Shown piece by piece: positions 1-40,142 of a DNA stretch of 40,142 bases (positions are counted from its first letter, which is position 1; each line of letters starts with the position of its first letter). The position numbers and the translations under genes were made by a program. Origin of the DNA: Bacteroidales bacterium (GTDB lineage: Bacteria; Bacteroidota; Bacteroidia; Bacteroidales; UBA932); NCBI GenBank assembly GCA_017446775.1, contig JAFSQE010000020.1, forward strand, positions 1 through 40,142, given 5' to 3'. Under the pieces are notes generated by a model. That model did not search any database, was not told the DNA's origin, and was given only the letters and a program-made list of their open reading frames with translations.

Positions 1-1722
1 ATCTCCGTCAATCACAATCGCCGGGACATAAGGTTTTGTTACGGTAACATTGATGGTAGTGCTTGCGGCAGTATATTCACCGGCCACAGCAGCTGCGTTG
101 AGCGTAATGGTGGTGGAGCCTTCGGCGACACCGGTAATCACTCCGTTTGCATCTACAGTGGCAACAGCAGTATTATTGGAGGTGTAAGTAATAGTTGCGG
201 TAGAGTTTGTGGTCGCGCCTATACTTACAGTTTGCTCCTCGTCTACAGTCTGGTCTTCTGCCGTAATGGTTGTCGTCTCGGGCATAATCAGCGCCCCATC
301 TGTCACGCTCCAACGGAAAGAATGTTTCACGTTAATGGGGCCGGTGGGACTACCCAGTGCAGAGCGTGGTATGCAAACTTCAACGTAACAGTAATCCCCT
401 ATTATCTTGCCTCCGACCTCTGGCTTGTCAGCTAAGGTGGTACTGATCGGACGCTTTAAATGTCCATTCTCATCAACCCCTATTTCGCACTGCGGTGTGG
501 CGTTTGACGCCCCTTTCCAAGGACGGATTAAGGCCTCGGCCTCCATACCGGCGCCGATTCCGCCACCGGCAGAACTACCGGATGTGCTTTTGCAGTCTGT
601 ATCAAAACCGATATAGAAGTATGGTGAATTGTCAAAAGTGCTACCATCGGCAACGATTTGCGTGGTGGTAACCTTATAGAGGAAATAGAGGTTTCTGGTA
701 TCAGTCGTGTACTTCCATTCCACGAGTCCGCTATTATTTGCTGCAAACACGTGGGAAACGTCATCCCAATCGCCAAACGAACCGTCAATTTTGATTGCAG
801 GAATAAAGTAATCTCCGCCACTTACATTCAGTTTGATGGGCTTGACCTGACCTCTTGAAAGACTTGATGCCTTGTCTGCCACAAACTCCTTTATTGTAAG
901 TCCGGTGGAATAGTTGATAATCTGAATTGTCGGCTGGAATGAAGCTGAGCTCCAGCGGGATGCCACATAGAAAACAGCTGTCCCTTTTGTAGGGTCGTTG
1001 TCGTATGCGACATCACATATGTAAGACACTGTTTTGGATGCGCCATTGTCTACATCCTCATTGTTCATCTTCAGGTAATCGCTCCCCATTGCAACCAAAC
1101 CGGACAACGCATAGTTCACACCGTTGGTAACTACAGCCTTTATCTTAGGCGCCTTTGTAGCATCTATATTCGTTACTGTAAACTTGTAGGCGCAAACGTA
1201 ATTGCGGAACGATATGCTGCCTTCTTCCGTCAGGTGACTTACCATGGGCAGATTTGCAGAGAAGTGCGTGGTGGTATAGTCTGTTTCTTCAGGAATGTAG
1301 AATTTTGGATTTTCACCAATCGTATAGGTGTGACTATCTGATGCCGGGAACAGCGCCCAGATCTTCATGTCCGAAGTCGTACCGTCGGATGCACCGATCT
1401 CATACCCATCGTCTATTGCACCGCTGAACGAGGCCGTTTTTTTGCCGGCATCGGCGCTATCTATGGTAAGGGTGAAGAACTTGTTCTGCGTCCCGTTATG
1501 GAACAAAACCGATATTGCATCGCCGTCAGACCACGAGAATACGCCGTCATCGTCGTAGTTCGAGCGGGTTTCGGGTGCTGCAGATGCCTTTACAGTGTAA
1601 ATGTAAGTGCCATTGCCTTCATCAACCTTATCGGTATCCGTGAAGTTATTATCGACAGGTTCCTTAACGCAGGAGGCCGCCAGGGCCGCTGCCATAACAA
1701 TCAAAACAGCTAATCTTTTCAT
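1..1722 (-). CDS. fimbrillin-like surface lipoprotein with CBM9-like and Big2-like domains (partial)
   Basis: The frame is open from the ATG at 1722 to the left edge (574 codons), so the C-terminus is missing. The N-terminus is a lipoprotein signal peptide (MKRLAVLIVMAAALAASC) with the lipid-modified Cys at residue 18. The region after it, with TRS...FSWSDGD near residues 40-60 and WALFPASDSHTYTI later, resembles the Mfa-like/fimbrillin domain of Bacteroidales surface proteins. Around residue 306 the motif IPAIKIDGSFGDWDD resembles the start of a CBM9-like domain. From about residue 474 there is a Thr-rich Ig-like Big2 repeat (TYTSNNTAVATVDANGVITG). At the cut end VPAIVIDGD looks like the start of a second CBM9-like copy. 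A cell-surface adhesive or glycan-binding role is inferred; no catalytic motif is visible. The short peptide ORF at 1735-1899 lies 12 nt upstream on the same strand. Confidence 0.85.
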   Translation of the reverse strand, partial: MKRLAVLIVMAAALAASCVKEPVDNNFTDTDKVDEGNGTYIYTVKASAAPETRSNYDDDGVFSWSDGDAISVLFHNGTQNKFFTLTIDSADAGKKTASFSGAIDDGYEIGASDGTTSDMKIWALFPASDSHTYTIGENPKFYIPEETDYTTTHFSANLPMVSHLTEEGSISFRNYVCAYKFTVTNIDATKAPKIKAVVTNGVNYALSGLVAMGSDYLKMNNEDVDNGASKTVSYICDVAYDNDPTKGTAVFYVASRWSSASFQPTIQIINYSTGLTIKEFVADKASSLSRGQVKPIKLNVSGGDYFIPAIKIDGSFGDWDDVSHVFAANNSGLVEWKYTTDTRNLYFLYKVTTTQIVADGSTFDNSPYFYIGFDTDCKSTSGSSAGGGIGAGMEAEALIRPWKGASNATPQCEIGVDENGHLKRPISTTLADKPEVGGKIIGDYCYVEVCIPRSALGSPTGPINVKHSFRWSVTDGALIMPETTTITAEDQTVDEEQTVSIGATTNSTATITYTSNNTAVATVDANGVITGVAEGSTTITLNAAAVAGEYTAASTTINVTVTKPYVPAIVIDGD

Positions 1723-1734
1723 CTCTTTCTGATA

Positions 1735-1899
1735 TTAATCGCCGGAACTAGTCTTAAAAAATTCATCAAAATCGTCTTCATCCTGGAAGGTGATATCCTC
1801 TCCGGATGCGTCTTGAGTACTGCCGCCCAGAATTGTCTCCCGGGCAACCAAATAGACTACGTCTACAGTTGGTGACTAATACAAATACTTCTTGATCAT
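1735..1899 (-). pseudogene. short acidic-tail peptide ORF with an in-frame TAG at codon 8
   Basis: Reading from the ATG at 1899 gives MIKKYLY, then TAG (1876-1878), then an open frame of 46 codons to TAA at 1735-1737. The part after the stop ends with GEDITFQDEDDFDEFFK. The pattern (basic MKKY-like start, hydrophobic V-rich middle, GGST, then an acidic D/E/F tail) resembles the roughly 50-residue orphan peptides often seen directly upstream of Bacteroidales surface-lipoprotein operons; that comparison is from memory. A promoter-like pair lies upstream at 1929-1960. The peptide could be a decayed gene, carry a sequencing error, or be read through at the amber codon. No other start codon precedes the open part in frame. 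Its function is unknown. Confidence 0.45.
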
Positions 1900-1928
1900 A
1901 TAATTGTTTTAGCAAATTCTTTGACAGG

Positions 1929-1960
1929 TAAAAGTAAATATTTTTCACCGCCAAATCAAA
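1929..1960 (-). promoter_or_regulatory. candidate Bacteroidetes promoter for the short ORF and lipoprotein
   Basis: On the minus strand TTTG (1957-1960) is followed after 20 bp by TACTTTTA (1929-1936), which matches 7 of the 8 positions of the TAnnTTTG -7 box. The predicted transcript starts about 20-25 nt upstream of the ATG at 1899. Confidence 0.4.
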
Positions 1961-2050
1961 CAAATGGCGGCAAGAACGTAAATATACGTAAAAACTTATG
2001 TTTCAAGCTGTTTCGATTCGAACGCAAAGAGAGCCGTGATATAAAATCTG

Positions 2051-3277
2051 CTACTGCCGGCGCAGGCGGTTAACGGCATGTTCCAAACTTTCCGACGGCT
2101 CTATGATATTGTAATCGCGCCAGAAGTCGGGGTCCATGAATTCGGACGCCTTGTCGGACAGGATGTCGCTTGTGCGGAACGCTTCGCCCTTTGTAATCTG
2201 CACAGCGGGATGGATGATATCGGTAACGACAAGTTCGTTGACAACGGTATATGAAGTTGCGAACAGCCGCTTTTTCCAGTCACAGTTAAAGCGGAACGTA
2301 GAGCGGAAATATGCCAGGCGAGAGGTGCCGCCGTCCATACTGTAATTAATCAGGAAGGACATCTCCCTGGGTTTGAAGCGGAGCGAGAACGGCTTTTTGA
2401 CCACTATCTGGCGAGTGGCGCGCCCGGGATCGGACATATCCATTGACATCTCTATCCGGGTAAACGAGAGGCGTTCGCAATCTATATACAGCGTGCCGTA
2501 ATATAGCGCCCGTTCAGTATCCTGCGTAGCTGGGCTGAAACTTATCACAAAGTGCATCCGGCCGTCGATAACCGCACTCTGTTCCATCCGGAAATCATAC
2601 AGCGTCAGCTCTTCTTTGTTGAAGATCATATCCCGGTTCTTGACCGCATCCAGATAGAGCGCCTGCGTCGGGCCGCCCTGAACCTTTACGCTAAGGGTAT
2701 CGGAGCGCTTCTGGCTAAGCAGCACCCTGCTCTTTTCAAGTGCAGCCTTATCGCGCCACACACCCTCGCCGTATCCGGTTTTATAGATACGTGCAACCGC
2801 CTCGGAAATGTAGGTGTAGCGGTTGCGTTTACGCACGGTTTCGCGGTAGAAGCACCTCAAAAGCTCTGGCTGAAGAGAATAATTGGCCTCTATCTTGCCG
2901 ATGGCAGACTGAACTATATGCAGCGGGTCTCCCGAGAAGATAACCGCCTCCGAGAGTGTCAGCGCAACGGGCATCATCCTGATGCGCAGAGCATTGCCGG
3001 AAACCACCTGATGCACTACCGTGTTATAGCCGATATGGGAGAAACTCACCCGCTCTATCCGCACGGTCGATTTAAGTGTAAAGCGGCCGTCAGCATTGGT
3101 TACGGTTGCCACCGATGCGTCCGGTGCAGAAACCAGCACCGACTCCATCGGGCGGTTTGTGGCTGCATCCACCACTACCCCCTGGACAGAGAAGGCAAGG
3201 CGCAGGGTATCCTGCTGCGCGAAAAGTGCCGCGCAGTTGAAAAGGAATACCAGGAGTATGATGATTCTCTGCCGCAT
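2051..3277 (-). CDS. secreted CarboxypepD_reg (Ig-like) domain protein
   Basis: This 408-residue protein starts with a signal peptide ending near AALFAQQ (residues 1-21). Residues about 28-100 form a carboxypeptidase-regulatory-like beta-sandwich, recognisable from VQGVVVDAATNRPMESVLV, the NADGRFTL strand and FSHIGY. This module is common at the N-terminus of Bacteroidetes outer-membrane and secreted proteins. The remaining 300 residues are beta-rich with several Tyr/Arg strands and show no catalytic motif I recognise. No TonB plug or SusC barrel is present, so it is not a transporter. The gene is monocistronic and divergent from the alanine symporter gene, with a perfect -7 box (3303-3310) about 25 nt upstream of its start. 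The function is unknown; an envelope location is inferred. Confidence 0.75.
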   Translation of the reverse strand: MRQRIIILLVFLFNCAALFAQQDTLRLAFSVQGVVVDAATNRPMESVLVSAPDASVATVTNADGRFTLKSTVRIERVSFSHIGYNTVVHQVVSGNALRIRMMPVALTLSEAVIFSGDPLHIVQSAIGKIEANYSLQPELLRCFYRETVRKRNRYTYISEAVARIYKTGYGEGVWRDKAALEKSRVLLSQKRSDTLSVKVQGGPTQALYLDAVKNRDMIFNKEELTLYDFRMEQSAVIDGRMHFVISFSPATQDTERALYYGTLYIDCERLSFTRIEMSMDMSDPGRATRQIVVKKPFSLRFKPREMSFLINYSMDGGTSRLAYFRSTFRFNCDWKKRLFATSYTVVNELVVTDIIHPAVQITKGEAFRTSDILSDKASEFMDPDFWRDYNIIEPSESLEHAVNRLRRQ

Positions 3278-3302
3278 TAACGTTTGGATTGGGTGACATT
3301 TT

Positions 3303-3310
3303 CAAAGTTA
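3303..3310 (-). promoter_or_regulatory. -7 box TAACTTTG of the CarboxypepD_reg gene
   Basis: On the minus strand the sequence reads TAACTTTG, a full match to TAnnTTTG, 25 nt upstream of the ATG at 3277. I see no clear TTTG -33 element at the usual spacing. Confidence 0.5.
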
Positions 3311-3324
3311 ACAAAATTATTTGA

Positions 3325-3332
3325 TATATTTG
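3325..3332 (+). promoter_or_regulatory. -7 box TATATTTG of the symporter-LD-carboxypeptidase operon
   Basis: This is a full match to TAnnTTTG. It lies 21 nt before the ATG at 3354, and a T-rich stretch (3299-3302) sits about 22 bp upstream in place of a perfect TTTG. The in-frame ATG at 3321 would precede the predicted transcription start, which favours 3354 as the true start. Confidence 0.5.
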
Positions 3333-3353
3333 CCACAGAAGAGAATATGCAAG

Positions 3354-4757
3354 ATGGATAAGGTTGTTTCGGTTGTGAACGATATCGTGTGGAGCCCTGC
3401 GCTGGTGGTTTTGCTGGTTGGCGCCGGACTCTATTTTTCTATCAGGACACGATTTGTGCAGGTGCGTCGTTTCTGGCTGATGGTCCGCTCTCTGTTCGCA
3501 CCGAAGCATAAAGGGGACGAGGGCGGCACAAAGGGCATCTCTTCTTTCGAGGCTTTTTGCGTTGCACTCTCGGGCCGCGTGGGCACCGGCAACATTGTGG
3601 GCGTTGCCACCGCAATCGCCCTGGGCGGACCCGGTGCAATATTCTGGATGTGGATAATCGCCTTCTTTGGTGCCTCCACCGCATTTGTAGAGGCAACTCT
3701 TGCCCAGAAATATAAATTCCAGCACGAGAGTGGCTTTCGTGGCGGCCCCGCAAACTATATAGAGAAGGGGCTCAAGCTACCCTGGCTTGGCATCGCCTTC
3801 TCTATACTCTGCATTGTCGGCTACGGGATGCTGCTTACCACAGTCCAGGCAAACGGCATGTCGGGGGCGCTCAAAAACTCGTTCGGCATAAATCCTCTCT
3901 ATTCCGGCATTACCCTGGCGGTGCTTCTGGCGCTGGTGATCATAGGCGGCATCAAAAGCATTTCGAGGGTTGCATCCATAATTACGCCGTTCATGGCACT
4001 GGGATACATACTTCTTGCCCTGGTGGTTATCGCGCACCATATCGATGCCGTTCCGGCGGTTCTGAAATCTATCGTAACCAACGCCTTCGGCATTAATCCG
4101 ATAGCCGGCGGAATACTCGGTTCCACCATAATGCTCGGCGTCAAGCGCGGAATTTTCTCCAACGAAGCCGGCCAGGGCGGCGGGGCGATAGTGTCGGCAT
4201 CGGCATCGGTCTCGCACCCGGCAAAACAGGGGCTGGCACAGGCCTTCAGCGTTTATGTTGACACTTTGCTGATATGCACCGCCACGGCGCTGATGATACT
4301 CTGCTCGGGTACTTTCAATATTTTTGACGCCCGCAGCGGCGAGATGATTCTGGCTCTATCGCCCGACCTGGGCGGCAACTATGTAGGATTCACCCAGGCG
4401 GCAGTAGACAGCGTATGGAGCGGTTTTGGCAGCACGTTTGTGAGCATAGCTCTGGTATTCTTTGTGTTCACCACCGTGATGGCCTATTACTTTTACGGCG
4501 AATCGAGCATAATACACATATTCTCACGCCGCAAGGGCGGATCAAAGGGAGAGCGTATCGCAATATGGGTTTTCCGCTGCCTGCTGCTGGCAATGGTGCT
4601 GTTTGGCGCTGTGCGCGAGGCCAACGTGGTCTGGCAGTTGGGCGATATTGGAGTTGGCATCACCGCATGGATCAATGTCATCGCCCTGCTGCTGCTCTGC
4701 CCCGAGGCGGTACGCGCCCTTAAAGAGTACGAATCCTCTCTAAAAAACAACCGATGA
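3354..4757 (+). CDS. alanine/glycine:cation symporter (AGCS family)
   Basis: This 467-residue inner-membrane protein has about ten or eleven hydrophobic segments. The family signature is clear: GRVGTGNIVGVATAIALGG, then GPGAIFWMWIIAFFGAST and the conserved FVEATLAQKYK. Downstream are SNEAGQGGGAIVSASA and a C-terminal WVF/LLLAMVLFGA segment typical of AGCS (AgcS/DagA-like) proteins, and the length is normal for the family. These carriers bring in alanine or glycine with Na+ or H+; D-alanine is also a substrate in some members. The start at 3354 (MDKVVSVVNDIVWSP) matches the family N-terminus. The stop codon overlaps the next gene's ATG (ATGA at 4754), so both are probably translated together. 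The pairing suggests uptake of alanine released by the exported carboxypeptidase. Confidence 0.93.
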   Translation: MDKVVSVVNDIVWSPALVVLLVGAGLYFSIRTRFVQVRRFWLMVRSLFAPKHKGDEGGTKGISSFEAFCVALSGRVGTGNIVGVATAIALGGPGAIFWMWIIAFFGASTAFVEATLAQKYKFQHESGFRGGPANYIEKGLKLPWLGIAFSILCIVGYGMLLTTVQANGMSGALKNSFGINPLYSGITLAVLLALVIIGGIKSISRVASIITPFMALGYILLALVVIAHHIDAVPAVLKSIVTNAFGINPIAGGILGSTIMLGVKRGIFSNEAGQGGGAIVSASASVSHPAKQGLAQAFSVYVDTLLICTATALMILCSGTFNIFDARSGEMILALSPDLGGNYVGFTQAAVDSVWSGFGSTFVSIALVFFVFTTVMAYYFYGESSIIHIFSRRKGGSKGERIAIWVFRCLLLAMVLFGAVREANVVWQLGDIGVGITAWINVIALLLLCPEAVRALKEYESSLKNNR

Positions 4758-5767
4758 AACGATTTATATTCTGCGTCCTTACGTTTGCCGTATCACTTGC
4801 TGCACATGCCCAGGAGTGCGAAAAGCCGGCATGCATAGCACCTCCGTTCCTGCAACCGGGTGATAAGATTGCCCTTATTTCACCCTCTTACCAATCGGAC
4901 AGGCCAAGTATCGACACCTGCGCGGTAGTGCTGGCACATTGGGGCTACGAGCCGGTCATAGGGGCCTTCGTAGACAGTCTGGACCACGGCAGGTATGCCG
5001 GAACGGCGCAGCAGCGGCTATCCGATTTGCGCAGGGCGATGGAAGACCCCGAAATCAAGGCGATAATCTGCACCCGCGGCGGTTACGGCACACTGCATCT
5101 GGTGGATATGCTATCTGCAGAAGAGTTTGCAGCAAATCCCAAATGGCTTGTAGGATTCAGTGACATCACTACCCTGCTGGCCATGGAGACCTGCGGCGGC
5201 GTGATGGGCATCCACGGCACCGTCGGGGGCTATATCGCAAAGTACCGCGGATGCGACTCAAGCAGCGTGATATTGCGTGACTTGCTTGAGGGAACCATCC
5301 CTGAATACGAAGTGCCAGCGAACCCCTGCAATATCTGCGGCAGTGGCACAGGTACCCTTGTTGGCGGCAACCTGTGCACCCTTGCCCCGCTGCTGGGAAC
5401 CGCGGCCGATCCCACGAAAGACGGCGATATAATCCTGTTCCTGGAGGAGGTGGAAGAGAGCTACCATAACATAGACAGGCTGTTCAACATGCTTATCCTT
5501 AGCGGCGTGCTAGAGCGCTGCAAAGGGATAATCCTGGGCGAATTCACTGCCTGCGACCCAGACCTTGAATGGGACAGCGTAGAGCAGATGATTTGCTATT
5601 ACCTTAAGGAGCGTGACATCCCCCTGCTGTGCGGCTTCCCCGCAGGACACGACAAAACAAATCTGCCTCTTATCATGGGGGCAAAAACGACTATAGAGGT
5701 AAAGAGGGATATATCCACCGTTACCTTTGATGTCGAGGGGAACAGGAAAACAGTTTACGTCAACTGA
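4754..5767 (+). CDS. LD-carboxypeptidase, peptidase family S66, exported
   Basis: This 337-residue protein cuts the L,D bond that releases the terminal D-Ala of muropeptide tetrapeptides. Family motifs are GDKIALISPS (36-45), ICTRGGYG (105-112), the nucleophile Ser136 in GFSDIT, GGNLCTL (204-210), the Glu pair 231/232 in LFLEEVEESYHNIDR, and His299 in FPAGHD, together giving the Ser-Glu-His set. Residues 1-20 (MKRFIFCVLTFAVSLAAHAQ) form a signal peptide, whereas the classic LdcA is cytoplasmic, so this enzyme probably acts in the periplasm. It is translationally coupled to the alanine symporter. Its last 13 nt overlap, tail to tail, with the nucleoside phosphorylase gene. Confidence 0.9.
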   Translation: MKRFIFCVLTFAVSLAAHAQECEKPACIAPPFLQPGDKIALISPSYQSDRPSIDTCAVVLAHWGYEPVIGAFVDSLDHGRYAGTAQQRLSDLRRAMEDPEIKAIICTRGGYGTLHLVDMLSAEEFAANPKWLVGFSDITTLLAMETCGGVMGIHGTVGGYIAKYRGCDSSSVILRDLLEGTIPEYEVPANPCNICGSGTGTLVGGNLCTLAPLLGTAADPTKDGDIILFLEEVEESYHNIDRLFNMLILSGVLERCKGIILGEFTACDPDLEWDSVEQMICYYLKERDIPLLCGFPAGHDKTNLPLIMGAKTTIEVKRDISTVTFDVEGNRKTVYVN

Positions 5768-6630
5768 GCCAGTGTATCCAGCACACTTTTAACCATACGC
5801 TCTACAGCAGGCTTGTAATCGGTATTGCTCTCGCCCGCATAGCGGTTGGCAATTGCGCAGCACACAGTAATCGCATCGTGGCCAAGATGGGCAGCCAGAC
5901 CCGCAAGGGCAGAACTCTCCATCTCGAAATTGGTGATGCGGCGGCCGTCAAAGCGCCATTTCTCTAACTTCTCCAGCATATCTGGCATAGCCAGCGGCAG
6001 GCGTATCACACGCCCCTGCGGCCCGTAGAAACCGGGAGCGGAGATGGTCATTCCGGGAACCGTCCACTCCGCGAGGAGGTCTATCAGCTTTTGCGAAGCC
6101 TTCACAAAGTAAGGGTGAGGCAGTCCGGCAGCATCCCAATCCATGAAGCGCAGGAAATCATCTTCGTAATCCTGCAGGTTGATCTTGTCGATATCGGCAT
6201 ACCAGCGCATAAGGCAGTCGAAGCCGATGCTAACCTGAGAAAGAATCGGGCTCCCCAGAGGGATGTCGGGCTGGATAGCGCCGCAGGTACCCATGCGTAT
6301 CAGCGTGAGGCGCCTGTGCTCCGGCTTTAGCTCACGGGTTGCAAAATCGATGTTTGCAAGGGCGTCGAGCTCTGTCATCACGATATCGATATTGTCGGTA
6401 CCGATGCCGTGCGAAACACAGGTCATGCGGCATCCCTTGTATGTGCCGGTAGCAAAGCGGAACTCGCGGCTCTGCCCCTCGGCCTCTATCGAATCGAAAA
6501 AGGCAGAGACCATACCAACACGCCCGGGGTCACCCACCAGAAGCACCATGTCGGCAAGCTGGTCTGGCCTGATATGGATGTGGAATGCGGAGCCGTCGCC
6601 GTTGATAATAAGTTCTGATTTCTGTATCAT
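5755..6630 (-). CDS. nucleoside phosphorylase (PNP/UDP family 1)
   Basis: This 291-residue cytosolic enzyme cleaves ribonucleosides with phosphate. Recognisable elements are VLLVGDPGRV (phosphate-site loop, about residues 30-39), GIGTDNIDIV, the core signature RMGTCGAIQPDIPLGS, and NFEMESSALAGLA, the ribose-binding Glu-Met-Glu segment. The overall pattern is closest to uridine phosphorylase-like members, but I cannot fix the base specificity from the sequence. The start lies 10 nt after the leuA stop on the same strand, so it may be co-transcribed with leuA. Its 3' end overlaps the LD-carboxypeptidase gene by 13 nt in convergent orientation. Confidence 0.9.
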   Translation of the reverse strand: MIQKSELIINGDGSAFHIHIRPDQLADMVLLVGDPGRVGMVSAFFDSIEAEGQSREFRFATGTYKGCRMTCVSHGIGTDNIDIVMTELDALANIDFATRELKPEHRRLTLIRMGTCGAIQPDIPLGSPILSQVSIGFDCLMRWYADIDKINLQDYEDDFLRFMDWDAAGLPHPYFVKASQKLIDLLAEWTVPGMTISAPGFYGPQGRVIRLPLAMPDMLEKLEKWRFDGRRITNFEMESSALAGLAAHLGHDAITVCCAIANRYAGESNTDYKPAVERMVKSVLDTLAQLT

Positions 6631-6640
6631 GGGTAATAGT

Positions 6641-8137
6641 TTAAAGCAGTTTTGAAATAGCGTTCACATATGCCTCTACGGTAGCGGTGATGATATCCTT
6701 GTCTGCCGCGAAGCCATAATAGATCTGTCCCTTGTTCTCTACCTGGATATGCACCTTGCCGATGTCGTTGGTGCCTCGGTTGATAGACTGGATGAGCATC
6801 TCCTCCAGGTTGATGCGACGGTGGACCAGAGAGCGTACCGCCGCAAACGCAGCGTCGATGGGGCCTATTCCGCCGCAGGTGGCTGTGCAGCTTTCGCCAT
6901 CGATATCCAGCGTAACGGTGGCCATCGGCAAGGCATTCTTGCCACATACTACCTGCAGGTAGGTAAGGCGGATCTTCTGAGCAACATTGCCGTCGGCAAC
7001 TCCGGCAATCTCGTAAAGGTCGGCGTCGTTGATATCCTTTTTACTGTCGGCCACGCGCAGGAACTTCTCGTATGCGATAGCCAGCTCCTGGGCAGAGAGA
7101 TTCAGCCCCAGACGGTGCAGGTGATGGTTTAGCGCTGCGCGCCCGCTGCGGGCAGTGAGGGCAATGATAGAGTCGTTAAGCCCGATATCGGTGGGGTCAA
7201 TTATCTCGTAGCTCTCGCGGTTCTTGAGCACGCCGTCCTGATGGATTCCGGACGAGTGTGCAAAGGCGTTGCGGCCAACAATCGCCTTGTTTGGCTGCAC
7301 CGGCATACGCATCATGGAAGATACCTGGTGCGATACCTTGGTAATCTGGCGGATCTTGATGTCGGTATAAACCGGGAACTCGCGGCGGCTCTTGATTGCC
7401 ATCACCACCTCTTCCAAGGCGGTATTGCCGGCCCGTTCTCCAATGCCGTTGATAGTGACCTCCGCCTGCCGCGCACCCGCCATGATTCCCGCCAGGGTAT
7501 TGGCTGTGGCCATGCCAAGGTCGTTGTGGCAGTGGGTAGATATTATCGCCTTGTCGATGTTGGAGACGTGGCCCTTAAGATATGCTATCTTGGCGCCGAA
7601 CTCCTCCGGGAAGCAGTATCCGGTGGTATCGGGGATATTCACCACCGTAGCCCCGGCGGCAATCACCGCCTCCACGACTCGGGCCAGATATTCGTTCTCT
7701 GTACGGCCGGCATCCTCTGCATAAAACTCTACGTCGTCTACTTTGTTACGGGCATATTTTACAGCCGCCACCGCCCGCTCTATAATCTCTTCGCGGTTGG
7801 AGTTGAACTTGTACCGGATATGATAATCGGATGTGCCGATGCCGGTATGGATGCGCTTCAGACGGGCATAGTGCAGCGCCTCTGCCGCAGCATCTATATC
7901 CTTCTCAACAGCGCGGGAAAGGGCGCAGATACGCGATTCCGTGATAATCTTGGATATCTCTACCACAGATTTGAAATCGCCGGGGCTGGAGATCGGGAAA
8001 CCACACTCTATGATGTCGACCCCGAGGGTCTCCAGAAGCTTTGCAAGTTCTATCTTCTCTATCGTATTCAGCTGGCAGCCGGGAACCTGTTCGCCGTCGC
8101 GCAGGGTTGTATCAAAAATGTAGAGTTTATCGTCCAT
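6641..8137 (-). CDS. leuA: 2-isopropylmalate synthase
   Basis: This 498-residue enzyme catalyses the first committed step of leucine synthesis, condensing acetyl-CoA with 2-oxoisovalerate. The TIM-barrel starts with [15 protein letters not shown], the metal-binding HCHNDLGMA motif lies near residues 202-210, and the NGIGERAGN and GIHQDGVLK segments follow. The C-terminal 120 residues ([19 protein letters not shown] through GIGPIDAAF to [10 protein letters not shown]) form the LeuA allosteric dimer domain that senses leucine. The length fits the type 1 bacterial family. It is divergent from ilvD-B-N-C, which makes its substrate 2-oxoisovalerate, so the locus covers most of the shared valine/leucine route; leuBCD are not in the window. 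Confidence 0.95.
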
Positions 8138-8224
8138 TATCTTCTGAATCTCGTTTGACAGTTACAAAGTTGAGATTTTTTATTGAATAATTGTGTTTCG
8201 GGTAATAATTATAGTAAAAAAAAA

Positions 8225-8232
8225 TAAATTTG
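8225..8232 (+). promoter_or_regulatory. -7 box TAAATTTG of the ilvDBNC operon
   Basis: This is a full match to TAnnTTTG, 28 nt before the ilvD ATG and preceded by a run of A residues. No perfect -33 TTTG lies at 19-21 bp. The divergent leuA-ilvD gap (8138-8260) is AT-rich, and I see no recognised riboswitch or attenuator in it. Confidence 0.45.
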
Positions 8233-8260
8233 CAAGCGTATTTACAAAATTAGGAGTAGT

Positions 8261-10066
8261 ATGGCAAAGCTTCGCAGCAGCGTTACGTTCGAAGGCAGGG
8301 AGATGGCCGGTGCACGCGCACTTTGGAAGGCCAACGGGATGAAGGGGCGGCAGACAGGCAAACCGATTATCGCTATTGTTAATTCATTCACCCAGTTCGT
8401 TCCGGGGCACGTCCACCTGCACGAAGTGGGTCAGTTGATAAAGAAAGAGATCGAGAAACAGGGCTGCTTTGCGGCCGAGTTCAACACCATTGCGATAGAC
8501 GACGGCATTGCAATGGGTCACGGAGGAATGCTCTACAGTCTCCCCTCGCGCGAGATAATTGCAGACAGCGTGGAGTATATGTGCAACGCGCATTGTGCCG
8601 ATGCAATGATCTGCATCTCCAACTGCGACAAGATAACTCCGGGTATGCTGATGGCCGCAATGAGACTTAACATACCCGCCGTTTTTGTTTCCGGAGGCCC
8701 CATGGAGGCAGGTAAAGTGGGCGATAAGGATTGCGACCTGATAGACGTAATGGTTGCCGGCGGCGACAAGGGTGTGAGCCGGTGGACCCTAAACAAATAC
8801 GAAGACCGCGGCTGCCCCACATGCGGCTGCTGCTCCGGTATGTTCACCGCAAATTCCATGAACTGCCTTAGCGAGGCTCTGGGCCTTGCACCCGTGGGCA
8901 ACGGCACGATACTGGCCACCCACGTCAATCGCAAGAACCTCTTCATAAAGGGGGCCCGCCTTATCGTAAAGCTTGCAAACGAATATTACTTCAACGACAA
9001 CCACAAGGTTCTCCCCCGCTCCATCGCAACAAAAGCAGCGTTTGAAAACGCAATGAAGCTCGATATCGCGATGGGCGGGAGCACCAACACCGTGCTCCAC
9101 CTGCTCGCAATCGCCCACGAGGCGGGCGTGGATTTCACCATGGCCGATGTAGACCGCCTCTCACGCCAGATACCGGTTATCTGCAAGGTGGCACCCAACG
9201 GCCATTACCATGTGCAGGATGTAAACCGCGCCGGCGGCGTGATGGGCATCCTGATGGAGCTGGAGAAGAAAAACCTGCTTGACAGTTCTGTCTTCCGCAT
9301 CGATTATTCGTCGCTGCGCGAGGCGATGTACGCCAACACCGTATTCTCTGCCGGCAGCGATTCCATATACCTCTCTGCCCCGGGCGGCAAACGCACCACA
9401 GAGATGGGCCGCTGCAAGAAGATGTACAAGCAGTTTGACACCGACCGCAGCGAAGGGTGCATCCGCGACATAGAGCACGCCTATCTCAAGGATGGCGGAA
9501 TCGCCGTGCTGCGCGGCAACATCGCCCCCGACGGCTGCATAGTAAAGACCGCCGGCGTGCCGGAGGAGATACTCCGGTTTACTGGCCCTGCTATCGTTTT
9601 CGAGAGTCAGGAAGATGCGGTAAAGGGGATCCTTGGCGACAAGGTCAAGGCGGGCGACGTGGTGGTCATCCGCTACGAAGGGCCCAAGGGCGGTCCTGGG
9701 ATGCAGGAGATGCTCTACCCTACATCTTTCTTGAAGAGCAAGCATCTCGGGCAGAAGTGCGCCCTTATTACAGACGGCCGCTTCTCGGGTGGCACCAGCG
9801 GCCTTTCTATCGGCCACATTTCGCCCGAAGCTGCCGCCAAAGGCCCTATCGCCCTGATTAAAGACGGCGACATAATATCTATCGACGTGCCTGGCAGAAC
9901 CATCAACGTAGATATCAGCCAGGAGGAGATGGAGAGTCGTCGCGCCGCAATAAAACAATATGCGCCCTTAAACCGCAACCGCACCGTGAGCCGCGCACTG
10001 CAGGCTTATGCAGCGCTGGCCGACAGTGCCGACAAAGGTGGAGTCCGCAGGCTCCCCAACGAGTAA
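8261..10066 (+). CDS. ilvD: dihydroxy-acid dehydratase
   Basis: This 601-residue enzyme dehydrates 2,3-dihydroxy acids to 2-oxo acids, a common step in isoleucine and valine synthesis. The sequence closely follows the E. coli type: [32 protein letters not shown], cluster ligand Cys122 in [11 protein letters not shown], Cys185-Pro-Thr-Cys188 followed by [27 protein letters not shown], and [13 protein letters not shown]. These Cys residues bind the catalytic iron-sulfur cluster. It is first in the ilvDBNC operon, 22 nt ahead of ilvB. The start at 8261 (MAKLRS) matches the family N-terminus. Confidence 0.97.
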
Positions 10067-10088
10067 TCATCTTGCGAAAACAGGAAGA

Positions 10089-11831
10089 ATGCAAAAAGCT
10101 AAACATATACCTGGAGCGGATGCTCTTATAGAATGCATCCTGGCAGAGGGGATCGAGACCGTGTTCGGATATCCCGGCGGTTCCATTATCCCGATATATG
10201 ACCGTTTGTACGACTATCGCGACCGTCTAAACCATATCCTGGTACGTCACGAGCAGGGTGCGGTGCATGCCGCAGAGGGCTATGCCCGCGCATCGGGCAA
10301 GGTTGGCGTATGTCTGGCCACCAGCGGCCCCGGCGCCACCAACTTCGTCACCGGCATTGCAGATGCGATGATGGACTCCACCCCTATCGTATGCATCACC
10401 GCTCAGGTTGAGGCCGACAAGCTTGGCACCAACTTCTTCCAGGAGGCCGACATGCTGGGCATCACCACCCCTATCACAAAGTGGAACTATCAGATTACCA
10501 AGGCCTCAGAGATTGCTGTCGTGGTGCCCCAGGCGTTCCATATAGCCCGCAGCGACCGTCCCGGGCCGGTGCTCATAAGCCTCACCAAAAACGCTCAGGT
10601 AGAGATGTGCGACTACGTCTACGACCGCGAATATGCCCTGAGCCAGATGGTGCAGGTTATCCGTCCGGACGAGTCTGAGAAGATCTCCCGCCGTATCGGC
10701 GACGCCATCGACCTGCTCAACAAGGCAGAGAAGCCGCTGATAATCGCCGGACAGGGCGTAATCATATCCGGAGCAGAGAATATCCTGGCCAAATGCGCCA
10801 ACAAAGCCTGCATCCCGGTGGCCTGCACATTGCTTGGCCGCAGCGCAATGAACTTCCACGACCATTATTATATAGGTATGGTGGGCATGCACGGCAACAT
10901 CCCGGCCAACAAGATGACGCAGGAGGCCGATGTGATACTGGCTGTAGGCATGCGCTTCTCCGACCGGGTTACCGGCCGCGTCGCCAACTACGCCCCCAAG
11001 GCCAAGATTATCCATGTAGATATCGACAAGACAGAATTCAACAAGAACGTCACGGTTGATATAAAGATCCACGGCGACGCCAAGGAGGTTCTGGAACGCA
11101 TCTACAAGGGGCTCGTGTTCAAAGACCGCGAGAGCTGGCGCAAATACGGCTACGAGCAGTACGCCTACGAGAAAGAGAAGGTAATCATTCCCAAGCTGGC
11201 CAGCCCGTCGCTTAACATGGCGCAGGTGGTAAACGCCATCAACGACCACTACATAGAGAAAGTGAGCGAGCGGGGCAAGACAGAATTCGGCGAGAATGTG
11301 GTGCTCGTTACCGATGTCGGGCAGAACCAGATGTTCGCAGCCCGCTACCTTAAGCTCACCCGCAAATCGGGCTGGATAACATCCGGAGGCCTGGGCACCA
11401 TGGGCTTCGGTCTGCCGGCAGCCATCGGTGCCAAGTGCGGCAAGCCAGAGTCACAGGTAGTGCTTATATGCGGCGATGGCGGCATCCAGATGACCATGGA
11501 GGAACTGGGGACTATCCTGCAGGCAGGCATCGATATCAAGATCGTGCTCCTTAACAACGCCTTCCTGGGGATGGTGCGCCAGTGGCAGGACCTGTTCTAC
11601 GACAAGCGATTCTCCCAGACCCGCCTGGTAAATCCCGATTTTGAACTTATCTGCAAGGCATACAAGATTAAATACCGCTGCTGCAACTCTCCCGCTGACA
11701 TAGAGGATGCGGTAGACGAGATGGCAGCCTCCAAGGGGCCGTTCATGCTGGATGCATTTGTAGATGCAGAATCCAACGTGTTCCCCATGATACCCGGCGG
11801 CAAGTCGCTGGACGACATCAGAATCAAATAA
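10089..11831 (+). CDS. ilvB: acetolactate synthase large (catalytic) subunit
   Basis: This 580-residue thiamine-diphosphate enzyme condenses two pyruvates, or pyruvate and 2-oxobutyrate, for valine, leucine and isoleucine. Visible motifs are GYPGGSIIPIYD with the following RHEQGAVHAAEGYARASG (the Glu activates ThDP), TSGPGATNFVTGIADA, the central FAD-domain segment GMHGNIPAN...VGMRFSDRVTG, and the ThDP-binding GDGGIQMTMEEL with LLNNAFLGMVRQWQ. The start at 10089 (MQKAKHIPGADALIECI) is chosen because the 27 in-frame residues upstream overlap the ilvD 3' end and do not resemble the family. It acts with the small subunit encoded 9 nt downstream. Confidence 0.96.
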   Translation: MQKAKHIPGADALIECILAEGIETVFGYPGGSIIPIYDRLYDYRDRLNHILVRHEQGAVHAAEGYARASGKVGVCLATSGPGATNFVTGIADAMMDSTPIVCITAQVEADKLGTNFFQEADMLGITTPITKWNYQITKASEIAVVVPQAFHIARSDRPGPVLISLTKNAQVEMCDYVYDREYALSQMVQVIRPDESEKISRRIGDAIDLLNKAEKPLIIAGQGVIISGAENILAKCANKACIPVACTLLGRSAMNFHDHYYIGMVGMHGNIPANKMTQEADVILAVGMRFSDRVTGRVANYAPKAKIIHVDIDKTEFNKNVTVDIKIHGDAKEVLERIYKGLVFKDRESWRKYGYEQYAYEKEKVIIPKLASPSLNMAQVVNAINDHYIEKVSERGKTEFGENVVLVTDVGQNQMFAARYLKLTRKSGWITSGGLGTMGFGLPAAIGAKCGKPESQVVLICGDGGIQMTMEELGTILQAGIDIKIVLLNNAFLGMVRQWQDLFYDKRFSQTRLVNPDFELICKAYKIKYRCCNSPADIEDAVDEMAASKGPFMLDAFVDAESNVFPMIPGGKSLDDIRIK

Positions 11832-11840
11832 AGCAACGCC

Positions 11841-12107
11841 ATGGAAACGAATATGGATAAATATGTAGTTGACGCGCTGGTAAGAAACCGCCTGGACATC
11901 CTTAACCGTATCACCTCGCTCTTCATTGTGAAGAACCTGCCGGTGTTAAGCGTGCTTTTCTCTGCCACAGAAAACAACATGGCGGTGATAAACCTGATAT
12001 GCCTCTGCCCTTCCGAGGATGTGATGAAGCGCATCATGAACCAGGCGAACAATTTTGTGGATATCTCAGAGATATATTATACCAAGACATTTAATCCGAA
12101 TAAATAA
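11841..12107 (+). CDS. ilvN: acetolactate synthase small regulatory subunit, short form
   Basis: This 88-residue protein consists almost entirely of one ACT domain (residues 6-80: YVVDALVRNRLDILNRITSLF...). It would bind the large subunit and raise or feedback-control its activity. The usual IlvN/IlvH is about 160 residues with a second C-terminal domain; this short form is closer in size to enteric IlvM or IlvN. Met5 (MDKYVVD) is an alternative start. The gene lies between ilvB (9 nt) and ilvC (6 nt), which supports the assignment. Confidence 0.88.
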   Translation: METNMDKYVVDALVRNRLDILNRITSLFIVKNLPVLSVLFSATENNMAVINLICLCPSEDVMKRIMNQANNFVDISEIYYTKTFNPNK

Positions 12108-12113
12108 TCAATT

Positions 12114-13163
12114 ATGGCAAAAATCAATTTTGGCGGTGTCGAGGAACAGGTTGTGACCCGCGCCGAATTCCCTCTTGAAAAAGCTAAAGCCGTTTTGGCA
12201 AATGAGACAATAGCTGTGCTGGGCTATGGTGTACAGGGCCCCGGCCAGTCGCTTAACCTGCGTGACAACGGTTTCAATGTAATCGTGGGCCAGCGCAAGG
12301 GTTCCAAGAGCTGGGACAAAGCCATTGCCGACGGTTGGGTACCCGGCGAGACCCTCTTCGAGATAGAAGAGGCTTGCCAGAAGGCAACCGTAATCGAGTT
12401 CCTGCTCAGCGACGCAGGCCAGATACAGGCATGGCCGGTTGTCAAAAAGCACCTCACTGCAGGCAAGTGCCTCTATTTCTCACACGGCTTTGCCATCACC
12501 TATAACGAGCGCACCGGAATCGTTCCGCCAAAGGACGTGGATGTCGTAATGGTGGCTCCCAAGGGCAGCGGAACATCGCTGCGCCGTCTCTTTCTCCAGG
12601 GCCGTGGCATAAACTCTTCTTACGCAATCTGGCAGGACGCAACCGGACGTGCATACGACCGCACTATCGCCCTTGGCGTAGGTATCGGCAGCGGCTATCT
12701 GTTCGAGACTACATTCAAGCGCGAGACCTACTCCGACCTCACCGGCGAGCGCGGCACCCTTATGGGCGCTATCCAGGGCATCTTTGCAGCCCAGTACGAC
12801 GTGCTCCGCGCAAATGGCCACACCCCCAGCGAGGCCTTTAACGAGACCGTAGAGGAGCTCTCCCAGAGCCTTCTGCCGCTGGTTGGCGAAAACGGCATGG
12901 ACTGGATGTACGCCAACTGCTCCACCACCGCACAGCGCGGTGCACTGGACTGGTGGAAAAAGTTCCGCGATGCCACCAAACCGGTATTCGAAGACCTTTA
13001 CAAGAGCGTTGCCACAGGTAACGAAGCTCAGATAAGCATCGACTCCAACGGCAAGGAGGGTTACCGCGCCGGTCTTGAGGCAGAACTCAAGGAGATGCGC
13101 GAGAGCGAGATGTGGCAGGCCGGCAAAGCCGTCCGCGCCCTCCGTCCCGAGAACGCGAAATAA
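12114..13163 (+). CDS. ilvC: ketol-acid reductoisomerase
   Basis: This 349-residue protein isomerises and reduces acetolactate or acetohydroxybutyrate using NAD(P)H and Mg2+. The Rossmann fingerprint is GYGVQGPGQSLNLRDNG with the cofactor loop GQRKGSKSWDKA. The knotted C-terminal domain has the metal-binding segment SDLTGERGTLMGAIQG and then ETVEELSQSLLPL and ANCSTTAQRGALDW. The sequence follows the Bacteroidetes variant of the enzyme. It is the last gene of the ilv operon, closed by the terminator at 13182-13219. Confidence 0.96.
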   Translation: MAKINFGGVEEQVVTRAEFPLEKAKAVLANETIAVLGYGVQGPGQSLNLRDNGFNVIVGQRKGSKSWDKAIADGWVPGETLFEIEEACQKATVIEFLLSDAGQIQAWPVVKKHLTAGKCLYFSHGFAITYNERTGIVPPKDVDVVMVAPKGSGTSLRRLFLQGRGINSSYAIWQDATGRAYDRTIALGVGIGSGYLFETTFKRETYSDLTGERGTLMGAIQGIFAAQYDVLRANGHTPSEAFNETVEELSQSLLPLVGENGMDWMYANCSTTAQRGALDWWKKFRDATKPVFEDLYKSVATGNEAQISIDSNGKEGYRAGLEAELKEMRESEMWQAGKAVRALRPENAK

Positions 13164-13181
13164 GACAAGTACTTATCCTTC

Positions 13182-13219
13182 AGAAGGGTGGCTATAACAA
13201 TAGTCACCCTTCTTTTTTT
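13182..13219 (+). terminator. intrinsic terminator of the ilv operon
   Basis: A 14-bp stem (13182-13195 with 13200-13213, one G:T wobble) closes a 4-nt AACA loop and is followed by a run of seven T (13213-13219). It lies 18 nt after the ilvC stop. Confidence 0.92.
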
Positions 13220-13248
13220 GAATATTGCAAGATATTATTATACCTTTG
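13217..13248 (+). promoter_or_regulatory. complete Bacteroidetes promoter of the HerA-SPFH gene cluster
   Basis: TTTG (13217-13220), a 20-bp spacer, and TACCTTTG (13241-13248) match both consensus elements. The -33 TTTG is formed by the T-run of the ilv terminator plus the next G. The predicted start is near 13252-13256, giving a leader of about 265 nt before the ATG at 13520. Confidence 0.7.
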
Positions 13249-13255
13249 TAAAGGT

Positions 13256-13519
13256 GTCTTTAGGGCACAAATACATAGAAAGCGCATAGCATTCCTTACA
13301 ATCGAATCTGGACAATTCAATTTGAATGGGAATAGTGACGCGTACTCACTGGCTATACTTTGGGGCTAAGCCCAGGCTATAGCAGAAAGTGTGAGCATCA
13401 CCCATCCTTATTCATTCAAGGGCAGTCCAGAGCCTGATTGTAGAGTAAGTGCTTTGGTGGCCCGCACTTTCTTTATATTATCCTCCAGACCCGGGCCTGA
13501 TGGGGAAAGGAAAACGAGG
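13256..13519 (+). other. long 5' leader with several inverted repeats
   Basis: No convincing gene lies between the promoter and the ATG at 13520. The leader holds: a palindrome ATTCAA-T-TTGAAT (13315-13327); an imperfect hairpin with GCTATA (13352-13357) pairing TATAGC (13378-13383), an inner TGGG/CCCA stem and an outer CTCAC/GTGAG pair (13345-13395); AAGTGC/GCACTT (13447-13452 and 13464-13469); and the near-perfect palindrome CAGACCCGGGCCTG (13486-13499), 20 nt before the start codon. Together these could form a regulatory RNA structure or operator sites. I do not recognise a known riboswitch class. A GTG-initiated extension of the next ORF from 13391 runs through this region but does not look like protein. 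Confidence 0.5.
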
Positions 13520-16228
13520 ATGTCGAATAATCCTGTTGCCGAGGGCAAGTCCGCCGGAATAGAAACCATTCAAATCAACAGTGGCGAACATATAGGCTTG
13601 TCTGTACTCGAAATCAGTACGGTTCCTCACATATCGATACTGTCGGACGAGATTTCAGCAGAAAACCGGAATCAGATAATTGAGCGAGCTGCGACTGATA
13701 TGTCCAATCTCTTGACTGAGATATATCAGCAGTACAAAGAGCAATACAAAGTCGATGGTATCAATCCTGATATGTCTTTGGAACTGGTCTGGACAACCAA
13801 GCCCGTGCAGAATCAGCCTTACAAGGCATCAATTCAATTATTCATCCTCATCAGAAGCATTCACAAAGATGCAGGGCGTGCATCAGGCTTGGTATGGATG
13901 GTCTCAAAACAAGTGTCGGCCACTCTTGATGGCGGACTGTATGAGTGGCGGCAATGTCCGGTAGCAGAGTTTTCAAAGTACTATGATACTGTCTGCCGAG
14001 GCAGTTGCAACGCCATTGTAAAGGAAGAGCGGGCAGAGAATCTCCAGAACAACTTCATGCCTGTCTGCTATGCCTTTGACCGCTTCCCGACAGACTTTAA
14101 GGATTTGAGCCGTTTGGCCAATATTCTGATTGGACATCCAAACTGCGCGGTATCCTTCCAATTGATCCCAACCTATTATACTCAAGAAGAACTTGCAGAA
14201 CTTGAATTGCTCACGCAGAACCTGAATATGCTTGGGCATGGGGTTGCAGACCGCCAAGTCGGGAATGTCAGCTTCACAAATGCAGAGCGGCTGTCAGGCC
14301 TGTACAAACACTATTCAGACAATAGGACAAAAGCACTGTTTTTATACAACATCGTTGTGTATGGCGGCGCCGATGCTCTCCCTGCAGTCTCATCCAGGGT
14401 CATGGGACAATTGACCTTCACATCAGAAACAGCCCCAAATCTACAAGTCGTCAAACTGGACTGCTCTTCATTTTACCAGAACGACACGATGTTGTACCCA
14501 ATGCCGTGGGTCATCAACGAAATATTGGTTAACTGCAATCGTTCTGCTGCCATATGGAGCGGACAGATTGTCAGCAACAACCTGTATCGCTTCCCTTATA
14601 TCATTACGGCAGACGAGGCTGCATCGTTCTGGAGACTTCCGATAGGCGATGACCGCGTGAATGCCGGTTTAACAGTGAATGAGACGGGGAAAGTCAGCAA
14701 GACATATTCGCAGAATCTTATTAATGCCGGTGATATAGAAATCGGCAGGCTCAAAACATCTTCAGCCAATTCCATCGGCTTTACGCTTAAGGATCTGGCA
14801 AAGCACATGCTAATAGTTGGCACACCAGGTTCAGGTAAGACAACCTTCTCAGTAGGTCTTCTTGACCGCCTGTGGAAAGACCACCACATACCTTTTTTGG
14901 TTATTGAACCGGCGAAAAATGAGTATAGGGCGCTGATACAAAGCATACCGGAACTTCAGGTCTTTACTCCGGGCAAGAATTTCATCTCCCCTTTTGTCTT
15001 CAATCCTTTTGTTCCGCCGAAGAATGTTCGTCTGGAGACGTATAAATCCACTCTGAAGACCGCTTTTGCGGCAGGTGTATCAATGTCGACACCACTCGAC
15101 AAGATTTTCGAGGATACCGTAAACAACTGCTATTCGGATTTCAGGTGGCTGGACTCCTACACGGTGGATAATAAAGGAAAGATATTCAATATCACAGACT
15201 TCATCAAATGCTTCCAAGAAACTTTTGATTCAATTGGTTATACCGGTGACGCAAAGAATATCGGGCGGGCAGGTATCGTGAGGCTCAAGAGTCTGGTGAA
15301 CCTGTTTGATAACTACTACTCTATTCCAATCGAAGATATCCTTAAAAAGCCGACAATCATAGAACTGGCCGCCATAGAAAACAGCGAGCAGAAAGCGCTT
15401 ATCATCGCATTGCTTCTGCTATCGATATTAGCATATGTCAATGCAAATTACATCGGTGAAGGCGGGTTGCGCAACTTTATTCTTCTTGAAGAAGCTCACG
15501 TCCTGCTTGATGCCGATACTAACGTAGGTGAGGGGGCGGCGAACCCCAGCGCAATTGCACAAGGACTTGTTAAGAGAATGCTGGCGGAAATCCGTTCCTA
15601 TGGTGTAGGACTTGCCATTGCCGATCAGTCCCCAAGAAAAGTCGGAACAGACATCGTGGCGCTGACAGACATCAAGGTGGCATTCCGTCTGGTAGAAGGA
15701 CAGGATAAGGAAATCCTAGCCAACTCGACAAGCATGAGTGAAACCCAGATGGCACGTCTGGCCAAATTAAAACCAGGAGAAGCATTCCTCTTCTTTAACC
15801 GTCTCGACGAGCCAGAAGAAATCATAACTCCCGATTACCGGCTTAACAACCAGATAAGCATATCCTTGTCCGACGATGGGATCAAGGAATTGTCAGCGTA
15901 TTGGAATGACAAGCAGGACAAACTTAGGCCATATCCAGAATGTGCGTTCTCGCCTTATTGTACGGAATGCTGCGACTTCGAACGCAGGTTGTTAGCCAGA
16001 GAGATTGCACGAAGGATGTTTAAAGCGGTTCCTCAAGGCACGAATAATCCTGAACCAATTAAGAAAGTGTTCTCGCACTTTACGGGATTGATTAAAACCG
16101 AGTTAAATGATGAGCCCTATAGTAACGAACTCAAGGCCTGTACAAAGATGCATTTCTGGCGCAAGATAAAATATGAAACCCGTCTTAGGTTTAAAGAATC
16201 AGATGTAGAACACTCTATGAATAATTAA
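13520..16228 (+). CDS. HerA/FtsK-type P-loop ATPase (DUF87-like) with C-terminal cysteine cluster
   Basis: This 902-residue protein has a long N-terminal region (about 1-410) with no motif I recognise, then a HerA-like motor. The segment IGRLKTSSANSIGFTLKDL leads into Walker A GTPGSGKTT (434-442). FLVIEPAKNEY follows, the Walker B strand is FILLEEAH (Glu657/Glu658), and IADQSPRKVGTDIV carries the polar sensor. Such ATPases pump or remodel DNA or polymers as hexamers. Near the C-terminus C808, C814, C817 and C818 form a CX5CX2CC cluster that may bind zinc. No NurA-type nuclease is adjacent, so it is not the standard HerA-NurA pair. The start at 13520 (MSNNPVAEG) is preferred over an in-frame GTG at 13391, which lies inside an inverted repeat. 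It is first of six tightly spaced genes; the next starts 4 nt after its stop. Confidence 0.82.
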   Translation: MSNNPVAEGKSAGIETIQINSGEHIGLSVLEISTVPHISILSDEISAENRNQIIERAATDMSNLLTEIYQQYKEQYKVDGINPDMSLELVWTTKPVQNQPYKASIQLFILIRSIHKDAGRASGLVWMVSKQVSATLDGGLYEWRQCPVAEFSKYYDTVCRGSCNAIVKEERAENLQNNFMPVCYAFDRFPTDFKDLSRLANILIGHPNCAVSFQLIPTYYTQEELAELELLTQNLNMLGHGVADRQVGNVSFTNAERLSGLYKHYSDNRTKALFLYNIVVYGGADALPAVSSRVMGQLTFTSETAPNLQVVKLDCSSFYQNDTMLYPMPWVINEILVNCNRSAAIWSGQIVSNNLYRFPYIITADEAASFWRLPIGDDRVNAGLTVNETGKVSKTYSQNLINAGDIEIGRLKTSSANSIGFTLKDLAKHMLIVGTPGSGKTTFSVGLLDRLWKDHHIPFLVIEPAKNEYRALIQSIPELQVFTPGKNFISPFVFNPFVPPKNVRLETYKSTLKTAFAAGVSMSTPLDKIFEDTVNNCYSDFRWLDSYTVDNKGKIFNITDFIKCFQETFDSIGYTGDAKNIGRAGIVRLKSLVNLFDNYYSIPIEDILKKPTIIELAAIENSEQKALIIALLLLSILAYVNANYIGEGGLRNFILLEEAHVLLDADTNVGEGAANPSAIAQGLVKRMLAEIRSYGVGLAIADQSPRKVGTDIVALTDIKVAFRLVEGQDKEILANSTSMSETQMARLAKLKPGEAFLFFNRLDEPEEIITPDYRLNNQISISLSDDGIKELSAYWNDKQDKLRPYPECAFSPYCTECCDFERRLLAREIARRMFKAVPQGTNNPEPIKKVFSHFTGLIKTELNDEPYSNELKACTKMHFWRKIKYETRLRFKESDVEHSMNN

Positions 16229-16232
16229 AGCG

Positions 16233-16967
16233 ATGAAGGAATACAACGAATCGAGTCCGTTTGAATCGGACATCAATAAAGACATGGCCGGATCTTTTGA
16301 TTCGGACGTTAATGGCGATCTCGCCGGCGCCTTTGATTCTGACGTAAACAGCGAAAGTGGGAGTTTTGATTCTGATGTCAATGCAGAAGAAGGGGCCTTT
16401 GACTGGAATACTTCGGAGGTCAATGACGAAGATTTTGAATGGAACGCGTGGAAAGACGACGATGATGATGACCAAACCGAAATACCCGGCCCGGTGATAC
16501 AGCCTTCTGATCAATCTGATGATGACGATTATGCTAACTCTGATGATGAAAATGACGGGGGAAATGGTAGCGGCGGTGGCTGGGGCACTGATGGAGGTGA
16601 TATGACTGCCCCGGAAGACAATTTTGGTGATGATTCGGAAGATGGAAGCTCTGAATATGGGGATAGCGGAGAATCCGACTACGACGCCGAGGGTGGATTG
16701 GATGGGGGCGATGATATATCTTCCGATTATGACGAAGATACCGGTTCTGATTTTAGCGATGATATGGGTTCCGACTTTGATGATGACGAGGCAACAGACT
16801 TCGATGATGTTGGTGACAACGATAGCGGTGATTTCGGAGATGATATGGGGGCGGACTTTAGCGACGATAGCGGAACCGATTTCTCAGATGCGGGAGGATC
16901 TGATTTCTCCGATTCTGGCGGAGATGACTTCACCGATGATGGTGGGGATGACTCCTCTGATGTATGA
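16233..16967 (+). CDS. extremely Asp-rich repeat protein
   Basis: Of 244 residues, 70 are Asp; there are only three Lys (2, 16, 74) and no Arg. The N-terminal part holds four or five copies of a roughly 12-residue unit with core G-S/A-F-D-S-D-V-N. The centre has a DDDDDD run and Gly-rich stretches. The C-terminal 74 residues repeat units such as GSDFSDD, GADFSDD and GTDFSDA. No signal peptide or hydrophobic segment is present, so it should be soluble and probably disordered. Possible roles are DNA mimicry, cation buffering or a flexible scaffold; none is shown by sequence. The reading frame is real: it lies 4 nt after the ATPase gene and the regular D-S-G-F pattern occurs only in this frame. 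Confidence 0.8.
   Translation: MKEYNESSPFESDINKDMAGSFDSDVNGDLAGAFDSDVNSESGSFDSDVNAEEGAFDWNTSEVNDEDFEWNAWKDDDDDDQTEIPGPVIQPSDQSDDDDYANSDDENDGGNGSGGGWGTDGGDMTAPEDNFGDDSEDGSSEYGDSGESDYDAEGGLDGGDDISSDYDEDTGSDFSDDMGSDFDDDEATDFDDVGDNDSGDFGDDMGADFSDDSGTDFSDAGGSDFSDSGGDDFTDDGGDDSSDV
16257..16406 (+). repeat. tandem peptide repeats in the acidic protein, N-terminal set
   Basis: Residues 9-58 carry successive units PFESDINKDMA, GSFDSDVNGDLA, GAFDSDVNSES, GSFDSDVNAEE and GAFDWNTSEVN. Codon use differs between copies, so the repeat is conserved at protein level rather than being a recent DNA duplication. Confidence 0.75.
16743..16964 (+). repeat. D/S/F/G peptide repeats in the acidic protein, C-terminal set
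   Basis: Residues 171-244 repeat a 7-10 residue unit of the form G-x-D-F-S-D-D (GSDFSDD, GSDFDDD, ATDFDD, GADFSDD, GTDFSDA, GSDFSDS, GDDFTDD). One aromatic residue per unit, evenly spaced among acids, may form a regular binding surface. Confidence 0.7.
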
Positions 16968-17019
16968 TGAGATGATTAATACAGACAGCCAAAAGAATAA
17001 CTAATAATACAACAATAAT

Positions 17020-18141
17020 ATGGGACTTTTTCACAGAAACGAAAACGAAGTCAATTTTGCCGGCGGCAGTAAGAATTTCATGGAGTCACTCCAACGGCAG
17101 AATGACACCGGGACTCTTATTTATCTTGACAACAGACAAGATTTCAACACTAAATCAGTTATTACGGTCGCACCCAACGAGCAGGTGATTTTTATTAGGA
17201 ACGGGGCTATCTATGGCGTTCTTCCGGGAGGCAACCGTTACGAAGTAGAGACAGACAATTATCCAGTATTAAGCAGGATTCGTAACATGCTCTCCGGTGG
17301 CGTGAGCACGTTCTCATGTCAGTTGTACCACGTAAACACAAGTATCCAGGAGGTGCTTTGGGGAACAGCAAATCCCATTGAGTTGGAAGACCATCACCTT
17401 GGGGACGGTATTCCCACCTTGGTCCGTGGTGCAGGGAAATTCCTTGTCAGATTCAATATCGAAGAGGATGATGAGGCTTGTAAAAAAGCGTTCATGCAAT
17501 TAATGGGCGATAAGACCACATTTACCGGAAGTGATTTAAGCTTTTTGTTTCGGGCAAAAATATCGCAAAAGATTAGCTCAGTTATCGGCAAACGGCTTGA
17601 GGAACGGTCACTAACAAGATCCATCAATGCAATATCAAGTCAACTGGAAGATTTCTCCGAGGAAATAAAGCCTTTTTTCGCTGAGCTGTTTGTTACCTAC
17701 GGACTTGAAATGGTCGATTTCTCATTTGAGTCTCTAAATATCGATGACACAGACATCAGACGTAAATACATTGACCGTCTGTCCGCCGCCAAGCACACCG
17801 GCAGTTATGACAAAGCCATGCAGCAGGAACTGCTGGAGAATGTATCCTTGAATCCCGGGGCTGGCGGAGTAGCTAGTGCCGGAGCTGGATTAGGGATGGG
17901 AATGGCCGCCGGTAACGCTTTTGCGAGCATGGCCACTACGGCTTTCGCAAATCCCCAGCCGCAACAGCAGGCTCAGCCTTCGGCTGGTTTTGGAGGACCG
18001 GGACGCTTTGGCGTCAATCCGGCTGCAGCACAACCTGACCCTATGGAGTCTTTGTCGAAAATGAAACAACTTCTTGATGCCGGACTCATCACACAAGAGG
18101 TCTACGACGCAAAGGTAGCCGAGATTATGCAACGCTTATAA
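17020..18141 (+). CDS. SPFH/YdjI-like (virion core protein-like) protein with C-terminal SHOCT-like motif
   Basis: This 373-residue protein starts MGLFHRNENEVNFAGGSKNF and has the pattern of YdjI-type SPFH proteins: NEQVIFIRNGAIYGVLPGGNRYEVET (about 48-73), FSCQLYHVNTSIQEVLWGT, and VRGAGKFLVRF (band-7-like beta strands). A helical stretch follows (ISQKISSVIGKRLEERS...). Residues about 275-338 are a Gly/Ala/Pro/Gln-rich linker, and the last 33 residues (DPMESLSKMKQLLDAGLITQEVYDAKV) form a SHOCT-like oligomerisation motif. SPFH proteins assemble on membranes as rings or microdomains; in Bacillus YdjI works with the PspA-type envelope stress system. There is no N-terminal membrane helix, so membrane contact probably needs the partner proteins encoded downstream. 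Confidence 0.82.
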   Translation: MGLFHRNENEVNFAGGSKNFMESLQRQNDTGTLIYLDNRQDFNTKSVITVAPNEQVIFIRNGAIYGVLPGGNRYEVETDNYPVLSRIRNMLSGGVSTFSCQLYHVNTSIQEVLWGTANPIELEDHHLGDGIPTLVRGAGKFLVRFNIEEDDEACKKAFMQLMGDKTTFTGSDLSFLFRAKISQKISSVIGKRLEERSLTRSINAISSQLEDFSEEIKPFFAELFVTYGLEMVDFSFESLNIDDTDIRRKYIDRLSAAKHTGSYDKAMQQELLENVSLNPGAGGVASAGAGLGMGMAAGNAFASMATTAFANPQPQQQAQPSAGFGGPGRFGVNPAAAQPDPMESLSKMKQLLDAGLITQEVYDAKVAEIMQRL

Positions 18142-18148
18142 TTCCAAT

Positions 18149-18832
18149 ATGAAAAAGACTATTTTTAAAGTCCTTGTAGGACTCGTTTTTCTGGTTGCCT
18201 TTAACGTCCTCTTTTTCTTACTGGGAGGTACGGAAAGGACAACTACAGAATGGATCAGTTATGGATTCATCCATTTCGCCTATCTGTGCATTCTGTTGAC
18301 TCCGCTATTCTGTAAGAATAAGACGGGTCGTGCAGTTCTTAATGCCAGTCTGTACTTAAGGGCACTCATCTATTTCTTCATTGCTTTGATTGCCGGTATC
18401 GTGTTTATAGCGTGGAACCCGGAGGAGATATTATGGCCCACAATAATTCAGGCTGTAATTGCTGCCACCTTCCTTATCATGCAACTGATGAGTGTTACTG
18501 CCAACGAGGTAACAGATGAATCTCTTGCGCGTCAGAGCAAGGAAAAGGTTTACATTCAAGAGCTTGCGTCCAATATGCGAGAAGCGATGCAAAGTGCACA
18601 AGAACCCGAGGCCCGCAAAAAGCTTCGCAGTGTTTACGAACTTCTCAATAGTGCCTCAACAGGCAGTTGCCCGGAGGCTGAAGAAATCGAACTACAGTTA
18701 GCGGCCGATGTTAACGCTTTGTGTATGAATGCCCAGAGCTTTAGTCTCAGTCAAATTGACAATAGCATTTTGGCTATCAAAGAAACTCTGAGAAAGAGGA
18801 ACGCCATAATAAACAAAAGTCGTTTTGCTTAG
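18149..18832 (+). CDS. four-helix membrane protein with helical cytoplasmic tail
   Basis: This 227-residue protein has four predicted membrane helices, near residues 5-26, 35-55, 66-90 and 95-117. A soluble helical tail (118-227) contains EKVYIQELASNMREAMQSA and SQIDNSILAIKETLRKRN. No catalytic motif was recognised. The gene lies 7 nt after the SPFH gene and 13 nt before the next, so it belongs to the same operon. It could anchor the SPFH protein or the ATPase to the inner membrane; that is inferred from position only. Confidence 0.72.
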   Translation: MKKTIFKVLVGLVFLVAFNVLFFLLGGTERTTTEWISYGFIHFAYLCILLTPLFCKNKTGRAVLNASLYLRALIYFFIALIAGIVFIAWNPEEILWPTIIQAVIAATFLIMQLMSVTANEVTDESLARQSKEKVYIQELASNMREAMQSAQEPEARKKLRSVYELLNSASTGSCPEAEEIELQLAADVNALCMNAQSFSLSQIDNSILAIKETLRKRNAIINKSRFA

Positions 18833-18845
18833 CCTGTAACAGAGT

Positions 18846-20231
18846 ATGAAAAAAAATAGTATTGTCACAATAGTTGGCTTGATTGCTTTGCTGTTATCCC
18901 CTGTCGCTATGCGGGCAGCTAATACGCACATTACGAACGAAGGCATTGGCAAGGTGAAGATTGGCGCAACTATTTCAAAATTACCCGATTCTATCAATGG
19001 TGTCTATGACAGAATTGAATTTGCTACCGAAGAGGGCTTTGACGAAGGCGCATACGAGTATACCTATGACGTTTATCACGCTTATTTAAAAGACGCTGTC
19101 GTTTTTGACATCTTTCCCGCAGGAGGCAAAGTAAACTCGATAACTGTATATTCAGATAAGCTGAAGACTAAAAATGGATTGAGTTTAAGTTCTACGCCAA
19201 GAGAACTATTTGCTGCAGGAGGAAAGGCTATTTCTTTTAACGATGGAACCGTGGCAATTGTATGTGACGGTGCTATCTTCTTTGATATGCCCCTCTCTGA
19301 AGCAGGCATTAATAAAGCAGAACAGGCATATTTTGGCTATGAGGTGGCTTTTGATGCATCTGATTTCGAAGAATCCGGACACTCTCGAAGAGTCGTCCTG
19401 AATGGAGAGCATGGCAATCAGCCTGTTGCAACATCTGCACCCAACATGAGCCTTAAGGACACCCTGCTGGCATCTCTATTCCTCGCCGTCCTATTGGCCA
19501 TACTCGGTCATATGATTTATGTCAATTTCTTCGCAAAGCCTTTCCCCGAAGAGACCATTGCGCTACAAGGAACCGACTTGAACAATTCGTATGTAATTTC
19601 CAGAGTGGATAACCTTTACAACAATGTGTTCACTACTTACCAAGAATCAGGGGATACGGAGCCATTGAAGTTCCCTGTAGGCAAACAAGCGGCAAGTGAA
19701 TCCAAGAGAACACTGAAGGATATCTACGACAACCACATGCCGGTTGGCGGGGAAGCAGCCGAAAAGTTAAGGAAGGTATCCATTCTTACAAACCATGCAT
19801 ATAAGCGTTCTTTCACCGGTTCCATTAAATTCCTGGTAATCACAATCATAGTGGGCGTCGGAGCGTGTCTGCTTAATAAAGATGCCAAACCGCTGTTATA
19901 TTTCCTCCCCGCTTGTGTATTATACTATTTCTCATGTATGACACCTTACTATATACAAATGGAAAAGGCGTTGAAGGAGATGAAAACCGGAAGGAGATCA
20001 GGTAGATTTATGGATGCTATCCTCGGCGGCATATTCGGGTTTGCGGCTTCTGCCCCAATGATCGTAGAAATCACCAAGGATGCCAGATCGGGAGAAGTAC
20101 TTGATAAGCGAAACGACAGTTCTCTGCAAATATTCGCATTAGCCCTTTCTATCATTTTGTTCATAATACTTGCATACGTCATGCTTTTCGTGGCTTTGCT
20201 CAATTATGTAAGAAACTACATTTTAAGATAA
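18846..20231 (+). CDS. multi-pass membrane protein with an exported N-terminal domain
   Basis: This 461-residue protein begins with a signal or anchor segment (1-24, KNSIVTIVGLIALLLSPVAMRA). An exported domain of about 180 residues starts GIGKVKIGATISKLPDS, a pattern seen in several periplasmic domains that open with G-x-IxIG. A membrane helix follows at about 208-232 (LLASLFLAVLLAILGHMIYV), then a soluble region, then further helices near 328-345, 350-368, 395-412 and 430-455. I do not recognise the family. In context it could link an outside sensor to the cytoplasmic ATPase/SPFH assembly; this is inference. Confidence 0.7.
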   Translation: MKKNSIVTIVGLIALLLSPVAMRAANTHITNEGIGKVKIGATISKLPDSINGVYDRIEFATEEGFDEGAYEYTYDVYHAYLKDAVVFDIFPAGGKVNSITVYSDKLKTKNGLSLSSTPRELFAAGGKAISFNDGTVAIVCDGAIFFDMPLSEAGINKAEQAYFGYEVAFDASDFEESGHSRRVVLNGEHGNQPVATSAPNMSLKDTLLASLFLAVLLAILGHMIYVNFFAKPFPEETIALQGTDLNNSYVISRVDNLYNNVFTTYQESGDTEPLKFPVGKQAASESKRTLKDIYDNHMPVGGEAAEKLRKVSILTNHAYKRSFTGSIKFLVITIIVGVGACLLNKDAKPLLYFLPACVLYYFSCMTPYYIQMEKALKEMKTGRRSGRFMDAILGGIFGFAASAPMIVEITKDARSGEVLDKRNDSSLQIFALALSIILFIILAYVMLFVALLNYVRNYILR

Positions 20232-20256
20232 TCCAATAATCATAATCGTTAACTTT

Positions 20257-21342
20257 ATGGAACAATCATCATCTTTGAAACTTCAACAGATTGTATGTCC
20301 TTCCTGCGGACGCCCCATCAATTCGTTCAACCCCAATAAACTGATGGCAGATTGCCCGTACTGCGGCAGCAAACTTATCAATCCACTTGTCTCATCTAAG
20401 GAGATACCTGTCCCCGAGCGTATCATCCCCTTTACAACTACAGAGCAGACATTTGAGAATGCCCTGGTCAACAGCCTGATAAATCAGGACTATGTACCTG
20501 TGGACATCTTCAAATCCATTGAGACAGATAATGTTGTACAGGCATTCTTACCCATGTATCTTTTCGAGGGTACTTACACGGCTGCCTGGAGTTGCGAATC
20601 GTCTTACATGGACCAGAAAGTATCTGTAAGTTCAAATTCTGTAAGCACACGTGATGTTAAAAAATGGCGTCCGCAAAACGGTAATGCGGCAGGTAACTTT
20701 GCATTCCTGTGCCTCGCCAACGAAGGTGCGAAAGAGATTCCGGAAGAGCTCCGTCAGTTTACACGTAACTTCCCCTACGATGTAATGATGTCCAAGCCTT
20801 TTGATGAGGACTCGATTGATTACAACGACGATAATCTGATAACACTTGAACGCAATACAGATGCCTCATTGATATGGCAAAAATATGGAAAAGGTAAAGT
20901 AGATGAAACTGCAAGAAAAGCTGCTCTTGAGCAGATAGGGAATCAGGAAATCCGCAACTTCAGGGCTTCATCCAGCTTCCAGGTAACCACTCAGGGTAAA
21001 TATGTCCTGGCACCCTTCTGGTTTGTATATTATACATATAACGGTTCTCAGTATCATTTCTTGATGGATGGTGTGGGCCAAACCACCTCTTATTCATATC
21101 CGGTAAATCACGATGAGGTCAAATGGATCGAGAGTAGGTATAAGATTTCAAATATTTTCAAATGGCTCTGGCCGTTGGCAATACTTATTTGGATCCTTTC
21201 CAAGAGTTTTGTGGCTGGTTTGGTTACGTTTGGAGTCTGGTTCATAGCTAAGATAATTATCAAGAAGGTAATGGAGAGCCAGGTTGTATCTAGATTGGAC
21301 AGTTCAATGAAAGCCCGCAAACAAGCAGCTTCAGAACTCTAA
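20257..21342 (+). CDS. zinc-ribbon protein with C-terminal membrane anchor
   Basis: This 361-residue protein has an N-terminal zinc ribbon: CPSCG (C14, C17) and CPYCG (C33, C36). A central domain of about 240 residues includes YLFEGTYTAAWSCESSY and VLAPFWFVYYTYNG, followed by a hydrophobic hairpin at about 295-330 (WLWPLAILIWILSKSFVAG...). The tail is basic (KARKQAA). Zinc-ribbon plus membrane proteins occur next to SPFH genes elsewhere (for example YdjG near YdjI in Bacillus), which supports a joint function. It is the last gene of the six-gene unit and is followed by a terminator 21 nt downstream. Confidence 0.75.
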   Translation: MEQSSSLKLQQIVCPSCGRPINSFNPNKLMADCPYCGSKLINPLVSSKEIPVPERIIPFTTTEQTFENALVNSLINQDYVPVDIFKSIETDNVVQAFLPMYLFEGTYTAAWSCESSYMDQKVSVSSNSVSTRDVKKWRPQNGNAAGNFAFLCLANEGAKEIPEELRQFTRNFPYDVMMSKPFDEDSIDYNDDNLITLERNTDASLIWQKYGKGKVDETARKAALEQIGNQEIRNFRASSSFQVTTQGKYVLAPFWFVYYTYNGSQYHFLMDGVGQTTSYSYPVNHDEVKWIESRYKISNIFKWLWPLAILIWILSKSFVAGLVTFGVWFIAKIIIKKVMESQVVSRLDSSMKARKQAASEL

Positions 21343-21363
21343 CACATCACATAATGAAACGAG

Positions 21364-21398
21364 TCACCTCTGTCATATGGCAGGGGTGATTTTGTTTT
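21364..21398 (+). terminator. intrinsic terminator of the HerA-SPFH cluster
   Basis: An 11-bp stem (21364-21374 with 21379-21389, two G:T wobbles) has a 4-nt ATAT loop and is followed by TTTTGTTTT (21390-21398). Confidence 0.85.
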
Positions 21399-21422
21399 AT
21401 GATTGGATAGTTATTATTTTTG
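21391..21422 (+). promoter_or_regulatory. complete promoter abutting the UPF0597 start codon
   Basis: TTTG (21391-21394), a 20-bp spacer, and TATTTTTG (21415-21422) match the Bacteroidetes consensus. The -33 lies inside the terminator T-run. Only 3 nt separate the -7 box from the ATG at 21426, so the transcript is probably leaderless. Confidence 0.65.
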
Positions 21423-21425
21423 TGT

Positions 21426-22763
21426 ATGCTTAGCAATTCACAGATACTGGATATAATCCACAGGGAGGTGCAGCCCGCGCTGGGCTGCACCGAACCTATT
21501 GCCGTGGCTCTGGCAGTGGCCAAGGCAGTTGAAATCATAAAAGAGAACTGCCCCTGCTGTTTCACTCAGAGCTGGAGGCTTAAAGCCGACTTTCATCTGG
21601 ATATAGCCGTGAGCGGCAACATCCTCAAGAACGGTATGGGTGTCGGGATTCCGGGCACCGGAATGGTCGGGCTGCCGATTGCTGCGGCGCTGGGCGCCGT
21701 GTGCGGCCAGTCTGCCCTTAAGCTGGAGGTGCTGCAGGGCATCACCCCGGAGGCGGTGGCAAGGGCAAAGGAGCTGGTTAGTGAGCGCAAGGTACGGATA
21801 CGTGTGGCGGACACCCCCCACCTGCTCTACGTCAAAGCTACCGTAACTGCCGACGGCGAGAGCACCGCCAATGCAGAGGTCGACCCTTACGCATACGCGA
21901 TAATCGAAGACGACCACGACCGTATTGTGGAGACCAGCTTTGAAGACAGGATCCTGATGAGCAGCGAGTCGGCGGCCGCGGCATCGGAATCGGCCACGGA
22001 GGGAGAATGGCTCACTGTGAGGCAGATTTACGATTTTGCGCTTGACGTACCGTTTGAAGATATCAGATTTATTCTGGACGACCGCACGCTGAACCTCGCA
22101 CTGGCAAATGAAGGGCTGTCCGGCGATTATGGACTGAAGGTGGGCAAAACCATACGGGAAGGGGCATCGGGCGTGTTTGGCGACGATTATATGAGCTACG
22201 CGATGGCGCTCACGGCCGCGGCGTCGGACGCCCGCATGGCGGGAAGCACCCTGCCGGCAATGTCAAACAGCGGCAGCGGCAACCAGGGAATCACGGTTAG
22301 CATGCCGGTGATAGCTTATGCTCTGCGTCACGATGTGGACGATGAAAGGCTGGCGCGCGCCCTGATCTTAAGCAATCTGGTAGCGATACACATAAAGCAC
22401 TACCTGGGCAAGCTCTCCGCCCTGTGCGGGTGCGTGGTGGCATCCACGGGTTCTTCCTGCGGCCTGGTGTTGCTTAACGGCGGCGGTTATGAGCAGGTGT
22501 GTTACGCTATCAAGAATATGGCGGGCAACATCACCGGAATGGTATGCGACGGCGCCAAGGTCGGCTGCGCCATGAAGGTTGCATCGGGGGTTTCCAGCGC
22601 CATACAGTCTGCCGTTCTGGCTATGCAGGGTACCTGCATCCCATCTACCGACGGCATTGTTACCGACGATGTAGAGCAGACAATCAAAAATGTCGGGGCA
22701 ATCGGTTCTGCCGGCATGAAAACCACCGACAAAATGATTCTGGACATAATGCTCTGCAAGTAG
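21426..22763 (+). CDS. L-cysteine desulfidase family protein (UPF0597/CyuA-like, serine dehydratase alpha-like)
   Basis: This 445-residue Fe-S enzyme probably breaks cysteine down to pyruvate, ammonia and sulfide, as CyuA/CdsA does; serine could be an alternative substrate. The family signature ALGCTEPIAVALA gives Cys21, LCGCVVASTGSSCG gives Cys334, and MVCDGAKVGC gives Cys374 and Cys381. Three of these would hold the [4Fe-4S] cluster. The glycine-rich SNSGSGNQGI (280-289) is also conserved. The start at 21426 (MLSNSQ) leaves the usual roughly 20 residues before GCTEP. The gene ends immediately beside the convergent TPR protein gene, with no gap. Confidence 0.9.
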   Translation: MLSNSQILDIIHREVQPALGCTEPIAVALAVAKAVEIIKENCPCCFTQSWRLKADFHLDIAVSGNILKNGMGVGIPGTGMVGLPIAAALGAVCGQSALKLEVLQGITPEAVARAKELVSERKVRIRVADTPHLLYVKATVTADGESTANAEVDPYAYAIIEDDHDRIVETSFEDRILMSSESAAAASESATEGEWLTVRQIYDFALDVPFEDIRFILDDRTLNLALANEGLSGDYGLKVGKTIREGASGVFGDDYMSYAMALTAAASDARMAGSTLPAMSNSGSGNQGITVSMPVIAYALRHDVDDERLARALILSNLVAIHIKHYLGKLSALCGCVVASTGSSCGLVLLNGGGYEQVCYAIKNMAGNITGMVCDGAKVGCAMKVASGVSSAIQSAVLAMQGTCIPSTDGIVTDDVEQTIKNVGAIGSAGMKTTDKMILDIMLCK

Positions 22764-23522
22764 CTATTCGTCCAGGAGTTTTTCCAGCTTGGTAAGGAAT
22801 TCTGTTACTGCCGCCTCATCGGATGCAGCGGTACGTTGCTGCACGGTAGCCAGGTTATGTTCCATGTATGAGGCGTTAAGCAGCATGCCTCCGCCGACAA
22901 TGGCGGTGATATAGTTCGCCTCTACCGCCTGCCAGGCAGTGAGGGCTGCCCCCGCGTAGCTCATAAGGGTTGTGGGCAACCAGTTTTTCTCTTTCAGATA
23001 GATATGTCCAAGCGGCGGAATAAAAGAGAGTATAAAGGCAGTAGTAGCATTCCTGGCCTTTGGCGCCTCGGCAAAAAGCTTACGCAACTGCGGCGCCTTT
23101 TCTGAATCCAGGGCCACGGCTTTGTTCAAAGCCTCGTCGTATTTTCCATCGCCCGCAAGTATAAGAACGGCATCCCTCTCTGCCGCTTTGCCAGAAGGGA
23201 ATCCTTCATTAAAACAGACCATGGCTCCGGCATAGTTCCCGGTACGGAATAGAGATACGCCCTTGAGATGGTTACTCACCACACGGTCTTCTGCACTTAA
23301 GGCGAACAGCCTGAGCCGGTCAAGCGCATCCAGGGCATCGGTATATCGCTGCAGTTGGATCAGACACTCTGCCCTACCAAGCAGGGCGGCGTTGGCCTGG
23401 GCTGGGGATGCCCCGTTGTAGAGCACCCTCTCATATTCCACAGCCTCAATGGCCTGAGCACTAGCGGTAAATGATGCGCAGAGGAATATGGATATTGTAC
23501 AGAACCAATGCAGCAGTTTCAT
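22764..23522 (-). CDS. exported TPR-like protein with C-terminal hydrophobic DUF5683-like segment
   Basis: This 252-residue protein has a signal peptide (residues 1-22, ending TASAQA). TPR-like helical pairs follow (AALLGRAECLIQLQRYTDALDAL, GVSLFRTGNYAGAMVCFNEG). Around 160-210 is a hydrophobic stretch, NATTAFILSFIPPLGHIYLKEKNW, similar to the PGxGxxY segment of the upstream gene product, so the two look like diverged relatives. It is the last gene of the TM2-LolA-like operon, and its start lies 62 nt inside the preceding gene. Its function is unknown; the operon context suggests envelope assembly or secretion. Confidence 0.7.
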   Translation of the reverse strand: MKLLHWFCTISIFLCASFTASAQAIEAVEYERVLYNGASPAQANAALLGRAECLIQLQRYTDALDALDRLRLFALSAEDRVVSNHLKGVSLFRTGNYAGAMVCFNEGFPSGKAAERDAVLILAGDGKYDEALNKAVALDSEKAPQLRKLFAEAPKARNATTAFILSFIPPLGHIYLKEKNWLPTTLMSYAGAALTAWQAVEANYITAIVGGGMLLNASYMEHNLATVQQRTAASDEAAVTEFLTKLEKLLDE

Positions 23523-24426
23523 TGTAAAACTCTTGATTGTGTATATCTACGCTTATATATGCGCCGTAGATATTACCGATATAGAATATAGAGCAGATAG
23601 AGCCGGATACTATCGTACGCCACGATTTAAGGCCGTATTTATGCCAATTGGCGACGGTGATGCCGGCCAGCGACCCTACGGTCAAAAATGCAGAAAGGGC
23701 TTCGCCCAGACTGCCGGCGTATAGCTGACCGGCGCCAGGCAGAACTGCCGACAGGGCCGATGCTGCCAGAGGCGAGCGCTTGGGGTGGGCGGCTATCGTT
23801 CTTGCGATATCGTCCAGGGCACGTTCGCTGTCGGTAAGGTTGAAATCGGAATATGTGAAGCCGGCCGCAGCAGCATTGTAGCCATTGACATCAGCCTCAA
23901 GGAGCGAAATGCCTGCAAGTTGCAGATGCTTAAGCTCTGATTTGTTTCCCTGATACGATGAGAGAATGGTGCGGGCCTCGCCGTGAAGGCCAAGGTGCGC
24001 CTTGGTCACCACATCAAAAAACAAAGCCGGTTCCAGAGAAGAAGCGCTTAGATAGCGATCGGCGGCCTCGAGCTGCAGGTCGTCAAAAAGGGCCAGGCCG
24101 CGAAGATAAGATAGGGTGTCTGATGGCACCATGTCCGGCTGGGCAAGCAGCACCAGAGCATCATCCCTGAGTCCGCGGTCCAGCAGGTAATTCACAAAAC
24201 CGCGCTGATCGGCTGCATACCTGGGTTGCAGCGAATCATCGTATGCCTCCGGTGTCCAGACAGATGGCTTGATGGGGACAGGCTTTAGATATTGTTTGCC
24301 GGCAGTGCCGATGCGGGAGAAACGCATAAGGCTGTCCGCAAAAGAAAACACTCCCCTCACATGTTGTGCAGGGAGAGTTGCGCTTGCCACAAAAAGGGCA
24401 ATCAGCACCGCAGATATACGTTTCAC
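23461..24426 (-). CDS. exported TPR/DUF5683-like envelope protein
   Basis: This 321-residue protein begins at a GTG that overlaps the upstream stop (GTGA, 24423-24426). It has a signal peptide (1-20, ending TLPAQ) and a helical TPR-like middle (YLRGLALFDDLQLEAADRYLSAS). The DUF5683-like membrane segment SPLAASALSAVLPGAGQLYAG lies near residues 219-240 and is followed by more hydrophobic helices. No enzyme motif is visible. The 3' end overlaps the next gene by 62 nt on the same strand, an unusually long overlap. A structural or sorting role in the envelope is inferred from the LolA-like neighbour. Confidence 0.7.
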   Translation of the reverse strand: MKRISAVLIALFVASATLPAQHVRGVFSFADSLMRFSRIGTAGKQYLKPVPIKPSVWTPEAYDDSLQPRYAADQRGFVNYLLDRGLRDDALVLLAQPDMVPSDTLSYLRGLALFDDLQLEAADRYLSASSLEPALFFDVVTKAHLGLHGEARTILSSYQGNKSELKHLQLAGISLLEADVNGYNAAAAGFTYSDFNLTDSERALDDIARTIAAHPKRSPLAASALSAVLPGAGQLYAGSLGEALSAFLTVGSLAGITVANWHKYGLKSWRTIVSGSICSIFYIGNIYGAYISVDIHNQEFYNETAALVLYNIHIPLRIIYR

Positions 24427-25124
24427 CGCTGGAATGGTTTCTCTACCGTAACGGCATCCGAAGGGATTTCAAAAGAGAACTCTGCGTCGGTTGAATTTGT
24501 GCGTACGTTAGAATAAATGGTTCTGGTAACTGTAGAATCCCGGTTTTTGAGATAATCTATCCCGGTGACTCGTGTGGGGAATACAAACCCCGACGAAAAG
24601 TCGTAGCCAGAGAGATACGTCTTGCTCATCACATCGCCGGAGCCGTTCAAATAGGCGACGTATACCGGCAGGTAATCTTTGAGTACCACCTCTATCGCGG
24701 GGGCTTTATCCGCCTGGCGGGTGGTATAGGTACGTTTAAGGTACCCCCCTTCCTCTGCCTGGGACTTTTGCAGACTATATCCGTAAGAGGCTAGCCCGAG
24801 ATCGGCGCTGCGACCTGACAGGAACAGGTAGAGCAGGTTGTCTTTTGTAGAGAATTCATCGCCGCGGTCGCTGAATGTCTCTTTGGTGGCTGGATTATAC
24901 ACCGACATCTCCCCTTGCAGATTGGTTGTGATTATATATCGAGAAGGGGAAATAAAAACGGTCACCAACCGCCCGTTCCCATTGCAGAACTCACGTTTGG
25001 TGACCGTTGTAACTTTACCATCCAACAGCGTTTTGACCTCTACGTCGGCTGCGACCCTGCTCTGGGCAAACGCAGTCAGCGGGGCAAGAAACGCCAGAAT
25101 GGATATAAAGCCCTTGCGAAGCAC
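24423..25124 (-). CDS. LolA-like outer-membrane lipoprotein carrier protein
   Basis: This protein of about 233 residues is read from a GTG at 25124 that follows the upstream stop by one base (TAA-a-GTG). A longer in-frame start at 25181 exists but would precede the signal peptide (LRKGFISILAFLAPLTAFAQ) with 19 residues overlapping the TM2 gene. The mature part has the LolA/LolB-like alternating beta-strand pattern (VEVKTLLDGKVTTVTKREF, YIITTNLQGEMSVYNPATKET, AEFSFEIPSDAVTV). Such proteins carry lipoproteins or lipids across the periplasm. Its place in a cotranslated envelope operon supports this; the family assignment is by pattern, not alignment. Confidence 0.65.
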   Translation of the reverse strand: MLRKGFISILAFLAPLTAFAQSRVAADVEVKTLLDGKVTTVTKREFCNGNGRLVTVFISPSRYIITTNLQGEMSVYNPATKETFSDRGDEFSTKDNLLYLFLSGRSADLGLASYGYSLQKSQAEEGGYLKRTYTTRQADKAPAIEVVLKDYLPVYVAYLNGSGDVMSKTYLSGYDFSSGFVFPTRVTGIDYLKNRDSTVTRTIYSNVRTNSTDAEFSFEIPSDAVTVEKPFQR

Positions 25125-25125
25125 T

Positions 25126-25533
25126 TTACATCCACATAAAGAATTTGGGATTGTTGTAATAATTTCCGAAGCCTGTGCCATCTACCAAAGCAACAACCTC
25201 GACAATAAGATCGACCAGGGGCACGATTCCGAAGATGCCGCCAAAGGTAAAGAAGTAAGCTGCCCACATCCAGCGTGAAGTACCCATATAGTGACGGTGT
25301 ATACCCAAACCGCCAAGGAAAAAGGTGAGTACAAGGGCAACGCCGTCGTTCTTCTGGCTTACAGCGGGCAAAGCCGGCATAGAGGGCATTGAAGGCATGG
25401 AGTAATCAGCAGATACCTCCACAGCACTTTCAATTGCCATGTCGATAAGGTTGTCGTTGATTGAATAGTCAGCTGCAGATGCTGCAAAACTCAATGCAAA
25501 AACAGCCACGAAGCAAAGGAGTAATTTTTTCAT
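25126..25533 (-). CDS. TM2-domain membrane protein
   Basis: This 135-residue protein has a signal peptide (1-20, ending SFAASAA), a Met-Pro-rich linker (MPSMPSMPALP, about 46-56) and a TM2 domain: VALVLTFFLGGLGIHRHYMG with the second helix YFFTFGGIFGIVPLVDLI. The GxHRxYxG-type motif between the helices is the TM2 hallmark. TM2 proteins are small membrane proteins without a uniform known function. It is first in the four-gene envelope operon, behind the promoter at 25561-25592, and its stop is coupled to the LolA-like GTG. Confidence 0.88.
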   Translation of the reverse strand: MKKLLLCFVAVFALSFAASAADYSINDNLIDMAIESAVEVSADYSMPSMPSMPALPAVSQKNDGVALVLTFFLGGLGIHRHYMGTSRWMWAAYFFTFGGIFGIVPLVDLIVEVVALVDGTGFGNYYNNPKFFMWM

Positions 25534-25560
25534 AATATAAGTTATTTATAGAGATTTGAA

Positions 25561-25592
25561 CAAAGATAAGTATAAATGTGGCAAATGACAAA
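25561..25592 (-). promoter_or_regulatory. complete promoter of the TM2-LolA-like operon
   Basis: On the minus strand TTTG (25589-25592), 20 bp, and TATCTTTG (25561-25568) match the consensus. The -33 lies only 2 nt beyond the uvrA stop. I see no terminator between uvrA and this promoter. Confidence 0.7.
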
Positions 25593-25594
25593 CA

Positions 25595-28402
25595 TCAACC
25601 AACAAAATTGTTCAATGCCTTTTCCGTGGGTGTATCCATACGCACCAACTCTTCCGGCGTCCCCTCAAACACAAGGTTGCCACCCTCGTCTCCAGCACCC
25701 GGGCCAAGCTCTATGATATGGTCGGCCGCACGGATAATATCCAGATTGTGTTCTACCACGATTATCGAGTGCCCCTTTGCAATAAGCGCATCAAAAGAGC
25801 GCAGCAGCTTTTCTATATCGTAAAAATGGAGACCGGTGGTAGGTTCGTCAAATATAAACAGCACAGCCCCGGCAGAGGAATCTTTGCCAAGGAACGATGC
25901 CAGTTTTATCCGCTGGCTCTCGCCGCCGGACAGTGTGCTGCTGCTCTGACCCAGCTTGAGGTATGACAGGCCGACATCCATAAGGGGCTGCAGCCTGACC
26001 GCGATGCGACGGGCGGCAGCATCTTCCTGGGAAGAGAAGAAATCGATAGCCTCCTCCACGCTCATATCCAGCACGTCGCTTATGCTCTTACCCTGATATT
26101 TGACCTCAAGTATGTCAGGCAAAAAACGCTTGCCGCCACAGGAGGGGCACATCATGGTAACATCCGCCATAAACTGCATCTCTACACGGATAACTCCCTC
26201 TCCCTGACATTCCGGGCAGCGGCCGCCATCTATGTTGAAAGAGAAATGGGAGTGGCCGTAGCCGTTCATTTTTGCATACGGCTGCTCTGAGTATAGTTTG
26301 CGGATATCGTCGTAAACCTTGGTGTATGTCACGGGGTTCGAGCGGCTGCTTTTGCCAATCGGGTTCTGGTCTACATACTCTACGGCTGTAATACGCTTCA
26401 AATCGCCGGATATCTGTTTGAATGCACCAAACGCTTCTCCCAGCTGGTTGATATGTCGGTTGAGCGCAGGATAGAGGATATCCCCTACCAGCGAGCTCTT
26501 GCCGCTGCCGCTCACTCCGGTCACAGCCACCAGACAACGGAGAGGGAATCGGACAGAGAGGTTGTTGAGATTGTTATGGCAAGCCCCCTCTACCTCTATG
26601 TAATATTTTGGCTGATGTTTGGCCTGCGGCAGATAACCCTTGCGGCGCCCGGCCAGATACTCCAGTGTAAGCGAGCGGTTCCCTTTCCAGTCGAATTCTG
26701 CCGGATTCTGGATTGCAGGCGGCCCCTGATACACCACTTCCCCACCATAACTGCCTGCCATCGGGCCAAAGTCGATGATATGGTCGGCAGCGGCGATAAT
26801 CTCCCGGTCGTGTTCCACAACCACGACGGTATTGCCAAGGTCGCGCAGCCGCCTGAGTACCGCTATCAGCCGCTGGGTGTCGCAACTGTGCAGGCCGATG
26901 CTTGGTTCGTCCAGGACATACATCGATCCCACAAGGTTATTGCCTATAACCTTTACCAGATTTATGCGCTGGCTCTCGCCACCGGACAGTGTCGCGGACG
27001 CGCGGTCTAGTGTCAGGTAACCCAGTCCCACATCAACTATACACCGCAGGCGGTCGCGTATCTCCTTGAGCGGCACCGCCGCCAGTTCCCTCTCGTAATC
27101 GTCCAGGGCGAGGGTGTCGAAAAAGGCTGCCAGGTCGCGGATTTGCATCGACATCAGCTCCGCAATGTTTTTGCCGCCGATACGCACATACAGCGCCTCT
27201 TTTCTCAGTCGCGTCCCGCCGCATTCGCGACAGGTGGTTTTGCCGCTGTAGCGGCTCTGCATGTATTTGAACTGAATCTTGTAGCGGTTCTTGTTGACCC
27301 AGTCAAAGAAGCCGTCGATGCCGGTAAAGTGCTCGTTGCCCCGCCACAGCAGATCTTTCTCTGCACTGGTCAGGTCTTTGTACGGCTTGAATATCGGGAA
27401 GTCGAACTTGTATGCATTATCTACCAGCTCGTCTTTGAAATACTTCATCAGTTCGCCTCGCCAGCACGCCACGGCACCGTCAAAAACGCTCAGGGTGGGA
27501 TTCGGAATCACCAGATTCTCATCTATCCCCACGATATTCCCGAATCCGCCACATACCGGGCAGGCACCAAGGGGACTGTTGTAGCTGAACAGGTTCTCTG
27601 TCGGGCGCTCGAATGTTATACCGTCGGCCTCGAAGATATTTGAGAAGTGCCGCAACCGTTCCGGCACTCCGCAGAAGATATGCCCCTGCCCCGCCTCAAA
27701 TGCAGTCCTTAGGGAATCGAGCGTACGCGAGGTAAAGTCGCCGTCATCTTCTCCCACTACACGCAGGCGGTCTATAAGCAGCGCGAGAGTATCATAGCCG
27801 GCAGGCGAAACCATGTGAGAGAGGATATCATCTATCCTGTATATCTCGCCTGTTTCGACATCTAAAACACGGGTATAGCCGTTCTCTTTGAGAGAGAGGA
27901 AGGTTTCTGTGGCATTATCGTCTGATATCTGCAGCCGGGCGGCAATCAGGGCAAAGGTGCCGGAAGTGAGGGTAAGGATATATTCCAAAACGCTTCTTTC
28001 GGTATCGCACACAACCTCGCTGCCGGTAACGGGAGAGAAGGTATGTCCGATTTTGGCGAACAGTATCTGGAGATAACTGTAAATCTCTGTGGTAGTGGCG
28101 ATGGTAGAGCGGGAATTCACTGTATTGATCTTCTGCTCTACTGCAATTGCCGGCGGAATGCCGGTGATATAATCAACTGCAGGTTTGGGAACACGCCCCA
28201 GGAACTGACGAGCAAAGGAAGAGAGGCTCTCGGCAAACCGGCGGTGCCCCTCTGCATACAGGGTGTCGAATGCAAGCGAGCTCTTGCCGCTGCCGCTCAC
28301 ACCCGTAATCACCACAAACTTTCCCCTGGGTATCTCCAGGTCGATGTTCTTTAGGTTGTTGGCGCGCGCCCCCTTTATGAATATGCTATCCTTTACGCTC
28401 AT
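25595..28402 (-). CDS. uvrA: excinuclease ABC subunit A
   Basis: This 935-residue ATPase finds DNA damage with UvrB in nucleotide excision repair. It has two ABC modules. Walker A motifs are GVSGSGKSSLAFDTL (about residue 34) and GVSGSGKSSLVGDIL. Signature loops are LSGGESQRINL and LSGGESQRIKL. Zinc-binding Cys pairs appear at ACPVCGGFG, TTCRECGGTRL, RCPECQGEG and MCPSCGGKR. The length is normal for the family. Its ATG directly follows the rel stop (TAGATG), so translation is probably coupled. Confidence 0.97.
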   Translation of the reverse strand: MSVKDSIFIKGARANNLKNIDLEIPRGKFVVITGVSGSGKSSLAFDTLYAEGHRRFAESLSSFARQFLGRVPKPAVDYITGIPPAIAVEQKINTVNSRSTIATTTEIYSYLQILFAKIGHTFSPVTGSEVVCDTERSVLEYILTLTSGTFALIAARLQISDDNATETFLSLKENGYTRVLDVETGEIYRIDDILSHMVSPAGYDTLALLIDRLRVVGEDDGDFTSRTLDSLRTAFEAGQGHIFCGVPERLRHFSNIFEADGITFERPTENLFSYNSPLGACPVCGGFGNIVGIDENLVIPNPTLSVFDGAVACWRGELMKYFKDELVDNAYKFDFPIFKPYKDLTSAEKDLLWRGNEHFTGIDGFFDWVNKNRYKIQFKYMQSRYSGKTTCRECGGTRLRKEALYVRIGGKNIAELMSMQIRDLAAFFDTLALDDYERELAAVPLKEIRDRLRCIVDVGLGYLTLDRASATLSGGESQRINLVKVIGNNLVGSMYVLDEPSIGLHSCDTQRLIAVLRRLRDLGNTVVVVEHDREIIAAADHIIDFGPMAGSYGGEVVYQGPPAIQNPAEFDWKGNRSLTLEYLAGRRKGYLPQAKHQPKYYIEVEGACHNNLNNLSVRFPLRCLVAVTGVSGSGKSSLVGDILYPALNRHINQLGEAFGAFKQISGDLKRITAVEYVDQNPIGKSSRSNPVTYTKVYDDIRKLYSEQPYAKMNGYGHSHFSFNIDGGRCPECQGEGVIRVEMQFMADVTMMCPSCGGKRFLPDILEVKYQGKSISDVLDMSVEEAIDFFSSQEDAAARRIAVRLQPLMDVGLSYLKLGQSSSTLSGGESQRIKLASFLGKDSSAGAVLFIFDEPTTGLHFYDIEKLLRSFDALIAKGHSIIVVEHNLDIIRAADHIIELGPGAGDEGGNLVFEGTPEELVRMDTPTEKALNNFVG

Positions 28403-30520
28403 CTACTGCCGTGCTACCTGCCGCACGTTTTTAAGTTTGCGCAATCCAGCCAGGATACGGTCCAGCATGAGGTTGCTGTTTACAAAGATAGTTGCGTCAA
28501 TCTCTATCTCGCCACGCTTGTTGCGGCTGCCGGTGAGCAGCTTGCGCACCAGGGCATGGTAAGAACTGATAACGGAAAGCACATCGTTCACCGCGCTCTC
28601 TTCGTCCACAATAACCTTTAGCGCGACCTGTGAGCTGGAGGTATCGGCATCGGCACGCCAGCGCACCTTTTGCACCCGGTGCGGATAGTTCTCTATGAGA
28701 CGGGCGGCGTTAGGGCAAGACAGGCGGTGGATCTTTATCCCTTCGTTGATCGTAACAAACCCGAACACATCGTCTCCGAATACCGGATTGCAGCACTTGG
28801 CAAACTTGTATTCCACCCCGCTCAGGGAGCCGTTGCCGCCTATTTCAAGGTAATCGCGACCGCTGTCGCGCCGCTTCTGGATTACGATGCGCTCTGATAT
28901 TGCCGCCTCCTGCTGTTCGTCCTGCAGGATTGCGCTCTTTATCTCGGCAACATCAATCTTCTCCTCGCCAATGGCGCCGAACAGTTCGTTGGCGGTCTTG
29001 AACTTGTATTTTTTGATAAGGGCGGTGAGCTGGTCGTCTCGCAGGGTGAGTTTCCAGTTCTTAAGCCGCCGTTCCAGAATATCCCTGCCTGCTTTTGCAA
29101 GGGCGTTTTCGCGCTCTTTGAGCTTCTGTTTGATTTTGCTGCGGGCCTTGCTGGTAACCACATAATTGAGCCAGTCCTCAGACGGCTTCTGGTTCTTTGA
29201 GGTGATAATCTCTACGGAATCGCCCGTTTTGAGCGGTTCCCGAATGGATACCATCTTGCCGTTTACAAGCGCGCCGGAGCAGCGCAGGCCGACATTTGTA
29301 TGAATCTCAAATGCAAAGTCCAGCACACTGCTGCCCGCCTTTAACTGGCGGAGTTCTCCGTTGGGGGTAAAGACAAAGATATCGGAGTTGAGCATGTTCT
29401 GCTCCGCATCCAGATATGGCGTGTGGTCTGGACTCTCCATCAAAGAGCGAACCGTATGCAGCCACTGGTTGATAACGGTGTCTTTCTTGACCCCTTTGTA
29501 AGACCAGTGCGACGCACCGCCAAGCTCCGCCTCGTAGTCCATACGTTCAGAGCGGATCTGAACCTCGACCCACTGTCCGCCCACATCAACGGTACAGTGA
29601 AGCGACTGGTAACCGTTGGGCTTGGGGCGCTCCAGCCACTGGCGGAGTCGGGTTTCGTCTTGTGGATAATTTTCCGTGACTGTGGCCAGCACATCCCAGC
29701 AGGTAGAGATCTCCTGTTCAACAGGGACATCCACGATAAAGCGGATGGCGAAAAGGTCGTACACCTCACTTATGGGGATATTCTGCACCTGCATCTTTTT
29801 CCAGATGGAATAAGCGCTATTTGTGCGGGCCTTAAGGTGATATTTTATCCCCTTGGCAGAGATCGTCGCCTCCAGGGGCTTGATAAATGTCTCTACAAGG
29901 GTGTTGCGGTCGTTCTCCGTTGCCTTGAGATAATTGGTAATTGTGCGCCATGCATCGGGGTATGCGTACCTGAGCCAAAGGTCCTCCATCTCGCTCTTGA
30001 TATGGTACAGGCCAGCCTGATGGGCAAGCGGGATGTAGAGCAGCATGGTCTCTGCATTCTTGCGTGCCTGGTCTGCCTTGGGAAAGATATGGAGCGAACG
30101 CATTATCTCCAGCCTGTCGGCCAGCTTGATGATAAACACACGCGGGTCGGGAGAGTAGCTGGCAATCAGCTTGCGGTAGCGGTCGGCCTCAAGAAGAGTG
30201 TCCCTCGGCTTTATCTGAGAAATCCTGTTAAGGCTGGCGGCAAGGGCAAGTGGAGCATCCCCGCCGGTGTAAGATGATATGACATAGGGATTGTCGCGGC
30301 TGGCTTCGTGGAGGAACACCGCCGCCACGCTTGACGCATCCAGACCTATCTCCAGCGCCACGATACGCGCCACCCCGGTGGCATGTTCTATAAAGGGATG
30401 GTTGTTGCTACGCAACTTGCCCTTCAACGCTTCTGCGGCAAGCATGTAGGCCTGTTCTATCGCAGGGTGCGCCTCCGGAGGGTATTCGGCACATATTCTG
30501 GCTATGGTATCTGGCATCAT
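28403..30520 (-). CDS. RelA/SpoT-family (p)ppGpp synthetase with degenerate hydrolase domain
   Basis: This 705-residue protein has the full Rel layout: HD region (about 25-170), synthetase (about 200-340), TGS (about 370-435, DIFVFTPNGELRQLKAG), Cys-rich region (FAKCCNPVFGD) and C-terminal ACT. The synthetase keeps SIWKKM, YDLFAIR, GYQSLH and the catalytic Glu in VEVQIR. In the HD region His46 and His71 remain, but the usual HDxxED reads HEASRD (Asp to Glu72, Glu to Arg75), and ADRLHNM reads ADRLEIM. Hydrolase activity is therefore doubtful. The loop normally RFKD or EFDD reads RLRQ. It probably makes (p)ppGpp in response to starvation, like RelA, with a separate SpoT-like enzyme elsewhere. 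It overlaps uvrB by 4 nt and abuts uvrA. Confidence 0.9.
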   Translation of the reverse strand: MMPDTIARICAEYPPEAHPAIEQAYMLAAEALKGKLRSNNHPFIEHATGVARIVALEIGLDASSVAAVFLHEASRDNPYVISSYTGGDAPLALAASLNRISQIKPRDTLLEADRYRKLIASYSPDPRVFIIKLADRLEIMRSLHIFPKADQARKNAETMLLYIPLAHQAGLYHIKSEMEDLWLRYAYPDAWRTITNYLKATENDRNTLVETFIKPLEATISAKGIKYHLKARTNSAYSIWKKMQVQNIPISEVYDLFAIRFIVDVPVEQEISTCWDVLATVTENYPQDETRLRQWLERPKPNGYQSLHCTVDVGGQWVEVQIRSERMDYEAELGGASHWSYKGVKKDTVINQWLHTVRSLMESPDHTPYLDAEQNMLNSDIFVFTPNGELRQLKAGSSVLDFAFEIHTNVGLRCSGALVNGKMVSIREPLKTGDSVEIITSKNQKPSEDWLNYVVTSKARSKIKQKLKERENALAKAGRDILERRLKNWKLTLRDDQLTALIKKYKFKTANELFGAIGEEKIDVAEIKSAILQDEQQEAAISERIVIQKRRDSGRDYLEIGGNGSLSGVEYKFAKCCNPVFGDDVFGFVTINEGIKIHRLSCPNAARLIENYPHRVQKVRWRADADTSSSQVALKVIVDEESAVNDVLSVISSYHALVRKLLTGSRNKRGEIEIDATIFVNSNLMLDRILAGLRKLKNVRQVARQ

Positions 30521-32520
30521 CTCTTTGACAATATCTCTTTAAGGGCGTTCATCTCGTCGCGGTAACGGGCGGCTGCAGCGAAATCGAGCTCGGCAGCTGC
30601 TTTCTCCATGCTGACTTTGGCGGCAGCTATCATCTTTTTAAGCGAACTGCCATCCAGAGACGCGACAACGGGATCGTACTGCAAAAATGCTGCCCGCTTC
30701 TTCTGTTCTTCCTGGTAATCTATCTCCGGCAGAAGCGCAGAGGCATCGCGCAGGCCAACCTGATGCGGCACGATGTGGTGTTCGCGGTTATATTGCTGCT
30801 GTTTAGCCCGGCGACGGTTGGTTTCGTCTATCGTGGACTGCATGGACCCGGTAATGGTATCGGCATAGAAAATCACCAGGCCGTTAATGTTGCGGGCGGC
30901 GCGGCCGGCGGTCTGGGTAAGAGCCCTGTCGCTGCGCAGGAACCCCTCCTTGTCGGCATCGAGGATTGCTACCAGCGATACGGTTGGCAAATCCAGCCCC
31001 TCCCGGAGCAGATTGACCCCCACCAGCACGTCAAACCTCCCGGCCTTGAAATCCTCTATGATCTCTACCCGTTCCAGGGTATCGACATCGGAATGGATAT
31101 AACGGCAGCGGATCTCCATCTTCGTGAGATACTTCTCCAGCTCTTCTGCCATCCGCTTGGTAAGGGTTGTCACAAGCACCCGTTCGTCGTGTTCTGCACG
31201 GAGCTGTATCTCCTCCATCAGGTCGTCTATCTGGTTCTTGGAAGGGCGCACCTCTATCGGGGGGTCCAGCAGCCCGGTGGGACGCACCACCTGCTCTACA
31301 AAAACACCTCCGCACTCGACCAGTTCCCAGTCGCCGGGGGTGGCGCTCACATAAAGCCTCTGCCCTATCAGACTGTAGAACTCATCGAATTTAAGGGGGC
31401 GGTTGTCGGCCGCGGCTGGCAGTCGGAAACCGTACTCCACAAGGGTCTCCTTGCGGCTGCGGTCGCCGCCGTACATCGCACGTATTTGAGGTATCGTTAC
31501 ATGACTCTCGTCTATGAAAGTCAAAAAGTCGTCGGGGAAATAGTCTATCAGGCAGAACGGCCGCTGACCTGCGCTGCGTCCGTCAAAATAGCGGGAGTAG
31601 TTCTCAATTCCGGAGCAGTAGCCCAGCTCCTTTATCATCTCCACATCGTATTCTACCCGCTGGCGGAGGCGGTTGGCCTCGTGATGTCGCCCGACAGCGT
31701 TGAAATAGTCGCAACGGTCCACCATATCTGCCAGGATCTGTTCAACAGCCTTTGATGCCCGGTCGCGGGTGGTCAGAAAGTTTGTGGCGGGGAATATCGA
31801 AATCTGTTCCTGATAGCCTATGGTGGCGCCGCTGGCGGGGTCTATCATCTCTATCGACTCTATCTCGTCGCCCCAGAACGCTATGCGGTAGGCAAAGTCG
31901 CAATAGGCTGGGAAGACATCCACGCTGTCGCCCTTGACGCGGAAACTGCCGCGGCGGAATTCCCCCTCTGTGCGGGAATACAGGGCATCTACAAGGTTGT
32001 ATAAAAACTGGTTGCGGGGTATTTCCTCGCCGCGCGAGAGAAGAATCGTACTGCTGTGAAAATCGTCCGGGTTGCCGATACCGTAAAGACAGCTCACAGA
32101 GCTTATCACTATCACGTCGCGCCGGCCGCTCAGAAGGGCGCTGCTGGCACTCAGGCGCAACCGGTCAATCTCGTCGTTTATGCTGAGGTCTTTCTCTATG
32201 TAGGTATCCGTGGTAGGGATATACGCCTCTGGCTGGTAATAATCGTAATAAGAGACAAAGTATTCCACAGCGTTCTCGGGGAAGAAGCTCTTGAATTCGC
32301 TGTAGAGCTGTGCCGCCAGGGTTTTGTTATGACTCAGGATAAGCGTAGGGCGCTGGAGACGTTCTATGACGTTAGCCATGGTAAAGGTTTTGCCGCTGCC
32401 AGTAACTCCAAGCAGAGTCTGGGCCTGCACACCGCTTTCGAAACCGGCGGTGAGCTGGTCTATGGCCTGCGGCTGGTCGCCCGTAGGTTTATATGGCGCG
32501 TGGATTTTAAAAGCCCCCAT
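30517..32520 (-). CDS. uvrB: excinuclease ABC subunit B
   Basis: This 667-residue helicase-like protein verifies damage and positions UvrC. It shows Walker A GVTGSGKTFTMANV (about 39-52), the beta-hairpin region YYDYYQPEAYIPTTDTYIEKD, DESHVTIPQI (Walker B), GVNLLREGLDLP, QTAGRAARN (motif VI), and a C-terminal UVR domain (KKMIAAAKVSMEKAAAELDF). It is first of uvrB-rel-uvrA. A -7 box lies 9 nt before its ATG (32530-32537), so the leader is very short. I saw no LexA-type box, but I did not search exhaustively. Confidence 0.97.
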   Translation of the reverse strand: MGAFKIHAPYKPTGDQPQAIDQLTAGFESGVQAQTLLGVTGSGKTFTMANVIERLQRPTLILSHNKTLAAQLYSEFKSFFPENAVEYFVSYYDYYQPEAYIPTTDTYIEKDLSINDEIDRLRLSASSALLSGRRDVIVISSVSCLYGIGNPDDFHSSTILLSRGEEIPRNQFLYNLVDALYSRTEGEFRRGSFRVKGDSVDVFPAYCDFAYRIAFWGDEIESIEMIDPASGATIGYQEQISIFPATNFLTTRDRASKAVEQILADMVDRCDYFNAVGRHHEANRLRQRVEYDVEMIKELGYCSGIENYSRYFDGRSAGQRPFCLIDYFPDDFLTFIDESHVTIPQIRAMYGGDRSRKETLVEYGFRLPAAADNRPLKFDEFYSLIGQRLYVSATPGDWELVECGGVFVEQVVRPTGLLDPPIEVRPSKNQIDDLMEEIQLRAEHDERVLVTTLTKRMAEELEKYLTKMEIRCRYIHSDVDTLERVEIIEDFKAGRFDVLVGVNLLREGLDLPTVSLVAILDADKEGFLRSDRALTQTAGRAARNINGLVIFYADTITGSMQSTIDETNRRRAKQQQYNREHHIVPHQVGLRDASALLPEIDYQEEQKKRAAFLQYDPVVASLDGSSLKKMIAAAKVSMEKAAAELDFAAAARYRDEMNALKEILSKR

Positions 32521-32529
32521 AACAGTTTA

Positions 32530-32537
32530 CAAATATA
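32530..32537 (-). promoter_or_regulatory. -7 box TATATTTG of the uvrB-rel-uvrA operon
   Basis: On the minus strand this is a full TAnnTTTG match, 9 nt upstream of the uvrB ATG. No perfect -33 TTTG lies at 19-21 bp. It is divergent from the M28 peptidase promoter. Confidence 0.5.
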
Positions 32538-32559
32538 GGTTTTCTAAAGAAGAAATTAG

Positions 32560-32567
32560 TATCTTCG
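32560..32567 (+). promoter_or_regulatory. -7-like box TATCTTCG of the M28 peptidase-ftcD pair
   Basis: This matches 7 of 8 positions of TAnnTTTG, 10 nt before the ATG at 32578. The predicted leader is only a few nucleotides. A TTTTC stretch near 32540-32544 may stand in for the -33. Confidence 0.35.
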
Positions 32568-32577
32568 CCGCTATAAA

Positions 32578-33531
32578 ATGAGATACCCGGTTGTCATATT
32601 ATGTATCGCTGCCTCTTTGCTGGCGTTCCCCTTTAAGGCCACCGCTCAGCCGGGCAAATACGAATCCGTAGCTACGGTTTCTTTACAGCGTGAAATCGTG
32701 GAGCACCTGTGCGACTCGATAATGGAGGGGCGCGCTTCTGGCAGCAAAGGGGGCGAAGCAGCCCGCATCTACATCCAGGAATATTTCAAGAATCTGGAAC
32801 TTAAGCCTTTCTACTTTCGCAGCAGCCAGACCTTCCGCCACAACGATACGATAAAGATGCACAATGTGTTCGGCGTGGTGCCTGCCCTTGCTCCCAGCGA
32901 GAAATATATTGTGGTAAGTGCCCATTACGACCATCTGGGTATCATCAAGGGGAAGACTTATCCCGGTGCCGACGACAATGCATCTGGGGTTGCGGCGCTG
33001 CTCACGGTGGCCGAGATGTTCTCACAGATGCGGCGCGACAGCGTTGGTCCGGGCGTGAATATACTGTTTGTGGCTTTCGACGGTAAGGAATACAGCATGG
33101 CGGGCAGCAAGCGGTTCACTGCACAGCTGCCAATCGCGCCCGAAAACATATTGTGCGAAATCAACCTGGATATCCTTGGATCTACGCTGGTTCCGGTACA
33201 TCGCAGGCAGGACTATCTGATTGTACTGGGGCGCAATACCTTGCCGGAAGGGCTTCGAGGCTGCATTGCCAAGGCCAACAGCGGAGCGGCGCTTGATATA
33301 GACTACACCTTTTACGGCAGCGACGATTTTACCCGCACCATGTACCGGCTGGGAGACCACTACCCCTTCTACCAGAAGGGCGTTCCGGCACTTCTTTTCA
33401 CCTCCGGTTTCCACCAGCACACCCTTAAGACCACCGACACTCCGGAGATTATAGACTACCCTGTTCTTTCAAGACGTACCAAGCTGATTTTCAATACGAT
33501 AATCAATCTTTACAATGGCCGCAACCGTTGA
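32578..33531 (+). CDS. exported M28-family (Zn aminopeptidase-fold) protein, possibly inactive
   Basis: This 317-residue protein has a signal peptide (1-23, ending KATAQ) and the M28 fold. Candidate zinc ligands are His116 in SAHYDHLG, Asp132 in PGADDNASG, Glu171, Asp198 in NLDILGS, and His281 in GFHQH. In active M28 enzymes the motif is G-E-E-x-G-L-x-G-S, where the first Glu is the general base. Here it reads DGKEYSMAGS, with Lys170 in that place. The protein may bind metal or peptide without ordinary peptidase activity, or use another base. Its 3' end overlaps ftcD by 17 nt, suggesting coupled expression. Confidence 0.85.
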   Translation: MRYPVVILCIAASLLAFPFKATAQPGKYESVATVSLQREIVEHLCDSIMEGRASGSKGGEAARIYIQEYFKNLELKPFYFRSSQTFRHNDTIKMHNVFGVVPALAPSEKYIVVSAHYDHLGIIKGKTYPGADDNASGVAALLTVAEMFSQMRRDSVGPGVNILFVAFDGKEYSMAGSKRFTAQLPIAPENILCEINLDILGSTLVPVHRRQDYLIVLGRNTLPEGLRGCIAKANSGAALDIDYTFYGSDDFTRTMYRLGDHYPFYQKGVPALLFTSGFHQHTLKTTDTPEIIDYPVLSRRTKLIFNTIINLYNGRNR

Positions 33532-34642
33532 GTGCGTCCCCAATTTCAGCGAAGGACGCGACAAATCAGTCATAGAGGCGATTTCCGGCAGCATAGGCGC
33601 AGCCGGCTGCAAGGTGCTGCATACCGATATCGGTTATGACACCAACCGGACGGTAATCACCTTTGCCGGCGAAGCATCAAATGTGGCCGAGGCTGCTTTC
33701 GCTGCAGTGAAGCGTGCCTCTGAACTGATTGACATGCGTTACCATACCGGGACACATCCGCGCCAGGGCGCTACCGACGTACTGCCACTGGTACCGGTAT
33801 CCGGAATATCGATGGCAGAATGTGCCGATATGGCACGCAGCCTGGCGGCCAGGATTTACGGCGAACTGGGTATCCCCTGCTACTGCTATGGCGAGGCGGC
33901 ATTTACCCCGGAGCGCAAGCGTCTGGAAGTGTGTCGCGAAGGCGAATACGAAGCCCTGGAGGCCAAGATTGCCGATAACAAACGTCGTCCCGACTTCTGT
34001 GGCGAAAGCTTCACCCTGCAGGCCGCACGCAGCGGCGCCACCACAGTCGGGGCGCGGGACTTTCTGATTGCGGTAAATTTCAACCTTGATACCGACGATG
34101 TCGCGGTGGCGAAAGCCATAGCTCTGGACGTGCGCGCACGCGGCCATAATGGCATAGCGGGCCTGCTGCCCGGTTGCAAAGCCATCGGCTGGTATATCCC
34201 GGAATACGGCTTTGCCCAGGTCTCGATGAATATCACCGACATCTCCCTCACCCCGCTTCACGTGGCATACGAGACAGTCAGCGCCCAGGCCGCCCTGCGC
34301 GGGTTGCACGTCACCGGCACAGAAATCATCGGCCTCGTCCCCAAACGCGTCCTGCTGGCCGCCGGAGCCCACTTCTGGCAATCAGAGACATCAAATCCAG
34401 AAATCTTGAATAGTAATCGCCTGCAGGCGATAGCGAAGCGCGTGTGGGCAGATAGCAGAATGGCCAGTGCGGAGCGGCGGGGTTTGGGGCAGCGCCCCAG
34501 TATTATAGGCAGGGAGTTCGGCCTTCATGCGAGGCCTCTGCCTGCCGATAATCACCTCATAAGCCTGGCGATAAAAAAAATGGGTCTGAATACCATCAGA
34601 CCTTATAACGTAAAAGAGAGAGTTCTCGAATACCTGCTCTAA
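33515..34642 (+). CDS. ftcD: glutamate formimidoyltransferase
   Basis: This 375-residue protein moves the formimino group from N-formimidoyl-glutamate to tetrahydrofolate, a late step of histidine breakdown. The start is the family N-terminus VECVPNFSEGRD. DMRYHTGTHPRQGATDVLPLVP carries the catalytic His (about residue 82), and GARDFLIAVNFNLDT and KAIGWYIPEYGFAQVSMN follow. The C-terminal 80 residues (LQAIAKRVWADSRM...) go beyond the two-domain core of about 300. No cyclodeaminase domain is fused and no hut genes are in the window, so it may supply one-carbon units from a partner gene elsewhere. Confidence 0.92.
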   Translation: MAATVECVPNFSEGRDKSVIEAISGSIGAAGCKVLHTDIGYDTNRTVITFAGEASNVAEAAFAAVKRASELIDMRYHTGTHPRQGATDVLPLVPVSGISMAECADMARSLAARIYGELGIPCYCYGEAAFTPERKRLEVCREGEYEALEAKIADNKRRPDFCGESFTLQAARSGATTVGARDFLIAVNFNLDTDDVAVAKAIALDVRARGHNGIAGLLPGCKAIGWYIPEYGFAQVSMNITDISLTPLHVAYETVSAQAALRGLHVTGTEIIGLVPKRVLLAAGAHFWQSETSNPEILNSNRLQAIAKRVWADSRMASAERRGLGQRPSIIGREFGLHARPLPADNHLISLAIKKMGLNTIRPYNVKERVLEYLL

Positions 34643-36126
34643 GAAGCGTGGTAGAGCTTCTTGCTCTGGTACACCGGCTCGCTGGTCAGATTGACCCCCA
34701 GTTTGCGGAACGTAGCCACATCCACCCCGGAGAGAATCACGCTGGTATGCACCTCGCAGCAGCGTAGTTGATCTATCTTCTCCAACGCCTTGCGTGCATT
34801 AATGTCGGTGAGGGCGCATATAGAGAGCGCCAGCAAAACTTCATTCACATGCAGGCGCGGATTGTGATTGCCCAGATGATTGATTTTGAGATTGCAGATG
34901 GGCTCTATCACGATAGGCGAAATCAAATCCACCTGCTTCGGGATACCAGCAAGATATTTGAGGGCATTGAGCAGCATGGCAGAAGAGGGCCCGAGCAGCT
35001 GACTGGTCTTGCCGGAAATCAGGGTGCCGTCGTTCATCTCTATTGCAGCGGCAGGCATACCGGTGCTCTCTGCCAGCTCACGCGCAAGCACAGCCACCTT
35101 TCTGTTGCACGGCTCAACCTTAGCCTGCTCCATTATCATCTCCAGCTTGGCCAGTTGGGCGGCATCGGCATTTGCGGTACGCACCTGGCAGGCGACATTG
35201 TAGTAGCGGCGGATAATCTCGCGACGCGAGGCGTCGCACACCACGTCATCGTCCATGATGCAATCGCCAATCATGTTCACTCCCATGTCTGTTGGAGACT
35301 TATAGGGCGATTCACCGATTATCTGGGTCAGCATCTGGTTCAGCACAGGGAATATCTCCACATCGCGGTTGTAGTTGACCGCAATCTTGCCGTACGCCTC
35401 CAGATGATAGGGGTCAATCATGTTTACATCGTCCAAATCTACCGTGGCTGCTTCGTAGGCAAGGTTCACGGGGTGCTTGAGCGGCATGCTCCACACCGGG
35501 AACGTTTCAAACTTGGCGTAGCCCGCTTTCACACCGCGCTTGTGCTCATGGTAAAGCTGGCTCAGGCAGGTGGCCATCTTGCCGCTTCCTGGACCGGGGG
35601 CGGTTACCACCACCAGACGCCGGCTGGTTTGTACGAAATCGTTCTTGCCATAACCATCTTCGCTGTTGATGACAGCCAGGTTGGAAGGATATCCGGCAAT
35701 GGGATAATGGCGGTAGACCTTCAGTCCGAGCGACTCCAACTTTTTCTGGTAGGCAATCGCGTTTGCCTGGTTCTCGAAGCGAGTGAGGACCACGCTGCTG
35801 ACATACAGCCCATAGCCGCGGAAAGCATCTATCAAGCGGAGCACATCCATGTCGTATGTTATGCCGAGGTCGCCGCGCACCTTGTTCTTCTCAATGTCGC
35901 CGGCGTTTATCACCACCACGATCTCTGCCTCCTCCTTCATCTGCAGCAGCATGGTTATCTTGCTGTCAGGGGCGAACCCGGGCAGTACGCGGCTGGCATG
36001 ATAGTCGTCAAAAAGTTTCCCTCCGAATTCGAGATAGAGCTTGTCACCGAACATAGCGATGCGCTCCTTGATTTTATTCGATTGAATAGCAAGGTATTTA
36101 TCCTTGTCAAAACCAAGTTTGTCCAT
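34639..36126 (-). CDS. DUF1846 protein (predicted nucleotide-binding, fold unknown to me)
   Basis: This 495-residue soluble protein is read from the ATG at 36126 (MDKLGFDKDKYLAIQSNKIKERI), which matches the family start; an ATG 63 nt upstream lies beyond its -7 box. It contains a P-loop-like GPGSGKMATCLSQLYHEHKRG (about 178-198) and conserved RFENQANAIAY, NLAVINSEDGYGKNDF and EKIDQLRCCEVHTS segments. The family is widespread but has no agreed function that I can state; ATP or nucleotide binding is suggested by the P-loop-like motif. Its 3' end overlaps ftcD by 4 nt, and it is divergent from the DJ-1 gene. Confidence 0.88.
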   Translation of the reverse strand: MDKLGFDKDKYLAIQSNKIKERIAMFGDKLYLEFGGKLFDDYHASRVLPGFAPDSKITMLLQMKEEAEIVVVINAGDIEKNKVRGDLGITYDMDVLRLIDAFRGYGLYVSSVVLTRFENQANAIAYQKKLESLGLKVYRHYPIAGYPSNLAVINSEDGYGKNDFVQTSRRLVVVTAPGPGSGKMATCLSQLYHEHKRGVKAGYAKFETFPVWSMPLKHPVNLAYEAATVDLDDVNMIDPYHLEAYGKIAVNYNRDVEIFPVLNQMLTQIIGESPYKSPTDMGVNMIGDCIMDDDVVCDASRREIIRRYYNVACQVRTANADAAQLAKLEMIMEQAKVEPCNRKVAVLARELAESTGMPAAAIEMNDGTLISGKTSQLLGPSSAMLLNALKYLAGIPKQVDLISPIVIEPICNLKINHLGNHNPRLHVNEVLLALSICALTDINARKALEKIDQLRCCEVHTSVILSGVDVATFRKLGVNLTSEPVYQSKKLYHAS

Positions 36127-36145
36127 AGTGTATGTGAAATGCGGT

Positions 36146-36175
36146 TTTGCAAAAGTAGCATTTTTTTTAACTTTG
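36146..36175 (+). promoter_or_regulatory. promoter of the DJ-1/PfpI gene
   Basis: TTTG (36146-36149), an 18-bp spacer, and TAACTTTG (36168-36175) match the Bacteroidetes consensus. The ATG is 22 nt further on. This region overlaps the minus-strand -7 box at 36150-36157. Confidence 0.6.
36150..36157 (-). promoter_or_regulatory. -7 box TACTTTTG of the DUF1846 gene
   Basis: On the minus strand this is a full TAnnTTTG match, 23 nt upstream of the ATG at 36126. It sits inside the spacer of the divergent DJ-1 promoter, so the two promoters occupy the same DNA and probably compete. Confidence 0.55.
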
Positions 36176-36196
36176 GAATGCCTATACACAAGATTT

Positions 36197-36775
36197 ATGA
36201 AAGGAAATTACATTTTTTTGGCCGACGGCTTCGAAGAGGTCGAGGCCCTTGCTACTCTTGATATACTGCGCCGTGGCGGCGTCGATGTCAAAACCGTTTC
36301 TATATACGACAACTCTTTGGTCGAGGGGGCGCACGGGATGCAGATGATAAGCGATTTGTGCTGGGAAGATTTTGAGCAGATTCTTTGCGACGAAGCATCG
36401 CCAGAAGATTTTCTGATATTTCCCGGAGGGATGCCCGGCGCAAAGAACCTGGCGGAGTTTGCACCGCTTATGAATACCCTGCACAGACATTGGGTATCCG
36501 GAGGTGGCGTGGCTGCCATCTGTGCATCTCCTGCCGTGGTGCTTGCCGCACAGGGCGATATGTTCTCCGGCAGCGAGATGACTTGCTACGACGGTTTCGA
36601 AGCAGCACTTGAGGCAGCGGGCATCAAACACGTTGCGGCGGGCAGCGTCACTTCCGGCCGCATTGTAACAGGCCGCGGCCCCGGCTATGCCGTGGAATTC
36701 GCCCTGGATGTGCTTGCCAGAATCAAAGATCACGACACAGCTGCAGCAGTAGCTGCCGGGTTCACCCCACGGTAA
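36197..36775 (+). CDS. DJ-1/PfpI-family protein (YajL/ThiJ-like)
   Basis: This 192-residue cytosolic protein starts MKGNYIFLADGFEEVEAL, the usual DJ-1 N-terminus, with Glu16 in the nucleophile-elbow partner position. The nucleophile is Cys109 in VAAICASPAVVLA, and FPGGMPGAKNL is the conserved strand before it. Relatives act as chaperones, redox sensors or glyoxalase/deglycase-like enzymes; I cannot choose among them. An in-frame ATG 93 nt upstream lies before the promoter and is rejected. It converges with the metallophosphoesterase gene, with 6 nt between. Confidence 0.9.
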   Translation: MKGNYIFLADGFEEVEALATLDILRRGGVDVKTVSIYDNSLVEGAHGMQMISDLCWEDFEQILCDEASPEDFLIFPGGMPGAKNLAEFAPLMNTLHRHWVSGGGVAAICASPAVVLAAQGDMFSGSEMTCYDGFEAALEAAGIKHVAAGSVTSGRIVTGRGPGYAVEFALDVLARIKDHDTAAAVAAGFTPR

Positions 36776-36781
36776 TACTTT

Positions 36782-37843
36782 TTAGTGCCTCTTGTCGGAG
36801 AGGCTGCGCATTCCGGGGAACAGGTACATATCCTGCTCTACTCCACCGCCATATACACGCACCCAGGTGCGGAAGCCGTCGTCGCCTGCGGTAAACTCAA
36901 AGACTCTTGCTCCGCTGGGATAGAGGTCGTTGTATACAGTATCGCAGCCGCTGTAGCGGCCGTAGATAAAGAAGAACCCCTGCCACATTAGCACAAAATC
37001 GTTGTTGTGGTCGTGTCCGGTTACCATCGCCTGAACGTCGCCCATCTCGCGCATTGCCAGATATTGACCAGAATTGAATATGGGAGAGGCGGGTTCTTCG
37101 CCAAGGTTTCCTGTCATAAAACGGGCCTTATCGCCTTTATCACGCATCGCCTGGTTGTATTCCGGTACAGGGATGTGCTGGAAAGCAATAGACGGTACAG
37201 GTTTGCCTGAGTTGTTTGCAGCGAAATATCTGCTGGCTCTCTTATACCAGTCTATCTGGTCTGAATGGACATACCCCCAGCTGCTGACTCCGGCAAGATT
37301 CTCGCGGTTGCCGCTGTCAAAAAGATAGAACACCCTGTCGACGCCATCCTCGCCTGCAAGGGTCAGGATATCGTTTGAGCAACCGTGCAGGCCAAGGTCA
37401 TCGGCTGTGTTGACATTGCCGGGAATAGAGCGGAAAACCTTGTATATCTCGGTGCGTGACAATTCAAAATCGCTGTCGTGATTGCCCAGTGCCACTGCGA
37501 AGGGAATACCCCTGTCCACCAGCGGCTGCAGCATTTCGCGGGCAGAAGTTTCTGCCGGGGAGCCGAAAATCACATCGCCAGTAAAGATCACGAAATCGGG
37601 CTTCTCTTTTTCCAGCATCTCTACCACGTTTTTCATAGAGCGTTCTGAACGGCTATCACCAGAAATGTAGTGGGTATCGGCAAACTGGATTATCTTGAAC
37701 TTCCCGTCCGGGCGATATTTGAGTTCTGCAGCGATTCTTACATCGCCGCCTTTGCATTTCTTATGGCCGTACGCGGGATAAACCGTAGCTATGGTTGCAA
37801 CCAAAGCGAGGACCGCAGTTAATATGATTGTCCTGAATTTCAT
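36782..37843 (-). CDS. exported calcineurin-like metallophosphoesterase
   Basis: This 353-residue protein has a signal peptide (1-26, ending YPAYG). The metal-binding motifs come in order: FADTHYISGD (DxH), FTGDVIFGSPAE (GD), LGNHDSDF (GNHD), and VTGHDHNNDF (GHxH). The layout matches periplasmic phosphodiesterases or phosphatases of the Icc/YkuE-like type. The substrate cannot be read from the sequence. It lies 21 nt downstream of the alpha-L-rhamnosidase gene on the same strand, so the two may be co-transcribed. Confidence 0.9.
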   Translation of the reverse strand: MKFRTIILTAVLALVATIATVYPAYGHKKCKGGDVRIAAELKYRPDGKFKIIQFADTHYISGDSRSERSMKNVVEMLEKEKPDFVIFTGDVIFGSPAETSAREMLQPLVDRGIPFAVALGNHDSDFELSRTEIYKVFRSIPGNVNTADDLGLHGCSNDILTLAGEDGVDRVFYLFDSGNRENLAGVSSWGYVHSDQIDWYKRASRYFAANNSGKPVPSIAFQHIPVPEYNQAMRDKGDKARFMTGNLGEEPASPIFNSGQYLAMREMGDVQAMVTGHDHNNDFVLMWQGFFFIYGRYSGCDTVYNDLYPSGARVFEFTAGDDGFRTWVRVYGGGVEQDMYLFPGMRSLSDKRH

Positions 37844-37864
37844 TACTGCTGATTTAAATTTCGG

Positions 37865-40142
37865 TTATTTCTGAACCGAGCCGGTGAGTATATGACGGCC
37901 CGAGGTTAGTATTTCTTCACGGAGAGTATCACCGTCCGGGATATAAACGGTAGCGATAGTGCCTACCGGAACGGTGCATTTGAGAGTGAAAGCGCCACCT
38001 GTGGCAACTTTCCAGTCGATGTCGATGCGGCCATAAGGGCAATCCTTGCTGAATTTGACCCAGTCGAGACCATCCACCACGGTGGGGCGGATTTCAAATG
38101 TGCGGTAGCCGGGCGAAGTGGGCTCCAGGCCGGCCAGGTCGCTGTAGAACCAGCGGATGCCGCCGCCCATGAACGGGTGGTTGTGGGAGAAAGCACCGTT
38201 CCACTGCTCCCAGGTAGTGGTAGCCCCCTGCTCTATCCACCAGCCAAAGCTGGGATAGTCGCGTTTGTTTATAATCTCGTATGCCAGATCGGCATGCCCG
38301 TGTTTAACCAGGATCTCGCACAGGTACCTGAATCCCACGAAACCGGTATGCAGGTGGTTGTCGTGCTCTGCAATGTTAGCAACCAGGGCATCCACCACCC
38401 TTTGCTCACGCTCGGGCGGAACACCCATAGCCAGGGCGAACACATTGCTGCCGTCCTTGCCGTAAGAGCCGGTTTCGGGGTTGTAGAATGCACGGTGGAA
38501 TGCCTCTGCAGTCTTGTCACGCAACTCGGCAAAATAGGCCTCACCCGCAGCATCGCCAAGAATCGCAGCCGTCTTTGCTGTGCGGTCGGCGCAGGCCCAC
38601 AGGAACCAGGTATGAACCAGAGCATTGGAGGGGAGCCCGTATGCCGGAACCCACTCGCCCAGATCCTTGAAATAGTGACCGGAGCGGCTCTCCATAATGC
38701 ATGTTGCGGGGTCTACCCAACGGAGCATCCAGCGAGTCTGGTCGGCCATAGGCTTGTAGCACTCCTTGAGCAGGTTCAAATCCCCATACTCCCAGTAAAA
38801 GTCAAAAGGAATCATGTTGATGGATGCTCCCCAGGGGATTCCTCCACCCGCCTCGGGCTGCCAGGGTGCCGAATTGGCCACATAGCCATCCGGTTTTTGA
38901 GCCTCGCGGATATCGCGAATCCACTTGTTGTAAAAGGCATCCGCCCCCATCGTCATCATGGTTGTAGGGGCAACCGCCTGGCCGTCGCCGGTGTAACCGA
39001 TACGTTCGCGGTGCGGGCAGTCGGTAGGCACGGCGCCATGCATGTTATCCAGCATGCTGCGGCGCCAGATCCTGTCTATCTTGTTAATCAATTCGTTGGA
39101 GGTCTCGAAGGTCGTGGACTGCTTGATATCGGAGTTCACAGCCTGGGCCTCTATCTGGCTTGGCAGCAGCTCTTCCAGGCCGGCAATCTCTACCTGTGAG
39201 AAGACATACCATTCGAACCGGGGATGATAACTCTCTTGGCCGGATCCCTTTGCGGTGTAGACAGTGCACTGCGGCAGCGACTCGTTGATGTACCCCACAG
39301 TCACGTTCTGACCCTCTTTGAGTTTGAGATTCCTGAGCTCAACCCAGCCCGATATCTCTTCCGGGAATGATACCCTGAAAACACCCGTACTGTCTATCTT
39401 CTCTATGCTGACGGGAGAGTATCTGGCGGTGATGCGGTCGCTGGGGCCAAACTGAGCCACCAGATCCCCTTCCGGCGCCTTCTTCTCTACGGCATTTTCC
39501 CAGAAGGAGTCGTCGTAGCCAGCCTTGCTCCAGCCGTCGTGCTCGTTGCGGGCGTCGTACCTTTCGCCAATATACATCTGGTCAAAGAGTATCGCGCTTT
39601 TGGTTGTCTTCCAGGTTGTGTCGCTGGCAATTACTTCACGGGTGCCGTCTTCATACCTGATGATTATCTGGCCGTAGAACTTTGGCACGCCGTAACCCAT
39701 CACAAAGCGACGGAACACAAGGTCGTAGAATCCGTTGCCAAGGATTGCACCAATCGCGTTGCGCCCCTTTACCAGCCTATCCTTCAAATCGTAACTTACA
39801 TACGCCACAGAGTAGCCGTTGAACGGATCCGGCACAGGGATGAGTCTCTCTTCCAGCTTCTCGCGGTAGCCATAGTTGGTCTGGTTCGGGGTCAGGTATT
39901 CGTCGCCGACCTTGCTGCCGTTGACATACAGCTCAAAGTATCCCAGGCCGGTGCCGTAGAAACGGGCGCTCTTTACCGGCTTGGTCACCTCAAACTCCTT
40001 TCGCAGCAGCGGGGCCGGCTGGACATCCTCGCTCATGTCATAATCGTAAGAATTCTCTCCCTGCCACGGGGCGCCTATCCACTGCGCCTTCCACAGTGAC
40101 TTTAGCATCACTCCGGTATGGAAGTGGCACACCTTGCTCCAC
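37865..40142 (-). CDS. alpha-L-rhamnosidase, glycoside hydrolase family 78 (5' end outside the window)
   Basis: The frame is open from the right edge (codons WSKVCHFHTG...) to the stop at 37865, so the N-terminus is missing; the GTG at 40132 is internal. The preserved part holds the N-terminal beta domain (SLWKAQWIGAPW, FYGTGLGYFELYVNGSKVGDEYLTP), the catalytic (alpha/alpha)6 barrel with TDCPHRERIGYTGD (38985-39023), the base-side segment QGATTTWEQWNG, and the C-terminal beta domain ending FEIRPTVVDGLDWVKFS. It cleaves terminal alpha-L-rhamnose from plant pectin (RG-I/RG-II) or glycosides. No SusC/SusD pair is in view. Confidence 0.93.
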   Translation of the reverse strand, partial: WSKVCHFHTGVMLKSLWKAQWIGAPWQGENSYDYDMSEDVQPAPLLRKEFEVTKPVKSARFYGTGLGYFELYVNGSKVGDEYLTPNQTNYGYREKLEERLIPVPDPFNGYSVAYVSYDLKDRLVKGRNAIGAILGNGFYDLVFRRFVMGYGVPKFYGQIIIRYEDGTREVIASDTTWKTTKSAILFDQMYIGERYDARNEHDGWSKAGYDDSFWENAVEKKAPEGDLVAQFGPSDRITARYSPVSIEKIDSTGVFRVSFPEEISGWVELRNLKLKEGQNVTVGYINESLPQCTVYTAKGSGQESYHPRFEWYVFSQVEIAGLEELLPSQIEAQAVNSDIKQSTTFETSNELINKIDRIWRRSMLDNMHGAVPTDCPHRERIGYTGDGQAVAPTTMMTMGADAFYNKWIRDIREAQKPDGYVANSAPWQPEAGGGIPWGASINMIPFDFYWEYGDLNLLKECYKPMADQTRWMLRWVDPATCIMESRSGHYFKDLGEWVPAYGLPSNALVHTWFLWACADRTAKTAAILGDAAGEAYFAELRDKTAEAFHRAFYNPETGSYGKDGSNVFALAMGVPPEREQRVVDALVANIAEHDNHLHTGFVGFRYLCEILVKHGHADLAYEIINKRDYPSFGWWIEQGATTTWEQWNGAFSHNHPFMGGGIRWFYSDLAGLEPTSPGYRTFEIRPTVVDGLDWVKFSKDCPYGRIDIDWKVATGGAFTLKCTVPVGTIATVYIPDGDTLREEILTSGRHILTGSVQK

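Follow-up and report, generated by a model that had tools for sequence, protein, structure and literature searches.

A six-gene unit of a Bacteroidales bacterium may be a Bacteroidota copy of a mobile VirB4-like export system

Between the ilvC and desulfidase genes of a Bacteroidales bacterium lies a real, self-contained unit of six genes, which on balance we favour reading as the Bacteroidota copy of a mobile VirB4-like export system that acts as a polymorphic-toxin exporter in Bacillota. Somewhat more tentatively, and just short of an even judgement, it may represent a new secretion system, in which a VirB4-like motor with SPFH and four-helix partners exports highly acidic repeat carriers, these being armed with polymorphic toxins among Bacillota but not among Bacteroidota, and which has spread horizontally among gut phyla. 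The window referred to below is the whole analysed stretch of 40,142 nt; the features of the unit are as follows.

13164..21425, + strand, extra unit relative to congener G051 (boundary uncertain by about 1 base)
13182..13213, + strand, intrinsic-terminator-like hairpin on the 5′ side, within the extra segment (14 pairs, T-run)
13217..13248, + strand, match to a Bacteroidota-type promoter, TTTG-N20-TACCTTTG
13249..13519, + strand, leader of about 270 nt, probably a structured RNA
13520..16228, + strand, gene 1, ATPase (902 aa; most likely start, the ORF being open from 13391)
16233..16967, + strand, gene 2, acidic repeat protein (244 aa), a putative carrier without C-terminal effector domain
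17020..18141, + strand, gene 3, SPFH (Band_7_1) protein with SHOCT-like tail
18149..18832, + strand, gene 4, TM4 protein with four hydrophobic stretches and a soluble C-terminal part
18846..20231, + strand, gene 5, accessory membrane protein with an N-terminal signal-like helix
20257..21342, + strand, gene 6, clade-specific zinc-ribbon protein with a C-terminal membrane anchor
21361..21392, + strand, intrinsic-terminator-like hairpin on the 3′ side of the unit (14 pairs)

Gaps of 4, 52, 7, 13 and 25 nt separate genes 1 to 6 in order, bearing out the first-pass annotation of six co-directional genes, spaced by 4–52 nt and lying between an upstream terminator and one of their own; profile matches and hydropathy likewise agree with the gene types it had named (an ATPase with a Cys cluster, an Asp-rich protein, an SPFH protein with a SHOCT-like tail, two membrane proteins and a zinc ribbon). 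Terminator-like sites in the region number 10 against 9.8 expected (shuffle mean), so the case for the two unit hairpins lies in their strength and position.

The unit differs in composition from its surroundings, as had been claimed from its lower GC than the ilv genes: GC per gene is 43–49% in the six genes versus 56–58% in ilvB, ilvC and the desulfidase gene, and GC3 is 0.43–0.51 versus 0.69–0.72. The unit is absent from congener G051, whose desulfidase ATG overlaps the stop codon of ilvC; the window carries about 8,262 bases (8.26 kb) more at this junction. The difference reflects either an insertion in the window or a loss in G051, and gain is favoured because the unit is rare and its composition differs. 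SPFH matches occur in the genome of the window but in none of 11 congeners; across an order-wide sample of 295 genomes, some ATPase match is present in 7 and a close full-length match in 2, the window's genome included. Further samples gave close full-length ATPase matches in 3/299, 3/197, 2/200 and 1/391 genomes (the centre genome included each time; one more sample, of nearly the same genomes as the 197-genome sample, was left out of these counts). The transfer that had been suggested is thus upheld as probable, given absence at the G051 site, rarity and low GC. None of the six genes encodes an integrase; a recombinase-like ORF was seen by eye upstream in L039. The plasmids collection yielded 42 records, one of which covers at least 80% of the query, at 33% identity, and the phages collection two distant partial matches; ATPase relatives also lie on a plasmid (L180) and an IMG/VR contig (L176).

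Upstream of the ATPase gene, the promoter at 13217–13248 is called by its match to what we take to be the Bacteroidota consensus, and the second promoter box of the window has a counterpart in the close relative L038. These two loci have in common a leader of about 270 nt despite different flanks (13249–13519 in the window, 9713–9998 in L038; the L030 leader spans about 2040–2371). A stem in the window leader, UCUGGAC/GUCCAGA, has as its counterpart UCUCGCA/UGCGAGA in L030, L031, L032, L033 and L035, with compensatory changes relative to the window, and in all of these, the window included, the stem arm is followed by a terminator-like hairpin (leaders of the window, L038, L030 and L031 were folded, and the pairing in L032, L033 and L035 was read by eye). 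Rfam gave no match in the window or in the L030 leader, the sole relative leader searched. Sequence comparison suggests that this leader (z −2.0) is probably a structured RNA, possibly an attenuator.

ATG 13520 is the most likely start of the ATPase: the alignment with L038 begins near it, and the conserved leader lies before it. The ATPase comprises a VirB4-like N-domain (residues 8–387), a DUF87/HerA-type P-loop core (PF01935 at 1e-11) and a C-terminal Cys cluster; it has no second P-loop domain and lacks a clear TM helix. Residues 434–442 are presumably the Walker A motif and those around 654–660 the Walker B motif; the cysteines C808, C814, C818 and C874 are invariant in 20/20 aligned ATPase sequences. 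In the predicted model, whose P-loop core is of low confidence, the N-terminal 380 residues adopt a VirB4-like fold, and HerA chains align to the core only. The VirB4 likeness of the modelled N-domain is structural only: PF03135, the sequence profile for VirB4, has no match in the window ATPase or in any of 11 genomes, a VirB4_plasma match (E 0.0071) covers the P-loop alone, and a PDB profile search with the ATPase found HerA chains and no VirB4. The earlier description of a HerA/FtsK-like ATPase therefore stands for the DUF87/HerA-like core and not for the N-terminal 380 residues.

The comparison covered 29 loci, window included, that encode a close relative of the ATPase. They derive from 23 loci with an ATPase 44–87% identical to that of the window, from Bacteroidales and their kin, Bacillota, Akkermansiaceae, Planctomycetaceae and Treponema (host phyla as titled in the records, with MAG contigs possibly misbinned), to which one close IMG/VR contig (52%) and five loci from the genome samples (62–64% to the query used, one at 68%) were added; L052 (a fragment), L156 (the same stretch as L042), and L024 and L053–L064 (overlapping counted loci) were left out. 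Four core genes, for the ATPase, carrier, SPFH and TM4 proteins, are found together in loci of three phyla. The ATPase tree places Bacteroidota in two positions, of which one is a clade of 11 rows that includes Akkermansiaceae (99/99) and the other is formed by L112 and L195; 10 of 27 inner branches are open, the deeper order included. The nearest rows to the window point to Bacteroidota. Two further loci resemble the unit in part. L158 (4286–18337) encodes a full-length ATPase relative at 32%, SPFH and TM4 proteins and an acidic HExxH carrier and, as judged by eye, additional membrane and AAA-like proteins. In L096 (6073–14714), an ATPase about 33% identical over the core is followed by an acidic repeat protein of 960 aa, a protein of 135 aa that weakly matches YbjN/chaperone models, and Hsp70-like and DnaJ-TPR-like genes (by eye), possibly a chaperone-linked version.

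The product of gene 2 has 70 D and 18 E in 244 residues, for a net charge of −85; in the window it has no C-terminal effector domain, no Pfam match above cut-off and no adjacent immunity gene. The carrier, as we term the product of the gene after the ATPase, is acidic (D+E at least 0.33 over 60 residues) in 27/29 loci, with the best 60-residue segment reaching at least 0.40 in 22/29; the carriers of L043 and L047 are not strongly acidic. As controls, distant ORFs reach 0.40 in 0/196 cases and 0.33 in 5/196, and distant DUF87 ATPases, mostly at 25–33% identity, generally lack an adjoining acidic gene (at least 0.40, within two genes downstream, at 4/19 loci and 1/11). Carriers aside, 0.40 is reached by a single ORF within six genes of an ATPase, in L051. 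Between ATPase and carrier, L031 and L034 have a small membrane-protein gene and L112 a 68-aa ORF; in these two Bacteroidota loci (L031 10768–11205 and L034 12721–13194) the small protein has three hydrophobic stretches. An N-terminal motif, M-x(0,2)-[DE]-x(0,1)-[FY], occurs in 19/28 carriers versus 64/828 ORFs and, having been picked post hoc, is a lead only.

Bacillota carriers end in variable toxin-like domains of known polymorphic-toxin families (WHH nuclease, ADP-ribosyltransferase and papain-fold toxin), often with a small gene next to them. Above the Pfam cut-off, the L045 carrier matches WHH (3.6e-12) and is followed by a gene for a SUKH-1 immunity protein (4.4e-9); that of L157 matches ADPrib_exo_Tox (6e-23), and beyond an ORF of 61 aa come a second acidic gene, whose product ends in WHH (5.5e-12), and DUF6985 (1e-13), although matches give neither DUF6985 nor the other small neighbours an immunity identity. 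Likewise above cut-off, papain-fold toxin 1 is matched in L044 (4.4e-15) and L047 (4.5e-10), and a DUF6782 metallopeptidase in L043 (1.9e-6, 27.7 bits against a cut-off of 27). A HExxH motif is seen, below cut-off or at motif level, in L041, L051, L176 and the more distant L158; L039, L042 and L040 have one C-terminal domain in common, which looks papain-like, and that of L194 looks ParB-like. Effector readings for L039, L040, L041, L042, L051 and L194 are at motif level, the Pfam scan of the L040, L042, L050, L041, L051 and L194 carriers (L039 lay outside it) giving nothing above cut-off and matches at chance level only. The tails of L046 and L050 are without an assigned domain, and L048, also from Bacillota, has no effector domain. 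Variation of these ends is illustrated by L041 and L045: their ATPases are identical at 844 of 890 aligned residues (95%), and their carriers align from the start over 626 and 537 residues before diverging into different C-termini.

A C-terminal domain, taken by a criterion set after inspection to be either a Pfam match or at least 100 aa of non-acidic tail, is present in 12/13 complete or nearly complete Bacillota carriers (L048 being without one, and that of L041 running to the contig end) versus 0/11 complete Bacteroidota carriers, window included (Fisher p 1e-5, which ignores relatedness). Pfam scans of all 11 gave nothing above cut-off; L036 was scored unarmed, although its C-terminal third is in part less acidic. 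The toxin argument thus reaches the window by homology only. The earlier view of an ATPase with membrane partners and an unrecognised acidic protein was right; judged from the sequences, the acidic gene would occupy the carrier slot of polymorphic toxins, which that view did not contain.

The membrane module consists of SPFH and TM4, which are present in 22/22 loci whose contig reaches them (window included; seven contigs end before or within SPFH). Gene 3 matches Band_7_1 (1.3e-19) and, below cut-off, SHOCT (0.0024); gene 4 encodes four hydrophobic stretches and gene 5 five, the latter with a TrbL match only at E 0.39. Zinc-ribbon matches of gene 6 are below cut-off (best 2.5e-4), and its product has one hydrophobic stretch by hydropathy and C-terminal helices in a weak model (mean pLDDT 58.9, left out of the fold search). 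The idea of a single six-gene system holds for the four-gene core; gene 5 occurs in 2/29 loci, the window and L038 only (contig ends could hide others), and the gene 6 family in 10/29, all in the Bacteroidota/Akkermansiaceae clade. A zinc-ribbon-TPR protein is encoded in 11 loci, comprising 9/14 from Bacillota and two from Bacteroidota (L112, L195), and YidD (PF01809) in 9/29. Three genomes of the window's family have SPFH/membrane modules without an ATPase in the stretch seen (L196, L198, L199), so the membrane part is separable. In these (L196 6621–10375, L198 3400–7326, L199 377–4291) there are SPFH, YidD-like, zinc-ribbon-TPR and membrane genes; in L196, inspection by eye shows a recombinase-like ORF upstream of them. 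Another SPFH gene set (L200 4230–9438, L202 8542–16566, L205 2528–9563, L206 2621–9568) comprises SPFH, a membrane-type gene, a 655–752 aa protein and further neighbours; its membrane gene is TM4-like in L200, L202 and L205, and the 655–752 aa protein has an acidic stretch in L200 and L202.

We infer the assembly of these parts, recognition of the carrier, its export, and the direction and target of that export as follows. The soluble VirB4-like ATPase would dock on a membrane platform formed by the four-helix TM4 protein, the zinc-ribbon membrane protein and a scaffold of SPFH, a family of known membrane organisers. It would recognise the very acidic, extended carrier encoded by the next gene and pump it across the inner membrane. 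In Bacillota, where the carrier bears an exchangeable C-terminal toxin and often has an immunity-like neighbour, the assembly would be a polymorphic-toxin exporter; since an effector domain is missing from the window carrier, the probable cargo there is the acidic protein as such, or an effector may be supplied in trans.

The P-loop core could instead point to intracellular conflict by abortive infection, in which the ATPase would respond to invading DNA or to damage by freeing the carrier effector inside the cell, the neighbouring gene only restraining that effector. PADLOC models Mads8 (9.1e-15) and HerA (1.4e-13) match over this part of the ATPase, the core resembles HerA chains both in fold and in sequence, relatives lie on a plasmid and an IMG/VR contig, and no outer-membrane part was recognised. 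A SUKH-1 gene beside a WHH toxin, as in L045, is however the usual layout of exported polymorphic toxins, and with the VirB4-like N-domain outside the HerA alignment, the membrane module in every locus that reaches it and the metabolic site in the window, it makes this reading rather unlikely. The site, with its ilvC and desulfidase flanks, shows no visible defence island, a setting that the first-pass annotation had proposed to check for.

A module for envelope stress or membrane repair, similar to PspA-YdjGHI but supplemented by an ATPase and with the acidic protein as regulator or buffer, would account for the Band_7_1-kind SPFH with a zinc-ribbon membrane protein (compare YdjI, YdjG and YdjH) and for SPFH modules without ATPase. 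We consider it improbable: the PspA link raised earlier fails, 15 of 16 host genomes having no PspA match and the sixteenth having it on another contig, and relatives have toxin-like domains in the carrier slot. Slightly more doubtful again is a remnant of DNA translocation or conjugation with cargo genes; the VirB4-like N-domain would fit it, as would the best NCBIfam model, CedD, a DNA-translocating ATPase (1.3e-24, at 86.7 bits far below its cut-off of 600), but no relaxase or other conjugation protein is above cut-off among the six, and the same four core genes occur in three phyla.

The export system that we favour resembles several known systems in part. Type VII secretion exports toxins by an FtsK/HerA-type YueA/EssC motor; unlike the multi-domain, membrane-embedded EssC, the window ATPase is a single-P-loop protein without a clear TM helix, and no WXG100/LXG substrate was recognised among the six proteins. 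With VirB4/TrwK of type IV secretion it would share, on the predicted model, the fold of the N-terminal 380 residues, and it has a P-loop core as they do, but it lacks the PF03135 sequence match, and the cluster has SPFH, TM4 and acidic carrier instead of VirB partners, no VirB6/8/9/10-type, outer-membrane or other VirB-type partner being above cut-off in the six proteins. The antiphage systems SIR2-HerA and DUF4297-HerA also have a DUF87 ATPase core, but the window adds a VirB4-like N-domain and membrane partners, and no SIR2, DUF4297 or nuclease partner is found among its other five proteins. Membership of HerA defence was considered from the Mads8/HerA matches to the P-loop part and set aside, no defence partner being present among the six proteins.

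Like the Bacillota relatives, polymorphic toxin systems (Zhang et al. 2012, PMC3482391) combine a shared N-terminal part, a variable C-terminal toxin domain and an immunity-like neighbour, but here the N-terminal part is an acidic repeat. In the passages of that paper considered here, type VII YueA FtsK/HerA motors are listed without SPFH or an acidic carrier, and none of the trafficking modes given consists of a linked motor, SPFH and TM4. The pspA-ydjGHI locus of B. subtilis likewise has a Band_7_1-kind SPFH and a zinc-ribbon membrane protein (we claim no orthology to YdjI or YdjG), but the window is without PspA and has an added ATPase and carrier; excerpts describe YdjI as needing the membrane proteins YdjG and YdjH (PMC8581546) and YdjG as having a zinc ribbon (PMC9239133). 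The Agrobacterium type IV system is enriched in detergent-resistant membranes with SPFH proteins, an enrichment said, in the portion available, not to depend on them (PMC8656257). A literature search in full text, without preprints or most subscription journals, listed no title or abstract opening that describes this gene set, and in the available part of PMC7159879 HerA and SPFH appear only in the reference list.

If this reading is correct, it raises the question of why Bacteroidota carriers are without effector domains in two separate places of the ATPase tree. Gut anaerobes would share a toxin-delivery route that we have not found described, whose motor is minimal and whose carrier is unusual in being acidic and extended. 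Polymorphic toxins would gain a further trafficking mode, and VirB4-like motors would be tied to SPFH membrane scaffolds.
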